DNA of 64,000 nt from an uncultured Flavobacteriales bacterium. Its GTDB lineage: Bacteria; Bacteroidota; Bacteroidia; Flavobacteriales; Flavobacteriaceae. The notes beneath the pieces are model-generated. The model made no database searches. It saw nothing but the letters and a program-made list of their open reading frames with translations, and was not told the origin of the DNA. Position 1 is the first letter of the stretch, and every line of letters starts with the position of its first letter. The stretch is from NCBI GenBank assembly GCA_913020155.1, contig CAJWBA010000007.1, positions 1 through 64,000 of the forward strand, written 5' to 3'. The translations under genes and the position numbers were made by a program. Positions 1 through 64,000 of the stretch are shown in pieces.

Positions 1-2
1 AC

Positions 3-3000
3 ATGGCGATTAAAGTAAATAGAACTGTAGAAATACTTGCTGATGTAGAACCGCCATTCATAAAAGAAGCACGTGTGCTAAATCTAAATTCATTGAGTTT
101 GACTCTTAACGAACCTGCTTTCAGATCGAACAATGAATTATTATTGAATACAAGTTTTAGTCTTACGCTAAGTACAGGCTCTGCGACGATACAAAATAAC
201 ACGCCTCAAAAGTTAGTACAAAATGATGATATTAATTACACCTTGTTCTTTGAAACTATAGGTATTATAAATGATAATCAAACTATTACGATAGATCTAA
301 CTGAAAGCATCACAGATGCAAATAATAACACTACCAGTACTTTCAATCAGAATAATGTAATTTCTATGATTCCAGACTCGGATAACGATGGTGTTCCGGA
401 CGAATTAGATGTCTGTCCAAATACACCTTCTGAAGAAATAATTGACTCAGAGGGATGCTCAATCAATCAAAGGGATGATGATAAAGACGGAATTAATAAC
501 GGAATTGACAAATGCCCTGGAACTCCACTTGGTGAAGAAGTAGATGAATTTGGATGTTCAAAATTACAGAATGATTTAGATCAAGATGGAATAACTAATG
601 ATGAAGATCAGTGTCCTCGAACTGATCAAGGATTAGAGGTTGATGAAAATGGTTGTGCTAAAATTCAACTTGATGAAGACCTTGACGGAGTTCCAGATAC
701 GGTTGATGAATGTAAAAACTCAAGACCAGGAACTGAAGTTGATGAATCTGGCTGTGATAAAAAGCAAAACGATGAAGACTTAGATGGAGTAAGAAATGAA
801 GATGATCTTTGTCCTAGAACAGAAGGTGGACCAGAAAGTGTTGATGTGTTTGGATGTTCTATTTTACAAAAAGAAACGAGTGACGACTCTGATTTGGATG
901 GTGTTAAAGACGAATTTGACCAGTGTCAGGAATCTCCACTTGGTGCAATTGTTGATCCTGAAACGGGATGTTCTGAAAAAGAATTGAGTGAAATCGAAGA
1001 TTTAAAAGATGATGATGGAGACAGAGTGCCTAACAAATTAGATTTATGTAAAAATACTTTACCTGGAGCGATCGTTGATCAAACAGGATGTACCCAAAGT
1101 GAGCTCGTCATAATTGCAGAGGTAGACAAAGATTTTGATGGTATACCCGACACCATGGATTCTTGTCCCGAAACTAATAAAGGAGAGGTAGTAAACGAAT
1201 TTGGATGTTCCAAAAGTCAAGTAGATAGTGATAAGGATAAGGTCATGGATGACAAAGACCTTTGTCCAAATACTAATATTGGAGAAATTGTAAATGAATA
1301 TGGTTGCTCCATCAATCAGTTAGAAAATGATTTGGATCTTGACGGAGTTTTAAATGAGGATGATCTTTGTGAGAACACACCTTATGGAGAAGAGGTAGAT
1401 GAAAACGGTTGTACAAAATCTCAAATTGATTTAGATACTGATCTTGATGGTGTGCTCGACATTAATGATAAATGTTTAGATACTAAACGTGGTTTAGAGG
1501 TTGATGAATTTGGGTGTAACGAGAATCAGTTGGATGATGACGAGGATGGTGTTCCTAATGAACTAGATCGCTGTCCAGAAACTCCTTTAAATGCAGAAGT
1601 TAATGAAGATGGCTGTTCCTTAGATCAATTGGATCAAGACAGTGATAATGATGGCGTTTTGAATGAAGATGATTTTTGTCCAAACACAGAAGAAGGAGCT
1701 AAAGTGGATGAAAAAGGTTGTCCCTACAAGCCGCCAACTATATATGGAAATGAATTTGAAACAAAAGAATTTAGTAATATTACTTCATTTGATAACACCC
1801 CTCAAGAGTTTGAAGCAATAGCTTTAGGTAAGATTATTAGTTTTGATAATAATCCTCCTCTGGACTCTGGAGACAACAGTATTTCTTTTTCTGTTCTAAG
1901 CGGTGCAGACTCAAGCTTCTTCGATGTAAAAGGCGATATCTTGTATCTCACAAGACCAACTGATTTCGAGGAAAAAAATAAACTAAAAGTTGAGATTGAG
2001 GCAACAAACAGTAGGGGAGTTTCTTCCAGCTCAATATTTAGACTCAAGGTATTAGATATCCCCAATACCTATGCGTTTGCAAACTATTCTTTAAGTGTTT
2101 TTGATGTTGAAACTGAAACAAGTGGTTCCAAGGTTGGTCACAAGAGGTATTACTATCCTAACGTAAATAAAGGAGTTGGTAAATGGAAGATTAAAAAGAA
2201 AATTAGTGGTGGAAAAGATGCAGCCTTATTTAAGATAGGAGCTAGTGGTGACATGAACAAAGGAAGAAGTGGTGAATCTGAGGATTTCTTAGAATTTATA
2301 TACCCTCCAGATTTTGAAGACCCAAAAGATCACAATAAAGACAATATTTATGAAGTTGAAGTAATCAACATAAATACTGAAGATGGAGACACTAACGTTC
2401 CTGTTGTGGTAACTCAAACACAACTTGTTGTTCCAGAAGGAAATGCAACTGCTATTCAGTTACAAACGGTTGCAGCATCTCCATTAGATGATACAGACGG
2501 TGACGGAATCGCAGATATATTTGACAATAGTCCGTTAAAAAGCAATCCAGACCAAAGCGATTCTGACGGAGATGGAGTTGGTGATGTTACAGATGATGCC
2601 GATCATGACGGAGTATGGAATCCTTTTGATAAATGTATCGAAACTCCTTACGGATCTCTGGTAGATAACAGCGGTTGTGTGATATTTTATTTACCACCAA
2701 CTAATTTTTCACTTTCAAAAACTGAAAAATGTAAAGACACCAACAGCATCAATTTAACTGTTGAAGACACATCACTTACTTACAACATTAATGTTACTGG
2801 TGCAATTGTAACAAATGAAATCCTGACTAATGGATCTTGGAACGTAAATAATCTTTCACAAGGAAATTATTCTATTTGTGTAACTGTTGATGGAATTAAT
2901 CCAAATGAATTTGAACGTTGTTTTGATGTGACAATAAATGATCCTGAAGAACTCTCGGTTTACAGCACTGCGAGCAAGAGTAAAGAAAGTGTAACCTACC

Positions 3001-3407
3001 AATTAAGCGGAGGGAAAAGCTATTCCATAACACACAATGGAATTACAAAACAAACCATGGAAAGCGAGTACACACTCTATCTAGAAAAAGGAGTCAATAA
3101 TGTATCTATCAGTACAGGCCTTACCTGTCAGGGAATTTTTGAACAATCGTACTTCAATTCGGAAACAATAGTTTGTGCACCGAATCCATTCGACGAAATG
3201 CTGGCAATTTATATTGGAGGTAAGGAATTGAATGCTTACATAGAACTTTTCGCTAGTGATGGAAAGAAAGTTCTTTCAGAAAAATACTTTTTGACCGAAA
3301 ACAAACGCACTATCTACATTAACACCGCAATTTTGACAAGTGGTAGTTATGTTGTGAAAGTTTTAAATGCTTCCGTCAACGAATCTCAAATTGTGATAAA
3401 AGAGTAA
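3..3407 (+). CDS. Thrombospondin type-3 repeat / cadherin-like domain surface protein with T9SS type A C-terminal sorting domain; 5' end probably outside the window
   Basis: 13 tandem DxDxDGV.D..D.CP.T..G..VD..GC repeats plus a 14th further downstream; C-terminal PNPF....Y.ELF..DGK......L..GSYVVKV.......IVIKE resembles a Por secretion tail; the N-terminus looks like an internal Ig-like domain with no signal peptide. Confidence 0.85.
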   Translation: MAIKVNRTVEILADVEPPFIKEARVLNLNSLSLTLNEPAFRSNNELLLNTSFSLTLSTGSATIQNNTPQKLVQNDDINYTLFFETIGIINDNQTITIDLTESITDANNNTTSTFNQNNVISMIPDSDNDGVPDELDVCPNTPSEEIIDSEGCSINQRDDDKDGINNGIDKCPGTPLGEEVDEFGCSKLQNDLDQDGITNDEDQCPRTDQGLEVDENGCAKIQLDEDLDGVPDTVDECKNSRPGTEVDESGCDKKQNDEDLDGVRNEDDLCPRTEGGPESVDVFGCSILQKETSDDSDLDGVKDEFDQCQESPLGAIVDPETGCSEKELSEIEDLKDDDGDRVPNKLDLCKNTLPGAIVDQTGCTQSELVIIAEVDKDFDGIPDTMDSCPETNKGEVVNEFGCSKSQVDSDKDKVMDDKDLCPNTNIGEIVNEYGCSINQLENDLDLDGVLNEDDLCENTPYGEEVDENGCTKSQIDLDTDLDGVLDINDKCLDTKRGLEVDEFGCNENQLDDDEDGVPNELDRCPETPLNAEVNEDGCSLDQLDQDSDNDGVLNEDDFCPNTEEGAKVDEKGCPYKPPTIYGNEFETKEFSNITSFDNTPQEFEAIALGKIISFDNNPPLDSGDNSISFSVLSGADSSFFDVKGDILYLTRPTDFEEKNKLKVEIEATNSRGVSSSSIFRLKVLDIPNTYAFANYSLSVFDVETETSGSKVGHKRYYYPNVNKGVGKWKIKKKISGGKDAALFKIGASGDMNKGRSGESEDFLEFIYPPDFEDPKDHNKDNIYEVEVININTEDGDTNVPVVVTQTQLVVPEGNATAIQLQTVAASPLDDTDGDGIADIFDNSPLKSNPDQSDSDGDGVGDVTDDADHDGVWNPFDKCIETPYGSLVDNSGCVIFYLPPTNFSLSKTEKCKDTNSINLTVEDTSLTYNINVTGAIVTNEILTNGSWNVNNLSQGNYSICVTVDGINPNEFERCFDVTINDPEELSVYSTASKSKESVTYQLSGGKSYSITHNGITKQTMESEYTLYLEKGVNNVSISTGLTCQGIFEQSYFNSETIVCAPNPFDEMLAIYIGGKELNAYIELFASDGKKVLSEKYFLTENKRTIYINTAILTSGSYVVKVLNASVNESQIVIKE
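379..1725 (+). repeat. Tandem array of 13 TSP3-type Ca-binding repeats (about 30 aa / 90 nt each)
   Basis: Direct reading of the translated ORF. Confidence 0.85.
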
Positions 3408-4108
3408 TGAAAATGAAAAATATACAATCGTTTATTGCATTGATCGGATTTACCCTAGTCTTATGGAGTTGTTCTAGTTCATCAACACCTCTAGATCCAA
3501 CAATCCCCACACTGAGTTTTCCATTAAACAATGAAGCCTGCCAAGAAGGGGTATCATTGAATGACTCACAAAGCAGTCTTGAATTCAGATGGAACAGTTC
3601 ACAAAATGCCGAGAGATACAGCCTATCATTAATGAATTTATCCAATAATCAGGATCAAAGTTTTGAAACAAGTGGAACTTCACTTTCGGTAATACTTATA
3701 AAAAACACCCCTTATTCTTGGAGCATTACAGCCAAAGGAGAAGAAGGAAGTAATGATGCAAGTAGTGATTCTTGGAAGTTTTATTTAGCAAGCTCAGGAA
3801 TAATAAACTACGCTCCTTTTCCAACAGAATTATTGGCCCCTAGATCGGGAACTACAGTAACTCCTCTTAATGGAGAGATTATCCTAAATTGGGCTGGATC
3901 GGATGTAGATGGAGATTTAAATTATTTTGAGTTGTACTTGGATGAAAGCGACGCCTCTGAATTCATAAAACAAATTGATGCAATATCAACAACAACAGAA
4001 ACCAGTATTGAAGTTCAAAGTGAAACCTCTTACAGTTGGAAAATAATTGCTGTTGACAGTAATGGAAATAAAAGTAATTCAGGGATCTACACCTTCCGTA
4101 CGAACTAG
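3407..4108 (+). CDS. Fibronectin type III-like lipoprotein
   Basis: Signal peptide with lipobox-like LWSCSSSS; two FN3-like segments (YSWSITAKGEEG, YSWKIIAVDSNGN); start overlaps the stop of the upstream ORF. Confidence 0.7.
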   Translation: MKMKNIQSFIALIGFTLVLWSCSSSSTPLDPTIPTLSFPLNNEACQEGVSLNDSQSSLEFRWNSSQNAERYSLSLMNLSNNQDQSFETSGTSLSVILIKNTPYSWSITAKGEEGSNDASSDSWKFYLASSGIINYAPFPTELLAPRSGTTVTPLNGEIILNWAGSDVDGDLNYFELYLDESDASEFIKQIDAISTTTETSIEVQSETSYSWKIIAVDSNGNKSNSGIYTFRTN

Positions 4109-5488
4109 CTACTGAGCAATAAGCTTCAAAATTACTTCTTCAAACTTAGCTAATGAATGTGAAGTCTGGTTACCCGACTCCATATCTTTAAGGATAAAAC
4201 TTTTGTTATCAAGTTCTTCAGAACCCAACACAACCATAAAAGGTATTTCTTTTGCGTTAGCATAAGAAAACTGCTTTTTCATTTTTTCAGCATCAGGATA
4301 AAATTCACATCTGATATTATGAAAGCGTAACTCTTGAATCATTTTGAGGCAAGTAACAGCATAGTCTGAACCAAAATTTGCGAAAAGAACTTGAGTACCT
4401 TTTTGTGCAGATTTCGGAAATAAATTGAGTTCCTCAAGAACCAAATAAATTCGATCAAAACCAAAAGAAATCCCTACCCCACTGGTATCCTTCAAGCCAA
4501 AAACAGCTGTTAGGTCGTCATAACGTCCACCTCCACCAATAGATCCCATCTTTATCCCTTTTGGAGGCACTACTTCAAAAATACAACCCGTATAGTAATT
4601 TAGCCCTCGGGCTAAGGTAACATCAATATCTAATTCAATGGACTTTGTACCTAACTGAGTAACCGTATCAACAACAAAACGAAGTTCCTCAACTCCTTTC
4701 ATCCCCTGTTCTGATCCCTCTAAAAAAACAGACAAAAGATCAAGTTTTGAATTAAAATCACCTGTCAACCCCATTAGAGGTAATACTTTATTTACAGAAT
4801 CCCCTGAAAAACCTTTTGACAAAAGTTCATTAATTACACCCTCTTGACCAATTTTATCCAATTTATCAAGTGCAACCGTAAAATCAATAATACGTTCAGA
4901 AGCTCCCAAAACCTGAGCTATTCCAGCTAAAATCTTTCGATTATTAATTTTCAAAAGAGTGCCATTTAAATGTAAATGATGAAAAACATCATCATACAAA
5001 CCGCAAAGCTCAACTTCCTGCCAAAGCGATTTACTTCCCACAATATCAGCATCACACTGGAAAAATTCTTGAAAACGTCCGTGTTGAGGACGATCTGCTC
5101 TCCAAACAGGTTGAATCTGATAACGTTTAAAGGGGAAACTAATCTCGTTTTGGTGTTGTACAACATAGCGCGCAAAAGGAACCGTTAAATCATAACGTAA
5201 CGCTTTCTCAGAAAGAGAATTTGAAAAGGCAGCAAGTTTTTGATTAGCCAATGCATCTATATCTGCCTTTTTGAGCTTATCCCCAGAATTTAAAATTTTA
5301 AAAATCAAACGATCCCCTTCTTCTCCATATTTACCGAGAAGTGTCGATGTTTTTTCGAAAGAGGGAGTTTCGATCGGCTCAAAACCGTATTTTTCAAAAG
5401 AAGAAGAAAGAATTTTTTTTAAATAGCTCCTTTGGGCAACTTCTTTGGGCGAAAAATCTCTTGTACCCTTCGGTGTGGATGGTTTCAT
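4109..5488 (-). CDS. hisS: Histidyl-tRNA synthetase
   Basis: 459 aa; PKGTRDFSP N-terminus, ARGLNYYTGCIFE, GSIGGGGRYDDL class II motifs. Confidence 0.97.
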   Translation of the reverse strand: MKPSTPKGTRDFSPKEVAQRSYLKKILSSSFEKYGFEPIETPSFEKTSTLLGKYGEEGDRLIFKILNSGDKLKKADIDALANQKLAAFSNSLSEKALRYDLTVPFARYVVQHQNEISFPFKRYQIQPVWRADRPQHGRFQEFFQCDADIVGSKSLWQEVELCGLYDDVFHHLHLNGTLLKINNRKILAGIAQVLGASERIIDFTVALDKLDKIGQEGVINELLSKGFSGDSVNKVLPLMGLTGDFNSKLDLLSVFLEGSEQGMKGVEELRFVVDTVTQLGTKSIELDIDVTLARGLNYYTGCIFEVVPPKGIKMGSIGGGGRYDDLTAVFGLKDTSGVGISFGFDRIYLVLEELNLFPKSAQKGTQVLFANFGSDYAVTCLKMIQELRFHNIRCEFYPDAEKMKKQFSYANAKEIPFMVVLGSEELDNKSFILKDMESGNQTSHSLAKFEEVILKLIAQ

Positions 5489-5528
5489 GCTGTTGTATCA
5501 ATTTATTCTATAGACAAATATCCTACTT

Positions 5529-6005
5529 TTAGCGAGTCTTTGAAAGAAAAGAAGCGATACTTTTGTAGAATACGCCCTCAGACAAACGCCCTCCTTTTTC
5601 AATTAGATCAAAAATATCCTGCTTACGGTTCTTGTATTTCTTTTGGGATTGAAATATCGATACCGAATCAGAATGCATATTGGCCTCCATCCAACTGATA
5701 CCTGCTTCGGATGTAAAATCAATTGAACTATCCTCTGTATTCACTAAAATTAAATTCATTTGATCCTCTAAACACTCAAACAAAAATAAATGTTTAGGAT
5801 TAAGATGTTCAACAAAGAGGTTTTTTTTAAGAACATCATTCCAGACCAAATCACTAAATTCATTCAAAATCGAGTCGGCTTGGTCTAAATGATGAATTTT
5901 GAGTTGATACCAATTTTTTTTATCAATTGAATAAGCCGCCAAAAAAGTGCTAAATTCTTGGTGTAAAGCTTCAAATTGTTCTTTAGATAATCGTTTGTAT
6001 TCCAT
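5529..6005 (-). CDS. Conserved hypothetical protein (resembles DUF6495 family)
   Basis: 158 aa; position directly downstream of rplI; overall sequence recalled as DUF6495-like. Confidence 0.6.
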   Translation of the reverse strand: MEYKRLSKEQFEALHQEFSTFLAAYSIDKKNWYQLKIHHLDQADSILNEFSDLVWNDVLKKNLFVEHLNPKHLFLFECLEDQMNLILVNTEDSSIDFTSEAGISWMEANMHSDSVSIFQSQKKYKNRKQDIFDLIEKGGRLSEGVFYKSIASFLSKTR

Positions 6006-6006
6006 A

Positions 6007-6036
6007 AAAAAAACCCCACCTTTTGAAAGTGGGGCT
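6007..6036 (-). terminator. Rho-independent terminator of rpsF-rpsR-rplI operon
   Basis: Minus strand GCCCCACTTTCAAAAGGTGGGG followed by a T run. Confidence 0.75.
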
Positions 6037-6062
6037 GTTTTGTATTCTATTGAAGCTTTGAC

Positions 6063-6509
6063 TTATTCTGCAATAATTTCAAAGGCAACTTGTACAACTA
6101 CTGTTCTGTGCAAACGAACAGTAGCTTCGTAAGCTCCTAGGCGCTTTATAGTTCTTCCAGGAAGTGTTATAAACTTCTTCTCAATTTCATGACTATTTTG
6201 TTTAAAAGCAAAAGATAAATCTTGACTTCCGATTGAACCAAATAATTTATCACCACTTCCCACTTTAGACTTGATTTTAATTTCAAGTGCTTGTAGCTTT
6301 TCACCAACTTTATTAGCGTCGTCAACTAACTTTTGCTCTTTAAAAGCGCGTTGTTTTAAATTCTCTGCAAGTACTTTTCGACCAGAAGAAGTAGCGATAA
6401 CTGCCTTCCCATTTGGAATCAAGAAGTTACGTCCATATCCATTTTTTACTTTTACGATGTCATCCTTAAAACCAAGGTTTTGTATATCTTCTTTGAGTAT
6501 TAGTTCCAT
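6063..6509 (-). CDS. rplI: 50S ribosomal protein L9
   Basis: MELILKEDIQNLGFKDDIVKVKNGYGRNFLIPNGKAV. Confidence 0.97.
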   Translation of the reverse strand: MELILKEDIQNLGFKDDIVKVKNGYGRNFLIPNGKAVIATSSGRKVLAENLKQRAFKEQKLVDDANKVGEKLQALEIKIKSKVGSGDKLFGSIGSQDLSFAFKQNSHEIEKKFITLPGRTIKRLGAYEATVRLHRTVVVQVAFEIIAE

Positions 6510-6521
6510 TGATCTAAGTTT

Positions 6522-6818
6522 TTATTTTAATAAATCACCTACATAAGGCATTAAAGCTAAATGACGTGCGCGTTTAACAGCTACAGAAACTTTTCTTTGG
6601 TATTTTAAAGATGTTCCAGTCAAACGACGTGGAAGTAATTTCCCTTGCTCGTTTACAAACTTAATTAAAAAATCACCGTCTTTATAATCTACGTATTTAA
6701 TGCCAGATCTTTTAAATCGACAATATTTCTTCTTATTGTTAGTTTCGATATTCAAAGGAGTTAAATAACGTATTTCTCCTTCTTTTCTTCCTTTAGATTG
6801 TTCTTCTATTTTTGACAT
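6522..6818 (-). CDS. rpsR: 30S ribosomal protein S18
   Basis: [16 protein letters not shown]...[30 protein letters not shown]. Confidence 0.97.
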
Positions 6819-6820
6819 AA

Positions 6821-7162
6821 TTACTTGGCTTTTGCTTTAGATTTTTTTACTCTTTTCTCTGCCCAAGCTATCGCATGCTTGTCAAGACTTACCGTGAGGT
6901 ATCTCATAATACGCTCATCTCTTCTAAATTCTACTTCCAAAGGTGCAATTGCATCTCCAGGAGCAGTGAATTCAAAAAGATGGTAAAAGCCACTTTTTTT
7001 GTTTTGAATTGGATAAGCCAACTTCTTCAGCCCCCAGTCTTCTTTGTTAACAAATTTGGCCCCTTTTGCTGTCAAAAGATCCTCAAATTTCTTAGCTGTT
7101 TCCTTTATCTGTTCATCAGATAAAACGGGATTTAGAATGAAAACAGTTTCGTAATGATTCAT
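6821..7162 (-). CDS. rpsF: 30S ribosomal protein S6
   Basis: [30 protein letters not shown]; operon position before rpsR. Confidence 0.97.
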
Positions 7163-7183
7163 ATTTATGTGATTTTAAGTGTG

Positions 7184-7213
7184 CAAAAATAAGCAAATAC
7201 CTATGGATACCAA
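7184..7213 (-). promoter_or_regulatory. Bacteroidota-type promoter of the rpsF operon
   Basis: Minus strand TTG-N19-TATTTTTG, matching the TTG / TAnnTTTG consensus. Confidence 0.6.
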
Positions 7214-7288
7214 ACATTTATCACTCTTTTTTAACCTTAAACAAGATAGAATCATTAATTTGAATTAACTTCAAACTTATTAAATTGT

Positions 7289-7984
7289 ATGAAACTGAAT
7301 TATGTTATTCTAGACCCCTATGATACCGAACGCATTCGGGCAAGACAACGTTTAAATGAAGTTGACGGATTGAATCTTACAGGAGAGTTTTCTGATTTCA
7401 ATGAATTAAAAAATTTCTTGCAATACGAAAGTGCAGATATTATCCTCGTAGACCCTTCTGCAGACAATGAAAAAATATTCAGTTGTATTGAGCGCCAGAA
7501 ACTTCAAAAAAAAGTAATTTTTACCTCTAAAAAAGCAAAACATGCAGTCAAAGGGTTTGAAATTGGAATATTAGATTTTATCCCTAAACCAATTAGTCTC
7601 AGTCGTTTCAATATTTCATTAAATCGAATTGAAAAAGAAAATTTACCCTCAATAAACACAAATCAAAATTCCAAACAAAGCATTGAGGTAAAGCACAACC
7701 TTAAAACTGAAAAAATTATCCTTTCCTCAATAAAATGGATAGAAGCTATGGGAGATTATGTCAAAATTGTTACCCCCCAAAAAAAATACATTGTTTTATC
7801 CTCAATGAAAAAAATACAAGAGCGCATTCCCGAAAAACTTTTTTTCAGATGTCATAAATCATACATCATCAACATAGAAGGGGTAGAGAATTTTTCGCAA
7901 ACCATGATTTTCTTGGATAAAAAGTCTATTCCCCTGAGTCGATCAAAAAAAAAGATTTTTCAAAATTTATGGGCAAATCGTTAA
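7289..7984 (+). CDS. LytTR-family response regulator with atypical receiver domain
   Basis: LytTR C-terminus (IKWIEAMGDYVKI...FFRCHKSYIINIEGVENF...IPLSRSKKK). Confidence 0.88.
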   Translation: MKLNYVILDPYDTERIRARQRLNEVDGLNLTGEFSDFNELKNFLQYESADIILVDPSADNEKIFSCIERQKLQKKVIFTSKKAKHAVKGFEIGILDFIPKPISLSRFNISLNRIEKENLPSINTNQNSKQSIEVKHNLKTEKIILSSIKWIEAMGDYVKIVTPQKKYIVLSSMKKIQERIPEKLFFRCHKSYIINIEGVENFSQTMIFLDKKSIPLSRSKKKIFQNLWANR

Positions 7985-10434
7985 TGTGGATCAACATCTA
8001 CAGACACTCGAATACTCCGATAAGCCCCAATAGCCTCAAAGCTTTTTAAAGAAGAAGCCACAAAATCTTTTATTTTATTCCGACTTGAATTGTCCAAAAG
8101 CTTGATCAATAGTTGCTTGTGAAATAAATTACGAACACGTGAAATAGGTGGATCAACAGGACCCAAAACAAATCCCCGTAAGCTTAAATTCAAAGTATTT
8201 ACCAACCATTGAGAAGCCTGATCAACTTGATGATAATCTTTTGCTTTTAAGGTAATACGAATCAGTCTGTAAAATGGTGGATACAAATACTCCTTTCGCT
8301 CTTTGAGTTGAGTATTAAAAAAAGTCTCATAATCGTTACGAATAATCTGAGTTAAAACAGGATGATCTGGATTAAAGGTTTGAATCAAAACCCTGCCTTG
8401 ATCTTTTGAACGCCCCGATCTTCCAGCTACCTGAGAAAGCATCTGAAAACTTCGCTCATGAGCACGAAATTCGGGGAAATTAAGAAGTGGATCAGCATTT
8501 AAAACTCCGACCAAAGCCACATTCTTAAAATCCAATCCCTTGGTCAACATTTGTGTGCCAACCAAAATTTGAACCTCACCTTGAGTAAAAGATTCAATAA
8601 TATTATCAAAAGAACGCTTACCTCTTGTACTGTCCCAATCCATTCGAGCTACTTGAATCTCTGGAAACAAATCATTGACCTGTTCCTCGATTTGCTGAGT
8701 GCCCATACCTTTTACATTCAAACTGTTACTCCCACAAGCACTACAAGATGAAGGTTTAGCAATATTATATCCACAATAATGACAGCGCAATTGTTGGTTG
8801 TATTGATGATAAGTCAAGGTAACATCACAATTTGTACATTGAGGAATATGACCACAAGTAAAGCATTCCATAACGGGAGCATACCCCCTTCTGTTTTGAA
8901 ATAAAATTACTTGCTTTTTATTGTCCAAAACCTCTTGAATAGCACCTACTAACTCGTCTGAAAAAAATCCTTTCATTTCTTTTTTTCGACGGGCCTCTTT
9001 CAAATCAATACAATCGATCTTTGGCATCAAAACACCTCCAAAACGTTCTTTGAGTTGTGCATAGCCATATTTTTTTCGAGCAACGTTATAACGGGTCTCA
9101 ATGGCTGGTGTAGCTGAACCCAACAGAATTTTTGCTCCTTGTAATTTCCCCAAAACTATTGCAGAATCACGCGCTTGATATCTTGGTGAAGGATCAAATT
9201 GTTTGAAAGAACTTTCGTGCTCTTCATCCACAATAATAAGACCCAAATCTTTAAAGGGTAAAAAAATAGATGATCGAGCCCCAAGGATAATTTGAGCCTT
9301 CTCTTCTTTCTTTAAAATATTATTCCAGACCTCAACACGCTCGTGAACAGAAAACTTAGAATGATAAACCACTACCCTAGATCCAAACCGTTCTTGTAAG
9401 CGATGGAACATTTGAGAGGTTAGCGATATTTCGGGCAACAAATACAAAACTTGTTTTTCCTCATCCAGTATTTTTTCAATCATCTCAAAATAAACCTGGG
9501 TTTTCCCAGAAGAAGTAACTCCCTCTAAAAGAACAACGTCATGTTTACCAAATTCAGAATATAGAGTATCATAAACCTCTACTTGTTTTGAAGTCAATTC
9601 ATAGTCGTTTTTGAATTTTGAAGGTGCATAGGGAATCCTATCCTCCTCAAAAAAAGACTCCATCAAAATTCCCTTATCCAAAAGAGCTTTTAATGCTGAA
9701 CTTGAAGACCCCGTAATTTTTAATAACGAACTTACCTGAGTCCATTCCTCCAAATTTGACATCATACTGAATATCCCCAAAACCAATACACTTTGTTTTG
9801 GCGCTCTTTTCAAGCTTTCAAATAAAAGTGAAGAAGCAGAATCTGATCGATAATTTTCGGCTATTTGAACATAGCGAACACGTTTAGGCTTGAATTTTTC
9901 TTTTAGTTCTTGATACGAGTGAATTACCTCTTTCTTGATCAGAGATTGAATCAATGGAAAAATATTTTGACGTTCAACTATTTTACAAATTTCAGCGACT
10001 GTCAGAACATTATTGCCTTCCAAAGCCTCACATACTAAATACTCCTCGTCGGAAAGTAAATCCGATGCAATTTCAACTTCTGTATCCTTTCGAACCAAAG
10101 TTTCACTTGTTAAAATTAAGGCTGACGGGAGGGCTGCTTTTAATATTGAACCCATTGAACACAAATAATAGGACGACATCCATTCCCATAACTTCAATTG
10201 CTGTTGTGTTACTATTGCGTGGTCATCTAAAATAACTTCAATAGTTTTGGGCTCATAGGTCTGGGGAGCAACTTGATGCTTACCCAACACAATACCGGTG
10301 TACATCTTATTTTTACCAAAAGGAACCCCAACTCGAAACCCAGGACTCAAAAATTTAAATTCCTTTTTACTTACCCAATAGGTAAAAGGCTTTGGTAAAG
10401 GCAAAGGAATCAATACATCAATAAAAAATTGCAT
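7981..10434 (-). CDS. priA: Primosomal protein N' (helicase PriA)
   Basis: GVTSSGKTQVYFEMI Walker A, DEEHESSFKQ, zinc-binding Cys clusters, GTQMLTKGLDF. Confidence 0.97.
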   Translation of the reverse strand: MQFFIDVLIPLPLPKPFTYWVSKKEFKFLSPGFRVGVPFGKNKMYTGIVLGKHQVAPQTYEPKTIEVILDDHAIVTQQQLKLWEWMSSYYLCSMGSILKAALPSALILTSETLVRKDTEVEIASDLLSDEEYLVCEALEGNNVLTVAEICKIVERQNIFPLIQSLIKKEVIHSYQELKEKFKPKRVRYVQIAENYRSDSASSLLFESLKRAPKQSVLVLGIFSMMSNLEEWTQVSSLLKITGSSSSALKALLDKGILMESFFEEDRIPYAPSKFKNDYELTSKQVEVYDTLYSEFGKHDVVLLEGVTSSGKTQVYFEMIEKILDEEKQVLYLLPEISLTSQMFHRLQERFGSRVVVYHSKFSVHERVEVWNNILKKEEKAQIILGARSSIFLPFKDLGLIIVDEEHESSFKQFDPSPRYQARDSAIVLGKLQGAKILLGSATPAIETRYNVARKKYGYAQLKERFGGVLMPKIDCIDLKEARRKKEMKGFFSDELVGAIQEVLDNKKQVILFQNRRGYAPVMECFTCGHIPQCTNCDVTLTYHQYNQQLRCHYCGYNIAKPSSCSACGSNSLNVKGMGTQQIEEQVNDLFPEIQVARMDWDSTRGKRSFDNIIESFTQGEVQILVGTQMLTKGLDFKNVALVGVLNADPLLNFPEFRAHERSFQMLSQVAGRSGRSKDQGRVLIQTFNPDHPVLTQIIRNDYETFFNTQLKERKEYLYPPFYRLIRITLKAKDYHQVDQASQWLVNTLNLSLRGFVLGPVDPPISRVRNLFHKQLLIKLLDNSSRNKIKDFVASSLKSFEAIGAYRSIRVSVDVDPH

Positions 10435-10444
10435 GAGTTGAATC

Positions 10445-11368
10445 TTAAGTATCTGAGGAATTAGCTTTGGGTTGTTTTTTCAACTTGTTCAAAGTAGCAT
10501 TAAGCTCAAAACCCAAGAGTAATAGAGTTGAATTGATCCAAATGTACAACATGAATAAAAGTAGGGCACCAATAGAACCATACAATTGATTGTAATTAGA
10601 AAAACGATCAACATAAATCCCAAAAAGATAAGTACTTGTAATCAACAAAAAAGTAGTCATAAACGCTCCAGGTGAAAAGAATCGCGTTTTTCTACCCTCA
10701 ACAGTTCCAAAATAATACAAAACAGCGATAGAAAAATAGGCCATAATTACAAAAAAGAAAATTTGACCAACTCGAATCCAATTAATAGTATTTGGAAGTA
10801 GGTTTTGTAAATTCTTTAAAAAGTAAAGCTCAAACAAAATAAAAACTGCAACTGCAACCAACAAAAGAAAAGCCAATAAAATTCCTACCCCAACCGAAAT
10901 TAAATATTGCTTAAAAAAATTGCGGGTAAGATCCACATGATACGATTCCTCAAAACTTGCGAAAATTGCATTTACACCATTAGCAGTAAGAAAAATGGAT
11001 AAAATAAATACAGATGAAAGCAATCCTCCTCTAGGTTTACTTTGAATATCTTCAAATATTGATGAGAAAAAAATGTGGGTCTCTTTAGGAAGTAAAGTTT
11101 CTATAAACTCCAGCAAAACACCATCGAAATTAAGGAACGGAACAAAAGGTATTAAGTTTAATACAAAAAGCAAAAATGGAAATAATGCCATAAAAAAACT
11201 AAACGAAATACTCCCTGCTCGAGCAGAAAATGCTCCTCGAATAATTCCAAGTAAATACATCTCAATCAGGTTGTAAAAAGAAAAACCACTTGTACCTGGC
11301 AACTTTACAAGTTCAAGAGCCTTGACAACTTCTCTGATTACTGGTGTCTTTTTTGATTTTTCTTTCAT
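10445..11368 (-). CDS. YihY/BrkB family inner-membrane protein
   Basis: Polytopic membrane protein with ARAGSISFSFFMALFPFLLF and YGSIGALLLFMLYIWINSTLLLLGFELN. Confidence 0.88.
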   Translation of the reverse strand: MKEKSKKTPVIREVVKALELVKLPGTSGFSFYNLIEMYLLGIIRGAFSARAGSISFSFFMALFPFLLFVLNLIPFVPFLNFDGVLLEFIETLLPKETHIFFSSIFEDIQSKPRGGLLSSVFILSIFLTANGVNAIFASFEESYHVDLTRNFFKQYLISVGVGILLAFLLLVAVAVFILFELYFLKNLQNLLPNTINWIRVGQIFFFVIMAYFSIAVLYYFGTVEGRKTRFFSPGAFMTTFLLITSTYLFGIYVDRFSNYNQLYGSIGALLLFMLYIWINSTLLLLGFELNATLNKLKKQPKANSSDT

Positions 11369-11492
11369 GTAGATACATCAAAAATACTAATACACAATCA
11401 ACTTTAATACAGTTCTGTCTATTTTTTAAAAAAGTAAGCTGTTTTGAAGGTTAAGAACATAAATCTGTAAGGAATTTTTGTACTTTTAACCC

Positions 11493-11966
11493 ATGGAAAT
11501 ACAAGTAATTTGCATCGGAAAAACAGATGATATTGAATCGCGGAAAATAATTTCTAACTATGAAAATCGATTAAAACATTATGTCAAATTTAACTTCCTG
11601 TACCTTCCAGACCTAAAAGAAACTAAAAATCTTTCACAAGAACAGCAAAAAGCAAAAGAGGCTCTCTTGATTGAAAAGCAACTAAAAACTTCTGATGTTG
11701 TAATTTTATTGGATGAAAATGGAAAACAATTTTCATCGGTAAACTTTTCTGAATTTTTGAATAAGAAAATGAGTTCAGGCTGCAAAAGTTTAGTTTTTAT
11801 CATAGGGGGAGCCTATGGTTTAGCTCAAACCTTACACCAAAAATATGTTTTCAAAATTTCTTTATCCAAAATGACATTTTCTCATCAAATGATTCGCTTG
11901 CTATTTGTTGAGCAATTGTATCGTGCCAATACTATTCTAAAAAACGAACCCTATCATCATCGCTAA
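11493..11966 (+). CDS. rlmH: 23S rRNA (pseudouridine1915-N3)-methyltransferase
   Basis: LLDENGKQFSS...FIIGGAYGL...LSLSKMTFSHQMIRLLFVEQLYRA...PYHHR C-terminus. Confidence 0.95.
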   Translation: MEIQVICIGKTDDIESRKIISNYENRLKHYVKFNFLYLPDLKETKNLSQEQQKAKEALLIEKQLKTSDVVILLDENGKQFSSVNFSEFLNKKMSSGCKSLVFIIGGAYGLAQTLHQKYVFKISLSKMTFSHQMIRLLFVEQLYRANTILKNEPYHHR

Positions 11967-11969
11967 AAC

Positions 11970-12572
11970 ATGAAACAAAAACTCATTTTCGCAACACACA
12001 ATCCAAATAAGATAAAAGAAATTCAAGAATTGATTCCCCCTGAAATTGACCTCCTCAGCTTAAAAGACATCAATTGCATTGAAGATATTGAAGAAACAGG
12101 AACTACTTTAGAAGAAAATGCTAAAATAAAAGTAGACTACATCAAAAATAAATACGGTTACGACTGCTTTGCCGACGATTCAGGATTAGAAGTTGATGCT
12201 CTTGATGGAGCTCCTGGAGTGTATTCGGCTCGATACGCTGGATCAGAAAAGAACAATGAAAAAAACATTCAAAAAGTATGGGAAAATCTTTTCGATAAAG
12301 AAGAAAAAAATGCGCAATTCAAAACAGTAATCGCAGCAAATATTAACGGAAAAGAATTTCTTTGTGAAGGTAAAATTAGAGGTACCATAATTGATAAAAA
12401 AAGGGGTACAGGTGGATTTGGTTATGATCCCATTTTTATACCAGAGGGCCATTCAAAAACCTTTGCCGAGTTGGGTAAGGAGGTTAAAAATAAAATTAGT
12501 CATCGAGCAAAAGCATTCACTGTTTTTTTAAACAACTTAAAACAGTCTCAAAGGGTGAAAATTAAAGAGTAA
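11970..12572 (+). CDS. Non-canonical purine NTP pyrophosphatase (RdgB/HAM1 family)
   Basis: FATHNPNKIKEI, ADDSGLEVDALDGAPGVYSARYAG, GFGYDPIFIPEGH. Confidence 0.95.
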   Translation: MKQKLIFATHNPNKIKEIQELIPPEIDLLSLKDINCIEDIEETGTTLEENAKIKVDYIKNKYGYDCFADDSGLEVDALDGAPGVYSARYAGSEKNNEKNIQKVWENLFDKEEKNAQFKTVIAANINGKEFLCEGKIRGTIIDKKRGTGGFGYDPIFIPEGHSKTFAELGKEVKNKISHRAKAFTVFLNNLKQSQRVKIKE

Positions 12573-12615
12573 ATAAAGAAACATTTACTCGATTATTAAC
12601 AGTACCTTTGCAACA

Positions 12616-14475
12616 ATGACAACATTTTACGACCTTGGTCTGAACAAAGCCTTGTTACAGGCTGTAGAAGACATGGGATTTGAACACCCATCCGAAGTTC
12701 AAGAAAAAGCAATTCCCATCCTACTTGAAAAGGAAACTGATATTGTTTCTTTGGCACAAACAGGGACAGGAAAAACCGCAGCATTTGGTTTTCCAATGCT
12801 TCAAAAAATAGATGTAAAAAGTAGAAGCACACAAGGGCTAATTCTATCTCCCACTCGAGAACTCTGTTTACAAATAACCCAAGAACTCAAAAACTATTCT
12901 AAGCACATGAAAGGTGTAAATGTAGTCGCTATTTATGGTGGTGCAAGTATTACCGATCAAGCTAAAGCAGTAAAAAAAGGGGCGCAAATATTAGTAGCCA
13001 CCCCAGGTCGTATGCAAGACATGATTCGCAGAAAACTCGTTAATATATCAAAAATTGAATACTGTGTTTTAGACGAAGCTGATGAAATGCTCAACATGGG
13101 TTTTTTTGAGGACATTACTGAAATTCTTTCTCACACACCTGAAGACAAGAGTACCTGGCTTTTTTCGGCAACCATGCCAAAAGAAGTTTCTGTAATTGCA
13201 AAGAAATTCATGCACAACCCCGAAGAAATTACTGTGGGTTCAAGAAATGCAGGGACAAAAAATGTAAGTCATGAATATTATAAAGTAAGTGGAAGAGATC
13301 GCTATCCAGCACTCAGGCGTCTTGCAGATGCGCACCCTGATATTTTCTCCGTAATTTTTTGTAGAACCAAACGAGATACCCAAAATGTAGCCGAAAAACT
13401 TATTGAAGACGGATACAGTGCAGGTGCTCTTCACGGAGACTTGAGCCAGAACCAAAGAGATATGGTTATGAAGTCATTCCGAAACAAACAGATTCAAATG
13501 TTGGTTGCCACAGACGTTGCCGCCCGTGGAATCGACGTTGATAATATCACTCATGTGATTAATTATCAATTACCAGACGAGATAGAAACCTACACACATA
13601 GAAGCGGCCGAACCGGTCGAGCTGGGAATCAAGGGGTTTCCATGATAATTGTTACCCAAAGTGAATCGCGAAAAATCCGTTCAATTGAGAAGATTATTCA
13701 AGCAAAAATTGAATTGAAAAAAATTCCTAGCGGGATAGAAATTTGTGAAACTCAATTGTACTCCTTAGCTCAAAAAATAAAAAACACAGAAGTAAACGAG
13801 GAAATTTTTAATTACCTCCCAAAAGTGGAAGATGAACTAAACGAGTTAACCAAAGAAGAGCTCATTCAACGACTAGTATCTGTCGAGTTTGCCCGCTTCC
13901 ATAATTATTACAAAAAAGCCAAGGACCTCAATAGTAAATTTGAAGACAATACCTCGGAAGGTGAAAAACACAACAAAAAAGATACAACCCGCTACTTCAT
14001 CAATGTTGGAGAACGCGATAATTACAATTGGGCTAATCTCAAAGACTTCATAAAAGAAACTTTAGAAATTGGAAAAGATGACGTCTTTCATGTTGATGTG
14101 ATGGAAAGTTTTTCTTTTTTCAATACCCACAACAGCTTTAAGGAAAAAGTTCTTGAAAAATTCACTGATTTTCAACTTGATGGACGTTTCATTAATGTTG
14201 AAGTTTCAGAAAAAGGACCAAGAGGTAGAGGCAACGGCGGAGGTAAAAGACGAAGCTATAGTAAAGATGAAGGTTCTAAAAGGAAATTCAAGGGCTCTAG
14301 AGATTCGGGAGGAAGTTATGATAAAAGTAAACGCAGAAGCTTTGTCAGCAATCCTGATCACAAAAACAAAGATCGTAATGGATCTTCTTCCAGAAGATCA
14401 AATTCTGGTTCAAAATCAACTTATGGCGCAAAAGGTAATAAACCAGGTGGATTTGGTCGTAGGTCAAGAACTTAA
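12616..14475 (+). CDS. DEAD-box ATP-dependent RNA helicase with RGG/basic C-terminus
   Basis: AQTGTGKTAAFGFP, PTRELCLQ, DEADEML, SATMPKE, HRSGRTGRAG; GRGNGGGKRR tail. Confidence 0.96.
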   Translation: MTTFYDLGLNKALLQAVEDMGFEHPSEVQEKAIPILLEKETDIVSLAQTGTGKTAAFGFPMLQKIDVKSRSTQGLILSPTRELCLQITQELKNYSKHMKGVNVVAIYGGASITDQAKAVKKGAQILVATPGRMQDMIRRKLVNISKIEYCVLDEADEMLNMGFFEDITEILSHTPEDKSTWLFSATMPKEVSVIAKKFMHNPEEITVGSRNAGTKNVSHEYYKVSGRDRYPALRRLADAHPDIFSVIFCRTKRDTQNVAEKLIEDGYSAGALHGDLSQNQRDMVMKSFRNKQIQMLVATDVAARGIDVDNITHVINYQLPDEIETYTHRSGRTGRAGNQGVSMIIVTQSESRKIRSIEKIIQAKIELKKIPSGIEICETQLYSLAQKIKNTEVNEEIFNYLPKVEDELNELTKEELIQRLVSVEFARFHNYYKKAKDLNSKFEDNTSEGEKHNKKDTTRYFINVGERDNYNWANLKDFIKETLEIGKDDVFHVDVMESFSFFNTHNSFKEKVLEKFTDFQLDGRFINVEVSEKGPRGRGNGGGKRRSYSKDEGSKRKFKGSRDSGGSYDKSKRRSFVSNPDHKNKDRNGSSSRRSNSGSKSTYGAKGNKPGGFGRRSRT

Positions 14476-14547
14476 ATACTTTATTAATTTTCTAACAAAT
14501 TAAAGTATTTACCGAAAGCAAAAACTTTTTCTTGCTACTTTTGTTTT

Positions 14548-15324
14548 ATGAGTATTAAATTTTACATATTAATTTTCACCCTATCTACACTTTACTCGAC
14601 TGTTGTTGTTGCACAAGAAAATGAGCGTCTAATTCTCAAAGGAATTGTAGAAAACGAGATCACTAAAATTACAATGAATGGGGTTCATGTACTCAATCTC
14701 AATTCAATTGTAGGAACAACTTCTGATGAACAAGGTGTTTTCGAAATTGAAGCTAAGGCTAAAGACACCCTTTATTTTTCTTATTTGGGGTTCAAGCCTT
14801 TCAAAGTTGCTGTCACCGAAGACATGTTGAAATTTCAAAACCCAAAATTCAAGCTAACTGTCTTAGCCTTTGCTCTGGAGGAGGTCGTTTTACGACCTTA
14901 TCAACTTACGGGCTATTTGGATATTGATGTTAAAAATGTTCCGCTTAACCCAGCTGGTAGATACAACATTCAGGGACTCCCCTCTGGAGGTTATGAGGCT
15001 GGAAACAGAAATAGGTCTTCAATTGCTAAAGCTGTAGGAGCGCTTTTCAATCCAGCTGATTTTTTGTATAATCTTTTTGGTAAAAATCCAGCTCAGATGA
15101 GAAAACTCAAAAAAATAAGAGCAGATGATGAAATCAAAAACTTATTGGTCTCAAAATTTGACCGAGAGGTATTGATTCAACTTCTCGGGATCAATCGAGT
15201 CAATCTCGAGGAGATCTTGCGAAACTGCAATTACTCAAAAGCGTTTATCTTGGAAGCAAACGATTTGCAAATTTTGGAGGCAATAAGCGGATGTTACGAA
15301 GAATTTAAAGTTCTTCAACTCTAA
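14548..15324 (+). CDS. Carboxypeptidase-like regulatory-domain protein
   Basis: Signal peptide then LKGIVENEITKITMNGVHVLNLNSIVGTTSDEQGVFEIEAKAKDTLYFSYLGFKP. Confidence 0.75.
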   Translation: MSIKFYILIFTLSTLYSTVVVAQENERLILKGIVENEITKITMNGVHVLNLNSIVGTTSDEQGVFEIEAKAKDTLYFSYLGFKPFKVAVTEDMLKFQNPKFKLTVLAFALEEVVLRPYQLTGYLDIDVKNVPLNPAGRYNIQGLPSGGYEAGNRNRSSIAKAVGALFNPADFLYNLFGKNPAQMRKLKKIRADDEIKNLLVSKFDREVLIQLLGINRVNLEEILRNCNYSKAFILEANDLQILEAISGCYEEFKVLQL

Positions 15325-15399
15325 TGTAATGAAAACGTGAAATCTTAAAGAAGATTTGCTTTCGTGCTATACCTAAATAAAAGATCCAGAAAAGAGGTT

Positions 15400-15868
15400 T
15401 AACTTATCAAAAAGCATCCAAAATTAATTAAAGATCTCCTTGAACTTGCTTTTTCAAAAAACAAAACAGGGAAAACATTCCTACTTCCCGGGTACTAGAC
15501 CGATTAGTCCTAAAAGAATGGTACATTTATTTTGCTTATTATTTTGAAAAAATCATGTAATTATTTAAACATCAAATCCGCGAAAGTAAACGACGTCCAT
15601 TTGCAAAACTTTTGTAGCACCACTTTAAAATAACCCAAAACAGAGAGCAGGTGAATTAAAAAACAATAGATCTAATTATCGAGAACTGTTTCGATACCTT
15701 ACTGAAAGCTAAAAAAGTAGCCCAAAAGGATTTGTTATTAAAACACTGGTTTATTTCAAAAATCATCGAGAATGGATGTCACCAGAATTGAAAGCATACA
15801 TCCAAAAAGAGCTTCCAAACAGCTCTGCTGCACTTAAATCAACCCTAAGACAAATCATGTCTTTTTGA
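15400..15868 (+). pseudogene. Decayed HEAT-like gene preceding purB
   Basis: Homology-like text survives in two frames with two frameshifts; in-frame stops at 15558 (TAA), 15615 (TAG), 15657 (TAA) between VLDRLVLKEWYIYFAYYFEKIM*LFKHQIRESKRRPFAKLL*HHFKITQNREQVN*KTIDLIIENCFDTLL and KTLVYFKNHREWMSPELKAYIQKELPNSSAALKSTLRQIMSF. Confidence 0.8.
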
Positions 15869-15915
15869 TTTCTATTTAACCGAAGAGCCGTATCTTTACT
15901 TTTTAATTTCAATTT

Positions 15916-17259
15916 ATGAAACTCAACACGCTAAATGCAATTTCTCCAGTAGATGGTCGCTACAGAGGAAAGACCAAAAACCTTTCCCCTTTCTTTTCAG
16001 AAGAAGCGCTAATCAAATACCGAGTTCGGGTTGAAATAGAATACTTCATTGCGCTCTGTGAACTTCCCTTGCCTCAACTGAAGTCATTCAATCCATCTCT
16101 GTTCGAGGAATTACGCTCAATTTACCAGCATTTTTCAGAAGACGACGCCCTTGAAATTAAGGAAATTGAAAAAATAACAAATCACGACGTTAAAGCTGTC
16201 GAGTATTTCATAAAAAAAGAATTTGATAAACTTCAATTACAAGACTACAAAGAGTTTATCCACTTTGGCTTAACTTCTCAGGACATCAACAACACTGCCA
16301 TTCCAATATCCATCAAAGAAGCCCTTGAAAAAGTGTATTTACCAGAATTGGAGAGCTTAGTTGAGGTGTTAAAAGCACTGGCTGAAGAATACAAAGAAGT
16401 TTCCCTTTTGGCTCGAACACATGGGCAACCAGCCTCTCCAACTCGTTTGGGAAAAGAAATTGATGTATTCATTAACCGTTTGGAACATCAAACAAAAAGT
16501 TTACTCTCCGTACCCCACGCAGCTAAATTTGGTGGAGCAACAGGGAATTTCAATGCACACCATATTGCATATCCAGAAACAAATTGGAAAAATTTTGGAA
16601 CTCATTTTGTCGAAGACAGTTTGGGGCTGCATCACTCCTACCCTACAACTCAAATAGAACACTACGATTATTTTGCAGCTTTATGTGACGGGCTCAAAAG
16701 AATCAACACCATAATCATAGATCTAGATCGAGATTTTTGGACTTACATTTCGATGGATTATTTCAAACAAAAAATTCTTGAAGGAGAAGTTGGCTCTTCT
16801 GCAATGCCTCACAAAGTAAACCCTATTGATTTTGAAAACTCAGAAGGGAATTTAGGCATTGCCAATACACTTTTCGAGTATTTTGCTAGTAAACTACCTT
16901 TATCCCGGCTTCAAAGAGACCTCACAGACAGTACTGTTTTAAGAAATATTGGTGTACCCTTTGGTCATACTATGATTGCTTTTCAATCCACCCAAAAGGG
17001 ATTGAACAAACTTCTTTTGAATCCCCAGAAAATTGAAGAAGACTTAAGCTCAAACTGGGCGATAGTTGCAGAAGCAATCCAAACCATATTGAGACGTGAA
17101 GGATACCCAAATCCTTACGAAGCACTCAAAGTAGTAACTCGAACAAATCAAGAAATAAACCAAGAGTCTCTCCACACTTTTATCAATGGTCTTGAAATTG
17201 ACACTAAAATTAAAGCTGAATTAAAAAAGATTACCCCATTCAATTACACGGGAATCTAA
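15916..17259 (+). CDS. purB: Adenylosuccinate lyase
   Basis: ISPVDGRYRGKTKNLSPFFSEEALIKYRV; GSSAMPHKVNPIDFENSEGN signature. Confidence 0.97.
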   Translation: MKLNTLNAISPVDGRYRGKTKNLSPFFSEEALIKYRVRVEIEYFIALCELPLPQLKSFNPSLFEELRSIYQHFSEDDALEIKEIEKITNHDVKAVEYFIKKEFDKLQLQDYKEFIHFGLTSQDINNTAIPISIKEALEKVYLPELESLVEVLKALAEEYKEVSLLARTHGQPASPTRLGKEIDVFINRLEHQTKSLLSVPHAAKFGGATGNFNAHHIAYPETNWKNFGTHFVEDSLGLHHSYPTTQIEHYDYFAALCDGLKRINTIIIDLDRDFWTYISMDYFKQKILEGEVGSSAMPHKVNPIDFENSEGNLGIANTLFEYFASKLPLSRLQRDLTDSTVLRNIGVPFGHTMIAFQSTQKGLNKLLLNPQKIEEDLSSNWAIVAEAIQTILRREGYPNPYEALKVVTRTNQEINQESLHTFINGLEIDTKIKAELKKITPFNYTGI

Positions 17260-17804
17260 TTCATTTTTTTTAGGAAATTACCTCCAGGAATATCCACAAT
17301 TTCGGCAAGGGTAGCAACTTGATTCAAGTCAATATTGCCTTCAATAGACAAAAGAATAAAATCCAAATTGGAAACATCGAGCCCTTCTTGATCTACAAAT
17401 TTCTGAGCACCCTTAACAAACATAACTAACTGATCTACTTTAGATTGTTCCTCCCCATAAACCACGCAAAATTGAACTTCAACATCTCGTTCGGATAGAT
17501 TCAATATGGTTTCCAACTCAGTCGTGTCCAATTGACTTGCCAACCAAGCCTCCATTTTTTCTGCAATTGAAGGACTTTTGGTACTCAATACCTTGAAGTG
17601 CTTCATACTTTGAACCATCTCAATAAAACCATTCAATTTGGGATCATCAGTATTGATACTAAGTTTTCCTAGCATTTCAAACATTTTAGAACTTACACTA
17701 ACGTAAGACGCAGCGGGATCTTTTTGATATGTATCAAAAACATCTTGCGCTGAAAGAAATGTTGAACACAATAAAAATGTTAAAAAAAAATTTATTTTTT
17801 TCAT
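17256..17804 (-). CDS. DUF4252-like exported protein
   Basis: Signal peptide; overall sequence recalled as DUF4252 type. Confidence 0.65.
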   Translation of the reverse strand: MKKINFFLTFLLCSTFLSAQDVFDTYQKDPAASYVSVSSKMFEMLGKLSINTDDPKLNGFIEMVQSMKHFKVLSTKSPSIAEKMEAWLASQLDTTELETILNLSERDVEVQFCVVYGEEQSKVDQLVMFVKGAQKFVDQEGLDVSNLDFILLSIEGNIDLNQVATLAEIVDIPGGNFLKKMN

Positions 17805-17911
17805 TTGGAATGATTTTTGGACTACAAGTATAAGAATATATTTTAAAGTGCACCTATTCTTTCGATGAGTTCCGCAAATTTTAATACTTTTAAAAAAACT
17901 TTAACTAAAGT

Positions 17912-19396
17912 ATGAGAAATCTCACCAAATATTGCTCGTTAGTAATTATTATATTATTGACAAGCTGCTCAAAAAATGATCGAGATGATAATGAATTGAA
18001 TTTAGGGTCAAATCCTGATGTAGAAGTCCATGATTTTATTTGGACTAACCTAAACCAATTTTACTTTTGGCAAGAGGAGGTTGAAAATCTTGCCGATTCG
18101 AAAAAAAATAATGCTACTGAATACCTCGGCTATTTAGAAGAAATAGAAGATCCCTCTGGTTTTTTTGATAGTTTAAAACATCCCGAAGACCGTTTCAGCT
18201 GGATTGATGAAGACTACGTTAACCTTGAAAATCGACTTGCTGGAATTTCGTCTTCCAATGGAATGAAATTCTATGTAACGCGTCAGTGTAGTGGATGTAA
18301 CGAATTGGTAGCTGTAGTTACCTATGTTCTTCCTGAATCTGATGCTGCCCAAAAAGGAATTGAACGTGGAAATTTAATAACCGCTGTAAATGGTGAAGAC
18401 CTCAGTCCAGCTAACTATGTAAACTTACTCTATGGCGATTCAACCAGCTATACCATAAATTTAGCAGAATACAACGCAGCCTCAGATTCATACAATAGTT
18501 CGGGTGAATCTGTTACTTTGGACAAGGTTGAAAACTTTCAAGAAAACCCTGTTCACAAAAATATTATTTTAGAAGAGGGAGGCCGAAAAGTGGCTTACCT
18601 CATGTACAACAAGTTTTTAAGTGGATTTAATCAGGAATTAATCGATACCTTTTCTGAGTTTGCAGCAGGAAAAGTAACCGAATTAGTCTTAGATTTGAGA
18701 TACAATGGTGGTGGATCTATACAGACCTGTATCTATCTTGCAAGTATGATTACAGGACAATTCACCGATGAAATTTTCTCAAAACAAGTTTGGAACTCCA
18801 AACTTTTGGCTTACTTCGAAGAAATAAATAACAATTCAAATGATAATGATGATTATGAATTGAACAATTACTTTGTATCAACCACTAAAGATGGAGTTAC
18901 CCTACCTTCTTTAAATTTGAACAACATTTATGTACTAACAAGTAGTCGCAGTGCATCGGCATCGGAGCTCTTGATAAATGGACTTGCTCCACACATCAAT
19001 GTAGTTCAAATTGGTGATATCACTTATGGTAAAAATGTAGGTTCAATTTCACTTTACGATTATGTCGATCAAAATAATAGGGTCAAAAATCCAAATCACA
19101 CCTATGCAATGCAACCCATTGTCCTCAAATCTGCTAACAGTGCTGATTTTTCTGACTATGGAAATGGTCTTACACCTGATGTTATTCTTAAAGAAAGAAG
19201 TACAAATATGGGTACATTGGGCTCATCAGATGAACCCCTACTTGCTTTAGCATTGAGTCAGATGAATGCTTCAAGTAAATACAGTATTCCTGAAGGGAAA
19301 GTTTTAGAACAAATGGCTGATCCAAATTTCGAATCTCACAGCAGCATGATCATAGAATTTCCTCAAATAAAATCTAATTTATTGATTAATAACTAA
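17912..19396 (+). CDS. S41 family peptidase (lipoprotein, PDZ plus C-terminal protease)
   Basis: Lipobox LLTSCSKN; VLDLRYNGGGSIQ; LTSSRSASASELLINGL. Confidence 0.92.
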   Translation: MRNLTKYCSLVIIILLTSCSKNDRDDNELNLGSNPDVEVHDFIWTNLNQFYFWQEEVENLADSKKNNATEYLGYLEEIEDPSGFFDSLKHPEDRFSWIDEDYVNLENRLAGISSSNGMKFYVTRQCSGCNELVAVVTYVLPESDAAQKGIERGNLITAVNGEDLSPANYVNLLYGDSTSYTINLAEYNAASDSYNSSGESVTLDKVENFQENPVHKNIILEEGGRKVAYLMYNKFLSGFNQELIDTFSEFAAGKVTELVLDLRYNGGGSIQTCIYLASMITGQFTDEIFSKQVWNSKLLAYFEEINNNSNDNDDYELNNYFVSTTKDGVTLPSLNLNNIYVLTSSRSASASELLINGLAPHINVVQIGDITYGKNVGSISLYDYVDQNNRVKNPNHTYAMQPIVLKSANSADFSDYGNGLTPDVILKERSTNMGTLGSSDEPLLALALSQMNASSKYSIPEGKVLEQMADPNFESHSSMIIEFPQIKSNLLINN

Positions 19397-21224
19397 AGTT
19401 CAATCCCAATCTAAAACTACGTCCTTGTGTGCTGTAATTTTCAATTTCAACAAACTCTGTATCCATAACATTTGCTAAAATAAAAAAAGCAGATAGTTTT
19501 TTATTCCTAAAAATGTGATTGATCTTAAAATCTACCAAAGTGTAGGCCTCTAATTTTGACCCACCCAAACTTGATCTGGTTCCAATGTGCTGAAAACTGG
19601 TGTTCAAATGAGTGGAGTGATTTAAATCATAATCCAAAACCATTCCAAAAACTTGTTTGGGTAAGTAAATTAAATTTCCCTTGGTCGTCTCGTTATAGGT
19701 GTAATTCAATCGAATATCAACAGCATCAAAAAGCTTGTTTTTATAATCAAACTCCAAACCACCATATGAAATACGTTCGTTTGAATTAGCATATTTGTAA
19801 GTAGCATAATCATAAATCAGAGTAGGATCCTCTGTTCGCTTAAAAAATAAAAGTGATGCTCGTGCATCATCTTTGTTACTCCACTCAAAACCAAACTCCA
19901 GAGTGGTGTTCTTCTCGGGCTCCAAATCGGTGTTCCCCGAAAACGAATCATAGAGTTGATACAAACTGGGAGGAATGAATGCAGAACTAAAGGATGAAAT
20001 TATTTTGAGTCGGTTTTCATTGGAAAGAAGAAATGAATAACTGGGGTTGATACTGAAGGTTAGATGACTTCCATAAACCTGATGATTGTTTATACGCGAT
20101 CCTGCATTAAAATTGATTCCCTCTGGAGATAAATAAACCAAATTAAAATACACATCGTTTTGTGAATTAGAAGGAACTCCTTCAAAAGAAGAACGTTGAT
20201 GCGCATATCCCAAAATTGTGTAAAAACGATCTTTGATAATCAATTTATTAAAAATATCGATGGCTAAATTTGTAGCTTCAGAAAAACGAGGATAATTGTC
20301 CTCATATTTTCGATCTGTATTTTGAAGTCCTACAACTGCCTGAAGACTTCCGTATTGATGAGAATAGGTTGAACTCCAAGAAAATCTCTCCAAATCTGTA
20401 GTAAAAACAAAATCGGCATCCTCAACAGGAAAAGCGTTATCATAATCCGAGACAATATTATCTTTGCTGTAGACCAGATTCCAATCAAAATTTTTTCCAT
20501 CTCTTCCCAGTTGAAGTCCAAAATTAAATCGAGTAAATCGATCCACCTCTGTTCCAACTTTAACCGAACTCAAACCATTAATACGCTGATTAGCAATATT
20601 TAATTTGTATTGAAACTTATTTATTGCTTCCGAAATAGTTGCAAAATTACTTAAATAACTCAATTTATCAAAAGAAGTGTTTGGAGCATTTTGATTCCCA
20701 ACAACAGTACCCAAATTAATTTTCAGTGCCTTGTTAGTTCTTTTTGTGGTAATGTTGACTACTCCTGTTGAAGCTGAACTCCCATAAAGTGTGCTTGCTG
20801 CCCCTTTTACTATTTCGATAGAAACAATATCAGTTAGGTTTAAAAAATTTAGATCAAAGTCATTCTCAATCCTAGAAGGATCCGAAATACGAACTCCATC
20901 AACCAAAATCAAAACCTGATTATTCCTACCGCCTCGGATAGAAAGCCCTAGATTCTGTCCAGCTGTAGAACGATTTCCTGTAACATTAATTCCTCCATAA
21001 GTTTGAAGTAACTCAGCTAGACTTCGTCCTCTAAAATTTTTTACTTCTTTTTCAGAGATTTTAATAACCGTTTTTCCGGACTGGGAACGTTTGATTTCGA
21101 AGCGGGAGTCTACCACGACAACCTCTTCTAAAAAAGTTTCTGAAACAGTTGTTGATTCTTCTTGTGAAAAACAAAAGAACATTTGGAGCAGCACAAAGCC
21201 ACATAAACCAAGCTTGGTTTGCAT
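19386..21224 (-). CDS. TonB-dependent outer-membrane receptor, BtuB-like (probable cobalamin/corrinoid uptake)
   Basis: Plug domain (RGRSLAELLQTYGGINVTG...GLSIRGGRNNQVLILVDGVRISDPS), beta-barrel C-terminus ending in F; cobalamin riboswitch directly upstream. Confidence 0.93.
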   Translation of the reverse strand: MQTKLGLCGFVLLQMFFCFSQEESTTVSETFLEEVVVVDSRFEIKRSQSGKTVIKISEKEVKNFRGRSLAELLQTYGGINVTGNRSTAGQNLGLSIRGGRNNQVLILVDGVRISDPSRIENDFDLNFLNLTDIVSIEIVKGAASTLYGSSASTGVVNITTKRTNKALKINLGTVVGNQNAPNTSFDKLSYLSNFATISEAINKFQYKLNIANQRINGLSSVKVGTEVDRFTRFNFGLQLGRDGKNFDWNLVYSKDNIVSDYDNAFPVEDADFVFTTDLERFSWSSTYSHQYGSLQAVVGLQNTDRKYEDNYPRFSEATNLAIDIFNKLIIKDRFYTILGYAHQRSSFEGVPSNSQNDVYFNLVYLSPEGINFNAGSRINNHQVYGSHLTFSINPSYSFLLSNENRLKIISSFSSAFIPPSLYQLYDSFSGNTDLEPEKNTTLEFGFEWSNKDDARASLLFFKRTEDPTLIYDYATYKYANSNERISYGGLEFDYKNKLFDAVDIRLNYTYNETTKGNLIYLPKQVFGMVLDYDLNHSTHLNTSFQHIGTRSSLGGSKLEAYTLVDFKINHIFRNKKLSAFFILANVMDTEFVEIENYSTQGRSFRLGLNFSY

Positions 21225-21299
21225 AATAAATAGATTTAAAGGATAATCATAAAAATAAATGGTTTAAACCTTTATCCCGAAGATTTTAAAACATTGTAA

Positions 21300-21476
21300 A
21301 AAGGCAGGTATCCTGACTTACTTTGCTTAATGACCTTCCCATTCTATGAACAGTGGCGAAGCATTAATAAAACCTTTGGAAAAGGCTAAAGTTTACAGTT
21401 GCGGGAACAGTCTTGGATTTTAACCAAATTCCCTTTTAATCTCGAAACAAATTCGAGAACCATCTTACGCTATAAA
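21300..21476 (-). promoter_or_regulatory. Cobalamin riboswitch
   Basis: Minus strand contains AAAAGGGAATTTGGTTAAAATCCAAGACTGTTCCCGCAACTGTAAAC and the B12 box AGTCAGGATACCTGCC (21303-21318). Confidence 0.95.
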
Positions 21477-21521
21477 ATTAGTATATTTTTTTGATTAAAA
21501 AATTAAAATCAATCCATAATC

Positions 21522-21549
21522 TTGAAACTAAAAATTAACTGTAATTTTG
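21522..21549 (+). promoter_or_regulatory. Candidate promoter of the BtuFCD-like operon
   Basis: TTG (21522-21524)-N17-TAATTTTG (21542-21549), 5 nt before the proposed GTG start. Confidence 0.55.
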
Positions 21550-22676
21550 ATTCTGTGAAAAGAATTAATAACCTTTTAATAGTCGGTTTATTGTTCATTG
21601 GTTGTTCTCCTACTTCAACCAAAACTACTTTCATAAATTCAACTCAGTATGCCCAAGGATTCTCAATCGAAAAAAAGGAAAACTATAAAATCCTTTCACT
21701 AAAAAACACTGTTCCAAGTTCATCAAAAGTATTTCGATACCTCCTAATTTCAAAAGAAAACAAAATCCCGCAAAGCCTAAATTATGACGGAATTATTCGT
21801 ACTCCCGTAAAACGCATTGTTGCAACTTCGACAACACACCTCGCCTTTCTCGAGGAATTAAACGCAACAGAGAGCCTAGTTGGATTTCCGCAAATAAACT
21901 ACATATCATCAGTACAAATCAGAAAACAAATTGATGCTGGTAAAGTTATTGACGTTGGAATGAGTCAACAATTAAATGTGGAACGTATCCTAGAAGTTGA
22001 TCCAGACATCCTACTAAGTTTTGGAGTAGACCAAATAGATAATTCACTAAAACGATTCAACCGCATGGGAATACCTACTGCTTTTATCGGAGAATGGAAT
22101 GAGCAAGACCCTCTTGGTCGCGCTGAATGGATCAAAGTCTTTGGAGTATTATTGGGCAAAGAAAAAGAAGCTTTTGAGGTTTTTAAGAATACTGAAAAAA
22201 AATATATCGAAGCCAAAAAAAGTGCTTTAGAAATAAAAAGCAAACCTACCCTAATTGCTGGAGCTATTTATCAAGACGCATGGTATCTTCCCGGTGGGAA
22301 AAGCTATTTAGCAAAACTCTTTGAGGACGCCAACACCAATTACCTTTGGAAAGATAACACCCAAACAGGGAGTCTAGCCTTGAGTATCGAAGCAGTCTTA
22401 CAGAAAGGAAAAAACTCAAACTATTGGTTTGCACCAGGACAACACACCTCCTACTCCACCCTAACAGCGGAACATGCACTTTACTCAAAGTTCGAGGCCA
22501 CCCAAAAAAGAAAAATATTTACCTATGCGAGATCAAAAGGTAGTACCGGGGGAATTATTTTTTTTGAATCAGGTGCCTGTCATCCCGATCTTGTTTTAAA
22601 AGACATTATTCATCATATTTACCCAAATTTAGAACCTGATTACATACCAACATATTTTTTACCATTAGATGACTGA
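21522..22676 (+). CDS. BtuF-like ABC transporter substrate-binding lipoprotein; likely true start is GTG 21555
   Basis: RIVATSTTHLAFLEELNA...DPDILLSFG periplasmic-binding fold; from GTG 21555 the protein has the signal peptide MKRINNLLIVGLLFIGCS. Confidence 0.88.
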   Translation: MKLKINCNFDSVKRINNLLIVGLLFIGCSPTSTKTTFINSTQYAQGFSIEKKENYKILSLKNTVPSSSKVFRYLLISKENKIPQSLNYDGIIRTPVKRIVATSTTHLAFLEELNATESLVGFPQINYISSVQIRKQIDAGKVIDVGMSQQLNVERILEVDPDILLSFGVDQIDNSLKRFNRMGIPTAFIGEWNEQDPLGRAEWIKVFGVLLGKEKEAFEVFKNTEKKYIEAKKSALEIKSKPTLIAGAIYQDAWYLPGGKSYLAKLFEDANTNYLWKDNTQTGSLALSIEAVLQKGKNSNYWFAPGQHTSYSTLTAEHALYSKFEATQKRKIFTYARSKGSTGGIIFFESGACHPDLVLKDIIHHIYPNLEPDYIPTYFLPLDD

Positions 22677-23697
22677 ACTTAGCAAGTACAAAGGGTTTTT
22701 TACTTTTCTAATTGGAATGCTTTTCTTGTGCTTAGTATTCAATTTGAGTTTGGGATCTGTAAACATTCCACTTTGGGAGGCTATCAAAATCACGTTGGGA
22801 TACCCAACCACAAAACCCACATTTGAATACATTCTTTTGGATTATCGTATCCCAAAATCCATCACAGCAATGCTTACAGGTGGAAGCCTTGGAGTTTGTG
22901 GTTTGGTAATGCAAACCTACTTTAAAAACCCTCTAGCCGGACCTTATGTTCTTGGGATTAGTTCTGGTGCAAGTCTAGGAGTTGCACTACTCCTAATCGG
23001 AAGCAGCTGGCTTGGAGGCTTATTTATTTTTAGTGAAATTGGATTGAGGTGGGCAATAATGATAGCAGCAACTTTAGGGAGCTTTTTGGTTTTTTGTTTA
23101 ATTCTAATTGCCGCAGCACGACTCAACAACAGTACTTCTCTTTTAATTTTGGGGTTAATGTTTGGAAGTTTAACCGCCGCTATTGTCAACATTTTAATGT
23201 TTTTTGGGAGTAAAGAAGCCCTTCAAAAATACGTGTTCTGGTCCTTCGGAAGCTTGGGCAACATAAACGCCTCAGAGCTTAAGATTTTAGGTTTTATTCT
23301 CTTGATAGGGCTCAGTGTTGCTGTGTATTCTATCAAAAACCTCAACAGCCTACTTCTAGGAGAAAACTATGCGCAATCGCTCGGTGTTTCACTTAAAAAA
23401 AATCGCTATTTATTGATCTTATCCAGCAGTATCTTGGCAGGGACAACTACTGCTTTTGTGGGACCTATTGGATTCATTGGTTTAGCAGCACCTCATTTAA
23501 TTCGTTTACTAATTCCCTCAACCCGAGATCATAAAATAATATTACCTGCAGTATTTCTTGGGGGAGCACTTTTACTGTTGATCTGCGACTCTATCGCTCA
23601 AATCCCGGGAAGTGCCTATGTACTTCCGATCAATGGGATTACCTCTTTAATTGGAGCCCCGTTAATCATACTACTCATTTTAAGACAAAAAAGTTAA
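22669..23697 (+). CDS. FecCD/BtuC family ABC transporter permease
   Basis: DYRIPKSITAMLTGGSLGVCGLVMQTYFKNPLAGPYVLGISSGASLG; GPIGFIGLAAPHLIRLL. Confidence 0.94.
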   Translation: MTELSKYKGFFTFLIGMLFLCLVFNLSLGSVNIPLWEAIKITLGYPTTKPTFEYILLDYRIPKSITAMLTGGSLGVCGLVMQTYFKNPLAGPYVLGISSGASLGVALLLIGSSWLGGLFIFSEIGLRWAIMIAATLGSFLVFCLILIAAARLNNSTSLLILGLMFGSLTAAIVNILMFFGSKEALQKYVFWSFGSLGNINASELKILGFILLIGLSVAVYSIKNLNSLLLGENYAQSLGVSLKKNRYLLILSSSILAGTTTAFVGPIGFIGLAAPHLIRLLIPSTRDHKIILPAVFLGGALLLLICDSIAQIPGSAYVLPINGITSLIGAPLIILLILRQKS

Positions 23698-23700
23698 GGA

Positions 23701-24471
23701 ATGATTACGCTCAATAAACTTACTACAGGATATGCTAAAAATGGAGTTTTAAAAGAAATATCAACTGAGCTACAACTCGAAATAAAAAAAGGAAGCTTGG
23801 TAGGAATACTAGGAAGTAATGGAACTGGTAAAAGTACACTGATCAAAACCCTTGCAGGGTTCCAAAAACCACTATTTGGAAGTGTCCAAATCCAGGGAAA
23901 AACAGTTCACGAAATGAGTCCAAAGCAGCGCGCCAAATCCATAAGTGTTGTTTTGACAGAAAGGCAATTCAATGGTGATCTGATTGGGAGAGAACTTATT
24001 CAATTGGGAAGACAGCCTCACACCAATTGGAGAGGAAAACAAACCTCAGAAGACCGCGAAATTGTTTCACAAATCCTAAAGCAATTGAACATAGAACAAT
24101 TAGCTGATCAAATGCTCAAGACCATGAGTGATGGAGAAGTTCAAAAAATATTATTGGCACGAGCACTCGCACAACAAACTCCAATTGTTTTTTTAGATGA
24201 ACCCAGTTCCCATCTCGACCTTTTCAATAAATCCCTATTGTTTCAAGAAATCAAAAAAATTGTAAAAAAAGAGATGAAAACAGTGTTTTTTTCAAGCCAT
24301 GACCTCAACACCGCAATCCAAATCAGTGATCAAATTATTCTTTTACTGAATAATCAATGGGAATATGGAAGTCCTGATGAGTTAATTGAAAAAGGTGTGT
24401 TTCAAAACATATTTCCAAAAGAAACGATTCTTTTTGACCCCAAAAAAAAACAGTTTAATATTTGTGTCTAA
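23701..24471 (+). CDS. BtuD/FecE-like ABC transporter ATP-binding protein
   Basis: GSNGTGKSTLIKTLAG; MSDGEVQKILLARALAQ; IVFLDEPSSHLD. Confidence 0.94.
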   Translation: MITLNKLTTGYAKNGVLKEISTELQLEIKKGSLVGILGSNGTGKSTLIKTLAGFQKPLFGSVQIQGKTVHEMSPKQRAKSISVVLTERQFNGDLIGRELIQLGRQPHTNWRGKQTSEDREIVSQILKQLNIEQLADQMLKTMSDGEVQKILLARALAQQTPIVFLDEPSSHLDLFNKSLLFQEIKKIVKKEMKTVFFSSHDLNTAIQISDQIILLLNNQWEYGSPDELIEKGVFQNIFPKETILFDPKKKQFNICV

Positions 24472-24477
24472 AACAAC

Positions 24478-27327
24478 TTATTTGGTAAGATACATTTTAC
24501 GTCTTGCGTAAAGATCATAAAACTCATCATCTTTTAGACTATCAATAAAGAGTATGCTTTCTCCAGTACTTTTCATCTCGGGTCCAAGCTGCTTATTTAC
24601 ATTTGGGAATTTGTTGAATGAAAATACAGGTTGTTTTATTGCATAACCCTCTAACTGTGGATTGAAGTTGAAATCTTTTATTTTTTTCTCCCCTAACATC
24701 ACCTTAGTAGCATAATTCACATAAGGTTCTTTGTATGCTTTAGCAATAAAAGGAACTGTTCTTGAAGCTCTGGGATTCGCCTCAATGATAAAAACTTTAT
24801 CGTTCTTTACTGCAAATTGAATGTTAATGAGTCCAACTGTTTTTAATTCTCTTGCAATCTTAACCGTATGATCTTTGATTTGCTGTAAAACATATTCTCC
24901 CAAATTGAATACGGGAAGCGTTGCGTTGGAATCTCCGGAATGAATTCCACAAGGTTCAATATGCTCCATTATTCCAATAATGTAGACATCTTCACCATCA
25001 CAAATTGCATCAGCTTCTGCTTCAATAGCACCGTCTAAATAGTGATCCAAAAGCAATTTGTTGTTTGGAATCTTACGAAGTAAGTCCACCACATGGGCTT
25101 CCAACTCTTCTTTATTGATTACAATTTTCATTCCTTGCCCTCCCAATACATAAGAAGGACGAACCAAAATTGGGAAGTCCAATTCATCAGCCAAAGCCAA
25201 AGCCTCATCGGCGTTTTCGGCAACTCCGAAATCAGGATAAGGAATGTTATTTTGTTTTAAAAGTGTAGAAAAACTTCCACGATCTTCCGCCAAATCAAGG
25301 GCTTGGAAGCTTGTTCCAATAATTTTTATGCCATAGCGTTCAAGCTTTTCAGCTAATTTTAAGGCGGTTTGACCTCCAAGCTGAACAATTACACCCTCAG
25401 GTTTTTCGTGTTGAATGATGTCATAAATATGTTCCCAAAATACGGGCTCAAAATACAATTTATCCGCTACATCAAAATCGGTAGATACCGTTTCTGGATT
25501 ACAGTTGATCATAATGGTCTCATAACCGCATTCCGAAGCCGCTAAAACCCCGTGAACACAGCAATAATCAAACTCGATTCCTTGACCAATTCGGTTAGGT
25601 CCAGAACCCAAAACAACTATTTTCTTTCGATCAGAAACCACACTTTCGTTGTCACTGAAAGGCTCTTTATTGTTAAGCTGTATTTTTTCTTCAAAAGTAG
25701 AATAGTAATAAGGAGTTTTAGCAGCAAATTCAGCAGCACAAGTATCTACCAATTTGTAAACCCTCTGAATTCCCATTTTGGAACGACATTTGTAAACTTC
25801 GCTCTCCATACAATCAAGCATATGAGCAATTTGACGATCCGCAAATCCTTTTTGCTTTGCCTCTAATAACAAGGCTTTTTCAATGGTATCAATCGAGTAA
25901 TTAGAAATTTCTTTTTCTAAAGTAAACAACTCTTCGTATTGGCGAAGAAACCATAAGTCTATTTTGGTGATTTCATAAATTCTACTCAACGGTATTCCCA
26001 TTTGAATAGCATCATAAATCACAAAAACACGATCCCAACTAGGATTGGTAAGCTTTGAAATTATTTGGTCGTAATCATTGTATCCTTTTCCGTCGGCACC
26101 CAAACCATTTCTTTTGATCTCCAAAGACTGTGTAGCCTTGTGCAATGCCTCTTGGAACGAACGTCCAATTCCCATTACTTCTCCTACAGATTTCATCTGA
26201 AGTCCCAGTACACGATCGGAACCTTCAAATTTATCAAAGTTCCAACGAGGTATTTTTACAATAACATAATCAACCGCAGGTTCAAAAAAAGCCGAAGTTG
26301 ATTTGGTTATCTGATTTTCTAATTCGTCTAAAGTGTACCCTATCGCCAGCTTTGAAGCTACTTTAGCAATTGGATATCCCGTTGCTTTTGATGCCAATGC
26401 TGAAGATCGAGATACACGAGGATTGATTTCGATGGCAACAATATCCTCATTTTCATCAGGACTAACCGCAAACTGAACGTTACACCCTCCAGCAAAATCT
26501 CCGATGCTTCGCATCATTTTAATGGCCATGTCACGCATTCGTTGATAGGTTGTATCGGACAAGGTCATTGCAGGTGCAACTGTAATAGAATCTCCTGTAT
26601 GAATCCCCATTGGATCCATGTTTTCGATAGCACAAATGATTACTACATTATCGTTTTTATCTCGCAACAATTCCAGCTCATACTCTTTCCAACCCAACAA
26701 AGCCTTATCAATCAAAACCTCATGAATTGGAGAAGCTTCGAGACCTCGAGTTAGCAGTTGGTCAAATTCTCCAGCGTTGTGAACAAATGATGCTCCTGTC
26801 CCTCCAAGGGTAAACGAAGGACGAATTACCAGAGGGAAACCAAATTTCTGAGCAATTTCTTTTCCTTTCAAAAAAGAAGTAGCCGTTTCTGCCTCGGCAA
26901 CAGGAATCTCTATTTGTCTGAGCAGTTGTTTAAATTTCTCTCGATCTTCGGTGATGTTAATTGCATCGATATCCACTCCAATAAGCTCAATATCGTAATC
27001 TTTCCAAATACCTTTTTCATCAGCTTCAATACACAAATTCAATGCGGTTTGTCCTCCCATTGTTGGAAGTACAGCATCGATATCGTGCTTTTTCAAAATC
27101 TCGATGATTGATTTTGTAGTCAACGGTTTAAGATAAACATGATCAGCCATTGTAGGATCAGTCATGATCGTTGCTGGATTGGAGTTGATCAATATAGTAG
27201 TGATACCATCCTCTCTTAACGATCGTAAAGCTTGTGTTCCAGCATAATCAAATTCACAAGCTTGACCGATAATGATTGGCCCTGATCCGATAATCAGTAC
27301 TGTCTTAAGTTGTTGTTGCTTAGGCAT
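24478..27327 (-). CDS. carB: Carbamoyl-phosphate synthase large subunit
   Basis: GSGPIIIGQACEFDYAGTQA; two ATP-grasp halves; GSGPNRIGQGIEFDYCCVH. Confidence 0.97.
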   Translation of the reverse strand: MPKQQQLKTVLIIGSGPIIIGQACEFDYAGTQALRSLREDGITTILINSNPATIMTDPTMADHVYLKPLTTKSIIEILKKHDIDAVLPTMGGQTALNLCIEADEKGIWKDYDIELIGVDIDAINITEDREKFKQLLRQIEIPVAEAETATSFLKGKEIAQKFGFPLVIRPSFTLGGTGASFVHNAGEFDQLLTRGLEASPIHEVLIDKALLGWKEYELELLRDKNDNVVIICAIENMDPMGIHTGDSITVAPAMTLSDTTYQRMRDMAIKMMRSIGDFAGGCNVQFAVSPDENEDIVAIEINPRVSRSSALASKATGYPIAKVASKLAIGYTLDELENQITKSTSAFFEPAVDYVIVKIPRWNFDKFEGSDRVLGLQMKSVGEVMGIGRSFQEALHKATQSLEIKRNGLGADGKGYNDYDQIISKLTNPSWDRVFVIYDAIQMGIPLSRIYEITKIDLWFLRQYEELFTLEKEISNYSIDTIEKALLLEAKQKGFADRQIAHMLDCMESEVYKCRSKMGIQRVYKLVDTCAAEFAAKTPYYYSTFEEKIQLNNKEPFSDNESVVSDRKKIVVLGSGPNRIGQGIEFDYCCVHGVLAASECGYETIMINCNPETVSTDFDVADKLYFEPVFWEHIYDIIQHEKPEGVIVQLGGQTALKLAEKLERYGIKIIGTSFQALDLAEDRGSFSTLLKQNNIPYPDFGVAENADEALALADELDFPILVRPSYVLGGQGMKIVINKEELEAHVVDLLRKIPNNKLLLDHYLDGAIEAEADAICDGEDVYIIGIMEHIEPCGIHSGDSNATLPVFNLGEYVLQQIKDHTVKIARELKTVGLINIQFAVKNDKVFIIEANPRASRTVPFIAKAYKEPYVNYATKVMLGEKKIKDFNFNPQLEGYAIKQPVFSFNKFPNVNKQLGPEMKSTGESILFIDSLKDDEFYDLYARRKMYLTK

Positions 27328-27352
27328 TGGTGGTAAAAGTTAGATTTTATTA

Positions 27353-27389
27353 ATAAAAAAAAGGTGTTACTTTAAAAAAGTAACACCTT
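27353..27389 (-). terminator. Rho-independent terminator downstream of rpmH
   Basis: AAGGTGTTACTTTAAAAAAGTAACACCTT inverted repeat followed on the minus strand by a T run. Confidence 0.85.
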
Positions 27390-27411
27390 AAATTATTAAT
27401 GTTTAGATTCA

Positions 27412-27570
27412 TTATTTTTTATGTCTTGGCTCGCAAGATACGGATATTTTTTTACGTCCTTTTGCTCTACGGCTTGCTAAAACTTTACGCCCGTTTACAG
27501 ATGACATACGCTCACGAAATCCGTGTTTGTTTCTTCTCTTTCTCTTCGAGGGTTGAAATGTTCTTTTCAT
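27412..27570 (-). CDS. rpmH: 50S ribosomal protein L34 (absent from supplied ORF track)
   Basis: [52 protein letters not shown]. Confidence 0.97.
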
Positions 27571-27619
27571 AAAATGTAAGTTTGAATAAAGACTTTTGTC
27601 TTGCTTTTCAAAGCGTTTG

Positions 27620-27649
27620 CAAATATACGATAAGTTTTATTTTAGACAA
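27620..27649 (-). promoter_or_regulatory. Promoter of rpmH
   Basis: Minus strand TTG-N19-TATATTTG. Confidence 0.6.
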
Positions 27650-27789
27650 GCGTTTTTAAAAAACAATAGAATATTATTCACAAGAATTTAGGTTAGATCA
27701 TTTTGCTGCGTAAAGCTCCAAATTTTTCAACCTCTTATCTATAAAATTTGATACACAACCCAATAGTAAGTTAGAATTTAATTAAGAGA

Positions 27790-27915
27790 AACCCATAGAT
27801 ACTTATTTAAATAAGTGTTTATGGGTTCAACGCATGATAAATCAATAGATTTGGTCAAAAATTTGCATCATACTTTGCTTATGATCACTTCCTGTTTTTT
27901 GGAAACAAAAAACAG
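27790..27915 (+). ncRNA. Candidate structured RNA (three consecutive hairpins), function unknown
   Basis: 27790-27827 38-nt hairpin with two G-U wobbles; 27867-27885 6-bp stem; 27892-27915 perfect 10-bp stem with GAAA loop. Confidence 0.35.
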
Positions 27916-27993
27916 CATAAATACCGACTGTTCTTCTTTATTTCTTCCAGCATAATGATTAGTTTTTATTAACTTTGGTGAAAATATTAAATA

Positions 27994-28509
27994 ATGTTTC
28001 CTAAGATCATCAAACTCATTCTGGCTTTTTTCACTATTGCATTTAGCGTCTATCAATTTTATGAAGGATCCGTTGGAAACGGGATTTTCCTTCTGTTGAT
28101 TTGTGGAATGTTTATTTTACTATATTACAAAAACGAGTTTATTCTTTTGGCTTTCTTTCAACTGAGAAAACAAAATTTTGAAGGTACCCTAAAATGGTTG
28201 AATCGGATATCGAACCCAGAGCAGAATTTGGTGGTCAAGCAACAAGGGTATTTTAACTACTTACACGGAATAATTCTTTCGCAGACAAATCTGACAAAGG
28301 CAGAAAAATATTTTAAGAAGGCAATTGAGTTAGGAATGTCAATGGACACCGATTTGGCTATGGCCAATTTGAGTCTTGCCGGGATTTACATGCAAAAACG
28401 AAGAAAAAGAGAGGCTACCCTACTACTAAATAAAGCTAAGAAACTAGACAGCCAAGGAATGTTGGTGGGGCAAATCAAAGAAATGAAGCAACAAATGAAA
28501 CGAATCTAA
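27994..28509 (+). CDS. Membrane-anchored TPR-like hypothetical protein
   Basis: Two N-terminal TM segments, then AEKYFKKAIELGMSMDTDLAMANLSLAGIYMQKRRKREATLLLNKAKKL. Confidence 0.65.
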   Translation: MFPKIIKLILAFFTIAFSVYQFYEGSVGNGIFLLLICGMFILLYYKNEFILLAFFQLRKQNFEGTLKWLNRISNPEQNLVVKQQGYFNYLHGIILSQTNLTKAEKYFKKAIELGMSMDTDLAMANLSLAGIYMQKRRKREATLLLNKAKKLDSQGMLVGQIKEMKQQMKRI

Positions 28510-29420
28510 GGTCCGATTTCAGCGAAATCTGGCAAGGCTATGTAATACTTCTTGCGAGATTTGTTGTTTAAGTGATTTTCCAACAACCATGGGTTGTAAA
28601 TTTTCAGTTGTTTGTAGTTAATCCCCATTGTCTTTGCAAAAGCTGCAATATTCGTTATGGCAGTATCAACTGGTATTTTTTTTGACTTCAACTCCCCATA
28701 GAGATCAATAGTGTCGAAAACAAATCCATATTGATTGGGGTTAGAAAGGATTTCTTTCATTGCCAAAACTCTAAAAACATATCTTTTGGTTTCTGTGTTG
28801 AGCAGTAAATCGTAATAGTTTTCTACCTGTTGTTTTTCGAGCAATCTTTTGATCCCAGAAATACCTCTATTGTATGATGCAGCAGCCAATGTCCAAGTAC
28901 CCAATTTCTTTTTTGCCTTTTTCAAATAAGCACAAGCAACTCTGGTTGACAGTTCAAGGTGATAGCGTTCATCAACATTTGAATTTACTTCAAGCCCCAT
29001 TTCTTTTCCAGTGGTTCTCATTATTTGCCAGAATCCTTTGGCTCCAGCAGGAGATATTACATTCTCTAAACTACTTTCTATTACGGCCAAATATTTGAAA
29101 TCATCGGGAACTCCCTCTTCTTTTAAGATGCGCTCAATTAATGGGAAATATTGATTACTCCTTTTAATCATCAACATCATATTGGACTGCCAATAGGTAT
29201 TTACCAAAAGTTCCTTGTCCATACGTTTACGAAGATCATCATCTTCCATGACTACGGTTTCTCCAGAAAAAGTGTATTCTTTGGCAATATGAAGAGCATA
29301 AACTTTAGAGGGTTCTCCAAGACCGTAGGTCATAAAAGCAGTTCCACCTAAAATATTATTACTGACAAGAATTATTGTTCCTATCACTAAAACAATGGTT
29401 ATTGTATTTTTATTTTTCAT
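28506..29420 (-). CDS. Lytic transglycosylase (SLT domain; MltD-like)
   Basis: YLAVIESSLENVISPAGAKGFWQIMRTTGKEMGL...ERYHLELSTRVACAYLKKAKKKLGTWTLAAASYNRG. Confidence 0.9.
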   Translation of the reverse strand: MKNKNTITIVLVIGTIILVSNNILGGTAFMTYGLGEPSKVYALHIAKEYTFSGETVVMEDDDLRKRMDKELLVNTYWQSNMMLMIKRSNQYFPLIERILKEEGVPDDFKYLAVIESSLENVISPAGAKGFWQIMRTTGKEMGLEVNSNVDERYHLELSTRVACAYLKKAKKKLGTWTLAAASYNRGISGIKRLLEKQQVENYYDLLLNTETKRYVFRVLAMKEILSNPNQYGFVFDTIDLYGELKSKKIPVDTAITNIAAFAKTMGINYKQLKIYNPWLLENHLNNKSRKKYYIALPDFAEIGP

Positions 29421-29431
29421 TTAAATTAAAT

Positions 29432-30118
29432 TTAGGACAATATTTTGGATAACTCCAAATTGAACCAATGGTTTTGAACCAATATCATTGCATGTGTCCC
29501 GTCAGTCAGTTCATGAAGATAAGGAGTTTTTATGATATTCTTTAAAGGAAAAACAGTGTCTTTATCTCCATGGATATGAATTAACTCAGGATCAAAGTTT
29601 TTTTGCTTCCAATTTACCAAAGTATGAATTGCCCATTTCAGATAATTTGGATCTCGTTCGGATAAGTATTTTTGGTACAACCCTATTTTGCGCCCCACAG
29701 AACTCCCAAAAACAAAAAAGGCTAAACTTTCAAGGTTTTTTATCCATTGGGTGGGCAACATTTTGTGTGCATTCGTTTTTTGGGATATTTTCATGGAAAG
29801 AGACAGTTCCTTGTTGGATTTAACACTCGAAACAATTACAACTTTATGACAATAGATGTGTTTGGCCATTTCTTGAACCATAATTCCACCAAAAGAAACG
29901 CCCAGCAAAATCGGATCTTGATGATGAACGCGTTCGCACATTCGCAGAGCGTAATCTTCGATAGGTTCTTCAAATTCTGGAGTAATCCAAGACAAATGAA
30001 CTACGTCAAAGGAATCCGATAAATCAATAAACTCAAATATTTGGGGACTGGCTGCCATTCCTGGCATCAAATACAGGCCTCTCTTTTTTGTCTCCTTTTT
30101 CGATTGTGGTTGCATCAT
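29432..30118 (-). CDS. Alpha/beta hydrolase
   Basis: GVSFGGIMVQEMA nucleophile elbow; IHGDKDTVFP; GTHAMI. Confidence 0.8.
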   Translation of the reverse strand: MMQPQSKKETKKRGLYLMPGMAASPQIFEFIDLSDSFDVVHLSWITPEFEEPIEDYALRMCERVHHQDPILLGVSFGGIMVQEMAKHIYCHKVVIVSSVKSNKELSLSMKISQKTNAHKMLPTQWIKNLESLAFFVFGSSVGRKIGLYQKYLSERDPNYLKWAIHTLVNWKQKNFDPELIHIHGDKDTVFPLKNIIKTPYLHELTDGTHAMILVQNHWFNLELSKILS

Positions 30119-30252
30119 AACTTATTTAACAAATAATTCGTATCTTTATACTCCATTTATTAAGATGGTTGTTCATCCAACATCTTTTTGAGACTTATTT
30201 AATGTCAAAAATGATTTTTGATAATATTTTGAATATAACTTAATCAATCACT

Positions 30253-30546
30253 ATGAGTCAACTAATCCTCGAAAATAATGAATTTTTACGTCAATTTGAA
30301 GTTGTTGTAAACGGATCCATGGCACGCATTGAATATGCAGAACAAGAACGAAAAATTTTCCTGACCAAGTTGATTGTTCCCGAAGAGATTGATATGGCAA
30401 CTTTCAAAGATGAATTCATCAAAACAGTTCTTGATTATGTTGCCGAGAAAAAACTGAGAGTCGTTCCAACCAGTCCAGAGATTGCTGTTTTTTTACGAAA
30501 AAACAAGCGTTACAAAGAACTTTTACCCGTAGGGATAAAGTTATAA
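30253..30546 (+). CDS. Small GNAT-like N-acetyltransferase (COG2388-type)
   Basis: 97 aa; ARIEYAEQERKIFLTKLIVPEE...LRVVPTSPEIAVFLRKNKRYKELL. Confidence 0.7.
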   Translation: MSQLILENNEFLRQFEVVVNGSMARIEYAEQERKIFLTKLIVPEEIDMATFKDEFIKTVLDYVAEKKLRVVPTSPEIAVFLRKNKRYKELLPVGIKL

Positions 30547-31884
30547 ATTGACACGAACAAACCCCTCTTCATCAATATGCTCCAATCTAACTTTGTGAAG
30601 CGTATTGATTAGACTGGGATTCCAAGGTATTCTTACTTTGATATAATTATCGGTAAACCCGGTGATGTATCCTTTTTTATTTTGTCCTTCAAAAAGAACT
30701 ACGCGCTCTGACCCTAACTGAGATTCATAAAAGTGGTGCCTTTTTTTAACAGATAGTCCTCGAAGCATTTTACTACGCTTCGATCGAATGTGTTGTGACA
30801 CTACTCCAGTCATCTCTGAGGCCTCAGTATTGGGACGTTCAGAATACGAAAAAACATGTAAATACGAAATGTCTAGATCTGCTAAAAATCTGTAGGTTTT
30901 CAAAAATTCTTCATCAGTTTCTCCAGGAAAACCGACAATAACATCTACACCAACACATGCGTTAGGCATAATCCTCTTGATAGCTCCTACCCGATCAAAG
31001 TACAACTGAGATAAATATCGTCGTCGCATCCGTTTCAAAATCTGATCACTACCGCTTTGCAGAGGTACATGAAAATGAGGAACAAAAGAATTGCTTTGTC
31101 CAACAAAAGAAATGGTTTGATCTTTGAGTAAATTGGGTTCAATAGAAGAAATTCGAATCCGATTAATTCCTTCAACTTTGTCAAGGGCTTTGACCAGATC
31201 TAAAAAAGTGTGTTGATGCTTTTTGGTGCCAAATTCTCCTTTTCCAAAATCCCCGATATTAACCCCAGTCAAAACAATTTCTTTGATGTCTTGAGCAGCT
31301 ATTTTTTTTGCATTGGCCAAAACATTTTCTAGTGCATCACTCCTTGAAATACCCCTCGCCAAAGGAATAGTACAATAAGTACATTTGTAATCACAACCGT
31401 CTTGAACTTTCAAAAAAGCTCGTGTACGGTCACTGGTCGAAAAACTGCTTGTGTATTGGGTTACCGTATCAATTTCACAAGAATGAATAACACCAGTTTC
31501 TTTTTTGGTAAGGTCATTTAGGTATTGTGTTAACTTAAATTTCTCTGAAGCTCCCAACACCAAATCTACGCCGGAAACTTGAGCCAAAACTTCGGGTTGC
31601 AATTGAGCATAACAACCAATAGCAGCTACAAATGCCTCGGGATTTTGACGCAATACTTTTGCCACCATGGCTTTGAAACGTTTGTCTGCATTTCCGGTTA
31701 CCGAACAGGTATTGATCACATAAACATCTGCTACAGACTCAAAAGACACCCTGTTGTAATGTTCTTCCGAGAAATCTCTGGCTATGGATGCTGTTTCAGA
31801 AAAATTAAGTTTACACCCCAGGGTATGGAAAGCAACGGTTGTTTTTTTGACTTCAATAGCCTTATTGGTGATTAATGATTCCAA
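30541..31884 (-). CDS. mtaB: tRNA (t6A37) methylthiotransferase MtaB
   Basis: HTLGCKLNFSETASIARDF; radical-SAM CDYKCTYCTIPLARG; VGVDVIVGFPGETDEEF. Confidence 0.93.
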   Translation of the reverse strand: MESLITNKAIEVKKTTVAFHTLGCKLNFSETASIARDFSEEHYNRVSFESVADVYVINTCSVTGNADKRFKAMVAKVLRQNPEAFVAAIGCYAQLQPEVLAQVSGVDLVLGASEKFKLTQYLNDLTKKETGVIHSCEIDTVTQYTSSFSTSDRTRAFLKVQDGCDYKCTYCTIPLARGISRSDALENVLANAKKIAAQDIKEIVLTGVNIGDFGKGEFGTKKHQHTFLDLVKALDKVEGINRIRISSIEPNLLKDQTISFVGQSNSFVPHFHVPLQSGSDQILKRMRRRYLSQLYFDRVGAIKRIMPNACVGVDVIVGFPGETDEEFLKTYRFLADLDISYLHVFSYSERPNTEASEMTGVVSQHIRSKRSKMLRGLSVKKRHHFYESQLGSERVVLFEGQNKKGYITGFTDNYIKVRIPWNPSLINTLHKVRLEHIDEEGFVRVNL

Positions 31885-31926
31885 GATGTCTCTAAAAAAG
31901 TTTAATTTTGGGGTAAATATACTACT

Positions 31927-33549
31927 TTGATTTTCAAGTTCAACACCAATTTACGTAAGCTATTACTTTCAAAATTCATTCTATTTATGGAGATTCTAGT
32001 TGTAGGCTGTCAATCAGAAATTAAAATCCATGGTAACACTGTTTTTAGATACAACGAATTTAGAAACATTACTTCTCTTGATCCCGCTTTTGCTAGGAAT
32101 CCCCAAAACATATGGCCCATACAACAAATATTCAACGGCTTGGTTCAACTGGACGATTCACTACGAATACGCCCCGAAATAGCAAAATCTTGGCAGATAA
32201 ATGAAGATGGAACAGTTTACACCTTTAAGCTACGCGACGATGTTTATTTTCATAAATCAAGAGTTTTTGGTTCAAAAGAAACTAGAACGGTTACGGCAGA
32301 GGACTTTGTGTTTAGCTTTAATCGACTAAAAGACGAAAAGACTGGATCACCCGGAGGTTGGGTGCTTCAAAATGTTAAAAATTATCATGCCCCAGATACA
32401 CATGTTTTGCAAATCGAATTGAAACATCCATTCCCTGCATTTTTGGGTTTACTGTCCATGAGGTACTGCTCTGTTGTTCCCAAAGAAGGAGTTGCCTTTT
32501 TCAAAGATGATTTTCGATCTAATCCAATTGGAACAGGCCCTTTTCAATTCAAAAAATGGGAAGAAGATGTGAAATTAGTGCTTCGCAAAAACGATCTGTA
32601 TTTTGAACGCAACAAAAGTGGAGAGAAACTCCCTTATTTAGAAGCGATTGCCATTAGTTTTTTACCTGATCTTCAAAGTGAATTCATGATGTTCGTCCAA
32701 GGAAAATTTGATTTTTTAAATTCATTAGACAACTCCTATAAAGATGATTTACTAACTCCTTTGGGAGAACTTCAAGAAAAACATAGTCAAGATATAAAAA
32801 TGGAAAAAGGGCCTTATTTGAATACAGAATACATTGGCTTTTATTTAGATGCCAACAACAATGCTGTAAAATCAGAAAAAATAAGAAAAGCAATGAATAT
32901 TGGTTTTGATCGAAAAAAAATGATTCTTTTTCTCAGGAACACCGTTGGATTTCCTGCTTTTCAGGGACTTATACCCAAAGGGCTTCCAGGGCATGGAAAT
33001 CATATCTTCAATGAATACAACCCAGCTTTAGCACAAAAATTGGTTAAAGAATACACAAAAGAACAAGGTGAAAACCCAAAAATTCGACTGGCGACAGATG
33101 TAAATTATCTTGATATTTGCGAATATCTTCAAAGAGCTTATCAAAATATTGGTGTTGATGTTACCATAGAACTCATGCCAACGGCTAGACTAAGACATGC
33201 CAAAAGTTCGGGGAATCTGGAAGCATTTCGAGCCAGTTGGATTGCAGATTACCCAGATGCCGAAAACTATTTATCTTTATTTTATTCAGAGAATTTCAGT
33301 CCAAAAGGTCCCAATTACACCCACTTTTCTCAGGCTAAATTTGACATACTCTATTTAGAAACAATGAAAATTTCTGACCCAGAAAAACGAATTATTTCTT
33401 ACAAAAAAATGGACGATTTACTGATGTCTTCATACCCGATAATTCCCTTGTACTACGATCAAGCCATTCGGTTTAGCAGAAAAAACATAAGCGGACTGGA
33501 AATGAATGCCATAAATCTATTGAACCTCAAGCGCGTTCAAAAAAACTAA
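31927..33549 (+). CDS. ABC transporter substrate-binding lipoprotein (peptide-binding, SBP family 5)
   Basis: Lipobox LVVGC; ITSLDPAFARNPQNIWPIQQIFNGLVQLDDSLRIRPEIAKSWQINEDGTVYTFKLRDDVYFH. Confidence 0.9.
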   Translation: MIFKFNTNLRKLLLSKFILFMEILVVGCQSEIKIHGNTVFRYNEFRNITSLDPAFARNPQNIWPIQQIFNGLVQLDDSLRIRPEIAKSWQINEDGTVYTFKLRDDVYFHKSRVFGSKETRTVTAEDFVFSFNRLKDEKTGSPGGWVLQNVKNYHAPDTHVLQIELKHPFPAFLGLLSMRYCSVVPKEGVAFFKDDFRSNPIGTGPFQFKKWEEDVKLVLRKNDLYFERNKSGEKLPYLEAIAISFLPDLQSEFMMFVQGKFDFLNSLDNSYKDDLLTPLGELQEKHSQDIKMEKGPYLNTEYIGFYLDANNNAVKSEKIRKAMNIGFDRKKMILFLRNTVGFPAFQGLIPKGLPGHGNHIFNEYNPALAQKLVKEYTKEQGENPKIRLATDVNYLDICEYLQRAYQNIGVDVTIELMPTARLRHAKSSGNLEAFRASWIADYPDAENYLSLFYSENFSPKGPNYTHFSQAKFDILYLETMKISDPEKRIISYKKMDDLLMSSYPIIPLYYDQAIRFSRKNISGLEMNAINLLNLKRVQKN

Positions 33550-34740
33550 TAGGAATCTCTTCTCCAAACTACTGATTGCTCAAAAACTGCCTTAAGGATT
33601 TCCAAATCTAATTCAGAAAGCTGCTCCCCTTTTCGATCCATCATCATATGATTGCCCTCCATTGCCTTTGAAAAATTATAGGTCTGAAAACCTTGCGCTC
33701 CACCAAAGCTAAAACTCGGAATAAATGTTCTTGGAAATCCTGTTCCAAAAATATTTGCATTGACACCAATTACAGTCGCTGTATTGAACATAGAATGAAT
33801 TCCACAACAACTGTAATCTCCCATAAGAAGCCCACAAAACTGTAATTCACTTTTCACAAAATTCTCAGAGGTGTAATTCCATATTCGTACCTTACCTTAG
33901 TTTTTTTTTAGATTAGATGCATTTGTAGCTGAACCAATGTTAAACCACTCACCAATTACCGCATTCCCAAGAAACCCATCATGTCCTTTATTTGAATTTC
34001 CCAGAAACAAAACATTATTCAGCTCCCCTCCTACCTTCTAACCGGGACCAATAGTTGTTCCTCCATAAATCTTTGTTCCCATTTTTACGGTAACCTCATC
34101 ACACTATGCTATTGGGCCTCGAAGCATGGAACCTTCCATAATCTGAGTTTTTTTTCTATATAAATAGGTCCGTCTGTTGCGTTGAGGATGACGTAAGAAA
34201 GCTGTGCTCCTGGCTCAATAAAAATTCGCTCGGGATGAATAAACCGATTATTATCCTCCTCCAAAACTTTACTTTTTTTACCTTGAGTAAATCGTTCAAA
34301 GTCCTGTTCAAGAACAGCTGCATTCTTTGAAAATAAATCAGAACTTGTTTTGATATGAATGGGTTTAGATTTTAGCTTAACAATAAAAAAATCAGTCGTG
34401 TCTGATGGCAACTCTTGTTTTTCTGTACAAAAAACAACAGGGTTATTTTCAAAAACTAACATCTGATTGGGGTTTAGTTGTTCGAGTTGATCTGTGAAAG
34501 CCTCTGTTGGAAAATAACTTGCGTTAATGAAATAATTGAGTTCAGCAGTATGTGTGTTATATTTTGAAGACAAGTAATCTTGGGTAACATACGAACAATT
34601 TTGATTGAGAAAAGCCTCCCATTTTTCTTTTAAGGTATCAATTCCAATCCTGAGTTCTGCAACCGGTCTCACATAGGTAAATGGAAGTAAATCTGTGCGC
34701 TCTGGACCATCAAAAAGAATTGGGTTGGTTCTTGTGACAT
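33546..34740 (-). pseudogene. Decayed GlmU-family sugar-nucleotidyltransferase-like gene
   Basis: NPILFDGPERTDLLPFTYVRPVAELRIGIDTLKEKW through TYNFSKAMEGNHMMMDRKGEQLSELDLEILKAVFEQSVVWRRDSY; interrupted by a frameshift in an A run (~34150) and in-frame stops at 34104-34106, 34038-34040 and 33897-33899. Confidence 0.88.
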
Positions 34741-34819
34741 AAACTGTTATTAACCTGCTTGGGTGTTGAAAAATCTGAAGTAAATTTAATGTTTTTTTGT
34801 TGACATAATTCCTTTCAAA

Positions 34820-34860
34820 AAAAACAAAAAAAAAGCTGTCTGAAATAACAGACAGCTTTG
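34820..34860 (-). terminator. Rho-independent terminator downstream of rpmE2
   Basis: AAAGCTGTCTG-AAATAA-CAGACAGCTTT stem followed on the minus strand by a T run. Confidence 0.85.
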
Positions 34861-34879
34861 AGTAATGTGAGTATTTTTT

Positions 34880-35131
34880 TTACTTCTTGAACTTGGAATA
34901 TTTGTTTTTAAACTTATCAATTCTACCAGCTGTATCCACCAATTTAGTTTTCCCAGTGTAGAACGGGTGAGATGTTCTTGAAATCTCAAGCTTTACAAGA
35001 GGGTACTCAACGCCATCTAATTCTAGAGTCTCTTTGCTGTTGACCGTTGACTTGGTTAAAAAGATATCATCGTTAGACATATCTTTAAAAGCTACTAGTC
35101 TGTAATTGTCTGGGTGTATACCTGCTTTCAT
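34880..35131 (-). CDS. rpmE2: 50S ribosomal protein L31 type B (true start [13 protein letters not shown] track start is 19 aa too long)
   Basis: [61 protein letters not shown]. Confidence 0.95.
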
Positions 35132-35153
35132 AAATTTATTTTTAAAACGTGTG

Positions 35154-35185
35154 CAAATGTAATTGTTTTTTCTAAATTTAACCAA
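35154..35185 (-). promoter_or_regulatory. Promoter of rpmE2
   Basis: Minus strand TTG-N21-TACATTTG. Confidence 0.6.
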
Positions 35186-35214
35186 CATTAATCAACAAAA
35201 AACATCATATTCCT

Positions 35215-35739
35215 ATGGGAAATCTGAACCTTGAAATTAAAAAGTACATCCTAATTTATGGAAGTTTATTGGGAGGCATATCGGTAGTATTTGGTTTGAT
35301 GCTCTTTTTTTTGGATATGCATTACCAACAAGAAACTAGTGTTACTGTGGTTAATTCTTTAATTAGCATAAGTGTTATTGGGATTGCCCAGTTCGTTTAT
35401 CGAAAAGACAATGAAGGAATCATGTCATTGAGTCATGGATTAAAAATTGGTTTGGGAATAGCAGTAATTAGCGGTATCATAGGCGTTATGTATTTCCTTG
35501 TTTTGTCTAATGTTCTCGATCCTGAAATGATGAACAAGGCACTTGAAATGGGTATGAATCAATTCCTAGATCAAAATCCTGAGGCAAGTGAAGAAATGAT
35601 TAATCAAGTAAGATCCATGCAAGAAAAATTTACTGGACCAGTCATGACCAGTAGTTTTATTTTGATCTTTAGCCTCTTGTTTGGATTAATATTCTCTCTA
35701 ATCACAGGGCTTATCCTCAAGCGTAATCGACCAGAATAA
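35215..35739 (+). CDS. DUF4199-like membrane protein
   Basis: Four predicted TM segments; SLSHGLKIGLGIAVISGIIGVMYFLV; synteny next to rpmE2 and GT2. Confidence 0.75.
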   Translation: MGNLNLEIKKYILIYGSLLGGISVVFGLMLFFLDMHYQQETSVTVVNSLISISVIGIAQFVYRKDNEGIMSLSHGLKIGLGIAVISGIIGVMYFLVLSNVLDPEMMNKALEMGMNQFLDQNPEASEEMINQVRSMQEKFTGPVMTSSFILIFSLLFGLIFSLITGLILKRNRPE

Positions 35740-35776
35740 GCTGATAATTTTGTAGCTTTACAAACCAAGACAAGCT

Positions 35777-36727
35777 ATGAATTTATCCATTATAATCCCA
35801 CTTCTCAACGAAGCAGAATCGCTACCTGAATTACATCAGTGGATTCTCGACGAATTGACTCCAACTTCTCTAAGTTTTGAAATTCTATTTATCGACGACG
35901 GAAGCACTGATACTTCATGGGAAGAGATTGAAAAATTACATCAGTCCCACAACAACACATATGGGATTCGTTTTTCAAAAAACTTTGGAAAATCACAAGC
36001 GCTCCATGCTGGATTTGCAGAGGCAAAAGGAGCGGTTGTCGTAACTTTAGATGCAGATCTGCAGGATGCGCCTAGTGAAATTCTAAATTTGTACAACCGA
36101 ATTCAAAAGGAAAATCTGGACTTAATTTCAGGATGGAAAAAGAAACGATACGACTCTTTGTTCCTGAAAAATATTCCTTCAAAGTTTTTCAACTGGACCG
36201 CAAGACGCAGCTCTGGAATTTATTTGCACGACTTTAACTGCGGAATAAAAGCATTCAAAAGTGAAGTTATCAAAAACATTGAAGTTTTTGGTGAAATGCA
36301 TCGATACATTCCCGTTTTGGTTGCTCATGCTGGATTTACTAAAATAGGAGAACAAATTGTTCAGCATCAAGCTCGCAAATATGGGGTTACTAAATTTGGT
36401 TGGACTCGTTTTATGAACGGATTTCTTGATCTACTTACACTTCGTTTTTTAAATAAATTTGGAAAACGTCCCATGCATTTTTTTGGTTTTTGGGGTTCCC
36501 TTATGTTTTTAATTGGTTTTAGCGTAGCTGTGTATTTGGGAATTGACAAGTTATTCCTCAACCCAGGTGGTCGATTAATTGCTCAGTTGCCCGAGTTTTA
36601 CATTGCTTTGACTACTATGGTTTTGGGAACACAATTTTTTGTAGCTGGTTTTCTTGGCGAGCTTTGGATCGGACAACAAAAAAACACTCAACGCTACACC
36701 ATCAAGAAAAAATTAAAAAAAAGTTGA
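35777..36727 (+). CDS. Family 2 glycosyltransferase (DPM/ArnC-like)
   Basis: IIPLLNEAESLPEL; FIDDGSTDTSW; TLDADLQDAPSEI; two C-terminal TM segments. Confidence 0.93.
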   Translation: MNLSIIIPLLNEAESLPELHQWILDELTPTSLSFEILFIDDGSTDTSWEEIEKLHQSHNNTYGIRFSKNFGKSQALHAGFAEAKGAVVVTLDADLQDAPSEILNLYNRIQKENLDLISGWKKKRYDSLFLKNIPSKFFNWTARRSSGIYLHDFNCGIKAFKSEVIKNIEVFGEMHRYIPVLVAHAGFTKIGEQIVQHQARKYGVTKFGWTRFMNGFLDLLTLRFLNKFGKRPMHFFGFWGSLMFLIGFSVAVYLGIDKLFLNPGGRLIAQLPEFYIALTTMVLGTQFFVAGFLGELWIGQQKNTQRYTIKKKLKKS

Positions 36728-38421
36728 AGGGCATAAAAGACATAGCAGCTTCGTGGCTACAACCTACTTTTGATGTTGAAACACAAAAAAAAGTTGCTGA
36801 GCTATTCAAAAATCCTTTGGAATTCGAAGATGCCTTTTACAAAAATTTAGAATTTGGAACAGGAGGCATGCGTGGAATTATGGGTGTGGGTCCAAACCGC
36901 ATAAATAAATACACTTTAGGCAAAAGCACCCAGGGCCTCTCCAAATATCTAAAAAAAGAATATCCCTCAGAAAAGATAAAAGTTGTAATTGCATACGATT
37001 GCCGTCACAACAGCAAAACCCTTGCAAAAACAGTTGCTGATATTTTCTCAGCTAATGATATTGAAGTATTTCTTTTTTCAGACCTCCGACCCACCCCAGA
37101 ATTATCCTATGCTGTACGACACCTAAATGCACATTGTGGTATTGTATTGACCGCCTCACACAATCCCCCAGAATACAATGGGTACAAAGTTTATTGGAAA
37201 GATGGTGGGCAAATAGTTCCCCCTCATGATCTAAATATCATACAACTCATTGATCAAACAGCTTATGGAGAAATTTGCTTTAATGCTGATGAATCAAAGA
37301 TTCATCTGATCGACAAAGAAATTGATGAAGCGTTTTGTAAAAAAGCAATTGAAATAAGCAAGTATCCTCAAAAGTTGAAAGATGATTTTTCCATCGTTTT
37401 TACCTCACTTCACGGAACAGCAATAACCTTAATGCCTTCTGTATTCAAAGCGGCTGGTTTTTCTCAATTTCATAGTGTGAAAGAACAGGAAGCTCCAGAC
37501 GGAAATTTTCCAACGGTACAATCCCCCAATCCCGAAGATCCAAAATCATTTGAACTCGGATTGAAAAAAGCCTTAGAACTAAACGCTGACATCCTTATCG
37601 GGACTGATCCTGATGCAGATCGCTTTGGTATTGCCGTCCGAAATTTAGAAGGGAATTTTGAGAAGCTAAACGGCAATCAAACCATGATCGTTCTGACCCG
37701 CTACTTATTAGAAAATTATCCGGAGACTTTATCTTCCAAACACTTCATTGGCTCAACAGTAGTCTCATCTCCAATAATTCCCAAAATGGCCGATCATTTT
37801 GGAGTTGAATGTAAGTTGGGGCTCACGGGTTTTAAATGGATTGCTAAAATGATTGAAGACTTCCCCAATCAAACTTTTATTGCAGGTGGCGAAGAAAGTT
37901 TTGGGTACATGGTTGGAGATCAGGTACGCGACAAAGACGCCATCACCTCTGCTCTACTGTCAGCTGTAATTGCTGCGGTTCAAAAAAGTAAAGGAAGTTC
38001 GTTTTATGAGTACCTCATCGAAAGTTATCAACTCCTTGGACTATATCATGAGGAACTTGTCTCCTTAACCAAATTGGGGAAATCTGGATTTAAAGAAATT
38101 GAAAAAATTATGGAAGACTTTAGATCCAATCCACCCAAATCGATTGCAGGTATTAGAGTAAAAAAAATTGATGACTTTGAAAAGCAATTCAGTATTCTTG
38201 CCGATGGTTCTAAAGAAGCCTTGAATTTTGAGAAATCTAACCTCATCCGATTTATTTTGGAAGATAATTCTCAAATTGCAGTTCGCCCAAGTGGCACAGA
38301 ACCCAAAATAAAATTTTACTTTAGCGTAAACACAACATTTAAAAACAAAAAAAAATATTCTGATTCAAAAAAAATGATGGAAATCCAATGCAAAAAACTA
38401 ATTCAAAGCCTGAGCATATAA
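36724..38421 (+). CDS. Phosphoglucomutase/phosphomannomutase family phospho-sugar mutase (ORF track opens at 36664; TTG at 36724 is a plausible start)
   Basis: GIVLTASHNPPEYNGYKVYW catalytic loop; GTDPDADRFGIAV; GGEESFGYM; RPSGTEPKIKFYF. Confidence 0.93.
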   Translation: MKGIKDIAASWLQPTFDVETQKKVAELFKNPLEFEDAFYKNLEFGTGGMRGIMGVGPNRINKYTLGKSTQGLSKYLKKEYPSEKIKVVIAYDCRHNSKTLAKTVADIFSANDIEVFLFSDLRPTPELSYAVRHLNAHCGIVLTASHNPPEYNGYKVYWKDGGQIVPPHDLNIIQLIDQTAYGEICFNADESKIHLIDKEIDEAFCKKAIEISKYPQKLKDDFSIVFTSLHGTAITLMPSVFKAAGFSQFHSVKEQEAPDGNFPTVQSPNPEDPKSFELGLKKALELNADILIGTDPDADRFGIAVRNLEGNFEKLNGNQTMIVLTRYLLENYPETLSSKHFIGSTVVSSPIIPKMADHFGVECKLGLTGFKWIAKMIEDFPNQTFIAGGEESFGYMVGDQVRDKDAITSALLSAVIAAVQKSKGSSFYEYLIESYQLLGLYHEELVSLTKLGKSGFKEIEKIMEDFRSNPPKSIAGIRVKKIDDFEKQFSILADGSKEALNFEKSNLIRFILEDNSQIAVRPSGTEPKIKFYFSVNTTFKNKKKYSDSKKMMEIQCKKLIQSLSI

Positions 38422-40242
38422 ATGAAATCTTTTAAAAAAATATTGCTCTACGCAATTCCCTTCAAGCGATTTGCGTTCTTGAATATAATCTTCAATGCAC
38501 TCTATGCTCTTTTTAGTGCACTTTCTTTTGTAGCTCTAATACCTATGCTCAATGTGTTGTTTGGAAAAACTCCTAAGGTTGACACTAAACCCGTTTATAA
38601 TGGTCTTACCAGCCTAAAGCCTTACATAACAGACTCCATAAATTTTAAGATTGGAGAAACTTTAGAAAAAGATCCACTTGCTGCCTTAATTTTTGCGATT
38701 GCTCTAATCTTAGTTTTATTTTTTATGAAAAATTTATTCAATTATCTGGCTATGTTTTTCATTACCTTTTTGCGAAATGGTATTTTAAAAGACCTTCGGA
38801 ATTCTTTGTATATTAAAATATTATCTCAACCAGTATCTTATTTCACAGAGAAGAAAAAAGGAGATACTCTTGCCCGAATTACTTCAGATGTACTCGAAAT
38901 TCAGCACTCCTTCTTATCCATTATGGAATTGATCGTAAGAGAACCTTTTACAATAATTTTTACTCTAGCTGTGATGTTTAGTTTGAATGTCAAATTATCC
39001 ATCTTTGTACTAACGTTCATTCCGATTTCTGGAATTATCATCTCAACAATTGGTAAAACTCTTAAAAAACATTCTCGAAAAGTTCAGCAAGAACAGGGTG
39101 AGTTTCTATCCATTGTAGAAGAGTCTTTGGGAGGATTAAAAATCATCAAAGCGTTTAATGCAGAGAAATTATTTACCACAAAATTCTTTGGTTCAACCGC
39201 CAAATTTTTTGGCTTCTCCAACAAACTTCTGAACCGACAAAACCTTGCATCTCCTTTAAGTGAATTTATGGGAATTGGGGTTATTGGAGGCTTGCTTTGG
39301 TTTGGTGGATCTATGGTGTTGATTGAAGAAACTCTTAGTGGGACTGTTTTTTTAGCTTTCATGACTTTGGCTTACAACATCCTTACCCCAGCAAAAGCAA
39401 TCAGTAAAGCTTCTTACGCAATAAAAAAAGGAAATGCTGCTGCAGAACGGGTTTTAGAAATTTTAGATGCTCCCAACAAACTTGTAGACCGCCCAGACGC
39501 AAAGAACGTCAAAGACTTCAATCAAGAAATTCATTTTAATAATATTGGTTTCAAATACGACACTAAACTTATTTTAGACCAATTTTCTCTAACCCTAAAA
39601 AAAGGAGAAACCATTGCACTTGTTGGACAATCTGGGAGCGGTAAAACAACCGTTGCCAATTTGTTGAATCGTTTTTATGACGTGCAACAAGGATCCGTTT
39701 CTATTGATGGAAATAACCTAAAAAAAATCAAAACACATTCGTTGAGAAAACTCATTGGAATTGTAACTCAAGACTCCATTTTGTTTAATGATACCGTTCA
39801 AAACAATTTACGGGTAGGAAATCCAGAAGCAACAGATAAAGAAGTAGTAGAGGCAGCAAAAATAGCCAATGCACACTCCTTTATTTCAAACCTTCCCCAA
39901 GGATATGATACCAATATTGGGGATCAAGGAAATAAATTGTCAGGCGGTCAAAAGCAACGGCTTTCCATAGCCCGAGCAGTTCTCAAAAATCCACCCATCA
40001 TGGTTCTTGATGAGGCCACGTCTGCCTTGGATACAGAGTCTGAAAAATTAGTCCAAGAGGCTTTGGAAAATTTGATGAGTAATCGAACTTCTTTGGTCAT
40101 AGCCCATCGTCTTTCAACTATTCAAAAAGCCGATAAAATTGTAGTGATGCAAGACGGAAAAATTATTGAAATTGGAACTCATAAAGAATTGATTTACAAT
40201 GAAAGTGCCTACAAAAAATTAGTTGAAATGCAGTCCATCTAA
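38422..40242 (+). CDS. ABC transporter ATP-binding/permease protein (MsbA-like)
   Basis: N-terminal TM domain; GQSGSGKTTVANLLNRFYD; LSGGQKQRLSIARAVLKNPPIMVLDEATSALD. Confidence 0.94.
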   Translation: MKSFKKILLYAIPFKRFAFLNIIFNALYALFSALSFVALIPMLNVLFGKTPKVDTKPVYNGLTSLKPYITDSINFKIGETLEKDPLAALIFAIALILVLFFMKNLFNYLAMFFITFLRNGILKDLRNSLYIKILSQPVSYFTEKKKGDTLARITSDVLEIQHSFLSIMELIVREPFTIIFTLAVMFSLNVKLSIFVLTFIPISGIIISTIGKTLKKHSRKVQQEQGEFLSIVEESLGGLKIIKAFNAEKLFTTKFFGSTAKFFGFSNKLLNRQNLASPLSEFMGIGVIGGLLWFGGSMVLIEETLSGTVFLAFMTLAYNILTPAKAISKASYAIKKGNAAAERVLEILDAPNKLVDRPDAKNVKDFNQEIHFNNIGFKYDTKLILDQFSLTLKKGETIALVGQSGSGKTTVANLLNRFYDVQQGSVSIDGNNLKKIKTHSLRKLIGIVTQDSILFNDTVQNNLRVGNPEATDKEVVEAAKIANAHSFISNLPQGYDTNIGDQGNKLSGGQKQRLSIARAVLKNPPIMVLDEATSALDTESEKLVQEALENLMSNRTSLVIAHRLSTIQKADKIVVMQDGKIIEIGTHKELIYNESAYKKLVEMQSI

Positions 40243-40251
40243 CTTCAAAAA

Positions 40252-40374
40252 ATGAAAGACAATAAGGATATCATTATTTCAATTGCATACTTGTTGTGTG
40301 TAATTGTAATTCTTCTAGTTTTCTTCTGGAACCATTTATTTGAAAGCTTTATCGAGTGGAAAAGAAGTCTTTAA
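40252..40374 (+). CDS. Small single-TM protein (40 aa), absent from ORF track
   Basis: MKDNKDIIISIAYLLCVIVILLVFFWNHLFESFIEWKRSL*, 9 nt after the ABC transporter stop. Confidence 0.4.
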   Translation: MKDNKDIIISIAYLLCVIVILLVFFWNHLFESFIEWKRSL

Positions 40375-40445
40375 CAGAGCAATTAATTGTCATCTCCCTA
40401 TGGAAAAGTAAAGCGATTTAAACTATTTCATACTTTTAGAGTCCA

Positions 40446-41006
40446 ATGATTAATAAAAAAATATTGGAAGATCATTCTCTTTTGGTAGTTTCACTAAAAA
40501 ACCCTAAGACACAGGAAGAAGGGTTCAAGGCATTGGTTAAAGAATTTCATCAACCTTTGTATTGGCATATTCGTAAAATTGTTTTAGATCATGACGATGC
40601 AGATGACGTCCTCCAAAACACCTATGTTAAAATTTTTAAAAACATTAAAAAATTTAGAGGAGAAAGTAAGCTTTTTAGTTGGATGTACCGAATTGCAACC
40701 AACGAGTCTTTGAGCTTAATAAAAGATAAATCTAAAAAAATGGGGTATTCGATCAGCGAATACAACGATCATCTGATCAATAAACTCCATGCTGATGTGT
40801 ATTTCGATGGAGACGAAATAGCCCTAAAACTTCAACAAGCTATTGCTAAGCTCCCCCAAAAGCAACGCTTGGTTTTTAACCTCAAATATTATGACGAACT
40901 TAAATATGAAGAAATATCAGAAATACTTGAAACCAGTGTTGGCGCCCTAAAAGCGTCCTATCATCACGCTGTAAAAAAAATAAAAAATGATCTTCAAGGA
41001 GAATAA
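40446..41006 (+). CDS. ECF RNA polymerase sigma-70 factor
   Basis: DHDDADDVLQNTYVKIFKNIKKFRGESKLFSWMYRIATNESLSLI; region 4 LPQKQRLVFNLKYYDELKYEEISEILETSVGALKASYHHAVKKI. Confidence 0.93.
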   Translation: MINKKILEDHSLLVVSLKNPKTQEEGFKALVKEFHQPLYWHIRKIVLDHDDADDVLQNTYVKIFKNIKKFRGESKLFSWMYRIATNESLSLIKDKSKKMGYSISEYNDHLINKLHADVYFDGDEIALKLQQAIAKLPQKQRLVFNLKYYDELKYEEISEILETSVGALKASYHHAVKKIKNDLQGE

Positions 41007-41463
41007 AATACCGCACAGATTCAAAGTTCCTGAAAATTATTTTCGGGAGGCAGAAGAGTTACAGGAAAACTTGAAATTGATCTCAGAAATTAAATCTAAT
41101 TTTGAGGTCCCGAATGATTATTTTAAGGATTCTGAAAAAAATTTACTTCAAATTCCATCGAAGAAATCCAAAATAAAAGTAATTCAATTGATTCCCTTCG
41201 CAGCAATTATTGCCGCCTGTTTGCTTATCTTTTTTTCACTCAACCGCTCAACTCCCGAACTGAATTCTGATGCCGCTCTAGATCGCTACTTCGAAGAACA
41301 ACAAAGTCTGCTAACAACTTTTGAATTGTTTGATTTGGATCTTTCTGAAAGTTTTGAATTTGAAACAATTGCCTTTGAAAACTTGGAAGCGGAAACAATT
41401 TTTGAATTACAACAAGCCTATGATCCAAATTTCTGTCTAATTTATGAAGATTATGAAGATTAA
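40987..41463 (+). CDS. Hypothetical single-TM protein, candidate anti-sigma partner
   Basis: 20-nt overlap with the sigma gene; one TM segment (IQLIPFAAIIAACLLIFFSL) with acidic C-terminus. Confidence 0.6.
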   Translation: MIFKENKIPHRFKVPENYFREAEELQENLKLISEIKSNFEVPNDYFKDSEKNLLQIPSKKSKIKVIQLIPFAAIIAACLLIFFSLNRSTPELNSDAALDRYFEEQQSLLTTFELFDLDLSESFEFETIAFENLEAETIFELQQAYDPNFCLIYEDYED

Positions 41464-41911
41464 GCATTCAATACCTTGTCTACTGTGCCTGATACTAAGC
41501 TCATCTTTGTGGGGACAGGATAAAAAGATGCAAATGAGCTACGAACAGCTAAAATCGTTGAAAATTAATTCTATTATTGAACAAGTAGGTTTAACCGCGG
41601 AACAAGAGGCTTTTGTATGGCGTGCATATGATCAATACGAAACAGAAATGCGAAAAAGGTATTACAAAAAGATGAAGAAAATTCGCTACAATACCTACAA
41701 GAAAATTGATGAACTTAGTGAAGCTGAAGCCACTGAAGCAATCGACTCAATCATCTATTTTAAAAGCCAAAAAGAGATAATTTATCAAAAATTTCACGAA
41801 ACTTTAAAAACTAAATTGACCGCAAAACAAGTTTTAAAAATTTATATTGCAGAAGAAAAATTTCATCGAAAAATGTTTCACAAATCAAGAAACAAAAAAA
41901 ACAGCCCCTAA
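41444..41911 (+). CDS. Exported Spy/CpxP-like putative sensor of ECF sigma factor
   Basis: Signal peptide; LTAEQEAFVW and LTAKQVLKIY repeats with basic helix; 20-nt overlap with the upstream gene. Confidence 0.6.
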   Translation: MKIMKIKHSIPCLLCLILSSSLWGQDKKMQMSYEQLKSLKINSIIEQVGLTAEQEAFVWRAYDQYETEMRKRYYKKMKKIRYNTYKKIDELSEAEATEAIDSIIYFKSQKEIIYQKFHETLKTKLTAKQVLKIYIAEEKFHRKMFHKSRNKKNSP

Positions 41912-41952
41912 AGTAGATGAAGTTCGGTTGTCAAGCGTAAATTCGCATTCTA

Positions 41953-43176
41953 ATGAAAAAGCTACATCGGAATACGGCCCAAGGCATCGTTGATGCGCTA
42001 TCTAACATTTTTTATAAAAACGGAAGAGCTACCCGAGTTTTAGAAAAGTTAAATGTTGCCAATCCCAAATGGGGGGCTAGAGATCGCAACAGAGTTCATA
42101 AAGCAACTTATGAAATCATACGGTGGAAAAATTACTATTGCTTTTTATCGGGGACAGAAAAAAATTTGACCGATGTACCACAACTTTGGAATCTTTTGGG
42201 AACCTGGTTGGTTGTAAACTCCATAGAACTCCCAAATTGGGAAGAGTTTACTTTTTTAGACATAAAAAAAATAAAGGTCAACCAAAAAGAGAAGATTACT
42301 TCTGAAATTTCAAAATCCATTCCAAATTGGCTCTACGAAAGAGGTAGAGAAGAACTTTGTGAAAAATGGGACGACGAACTTGAGGCCTTAAACTTGGAAG
42401 CAAAACTGATCCTCAGAGTAAATAGAATTGTGATTTCACCCAAAAAACTGCAACAAGAATTACTTGATAAACATCAAATTGAAACCCATTTCATCAAAGG
42501 ATATGATGATGCATTGCAATTGAACGTCCGAAAAAATCTTCGGAAGAATCCTCTGTACCTTAAAGGATATTTCGAGATCCAAGATGCAAATTCACAAAAA
42601 ATAGCTCCTTTTACAGAAGTAAAACCGGGGATGAAAGTAATTGATGGATGCGCAGGAACCGGAGGAAAAACCCTTCATTTAGCCTCCTTGATGCGAAATA
42701 AAGGAGATATTATTGCGTTTGACATCGAAAGAAATAAAATCAAAGAATTATCCAAGCGAGCTCGAAGAAATAAAGTTAAATGTATCATAAAAAGTTGGGT
42801 TGGTGATGCACACTACAAAGAATCTTTGACCAAATGGGCCGATCGGGTTTTGATTGATGCTCCTTGTAGTGGTCTGGGCACTTTAAAGCGAAATCCCGAA
42901 TTGAAATGGAAACTAACACATGACAGTATTTTGGAGGTCATAAATCTCCAACGAAAAATACTCTTAGAACAATCCAAATGGGTTAAAGAAGGCGGAAAAC
43001 TTATCTATGCAACCTGTTCCTCACTAGCCAGTGAAAACCAAAGACAAATTGAATGGTTTTTAAAACAAGTAGAAGGAGCAGATTTTCGCCTAGAAAAAGA
43101 AGAGATATTCTATGCTCATGAAACTCAATTTGACGGTTTTTATGCCGCACGTTTAGTCCGAGATATTTGTGAATAA
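41953..43176 (+). CDS. RsmB/NOP family 16S rRNA (cytosine-C5) methyltransferase
   Basis: VIDGCAGTGGKTLHLASLM; VLIDAPCSGLGTLKRNPELKWKL; LIYATCSSLASEN. Confidence 0.9.
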   Translation: MKKLHRNTAQGIVDALSNIFYKNGRATRVLEKLNVANPKWGARDRNRVHKATYEIIRWKNYYCFLSGTEKNLTDVPQLWNLLGTWLVVNSIELPNWEEFTFLDIKKIKVNQKEKITSEISKSIPNWLYERGREELCEKWDDELEALNLEAKLILRVNRIVISPKKLQQELLDKHQIETHFIKGYDDALQLNVRKNLRKNPLYLKGYFEIQDANSQKIAPFTEVKPGMKVIDGCAGTGGKTLHLASLMRNKGDIIAFDIERNKIKELSKRARRNKVKCIIKSWVGDAHYKESLTKWADRVLIDAPCSGLGTLKRNPELKWKLTHDSILEVINLQRKILLEQSKWVKEGGKLIYATCSSLASENQRQIEWFLKQVEGADFRLEKEEIFYAHETQFDGFYAARLVRDICE

Positions 43177-43268
43177 CATTGGGAGAACTGCACAAAAAAG
43201 CAATTGATTTCTGGGGGGCTCTTGTGTGAAAATATCGTAAATTTACATCTTAAAAATACACACTGCCT

Positions 43269-46200
43269 ATGATCCACTTTTTTGGCTTACCGCAAGAAGA
43301 TGTTTTTGCAGTTGAAACAGAAAAAAGCCTTTCCGCTGAAGAAAAACAAAAGTTGCAATGGTTGTTTGGTGACCTTTCTAGCATTGACCCCAAAAACCTC
43401 ACTGGAAGTTTTTTTGGACCACGAGCCACAATGATTACCCCTTGGAGCACTAATGCAGTTGAGATCACACAAAACATGGGGATCAAAGGTATTTCTAGAA
43501 TCGAAAAATACACTCCCGAAGCCAAAACAGATGCGATTGACTACATGCTGGTTCAAAATTTCAAGGCTTTAGATGATCACATATTCAAAACCGAAATAAC
43601 TCCAGAAAAGGTAAACCTTATTGATGATATTGCCGAATTTAATGCATCAGACGGCTTGGCTTTGAATCAGGAAGAAGTTGATTTCCTAGAAACACTATCA
43701 AAACAATTGAAACGTCAACTAACCGATTCTGAAGTTTTCGGATTTTCTCAGGTGAATTCTGAACACTGTAGACATAAAATTTTTAATGGCACTTTTGTGA
43801 TTGACCAAAAAGAAAAAGATCAAAGTCTTTTTCAAATGATCAAAGAAACATCCAAACAAAACCCGAATACTATTGTTTCTGCCTACAAAGATAATGTAGC
43901 CTTTATTGAAGGTCCAATCATTGAACAGTTTGCACCCAAAAAAGGAGATGAGCCTAGTTCTTATGAAAAAACATCAATCAAAAGTGTGCTTTCTCTTAAA
44001 GCAGAAACGCATAATTTTCCAACTACTGTAGAGCCTTTTAACGGAGCTGCAACAGGTTCGGGTGGTGAAATTCGAGATCGTCTTGCCGGTGGGAAAGGAT
44101 CCTTACCTCTTGCGGGTACCGCAGTTTACATGACTCCATATTCTAGAGTATCCAAAGAGAATAGTTGGGAAAGTGGATTTCCAAAACGCGAATGGTTGTA
44201 TCAAACTCCCCTTGAAATCCTAATCAAAGCCTCTAATGGAACTTCAGATTTTGGGAATAAATTTGGACAACCACTAATCGCTGGTTCTGTTTTAACTTTT
44301 GAACATCAAGAGGGAGAACACAAGCTTGGATACGATAAGGTTATTATGCAGGCTGGTGGAATTGGATTTGGAAAAAAAGATCAAGCTCAAAAAGACACCC
44401 CCTCAAAAGGAGATCGAATCATTATCCTTGGGGGCGATAATTACAGAATTGGTATGGGTGGTGCTGCGGTTTCCTCCGCAAATACTGGTGCCTTTGGAAA
44501 CTCCATAGAACTCAACGCCATTCAACGTTCAAATCCCGAAATGCAAAAAAGAGTTGCCAATGCCATTCGAGCTTTGGTTGAAAGCGCTCATAACCCCATC
44601 ATCTCGATTCACGATCATGGTGCTGGTGGTCATCTAAATTGCTTATCTGAACTCGTTGAAGAAACAGGAGGTGCAATTGAAATTGATAAACTACCATTGG
44701 GGGATCCTACCCTTTCTGCAAAAGAAATTATTGGAAATGAGTCTCAGGAACGTATGGGTTTGATCTTGTCCGAAAAAGACGCTCATATTCTCGAAAAAAT
44801 AGCCTCTCGTGAACGAGCTCCTTTTTATGATGTTGGTGTTATTACCAATGACAAACATTTTTCTTTCCATTCTAAAAAATCAAATGAAACCCCAATTGAT
44901 CTGGATTTAAGTGCCCTTTTTGGTAGCTCTCCAAAAACTTTGATGAACGATCAGTCAGCTGAAGTTTTGTATGAAGAAATAAAGTACACCCTATCTGACC
45001 TAAACCAATATGTAGATCAGGTTTTGCAGATAGAAGCAGTCGCTTGTAAAGATTGGCTAACCAATAAAGTAGATCGATGTGTTACAGGACGTGTTGCTCA
45101 ACAACAATGTGTTGGCGAACTTCAGTTACCATTGAGTAATTGTGGAGTCATGTCACTGGATTACACTGGTACAAATGGAGTTGCAACTTCATTAGGTCAC
45201 TCGCCTTTGACGGGTCTTATTGACCCCAAAAAAGGGAGTGTAAATGCAATTGCTGAATCTCTTTCAAATCTAGTTTGGGCACCCTTAGTAGATGGATTAA
45301 AATCTGTTTCTCTTTCTGCAAACTGGATGTGGCCTTGCAATAATCCTGGAGAAGATGCACGACTTTACCTAGCTGTTGAGGCTTGTTCTGAATTCGCAAT
45401 CGCCTTGGGAATCAATATTCCAACTGGAAAAGATTCCCTTTCAATGAAACAAAAATACAAGGATCAAGAGGTAAAAGCACCTGGAACAGTTATCATATCA
45501 GCAGCAGCACAGTGTAAGGATGTTACCAATATCATTAGTCCAGTTTTGAAAACATCAGGAGGAGATCTTTATTACCTCGATATGTCTCAAGATGAATTCC
45601 ATCTTGGAGGTTCTTCGTTTGCGCAAACACAAAATGCAATAGGAAATCAAGCTCCAACAGTAAAAGATGCTTCATACTTTGCAAAAGTATTCAATAGGAT
45701 TCAAGAATTAATTCAAAACGGAGTTATCAGTTCTGGTCACGATATCGGATCTGGAGGATTGATTACCTCTCTTCTTGAACTGTGTTTCCCTAGCCTCAAT
45801 ATCGGACTTGATCTGGATCTTAGCAATCTTGAAGAAAAGGATAGTGTTCGTGTTTTGTTTTCGGAAAAAATTGGAGTCTTACTTCAATCCAACGAAGATC
45901 TAACAGCAAACTTTGGTTCAAGAGGAATTGTATGCCGTAAAATAGGAACCATTCGTAACGATTCAAAAATTACTCTAAAAAATGATACTAATACCGTTGA
46001 ATTTTCAATAAAACAATTACGCAAAACTTGGAATAAAACTTCTGCACTTTTAGATGCAGAACAAACTGAAAAATCATGCTCGACTGATCGATCAAATAAC
46101 ATAGACCAGCTTCCACTTCAATTTAAATTTCCAAAAGATTTTAGCGGAAAATTAAACGCTATTCCTAAAACAAAAATTAAAGCAGCCGTAATCCGCGAAA

Positions 46201-46916
46201 AAGGAAGTAATTCTGAAAGAGAAATGGCCTATGCAATGCAACTTGCTGGTTTCGATGTTCGAGATGTTCATATGACTGACCTTATCGAAGGAAGAGAAAC
46301 CTTTGAAGATCTCAATTTTATTGTTGCAGTCGGAGGCTTTTCAAATTCTGATGTACTGGGATCCGCAAAAGGATGGGCAGGTGCTTTTAAATACAATGAA
46401 AAAGCAAAAAAATCGCTGGATAATTTTTTCGCAAGACCCGATACCCTTTCCTTAGGGGTGTGTAACGGATGTCAGCTTTTTATTGAACTGGGATTAATCA
46501 ATCCGAACGTTTCGGATAAACCTAAAATGCTTCACAACAAATCGGGTAAGTTTGAATGCGTCTTTTCGACTGTCACGATCAATGAAAGTAGTTCTGTTTT
46601 ACTCAAAGGCCTAGAGGGAAGTACACTCGGGGTTTGGTCTGCTCACGCAGAAGGTAGATTCTCATTGCCAAAAGCAGAATCAAATTATCAAATTCCGGGG
46701 AAATACACTTATGCAGATTACCCAGCAAATCCAAACGGTTCGGACTACGATGCTGCTATGCTTTGTAACGAAGACGGAAGACATTTAGTTATGATGCCTC
46801 ACCTTGAGCGTTCTACTTTTCCGTGGAATTGGGGACATTATACCGAAGGCAGAAAAGATGAAGTTTCTCCATGGATAATGGCTTTCGAAAATGCTTACAA
46901 ATGGCTAGCCTCCTAG
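43269..46916 (+). CDS. purL: Phosphoribosylformylglycinamidine synthase
   Basis: 1215 aa; VNSEHCRHKIFNG; KAETHNFPTTVEPFNGAATGSGGEIRD; C-terminal glutaminase LGVCNGCQLFIELGL. Confidence 0.97.
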   Translation: MIHFFGLPQEDVFAVETEKSLSAEEKQKLQWLFGDLSSIDPKNLTGSFFGPRATMITPWSTNAVEITQNMGIKGISRIEKYTPEAKTDAIDYMLVQNFKALDDHIFKTEITPEKVNLIDDIAEFNASDGLALNQEEVDFLETLSKQLKRQLTDSEVFGFSQVNSEHCRHKIFNGTFVIDQKEKDQSLFQMIKETSKQNPNTIVSAYKDNVAFIEGPIIEQFAPKKGDEPSSYEKTSIKSVLSLKAETHNFPTTVEPFNGAATGSGGEIRDRLAGGKGSLPLAGTAVYMTPYSRVSKENSWESGFPKREWLYQTPLEILIKASNGTSDFGNKFGQPLIAGSVLTFEHQEGEHKLGYDKVIMQAGGIGFGKKDQAQKDTPSKGDRIIILGGDNYRIGMGGAAVSSANTGAFGNSIELNAIQRSNPEMQKRVANAIRALVESAHNPIISIHDHGAGGHLNCLSELVEETGGAIEIDKLPLGDPTLSAKEIIGNESQERMGLILSEKDAHILEKIASRERAPFYDVGVITNDKHFSFHSKKSNETPIDLDLSALFGSSPKTLMNDQSAEVLYEEIKYTLSDLNQYVDQVLQIEAVACKDWLTNKVDRCVTGRVAQQQCVGELQLPLSNCGVMSLDYTGTNGVATSLGHSPLTGLIDPKKGSVNAIAESLSNLVWAPLVDGLKSVSLSANWMWPCNNPGEDARLYLAVEACSEFAIALGINIPTGKDSLSMKQKYKDQEVKAPGTVIISAAAQCKDVTNIISPVLKTSGGDLYYLDMSQDEFHLGGSSFAQTQNAIGNQAPTVKDASYFAKVFNRIQELIQNGVISSGHDIGSGGLITSLLELCFPSLNIGLDLDLSNLEEKDSVRVLFSEKIGVLLQSNEDLTANFGSRGIVCRKIGTIRNDSKITLKNDTNTVEFSIKQLRKTWNKTSALLDAEQTEKSCSTDRSNNIDQLPLQFKFPKDFSGKLNAIPKTKIKAAVIREKGSNSEREMAYAMQLAGFDVRDVHMTDLIEGRETFEDLNFIVAVGGFSNSDVLGSAKGWAGAFKYNEKAKKSLDNFFARPDTLSLGVCNGCQLFIELGLINPNVSDKPKMLHNKSGKFECVFSTVTINESSSVLLKGLEGSTLGVWSAHAEGRFSLPKAESNYQIPGKYTYADYPANPNGSDYDAAMLCNEDGRHLVMMPHLERSTFPWNWGHYTEGRKDEVSPWIMAFENAYKWLAS

Positions 46917-47005
46917 AATAAATTTTACAAATCTGAGATTAGATTTGAACATACTTTTCATAGTTCAAAAATATTTGGGTACATTTATTAACTAAATCAT
47001 TAAAA

Positions 47006-48775
47006 ATGAAACCAACAAAGCTTTTTGAGTTTATAGAAATTCAAAGAAATAAAATACCACTAGAAAAGTCTGTAACTACAAAATACAATGGGGAATGGCA
47101 AAGCCTTTCAACAGAAGATTTTTATCAAAAAGTACAACAAGTAAGCCGTTCATTAATCAAACTAGGAGTTAAAAAAGGAGATAAGATTGCATTGATATCC
47201 ACTAACAATAGAACCGAATGGTGTATTATGGATTTGGGTATCTTACAACTTGGGGCTGTTACCGTGCCTATTTATCCCACCATCACTGGACCTGAATACG
47301 AATATGTACTCAATCACTCAGAAAGCCAATATTGCTTTATTTCTGATGTTGAAATTCTGGAAAAACTAAACACGGTAAGAAAAAATATCATAAAATTAAA
47401 AGAGGTGTATTCTTTTGATTCTATCCCAAATTGTTCCTCCTGGACTACTCTTTTGAGTGAAGAAGAAGATTCAAAAACACAGGAATTGGTTGAGGCTGCC
47501 AAAGTAGCTGTTAATCCAGAAGATTTAGCTACCATAATTTACACTTCGGGAACAACAGGAGTTCCAAAAGGAGTTATGCTCAATCACCATAACATTGTTT
47601 CCAATGTACTTTCTAGTTCCAAAAGATTGCCCCTTGACATTGGAAAAACACATGCTTTGAGTTTTTTACCCGTTTGCCACATCTATGAGCGGGTAATTCT
47701 TTACATCTATTATTACAAAGGTATTGGTATTTATTTTGCTGAATCCATTGAAAAAATATCAGAAAATCTTCAAGAAGTAAAACCCTTCTTTATGACTGCT
47801 GTACCCAGATTATTAGAAAAAGTTTACGACAAAATTTATGCTAGAGGAGCTGAACTGGACGGAATTAAGAAAAAGCTGTTTTATTGGGCTGTTGACCTGG
47901 GACTTCAATATGAACCCTACGGAGCCAAAGGATTTCTTTATGAATTGAAATTAAAAATTGCTCGAAAACTTATTTTCTCAAAATGGAAAGCAGCCTTAGG
48001 GGGTAACTTACATACCATTAGTTCAGGAAGTGCAGCACTTCAGCCTCGTTTAGCTCGTGTTTTTAGTGCGGCTGGAATTACCATTTCAGAAGGATATGGT
48101 TTAACCGAAACAGCACCTGTTCTTACGGTTAGCGACATCAATAATAGAGGTCTAAAATTTGGCTGTGTTGGAAAACCTATTGATGGCGTTGAAATCAAAA
48201 TTGCCGAAGATGGCGAAATCTTATGTAAAGGGCCCAACGTTATGCAAGGGTATTACAAAGATGAAGAGAAAACCGCTGAAGTAATTCAAAATGGATATTT
48301 TCATACAGGAGATATTGGTGAGATTGATGCTGATGGTTTTCTGAAAATAACCGATCGAAAAAAACAGTTATTTAAAACTTCTGGTGGAAAATACATTGCC
48401 CCTCAGTTGATTGAAAATAAAATGAAACAGTCTCTTTTTATTGAGCAAATTATGGTCATTGGAGAAAATCAAAAAATGCCTGCTGCAATAATTCAACCTG
48501 CTTTTGAATACATAGCTACGTGGATTGAAGATCAAAACCTCAACATTGATTCTTCACCCGAAGTCATTTGTTTATGTCAAGAAGTAAGGGATGCGATTCA
48601 AAAAGATATTGACGAATATAATCCAACATTTGCAAAATGGGAACAAGTCAAGAAATTTGAACTCACTCCTGAGTTGTGGAGCATCGAACTTGGACACCTC
48701 ACTCCTACCATGAAAGTTAAAAGAAAGGTAGTCAAAGAGAGGTACAAAACTTTATTCGATAAAATTTACCAGTAA
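47006..48775 (+). CDS. Long-chain acyl-CoA synthetase (AMP-forming)
   Basis: IIYTSGTTGVPKGVMLNHHN; SEGYGLTETAPV; HTGDIGEIDADGFLKITDRKKQLFKTSGGKYIAP. Confidence 0.94.
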   Translation: MKPTKLFEFIEIQRNKIPLEKSVTTKYNGEWQSLSTEDFYQKVQQVSRSLIKLGVKKGDKIALISTNNRTEWCIMDLGILQLGAVTVPIYPTITGPEYEYVLNHSESQYCFISDVEILEKLNTVRKNIIKLKEVYSFDSIPNCSSWTTLLSEEEDSKTQELVEAAKVAVNPEDLATIIYTSGTTGVPKGVMLNHHNIVSNVLSSSKRLPLDIGKTHALSFLPVCHIYERVILYIYYYKGIGIYFAESIEKISENLQEVKPFFMTAVPRLLEKVYDKIYARGAELDGIKKKLFYWAVDLGLQYEPYGAKGFLYELKLKIARKLIFSKWKAALGGNLHTISSGSAALQPRLARVFSAAGITISEGYGLTETAPVLTVSDINNRGLKFGCVGKPIDGVEIKIAEDGEILCKGPNVMQGYYKDEEKTAEVIQNGYFHTGDIGEIDADGFLKITDRKKQLFKTSGGKYIAPQLIENKMKQSLFIEQIMVIGENQKMPAAIIQPAFEYIATWIEDQNLNIDSSPEVICLCQEVRDAIQKDIDEYNPTFAKWEQVKKFELTPELWSIELGHLTPTMKVKRKVVKERYKTLFDKIYQ

Positions 48776-48804
48776 AATAAACCCTTCATCATGAGGGGTT
48801 TATT
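48776..48804 (+). terminator. Hairpin after acyl-CoA synthetase gene
   Basis: AATAAACCC...GGGTTTATT perfect 9-bp stem; weak downstream T tract. Confidence 0.5.
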
Positions 48805-48810
48805 CTTATC

Positions 48811-48850
48811 AAAATATTATGCACGCATAATTATGCGTGCATAATATTTT
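48811..48850. promoter_or_regulatory. 40-bp perfect palindrome; candidate double operator for the MarR-family regulator
   Basis: AAAATATTATGCACGCATAATTATGCGTGCATAATATTTT; contains two 16-bp dyads ATTATGC-N2-GCATAAT at 48816-48831 and 48830-48845; TACATTTG -7 element at 48855-48862. Confidence 0.75.
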
Positions 48851-48881
48851 TTTGTACATTTGAATTAATTAATCTTATTGA

Positions 48882-49319
48882 GTGAAACAAGTTACAATAG
48901 AATATGCGTTAAGGACTACTTGGCAGTTGATTACAAATATGTACAATGAAAAAGCTATGCAGTACGATTCAACTATGACTATGGGCTTTACACTGCTTTC
49001 TATTGATGCAGAAGGGACACCATCAACAGCCTTAGGTCCAAAAATGGGTATGGAGCCTACCAGTCTTTCTAGAATCTTAAATACCATGGAAAAACGGGGG
49101 TACATTGTTAGAAGACCCAATCCAAATGATGGTCGTGGAGTGTTGATTTGCTTAACTGAACAAGGCAAAGAAAAAAGAGAGCTTTCTAAAAAAACAGTTC
49201 TTGACTTTAACAATTCCATTTTGAATCATGTCGATGAATACAAAATGAAGCATTTTTTTGAAGTAATTGATATCATAAAAATAAAAGTAGAAAAAGACGA
49301 ATTAGTAAATATTAAATAA
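48882..49319 (+). CDS. MarR-family transcriptional regulator
   Basis: 145 aa, GTG start; winged helix STALGPKMGMEPTSLSRILNTMEKRGYIVRRPNPNDGRGVLICLTEQGK. Confidence 0.92.
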   Translation: MKQVTIEYALRTTWQLITNMYNEKAMQYDSTMTMGFTLLSIDAEGTPSTALGPKMGMEPTSLSRILNTMEKRGYIVRRPNPNDGRGVLICLTEQGKEKRELSKKTVLDFNNSILNHVDEYKMKHFFEVIDIIKIKVEKDELVNIK

Positions 49320-49330
49320 TATCAATCCAA

Positions 49331-51127
49331 ATGGAAGAAACAAAAATCAAAACTCAAGGAGGTGGCTTTGTTGTCGATGAAACACTTGCTAAAAACATTT
49401 TTACTCCGGAAGATTTTAGTGAAGAACAACTCATGATGAAAGAGTCTGTTCAAGAGTTTGTAAATCGGGATATTATCCCCAATAGAGAACGTTTTGAACA
49501 AAAAGATTATGATTTAACTCGGGAAATGATGGCCAAAGCTGGTGATCTTGGTTTCCTAGGGGTAGCTGTACCCGAAAAATACAACGGTTTGGGAATGCCC
49601 TTTACATCGACAATGCTCGTTTGTGATTATATTTCAGGAGCCAACGGATCTTTTTCTACTGCTTTTGGGGCACACACAGGTATTGGTACCATGCCCATAA
49701 CGCTTTACGGCAACGAAGAGCAAAAACAAAAATATGTTTCTAAGCTTGCTACCGGGGAATGGTTTGGAGCTTACTGCTTAACTGAGCCAGGTGCTGGCTC
49801 AGACGCTAATTCTGGAAAAACAAAGGCTGTTTTGTCTGAAGACGGAACACACTATAAAATAACAGGTCAAAAAATGTGGATTTCTAATGCAGGCTTTGCC
49901 GATATCTTTATTGTTTTTGCACGTATTGAAGACGATAGAAACATTACAGGTTTTATCGTTCCCAAGGACCTAGAAAATGGGATTACTTTAGGAGACGAAG
50001 AAAAAAAACTTGGTATCAAAGCTTCCTCCACCCGTCAAGTTTTCTTTAACGAAACTGTTGTTCCTGTTGAAAATATGCTTGCAGAAAGAGGAGAAGGTTT
50101 CAAAATCGGAATGAATGCTCTTAATGTTGGTCGTATTAAACTTGCAGCAGCTTGCCTCGAGGCACAGAGAAATACTACAAGTTTAGCAGTTCAATATGCT
50201 ACTGAGCGTGTTCAGTTCAAAACTCCCATTGCACAATTTGGGGCAATACAGTTAAAGCTTGCCAACATGACAACCAATACTTACGCAAGCGAATCGGCAA
50301 GCTACAGAGCTGCATACAATATTGAAGAGAAAATTAACCAACTCTTAGAAAGCGGTCTTTCACATCAAGAGGCGGAACTCAAAGGAGTTGAAGAATTTGC
50401 GATAGAGTGTTCTATTTTGAAGGTTTCTGTTTCAGAAAAAGCCCAAAGCTGTACCGACGAAGGAATCCAAATTTTTGGTGGCATGGGTTTTTCAGCAGAT
50501 GCTCCCATGGAAATGGCTTGGCGTGATGCTCGAATTGGAAGAATTTATGAAGGTACTAATGAAATCAACCGATTACTTTCAATTGGAATGCTTTTGAAAA
50601 AAGGATTTAAAGGCGAGATTGACTTGATGGGGCCTGCTACTGCTGTTGGACAAGAATTGATGCAAGGAATTAAAAGTGCTGAAAATTCCAATGAACTCTT
50701 GAATGAAGAAAAACATTTAATCAAAAATCTCAAAAAAGTATTGCTGATGATTACAGGTTCTGCAGTTCAAAAATTTGGGCCAAAGTTTGATACTGAACAG
50801 CAAATCATTCTTGCCCTTTCTGATATTCTGATAGAAATTTACATCGCTGAATCTACCATTCTTAGAACGGAAAAAAACTGTGCTCGATTTGGTGTGGATT
50901 CTCAAAAAAATCAAATTGAAATGACCCAATTGTATTTATTTGATGCAATTGAAAAAATCAATTCCAAAGGAAAGGAAGCTATTATTTCTTTTGCTGATGG
51001 TGGAGAATTGAAAGGTATGCTTGCTGGTTTAAAGCAATACACAAAATACCAAAATTATCCAAATATCGTTGACTTGAGGAGAAGTATTGCTGCTAAGGTT
51101 ATCGAAGAAAATAAATACCCTTTTTAA
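49331..51127 (+). CDS. Acyl-CoA dehydrogenase family protein
   Basis: CLTEPGAGSDANSGKTKA; KMWISNAGFADIF; IQIFGGMGFS; RIYEGTNEINRLL. Confidence 0.95.
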   Translation: MEETKIKTQGGGFVVDETLAKNIFTPEDFSEEQLMMKESVQEFVNRDIIPNRERFEQKDYDLTREMMAKAGDLGFLGVAVPEKYNGLGMPFTSTMLVCDYISGANGSFSTAFGAHTGIGTMPITLYGNEEQKQKYVSKLATGEWFGAYCLTEPGAGSDANSGKTKAVLSEDGTHYKITGQKMWISNAGFADIFIVFARIEDDRNITGFIVPKDLENGITLGDEEKKLGIKASSTRQVFFNETVVPVENMLAERGEGFKIGMNALNVGRIKLAAACLEAQRNTTSLAVQYATERVQFKTPIAQFGAIQLKLANMTTNTYASESASYRAAYNIEEKINQLLESGLSHQEAELKGVEEFAIECSILKVSVSEKAQSCTDEGIQIFGGMGFSADAPMEMAWRDARIGRIYEGTNEINRLLSIGMLLKKGFKGEIDLMGPATAVGQELMQGIKSAENSNELLNEEKHLIKNLKKVLLMITGSAVQKFGPKFDTEQQIILALSDILIEIYIAESTILRTEKNCARFGVDSQKNQIEMTQLYLFDAIEKINSKGKEAIISFADGGELKGMLAGLKQYTKYQNYPNIVDLRRSIAAKVIEENKYPF

Positions 51128-51154
51128 TTTTAGAATTTATTTTGTTTTGTTTTT

Positions 51155-51188
51155 AAAAAATCCTACAATCATGATTGTAGGATTTTTT
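51155..51188 (+). terminator. Rho-independent terminator after acyl-CoA dehydrogenase
   Basis: Perfect inverted repeat AAAAAATCCTACAATCATGATTGTAGGATTTTTT. Confidence 0.85.
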
Positions 51189-51229
51189 ATATTTGACTAG
51201 ATTCATTAATAGCTCGTTAAATCATCCAA

Positions 51230-52588
51230 ATGAAAAAAATCAGTTTTCCAAATATTATATTTTGCCTTATTCTGTTTTGCAATAGCGATTTCATTCAGTC
51301 TCAAACCGAAGAAGATTTTTATCGTATAATTGATGATGTCTCATCAAACCGAATTGAACAGCATATCACCAAATTAGCTAATTTTGGAACGCGACACACA
51401 TTGAGCGATACATTGTCAGAAAGCAGAGGAATAGGAGCTGCTCGAAGATGGATTTTTGATCGTTTCCAAAAAATAGCTTTAAATTGTGAGGGGTGTATTG
51501 AAGTGAGCTATCAAAAAAATTATGTAAAAACCAATGGGAAAAGAATTGTAAAAGATGTGTGGATCAACAACGTTATTGCCATACAAAAAGGAAGTCGCTA
51601 TCCCAACCGCTTTATCATCATGAGTGGGGACATTGATTCTAGGGTTTCTGATCCTAACAATTATACAGATGATTCACCAGGTGCAAATGATAATGCAAGC
51701 GGGATGGCCGGAACCATTGAAGCAGCAAGGGTTTTGTCTAAATATACTTTTGAAAACAGTATTATTTATGCTGGTTTATCTGGAGAAGAACAAGGGCTTT
51801 TTGGTGGAAAAGGTCTCGCTTCTTATGCTAAAGAAAAAGGCTGGGTAATTATTGGGATTTTCAACAATGACATGATTGGAAACATCATGGGACTAGACGG
51901 AGTAATTGACAATAGGACTTTTCGGATTTTTTCAGAGCCCGTTTCCAATACAGAAACAGAAAGTGAAAGAAATAAAAGACGCTTCTATGGTGGAGAGGTA
52001 GATGGCATATCAAGACAACTTGCACGCTATGTGCACAAAACTGTGCAGTCCTTCATGCCCGAAATGAATCCTAAAATGATTTACCGTCTCGATCGATTTG
52101 GAAGAGGTGGTCACCACAGACCTTTCAATGATATGGGATTTGCAGGAATACGAATTATGGAAGCCCATGAGAATTACAACCAACAGCACCAAGATATTCG
52201 GATAGAAAATGGAATTAATTATGGAGATGTTTTAGAAACCGTAAATTTTGAGTATGCGAAAAAACTAACTGCCGTTAACGCTATTAATCTAGCAGCTATT
52301 GGCTGGTCTCCACCCTCGGTTTCCGAACTTTCAATTGGAGGGATTGTTGAAGCCTCTGTTAAGTTTAAGTGGCAAAAAGTATCTGGAGAAAACATAAAAG
52401 GATATAAAATTTATTGGAGAGATACTACTTCTCCTACTTGGGATCATGCTCGGTTTGTAGGTAATGTATCTGAAACTACATTGCAAGGTGTTGTAGTTGA
52501 TAATTTCTTTTTTGGCATTGCTACTGTGGGTAGTAACGGAATTGAAAGTCCAGTAGTTTTTCCCAATAAGATATTTAGAAAATACTAA
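51230..52588 (+). CDS. Exported M28-family Zn aminopeptidase with C-terminal FN3-like domain
   Basis: SPGANDNASGMAGTIEAARVLS; GLSGEEQGLFGGKGLA; signal peptide. Confidence 0.88.
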   Translation: MKKISFPNIIFCLILFCNSDFIQSQTEEDFYRIIDDVSSNRIEQHITKLANFGTRHTLSDTLSESRGIGAARRWIFDRFQKIALNCEGCIEVSYQKNYVKTNGKRIVKDVWINNVIAIQKGSRYPNRFIIMSGDIDSRVSDPNNYTDDSPGANDNASGMAGTIEAARVLSKYTFENSIIYAGLSGEEQGLFGGKGLASYAKEKGWVIIGIFNNDMIGNIMGLDGVIDNRTFRIFSEPVSNTETESERNKRRFYGGEVDGISRQLARYVHKTVQSFMPEMNPKMIYRLDRFGRGGHHRPFNDMGFAGIRIMEAHENYNQQHQDIRIENGINYGDVLETVNFEYAKKLTAVNAINLAAIGWSPPSVSELSIGGIVEASVKFKWQKVSGENIKGYKIYWRDTTSPTWDHARFVGNVSETTLQGVVVDNFFFGIATVGSNGIESPVVFPNKIFRKY

Positions 52589-52631
52589 TTATCTTATACA
52601 GTCGCTTGTATTTTCCATTTCCAAAGCATAA

Positions 52632-53648
52632 TTAGTAGTAGTTGTCAATCTGTAAGCGGTTGAATTGACCTCTTCTATTTCTTCTGTAAATAGAAAAGTC
52701 GAAAGTGATAAATAATTCAAACATGCTTGGAGAATATACAATACCTGGGGATTGAAAAGGAAAATTATATAAAAGACCAAAATCAAAATTCTCAACAGCC
52801 AGACCTATTGAAACTCCAATGTTATTTAGTGCAAAGGCATCGATTGATGTAGCTTGTTGACTGAGTCCAATTGAAAATTCACCTAGTTGAAAATCTTGAG
52901 AAAGATAAATCTTCAATGCATCTCCATATTTAGTAAAAGATCCATAAGCATATAAATATGAGTAACGAGGCAAGTACCTTCTTTCATAAGGATTCAAATC
53001 AAATTCATAAGCACCTTGAATAGAGACTTCAACCGGTTTTAAATCTTCAGTTTCTTTGTTATAAGAAGTATTAGGTTTATTTAAATGCTTAAAAGTCAAG
53101 CCAGCTAGAAACTGATCAGTATGTAAAATAAATGAAGCACCTAAATCGAAATAATTTACACTACTAATATTTGGAGCCAACGGATCCATTGTCTCGGGAT
53201 TTATAGAACCTGGTATGAGTAATTGATCTTCAAAAATTAGATTATCTGGGTTTACCGTCGAACTACCAAAACCTACTGTGACAGCTGGTAAAAAAAACGT
53301 GTTATTATCAAATTGAAGTTTATATACATAACTGAGATTAACTATATTAGTCGTTAAACCAGTGGTTTGAATTTTAAAGGAGTTAATGTCTATACCAAGA
53401 CTAAATCCCTGATTTTCGAAATTTGCCGATCCAAAGAAATACTTGTTATCCATCCTGTCGTATTCATTCAATTTCAACGAATTATATAAAACTCCCACTT
53501 TATTTAGACTATTAAACCCAAAATAACTTGGATTAGATTTTTGCATAAACTTGGAATGATTAACAATATAATCCTCTTGAGCATAAAGTAATCCTCCAAA
53601 ATGAAATGCAAAAAGAAAAATAATATATATTAATTTTATTTTAATCAT
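52632..53648 (-). CDS. PorP/SprF family type IX secretion membrane protein
   Basis: YIVNHSKFMQKSNPSYFGFNSLNKVGVLYNS; terminal beta-barrel features; start codon immediately after the adhesin stop. Confidence 0.88.
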   Translation of the reverse strand: MIKIKLIYIIFLFAFHFGGLLYAQEDYIVNHSKFMQKSNPSYFGFNSLNKVGVLYNSLKLNEYDRMDNKYFFGSANFENQGFSLGIDINSFKIQTTGLTTNIVNLSYVYKLQFDNNTFFLPAVTVGFGSSTVNPDNLIFEDQLLIPGSINPETMDPLAPNISSVNYFDLGASFILHTDQFLAGLTFKHLNKPNTSYNKETEDLKPVEVSIQGAYEFDLNPYERRYLPRYSYLYAYGSFTKYGDALKIYLSQDFQLGEFSIGLSQQATSIDAFALNNIGVSIGLAVENFDFGLLYNFPFQSPGIVYSPSMFELFITFDFSIYRRNRRGQFNRLQIDNYY

Positions 53649-56600
53649 TTATCTTATAATAATAAAGGTTCCACTTTTCTCAACTCTTGTCACTTCGTCA
53701 AGAAGTAGACCAGAGGCGGTATAGATATAATAGGGTGAATCGTTGTCATTGCTTCCATCCCAACCTATTAATTCAAATCCTACAGGGTTACTTACATCTT
53801 GCTCAAAACCATAATCATTATATAAAACATTACCACGATAATCATAAACAGTAAATATCATATCACTAAACCCATTAAACAGGGGTTTAAAGTGACTATT
53901 CATAGTATCAGTACCACCAGGAGTGAATACATTGGGAGCCCTAATATTATAGCCTTTTCCTATTACAATTGGCATAGTTTCTTCCTCAGAGCAACCAATT
54001 GAATTAGAAATTCGTAAAGTTGCAAAATAAGTTCCAGATACTCCATAAACATGTCGAACTTGAGTAATACTTACCGCAGCAGATTCTACAATTAAAGGGG
54101 TTGAAGCATCTCCAAATATCCATTCTGATTTCACAAATGGATCAGTTGATGTATTCTCAAAAGTAACCTCTTCACGTGCCCCAATAACGCCATTAATTCC
54201 AAAAGCTGGAGCGTCATAAGTAAAGCTTGGTTCTCCTATTCCCCTACTGATTTCTACTTCAATCCAACAACCCTCTGCATTTACAATCTTGAGTTGAGCG
54301 GTTTCTACTGCATTGGTAATTCCAACTGACCAAGAACGATCACTCAACTGAATAACATCATTTCGGTTTATAAGAATATCATCATAGTAGAAATCTAGAA
54401 TTCCATCATTATTGTCATATATATCTATCTCTAATCTTCCTTGGGCTGTACCACAAAGATCATTATCAACAAATGGACCATCAATGACAAAAAGTTCCCT
54501 GTTTGGTGTTACCTGGATAATTTCTTCGTAGTATAAATAATCATTATTTAGGAAATTACCAGTTCCTTTACAAGCATCAGCCAATTTACTCATACTCTGT
54601 AAAATCATCTTATAGTTTCCAGGAACTAGATCTCGTAAATCAGCTTTACCGGTGAACTGTGATAGTGGACGATAGCCTGGATTAGTTGCTGCTGTGAGAG
54701 TAGTTGGATCCTCAATAAACCAAGTAATTTCAATAGGTAGTTGACCACCATCAATAGCAACACCAATTTGTCCATTAAGACCACCACTTGTGCAGTCAGG
54801 AGGTAGTGATTTAACTTTTAGACTTGAATCATCAGGATCTGTGAGATTACCTGTGATACTAAATGGTGTAACTTTGTCTTCAACTTCTATATCGATTGGG
54901 GTAGCGCCTGCAGCAGTATCACAGGAATCATAAGTACAATCATTTGAATCTGTTATTTTTACACAATAGCTACCAGGCTCGGCATCAAGAATATCTTTAG
55001 AAAAGAAAGTTTCTACTCCCCTTAAGTTATCTAATGGAGTGAAAGTCCATACCCATATGTAAGTTGGTAATCCAGTGTCAGTAAATGGTACACCACCAAC
55101 AGCGTCACCTATAATTGTACCACGTCCTGAACAAAGATCTGTTGTAATTCCTAAAGTATCCCCGGTATATTCTATTGGTAAATAGTCTAAAATATCAAAG
55201 AAGAATATTTCTGAGCATGCGACTAGGGTACTAGTTGCAGGAAGGGTTGGTGGAAATCTTTCTTCAACAGTAAGAGTATAACTGTCAGGCGGTAATAGAG
55301 GGTAACGATAGAGAAAATTTGGAAGTTTTGGATCAACTATTCCATCACCATTCATATCCAAAGCTGCAGGTATTGGAATTACAGCTCCAGTGTTCTGAGA
55401 TATTAAGGAAATATTAAAACTACTTGAAATTGAACCTCTTCTCAAGTTTGCATTAATTTTAAAACTTATGTCAGAGGTAAATGCGTTTCCATAATTATCA
55501 CAAAGAGCTGGTTTATTTTCAATTGTTTTGAAATTCACAATTTCAATTGAACTTTCCTGAAGAATAATTGGGGGATCAGTAGCTACAGTCCCTCCACAGT
55601 TTTGTGAGCGGGCGTCTGACACTTCTGCTCGATAAACCCCTTCTGGTAAATCAGATACTGTGGCATTACCATCCAGAGAAGGAATAAGTACAAATTCGAT
55701 GTTTGTTGTATCAGTAGAAGTAGTTATTCCACCAGTTGTTGAGCTAATTGTAGTTACTACCGGTTTCTTTTCAAACCATGAAATACTTAATGGTGGTACT
55801 ATATTTTCAATGTTTAAAACAATTCTACTAGTATCATTTCCGCAACCAACCGGTGTAACATCCCAACCAATATTAAGCGGGTTATCGTTTCCAATTACTT
55901 TAACTTCAAAATTAGGATCAGGTGTGGGTGTCAAAAGACATCCATTACCATCAGTAATATTATAATTATATATCCCCAGACCAGTCAATGGTATTGAAAC
56001 TGATTCATTAGGATTTGCTCCCCAAGCTTTGAAAATATTGGTACCATTCGAAGCTAGATAAACTCGAATCTGAACTTGTTGAGAATCTGCAAATGTATCA
56101 GGCCCAACTTCTCTAAAGGTTACACTTCCATCAGTTGGAACAGAACAATCAATATCTATTACATCTATTTCAAACTGCAGGTCTGGAATAACATTAAAAG
56201 TTATAGCAGTAATTTGAGAAGTTACAGAACATCCAAATGCGTCCTCTATAAGAACATTAGTAGCTATGGAGCTAATTAGAGAAGTATCAATATTGTCAAA
56301 CACCACTCTTCTATCTCCTGGCGTTAAAGAACTCTTAACTAAAGCACCTCCGTTCAATGTAACTCTGTAAGGACCTCTGTTTGGTGAACCTCCAACTACG
56401 TTAAACTCAACCAATCCGAAGTCTCCATTACAAATAGGATTATTTCTATTTCCTGTATTTTCAACAAGGAACATTGGGTCAGGGTTAATTACCTCAACTG
56501 TTTTTATCACCGAACAAGTATCTCCGTCTGGACCTGTATCTTGTAAATTGAAAGTATAAAGACCAGGTCCTCCGTCAGCAACAAGTATTGTGCCTCCAAT

Positions 56601-59600
56601 ATTACTGATAGTAGAAACAACTGGAACAACTGGAGTAATGGTGTAATTACTATTTCCACCACTGGCTATTAAAGTGAAGTTAGCATCTGTATCACCATTA
56701 CATGCCAAATTGTAAACAAAGTCTGCAGTACTTGAAGCAACACCGGTAGAGTTATCTACTAGGAATCCTACAACAACTGCATTTAGCTCTAGAACAGGGA
56801 ATCCACCCACCGTAAACGGACGTGTGTCAGAACAACCCAAAATTAAGTCCGTAACTGTTACAGTATATACATCTGGAGGTAGATTATAAATATTAGGACT
56901 TACTCCAATTATCCCGGCAGAGGACGTGCTTTGCCATTTGTATGAGAATACATTTGATCCTCCAGAAAATGCGCTTTGGAAAGTAGCACCTGTACCTCGA
57001 GTCAACTCAATACTACCATTTCCAACTGTTCCGGTTGCACAATAACTGTTGGTAACTCCTTCGTTTAGATCCCAATGATTAAAGCTCAATGAGGTTGGCA
57101 CTCTAAAAGCTTCACGAACTGCTACCGTACATGACTGATCGGTAACTTCAACGATGTAGTCATCACCAATGGCAAGTCCTGTATAGGTGTGTTCTCCTGG
57201 TTTTACTATTGGTGGCCCAATCTGAGCTCCATTATCATCCTCTAAAATAAAGGTGTAAGGAGGGGTGCCACCGGTCACAGTAACCTGTGCAGAACCAGAA
57301 CAAAGATTCACACCCACCACTAATTCTGGTGGTTCGGTTACAGTAATTACTGCAGATTGGTCGGAACAACCGTTGAGATCAACTGTAAGAGTATAATCAC
57401 CGGCTTTAAGATTAAATATACTTAGACTTGAACTTGTATAACCATTTGGTCCTTGCCAAAGGTAATTATAATTCAAAGCTCTATTTGCTTGGGTTGTAAC
57501 TAAGGTAGTACTCAAACTTGTAGTTTGAGTAATATCTACAGATGTATTTAGTGGAATTCCACCAATATCTGCTTCCAAAGATATCCCACCAACTATAGGT
57601 GTTGCTGTTACATAGGGTTCAACCACAGGACCTGAGATAACAACTCCATCATTAATTACTTTTGCAACCAGATTGTTAACTACAATTAAAGTTTCAGGGA
57701 TACCACTTCCATATGGATCAGCTTTTATAGTATACTCAAAGGTATTACCTGCTGAAGTTACTCGAATTATATCACCTATGGTTGTAGTACCTGAAAAAGA
57801 TATTTGATCTATTTGTTGAACACTCAACATACCACCTCTTATACGATTACTAAATCCAAGTGCTGCTTCACCTGGAATTATAATCGACCCATCTGATGCA
57901 TCAAAACAACTTACATTGGTTACATCATTTGTAAGTATGTAATTTGAATCGATCACAGGAGTTGGTATCACGCCAACACTACCTCTTAAAACAATAGAAG
58001 GAGAGCATTTGCCAGTGAATGTTACTATATATGGATAAATTGTAGTCCTTGTAATTACTACTGAAGGTATACCTCCTATTGTTAATCGATCAGTAAATCC
58101 ACCAAACGATACATTTACACCATTAGGTTGCCCGTTTGGCCAGGTAACAGCTGGAGGTCCTCCTGCTGCAGGATTATATATGTATTGAACATCTATTATT
58201 GGTGTTAAATTACAAACAGGAGTTTGAACTGCAGTTCCGGCAATTAAAACCAATTCAGGTTTTGGGGTAACTGTAATGGTTCCATTTGCAATAACTGGTG
58301 AACATCCAATTGTCGTTACAGTATAAATCCAAGGAGTTAATGTAGTTGAAGAAAGAGAAGCTGATGCCTGGGCAGTTCCTGATATCACAACTGTTTTTGA
58401 TGTAGTTATTGTATAAGCTATTCCGGGAGGTAGTCCCGTTACTATGGCACTTTCAGCTCCGTTCTTTAATTCATAAACAATATCTGTAAGACTCTCTGTT
58501 GTTGGTAAACCTCCCACACAAATTGTTGGAAAGTCTGATCCGGGAGCAGAAATTAAATCCAATACATCTTCGGGTTTAACCTCAATTCTACCAGTGAGAG
58601 TTATTTCGGGCAAACAATTACTATCACGTGTTATTATTTCGTATTCGAAAATTGTTGTTGTTGTTAGGGTTGCAGATGGACTTGGCTTTCCAGAAATAAT
58701 GTATTGTGTTCCTGAGAATACTCGTGATATTGACAACACTGGTCCAATGAGTGCCGGTGAAGGTGAAGTCCAGTTAAACGTAATACCCTCAGCTCCTCCT
58801 CCAAATTCGTAAATAATTGGCACTATATCTTGATCGACACAAACAGCACCTCCAAATCCAGTCTGATTTGCTGTTGTTGCAGTCGATATTAAGGTCAAAG
58901 TTGGAAGTGATTGAACCTCTATAGAACCATTTATGGTGGAGGTAGAACAACCACCGAATGTGGTAATCGTATAATTGTATGTAATTGTAGGAGAAACTAA
59001 TGATGTAGCTGAAACTGATGGCACCCCATTAATAATAATAGATGTAGCAGTCGAAGATGGTGAGATTCCAGGTGGGAGTCCACTAACAGTAGCTCCTGTT
59101 GTTCCTCCTCCAAATTCGTAAACTATCGGAAGAAAATTTGAAGTTTCTAGCTCTAAGGGGTTATTGTTGTCTCTAACACAAATCACCTGACTGTCTGTTG
59201 TTGGTGAGGAAACTAGAGTTAAAGTTTGATTAGGATTTATTTGAATACTACCTGTTAAAACAATTTCAGGGATACAATCACTTCCAAGAGTTTCAACTTG
59301 GTAGTTATAATAGGTGGTTTGCGTGACGTTAGTAGTTGGTATTCCAGAAAGAATAATTTGAGTTCCTGTATTAGTTTGAACAAATCCTGAACCAGCAAAT
59401 GACAGGGTATTTGAACCTACCCAAGAAAAATTCATTAATGTTGCTCCTCCACCCATTTCGTAAACAATAGTTTCCATTGGAGTACCATCACATATCGCAT
59501 TGATTCCAGTTTGATCTGCTGAGGTTACCGAACTTGTTAAGCTCAAGGTTGGTAGAGAGTGAACTTCTATAACACCTAAAGCTAGAGTATCTGAACATGT

Positions 59601-62600
59601 TCCGGTAGTTGAAATTATATAATTATAAATTACAGTTGGCGAAGCTATTGTGGTTGCTGAAGAATCGACAAATCCATTGATCAAAACTGTATTTGAGATT
59701 GTTCTGTTGTGAATTAAACCGGGTGGTAATCCTATAATGTTATAATTAGTTGCTCCACCACCCAATTGATACTCTATGGATACAAAACTTAATGTATTTG
59801 CAGTAGCTGGACTATCTTGATCGTTCACACAAATCGTTTGATTGTCAGAATTGACTGCTGATATGAGGTCAATCGTTTGATTTGGATTTATCTGAATACT
59901 TCCTGTTAAAATAATTTCAGGCTCACAATTACTTCCTACAGTTTCGATTTGATAATTATACATAGTGGTTTCTGTAACGTTGGTAGTTGGAGTTCCAGAA
60001 ATTACAAATTGGTTTGTACCAGATGATAAAGCAGTTACTCCAGATCCAGAGAGTGTATTTGAACCTAACCATGTGAAATTGACTTGAGTAGTAACTGGAA
60101 TTGTAGAACTGTGTTCGTAAATTATGGTTTTTATTGGCTGAGCATCACATATTGAATTTAAACCAACTTGATTAGCAGTAGTTGCTGTAGTTACTAAAGT
60201 TAATTCCGGTTGTGAAAATACAGTTATAGAACCCGATGCAGTAGCGGATGCACAACCTGCAGGGGTTGTTATTATCTGATAATTGTATGTGAAGGTTGGG
60301 GTAGGAATTGCCGTTGCAGTTCCTGAAAGAATAACTCTATTTAAGGCTGTGAAAGTTGGAGTTATTCCAGGTGGAAGTCCTGTAACTGTAGCACCCGTTG
60401 CTCCTCCTGATAATTGATATTCAATTGGATCGATTGCAAAAGTTACTGCCGGATTACCTCCAACACAAATTGATTGATTTTCAGCCCCTGAGGTTATTAT
60501 ATGTGAAATTTGATCCAAAGGAGTTATTGTTATTGTACCTGATATTGGAGAGGGAACAGCGTTACAGCCAAACAAGTTTCCTAATAAATTAATCTGATAA
60601 TTATAAACAGTAGTAGTTGTAACATTTTGATTTGGAGCCAATGGAGTTGAAATAGTTATTAACTGCGTTATTGAATTAAAATCAACATCTAACCAAGACG
60701 GTGTCGTTGGAGTAACTATTGCTATCGCAATGGCACCTACCGTTGAATAAACAATATCAGTCATTGTTTCGTCATCACAAATAACTTGATTTAAAACCCC
60801 AGATTGATAACTTGCCGTTGTTCTGGGTTGTACCGTTATTGTTCCGCTCACAGAGCTACTTCCTGTACAATTTGGCCCTGTTGTTATTAGTTCGTAAATG
60901 TATGGTCTTGGAGTGGCCAGGGTAATCGAGGGAGTTCCTGAAATTTCATAATATGCTGGTGGTGTAATGATTTGAGTATCACTTATATCAAGGAAGGTTG
61001 CATCGTCAGATGATATTATGTTAAATGCTATACCTGCATTAGCGTGTTGAATCTGAATTAGATTTGTACCAGCAGTATAAAGGACAGTGAATTGAGCAGC
61101 GGGTAATTGTGCGGTTAAAAATGTATTAATTTCTGCTGCTATTTGAATATTTGTCGCTGTATTTGGTGTTACATATGTATAAGGAGTATTGTTGATGTTA
61201 AAAATAAAGGTATCACTAACAGCAGTTGTATCTGCAACTCCTCTTAGAAAGTCAACTGTAAATTGAGATAGTTGAATTTGTTGGAAAAGATTTCCACTAA
61301 TTCCAGGAGGGAATGTACTTGATGCTGTTTCTCCCAGTCCAAATGCAGGGTTAAATACTTCAAATCGAATTGGAGCTAAAGGTTCTGATGAGCATACAAA
61401 AGGATTAAGGTTGGCTCCTGCTGCAGGAATTATGTCCGGTGTTGGCTCAACTTCAATTGAAATTTGTAAAACTGCATCTGCACAGTTTGCACCTATAGTA
61501 ACAAGGTTAACAACAAAAATTGTTGGAACAACAACAGTTTGACTGATTTGTCCTGTAATTTCAAACTGGTTTACTGTTCCGCTAGCAGACCCAGATAATA
61601 TTAGTCCGTTTGGTAATGGTGTAAGAGGATCTACTCTTAAAGTAAACGCATTAGTGATATCAAGAGTCAATAAAGTTGCAGGAGGTGTATAGGATGCCCC
61701 ATTACATATTGAATTTGCCCCAGTATTATTTGCAATCCCATTAACTATTGTTATCGATGCAGATTCCTCAATTTCAATAATACCAGTGGCACTTACAACC
61801 GCACAGTTAGCGGCAGGAGCTTGTGTTGTTATTACATAAGGGTATCGCCCTGCTGGAATACTATTTATAGGGGTGCCAGATATGGTTAGTGTTTTTTGTA
61901 ATGGTGTTGTTAGAGGTGGTGCGATATCAACTGAATTCCCTACCGGTGTTGATGGTGCTAAAATAAAAGAATCTCCTCTTTTCCCTGTACCACTTGGCTC
62001 TATAGATAATAAAGGAGAAGTATAAGTGGCTACAAAATTTGTAGTTCTTAAGTTAATGTCATCTCGTAATCCTTCACCAACAGTGTCTAAATCATTTCCT
62101 GGTCCGGTAGTAACGAAGTTATATGTAAGGTTATTTATTTGAATCGAATAAATTTGTCCAGCACTAAAAGCTGTACCTGTATTTGATAAGTTCAATGAAG
62201 TAGACTGGGGAGTAATATCCAATATAGGAATAATTCCTGTCGGAAGACCTGTAACAGTTACTGCATCTGCAGCTCCTCCTATTTCATAAGTAATTGAACT
62301 AATTGCAGTATTTCTACAAATTGATGTTGCTCCTATTTGAAGATTAGAATTAAAACCAGATGTTAAAACAATTGTAGGTGGACCTGGAACATTTATTACA
62401 TAATTTACTGTTGATCCTGGACAAAGAGCAGGCTCAACAGTAATGATTATGTTACCCGAAAATCCAGGCTCAAAGTCTAAGAATAAGTCGTTATTAGCCA
62501 GGGGAGTAAGTTGAAAAGTTACGGTATTAATAAATGTAGTTGAACTGACTAGTCCTACAGGGCTATTTACATACCAATTTACTTCCTGACTTGATCGTAA

Positions 62601-64000
62601 TGTGGTAGAAAATCCACCATCAGGAATCGGACATTCTGGTAGAGCTGTTATGGGGGTTACGTCTGTAATTGGTCCATTGGTTGGACCAATACTGATTGTT
62701 GATGTTGACCAGTTTCCAAATCCTCCATCACAATCAACTGGACGAACTTGTAGGTCAAAAGTTCCCCACCATCCAATGTTCCAAGTTATTATACCTGTTG
62801 CTTGATCTATCGTACCAGGGGTAGCTACAGTTAATGAACCTGGTGCAATATTTTGCATTCTCCATTGAAGGGAACCATAATCATTAACATTAATTACATT
62901 ATCACTAGCAGTAAAAAATTGTGTTGGTAAAGTAGAGGTATCTATCTGACATATAGGTACAATCCCTGTTGTAGCTCCACTACAAATATCTGCATCTATA
63001 ACTACGGGTGGATAAAGATCTGATAATGGATTACCCGGAACAGTTTCAGGAATCACATCAATTACTACTGAGGTCCATGAAGATACACCTGAACCACAAC
63101 CAATTGATCGAACTCGAATAGTGGACGAACCAGTAAATGTGGTATTCCATCTCATCGTTCCGCTTCTTATAATAATATTATTAGTTGGCAGATTAAATTG
63201 AGTCGATTGCCCAGCAATCATCGGAGAAACTGTAGTACTAAACGTTACAGTAGTAAGTGCAGATTCAATAACAATTTCGTCAGTAGTTCCATTATAAATT
63301 GCATTTACTTCAGTATTAAGTGAAATTTTTCTTGCTAAATCAAAACCAATTTGGTCAGTGGTCGCAATTAATAATGTTGAAGTTGAAGTATATGATGTAG
63401 TAATATTTTGAGGGGTTGTAGTAATTGTTACTGTGTATGCTTCTCCAACAACGGGCAATGTTAATGTATTTAATTGTACAGTAGTTTCTTGAAAACTGTT
63501 ATTTATCATTGTTCCTGCTGCAGGAGGAGAGGATTCAAATTCGTATGAATTGGACAATTGATTAAAAGTGTTGTCAATATAACAGGCATAAAAGTCTGTT
63601 TCCTGTGGAATTCTAAGTGGAGGTCGTGCTTGACAAACCGTATTATTATACCAACGAACGGGGGTAATTGCAGTTATGGAAGCAATAGAGCTCATTGCAG
63701 ACGACAGCACCTCATAACCAGGTAAATTTGTGCCTTTTCTAATGAAATTCGGTTGAATTGCATCAGGTGTAACTTGAATGGAGTATCTCTCGTTTATTGG
63801 GGTACAATTAGATAATGGATTCAATACAGTTACTACATTAAAATTTGTGGAATTATTTACAGTACCTGAAACAGTAAATGTTCTTGAAGCCACACCGATT
63901 AGTCTATACCAACCTGGAAATCCTAAACCACCAACAGCAAAGGGACCAATAACAGTACCTACTCCTGATATTACAGGAAGTAATCCTGGATCAAGACCTG
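53649..64000 (-). CDS. Giant SprB-like adhesin with PKD domain and T9SS type B (gliding-motility-associated) C-terminal domain; N-terminus outside window
   Basis: NVFTPGGTDTMNSHFKPLFNGFSDMIFTVYDYRGNVLYND...GWDGSNDNDSPYYIY C-terminal domain; SprB-type repeats (CNGD..G...); frame stays open past the annotated GTG start at 63893 to the window end. Confidence 0.92.
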   Translation of the reverse strand, partial: GLDPGLLPVISGVGTVIGPFAVGGLGFPGWYRLIGVASRTFTVSGTVNNSTNFNVVTVLNPLSNCTPINERYSIQVTPDAIQPNFIRKGTNLPGYEVLSSAMSSIASITAITPVRWYNNTVCQARPPLRIPQETDFYACYIDNTFNQLSNSYEFESSPPAAGTMINNSFQETTVQLNTLTLPVVGEAYTVTITTTPQNITTSYTSTSTLLIATTDQIGFDLARKISLNTEVNAIYNGTTDEIVIESALTTVTFSTTVSPMIAGQSTQFNLPTNNIIIRSGTMRWNTTFTGSSTIRVRSIGCGSGVSSWTSVVIDVIPETVPGNPLSDLYPPVVIDADICSGATTGIVPICQIDTSTLPTQFFTASDNVINVNDYGSLQWRMQNIAPGSLTVATPGTIDQATGIITWNIGWWGTFDLQVRPVDCDGGFGNWSTSTISIGPTNGPITDVTPITALPECPIPDGGFSTTLRSSQEVNWYVNSPVGLVSSTTFINTVTFQLTPLANNDLFLDFEPGFSGNIIITVEPALCPGSTVNYVINVPGPPTIVLTSGFNSNLQIGATSICRNTAISSITYEIGGAADAVTVTGLPTGIIPILDITPQSTSLNLSNTGTAFSAGQIYSIQINNLTYNFVTTGPGNDLDTVGEGLRDDINLRTTNFVATYTSPLLSIEPSGTGKRGDSFILAPSTPVGNSVDIAPPLTTPLQKTLTISGTPINSIPAGRYPYVITTQAPAANCAVVSATGIIEIEESASITIVNGIANNTGANSICNGASYTPPATLLTLDITNAFTLRVDPLTPLPNGLILSGSASGTVNQFEITGQISQTVVVPTIFVVNLVTIGANCADAVLQISIEVEPTPDIIPAAGANLNPFVCSSEPLAPIRFEVFNPAFGLGETASSTFPPGISGNLFQQIQLSQFTVDFLRGVADTTAVSDTFIFNINNTPYTYVTPNTATNIQIAAEINTFLTAQLPAAQFTVLYTAGTNLIQIQHANAGIAFNIISSDDATFLDISDTQIITPPAYYEISGTPSITLATPRPYIYELITTGPNCTGSSSVSGTITVQPRTTASYQSGVLNQVICDDETMTDIVYSTVGAIAIAIVTPTTPSWLDVDFNSITQLITISTPLAPNQNVTTTTVYNYQINLLGNLFGCNAVPSPISGTITITPLDQISHIITSGAENQSICVGGNPAVTFAIDPIEYQLSGGATGATVTGLPPGITPTFTALNRVILSGTATAIPTPTFTYNYQIITTPAGCASATASGSITVFSQPELTLVTTATTANQVGLNSICDAQPIKTIIYEHSSTIPVTTQVNFTWLGSNTLSGSGVTALSSGTNQFVISGTPTTNVTETTMYNYQIETVGSNCEPEIILTGSIQINPNQTIDLISAVNSDNQTICVNDQDSPATANTLSFVSIEYQLGGGATNYNIIGLPPGLIHNRTISNTVLINGFVDSSATTIASPTVIYNYIISTTGTCSDTLALGVIEVHSLPTLSLTSSVTSADQTGINAICDGTPMETIVYEMGGGATLMNFSWVGSNTLSFAGSGFVQTNTGTQIILSGIPTTNVTQTTYYNYQVETLGSDCIPEIVLTGSIQINPNQTLTLVSSPTTDSQVICVRDNNNPLELETSNFLPIVYEFGGGTTGATVSGLPPGISPSSTATSIIINGVPSVSATSLVSPTITYNYTITTFGGCSTSTINGSIEVQSLPTLTLISTATTANQTGFGGAVCVDQDIVPIIYEFGGGAEGITFNWTSPSPALIGPVLSISRVFSGTQYIISGKPSPSATLTTTTIFEYEIITRDSNCLPEITLTGRIEVKPEDVLDLISAPGSDFPTICVGGLPTTESLTDIVYELKNGAESAIVTGLPPGIAYTITTSKTVVISGTAQASASLSSTTLTPWIYTVTTIGCSPVIANGTITVTPKPELVLIAGTAVQTPVCNLTPIIDVQYIYNPAAGGPPAVTWPNGQPNGVNVSFGGFTDRLTIGGIPSVVITRTTIYPYIVTFTGKCSPSIVLRGSVGVIPTPVIDSNYILTNDVTNVSCFDASDGSIIIPGEAALGFSNRIRGGMLSVQQIDQISFSGTTTIGDIIRVTSAGNTFEYTIKADPYGSGIPETLIVVNNLVAKVINDGVVISGPVVEPYVTATPIVGGISLEADIGGIPLNTSVDITQTTSLSTTLVTTQANRALNYNYLWQGPNGYTSSSLSIFNLKAGDYTLTVDLNGCSDQSAVITVTEPPELVVGVNLCSGSAQVTVTGGTPPYTFILEDDNGAQIGPPIVKPGEHTYTGLAIGDDYIVEVTDQSCTVAVREAFRVPTSLSFNHWDLNEGVTNSYCATGTVGNGSIELTRGTGATFQSAFSGGSNVFSYKWQSTSSAGIIGVSPNIYNLPPDVYTVTVTDLILGCSDTRPFTVGGFPVLELNAVVVGFLVDNSTGVASSTADFVYNLACNGDTDANFTLIASGGNSNYTITPVVPVVSTISNIGGTILVADGGPGLYTFNLQDTGPDGDTCSVIKTVEVINPDPMFLVENTGNRNNPICNGDFGLVEFNVVGGSPNRGPYRVTLNGGALVKSSLTPGDRRVVFDNIDTSLISSIATNVLIEDAFGCSVTSQITAITFNVIPDLQFEIDVIDIDCSVPTDGSVTFREVGPDTFADSQQVQIRVYLASNGTNIFKAWGANPNESVSIPLTGLGIYNYNITDGNGCLLTPTPDPNFEVKVIGNDNPLNIGWDVTPVGCGNDTSRIVLNIENIVPPLSISWFEKKPVVTTISSTTGGITTSTDTTNIEFVLIPSLDGNATVSDLPEGVYRAEVSDARSQNCGGTVATDPPIILQESSIEIVNFKTIENKPALCDNYGNAFTSDISFKINANLRRGSISSSFNISLISQNTGAVIPIPAALDMNGDGIVDPKLPNFLYRYPLLPPDSYTLTVEERFPPTLPATSTLVACSEIFFFDILDYLPIEYTGDTLGITTDLCSGRGTIIGDAVGGVPFTDTGLPTYIWVWTFTPLDNLRGVETFFSKDILDAEPGSYCVKITDSNDCTYDSCDTAAGATPIDIEVEDKVTPFSITGNLTDPDDSSLKVKSLPPDCTSGGLNGQIGVAIDGGQLPIEITWFIEDPTTLTAATNPGYRPLSQFTGKADLRDLVPGNYKMILQSMSKLADACKGTGNFLNNDYLYYEEIIQVTPNRELFVIDGPFVDNDLCGTAQGRLEIDIYDNNDGILDFYYDDILINRNDVIQLSDRSWSVGITNAVETAQLKIVNAEGCWIEVEISRGIGEPSFTYDAPAFGINGVIGAREEVTFENTSTDPFVKSEWIFGDASTPLIVESAAVSITQVRHVYGVSGTYFATLRISNSIGCSEEETMPIVIGKGYNIRAPNVFTPGGTDTMNSHFKPLFNGFSDMIFTVYDYRGNVLYNDYGFEQDVSNPVGFELIGWDGSNDNDSPYYIYTASGLLLDEVTRVEKSGTFIIIR
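57960..61000 (-). repeat. Alternating two-unit Ig/PKD-like repeat array in the giant adhesin (about 640-660 bp per pair)
   Basis: Near-identical text at unit boundaries GSIQINPNQT / GSIQINPNQT / GRIEVKPEDV near 59881, 59231 and 58571. Confidence 0.75.

Follow-up and report, generated by a model that had tools for sequence, protein, structure and literature searches.

What does a perfect 40-bp palindrome do immediately ahead of the gene for a MarR-family regulator? The window, by which we mean the whole 64-kb stretch of DNA that was analysed, is part of contig C7 of genome G000 (assembly of 1.70 Mb, 80% complete) and belongs to Candidatus Arcticimaribacter, a genus placed in the marine NS5 group within the Flavobacteriaceae (PMC9122927). 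We propose that the downstream MarR protein very probably regulates its own gene through this palindrome, an operator that would control marR and the acyl-CoA dehydrogenase gene fadE and might be released by an acyl-CoA.

The palindrome and its locus

A repeat search recovered the palindrome at 48811-48850, with two 20-nt arms (48811-48830 and 48831-48850) that are 100% complementary and have no spacer between them. No longer perfect palindrome occurs in the 64-kb window, and the base composition of the window predicts only 2.5e-7 gapless palindromes of this length. As originally predicted, the motif ATTATGC-N2-GCATAAT is present exactly twice, at 48816-48831 and 48830-48845, with centres 14 bp apart. 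The full dyad unit has 18 bp, TAnTATGC-N2-GCATAnTA, and the palindrome comprises two such dyads with the A/T flanks of both. The putative distal (auxiliary) operator dyad TATTATGCACGCATAATT spans 48815-48832, its core TATGCACGCATA (48818-48829) lying at about -49 to -38. The putative promoter-proximal operator dyad AATTATGCGTGCATAATA spans 48829-48846, with the core TATGCGTGCATA (48832-48843) at about -35 to -24, and is the one whose position is conserved across genera. Each dyad is symmetric except for its two central bases, which in the window read AC and GT and are mirror images. Adjacent near-symmetric dyads with mirror-image centres automatically give rise to a long palindrome; the real units are the dyads, and the 40-bp symmetry is merely a by-product.

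The genes on either side, all on the plus strand, are those named in the original prediction. The upstream neighbour encodes a FadD-like long-chain acyl-CoA synthetase of 589 aa (47006-48775; PF00501, 6e-74), which scores 7e-96 against a FadD11-like NCBIfam model, under the cut-off of that model. A separate terminator-like hairpin (48776-48804, plus strand, -14.8 kcal/mol) indeed lies behind this gene, and a similar one stands at the same place in most congeners. On the other side of the palindrome, the -7 box TACATTTG (consensus TAnnTTTG) occupies 48855-48862 on the plus strand as predicted, with four intervening bases rather than the 5 bp first noted, and places the predicted transcription start near 48867.

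The marR frame opens with a GTG codon at 48882, 31 bases past the palindrome in agreement with the prediction, and extends to 49319, encoding 145 aa. The product carries a MarR winged-helix domain (PF01047, 1.4e-10; 41.4 bits against a cut-off of 24.6) and aligns with its orthologues from this GTG codon onwards. Alignment of the orthologues revealed that a segment containing TSLSR and PNPxDGRGV, the expected recognition helix and wing, is nearly invariant. Characterised MarR proteins show only distant similarity to the window MarR, and a specificity for acyl-CoA is not readable from its sequence. After a gap of 11 bp follows fadE (49331-51127), encoding an acyl-CoA dehydrogenase of 598 aa (NCBIfam NF058590, 727 bits against a 600-bit cut-off); marR and fadE are predicted to share one transcript.

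Some further features of the locus may be recorded. The marR start codon is GTG or TTG in the clade of the window (L001-L007) and mostly ATG in the other clade of the genus (L009-L016), and the GTG/TTG start could lower repressor synthesis. A second long perfect palindrome, of 36 bp (TAAAAAATCCTACAATCATGATTGTAGGATTTTTTA, 51154-51189), stands 26 bp past the acyl-CoA dehydrogenase gene and looks like a two-way terminator. At 52632-63893 on the minus strand, a PorP/SprF-family gene (TIGR03519) adjoins a gene whose product is repetitive, 3414 aa long and without an NCBIfam match; the two form a type IX secretion-type pair.

The dyad before orthologous marR genes and its wider regulon

Of 100 related genomes, 79 contain a MarR match, a few of these being weak. 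Comparison of orthologous promoters, the check on which the original prediction depended, revealed a dyad upstream of marR at all 110 loci examined, with at most two core mismatches. These are 30 whole-genome loci and 80 named loci (Flavobacterium, Zobellia, Maribacter, Hyunsoonleella, Leeuwenhoekiella and others), about eight of the latter repeating genomes of the first set. Up to two mismatches affect the promoter-proximal core in L006-L008, and three loci near the genus of the window (L153, L154, L160) have a core with one mismatch. The last three also present another array variant, in which two degenerate dyads with TATTC half-sites lie about 13 bp from each other. The dyad sits ~145 bp ahead of the aligned MarR protein start in L024 and L028, and ~110 bp ahead in L017 and L018.

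Its distance to the promoter box is nearly constant. In 76 of the 80 named loci the core lies 23 or 24 bp from a TAnnTTT(G/A) box (23 in the window); the exceptions are one locus each with 22 and 25 bp, and L170 and L196, in which the dyad used for the measurement was a second one lying upstream. The TAnnTTTG box of Flavobacterium psychrophilum occupies -12 to -5 (PMC9723704), so the proximal core of the window would fall over the -33 element, which, judged from sequence, is the position expected of a repressor.

The dyad also co-occurs with the regulator. An exact TANTATGCNNGCATANTA site is missing from 21 of 23 genomes in which a MarR orthologue is absent or represented just by a weak distant match (G072, G092, G096), and is present in 9 of 18 genomes with a distant orthologue. 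One exception is G096, whose exact site adjoins etfB and whose congeners have marR. The presence of a palindromic element in marR's own promoter at every locus, its fixed spacing from the -7 box in nearly all of them and its absence from most genomes without the regulator support the reading as an autoregulatory MarR operator.

Two further cases deserve mention. G070, the other exception, has two exact dyads (L255, L265) and no detected MarR orthologue; one of these dyads precedes a secreted protein gene. In G006:C2 a second MarR copy (L109; 64% identical, site at 6312, ORF 6343-6798), either a paralogue or from a contaminant contig, has a window-like neighbourhood, purL-fadD-marR-fadE, but its dyad is single and perfect.

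Beyond marR, the strict motif TAYTATGCNNGCATARTA yielded 61 sites in 47 genomes, compared to none for the reversed control. By coordinates, 31 sites precede marR. The other 30 were placed from the surrounding sequence, G061:C210 excepted; representative neighbour genes were annotated and the remainder assigned by sequence likeness. Of all 61, 21 lie ahead of etfB-etfA, for the most part between these genes and a divergent pyruvate dehydrogenase E1-beta gene, and four ahead of a nitronate-monooxygenase-like flavoenzyme gene, with enoyl-CoA hydratase next in one case. The rest precede a KAS-III-like gene (two), a TonB-dependent receptor gene (one) and a subtilase gene (one). At four loci of other genera that were read at length (L102, L103, L107, L108), the gene order is marR, fadB, fadA, fadE. 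The electron-transferring flavoprotein (ETF) accepts electrons from acyl-CoA dehydrogenases, which makes the set of sites coherent. Comparison thus places the motif before both beta-oxidation and ETF genes and strengthens the predicted link to fatty acids, the genome of the window contributing marR-fadE only.

The genome-wide search proposed with the original prediction succeeded in relatives, through the etfBA sites, but gave no further site in the window's own genome. There, within the 80% that is assembled, only the two known dyads appear at up to one mismatch, and up to three mismatches give 48 sites against 50 for the control, with no second regulon member above chance. The assembly is missing etfB. 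In the clade of the window, etfB has no good site in G008, G010, G013 and G018; in the genus's other clade, three members do have an etfB site, with one mismatch. No fadBA was found adjoining marR in the genus, which has only ~30%-identical FadB-like proteins elsewhere. The array may hence serve a circuit reduced to one promoter, although in a genome that is 80% complete and lacks etfB in its assembly this is only suggestive. As a separate observation, etfBA and the pyruvate dehydrogenase E1-beta gene diverge in many Flavobacteriaceae with the dyad in the gap between them (L084-L092, L110-L118), so that the regulator might also touch pyruvate dehydrogenase.

Copy number of the dyad and rival readings

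Most genera have a single dyad before marR. Among 400 genomes of the family, we found 26 pairs of perfect cores no more than 30 bp apart, one per genome, and none in the control. All but one of the 26 stand directly before a marR orthologue, the G191 pair (spacing 32) being elsewhere. Of the 25 pairs before marR, 24 have a spacing of 27-30 bp and come from 17 genera besides that of the window; 14 bp occurs in the window only. G082, from a different family, has a 28-bp pair before marR too. Within the genus of the window, 14 of 16 members possess three dyads at exactly 14 bp, so that the outer pair is 28 bp apart; the promoter-proximal dyad of these arrays is the best preserved and the middle one the worst. 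The remaining two members, the window (L001) and L008, have two dyads. The dyad on which the operator part of the double-dyad prediction rests is present at 110 of 110 loci, whereas the nested pair proved to be lineage-specific, most relatives having a single dyad.

A tree of MarR and acyl-CoA dehydrogenase groups the window with L002-L004, all three-unit, with support (91/88) that is not decisive; the seven-member clade around these four has full support (100/100) and leaves L008 outside. If an array like that of L003 (centres AC, AA, GT) loses its middle unit, exactly the AC, GT pair of the window is left. In the simplest history compatible with these sequences, the window and L008 would each have lost one 14-bp unit, a direction of change that we infer, and in the window this loss would have produced the perfect 40-bp palindrome. 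A more distant relative, L210 (64% identity), has three 14-bp units as well, so such arrays may have arisen more than once.

The palindrome might instead be an intrinsic terminator, in which an 18-bp RNA stem, an AAUU loop and a T run halt read-through from fadD. Its RNA folds at -22.6 kcal/mol (z -5.9) with a T run behind, but the strong fold arises because symmetric units are repeated, fadD already has its own hairpin, and a terminator scan did not call the palindrome. Moreover, promoters of other genera that have one dyad give hardly any fold in the corresponding stretch (median -2.5 kcal/mol) and still conserve the dyad and its spacing to the -7 box, and dyads precede etfBA too, often within divergent gaps. 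We regard a terminator as very improbable. A search for a conserved hairpin with a U tract at the palindrome found the hairpin in the genus of the window only. It is also improbable, though less so, that the assembly collapsed a three-unit array into two and that the perfect palindrome is partly an artefact. The three-unit state of the nearest relatives and the match to an L003-type array without its middle unit would fit a collapse; against this, the whole array (~50 bp) is shorter than one short read, congeners with near-identical units were assembled with three, and L008 has two units also.

A further reading accepts the operator but lets it hold one dimer at a time, the overlapping dyads serving as alternative sites that raise occupancy statistically and without cooperativity; we consider this a real possibility, somewhat short of evenly balanced. 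Centres 14 bp apart correspond to 1.33 helical turns, so two dimers would be rotated by 120 degrees against each other and their outer contacts would share a few bases, and the spacing may be too tight for both simultaneously. Where other genera have two perfect dyads, these are separated by 27-30 bp, and a 28-bp spacing avoids this overlap; the middle dyad of three-dyad arrays is degraded, as if only dyads spaced by 28 bp worked together. However, both adjacent dyads are perfect in the window, and the MarR protein MepR sets a precedent with probable two-dimer binding at neighbouring sites of mepA (PMC3617543). Two dimers co-bound on the nested dyads, as originally predicted, are plausible. 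A bolder scheme, which we hold to be rather unlikely, is that two or three dimers of the Arcticimaribacter repressor line up on overlapping dyads as a phased chain, each rotated by 120 degrees relative to its neighbour at 14-bp steps, giving a steep self-limiting switch. If true, this switch would have evolved at essentially one promoter while the wider beta-oxidation regulon seen in other Flavobacteriaceae (etfBA and others) disappeared in the clade of the window.

Proposed mechanism and comparison with known systems

For the autoregulatory operator, which remains our preferred reading, we propose that one MarR dimer would bind each TAnTATGC-N2-GCATAnTA dyad. The proximal dyad, whose distance from the -7 box is fixed, is predicted to overlie the -33 region; the bound repressor would therefore keep RNA polymerase off, and marR-fadE would be silent. 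Fatty-acid activation might then yield the ligand, most likely a long-chain acyl-CoA, that frees the operator and allows acyl-CoA dehydrogenase to be made, as the pathway and the analogy with CouR suggest. The second dyad, centred 14 bp upstream, would be an auxiliary site peculiar to this lineage, bringing in a second dimer or increasing occupancy, and probably represents the remnant of a three-dyad array after loss of one 14-bp unit.

The literature searched, subscription journals and regulon databases lying outside its scope, yielded no description of any regulator of fatty-acid degradation for Flavobacteriaceae, nor of a Bacteroidota MarR protein in such a role, and the string TATGCATGCATA only in a nematode paper. 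Beta-oxidation genes of Flavobacterium psychrophilum are strongly induced by fish mucus and plasma (PMC9723704). The element is of an ordinary kind, very probably a MarR operator, with a regulon that is provisionally taken to be undescribed and an unusual, evolving array. A candidate regulator, an operator consensus and a core regulon (marR-fadBA-fadE, etfBA) are now offered for testing in cultivable strains. The series of one dyad, two at 27-30 bp, three at 14 bp and two at 14 bp constitutes a natural experiment, which bears on the growth and shrinkage of operator arrays at a single promoter.

Several known regulators invite comparison. FabT is a MarR protein of fatty acid synthesis in Firmicutes, and FadR and PsrA are GntR and TetR proteins, respectively, of fatty acid degradation in Proteobacteria. 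Like the proposed regulator, all three are fatty-acid regulators that act through operator dyads, but the latter two lie outside the MarR family. Identity with FabT was rejected, as the window MarR scores 20 bits against a curated cut-off of 200. The consensus operator of SlyA is TTAGC-N2-GCTAA. Similar to the dyads of the window, SlyA/MarR-type operators have two 5-bp half-sites separated by two free bases and lie over the regulator's own promoter; the window differs in its half-site (TATGC instead of TTAGC), in the beta-oxidation pathway and in the repetition of dyads at a 14-bp period within the genus. MepR of Staphylococcus aureus, the repressor of mepA, likewise is an autoregulated MarR protein that probably binds as two dimers, at strong and weak promoter sites, but it governs multidrug efflux, recognizes the signature GTTAG and has no constant 14-bp array of two to three dyads (PMC3617543). 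CouR of Rhodococcus resembles our proposal as a MarR repressor of a CoA-dependent catabolic pathway and is freed by an acyl-CoA thioester (PMC4737184); its pathway, however, degrades aromatic acids, and for the window MarR an acyl-CoA ligand is putative.
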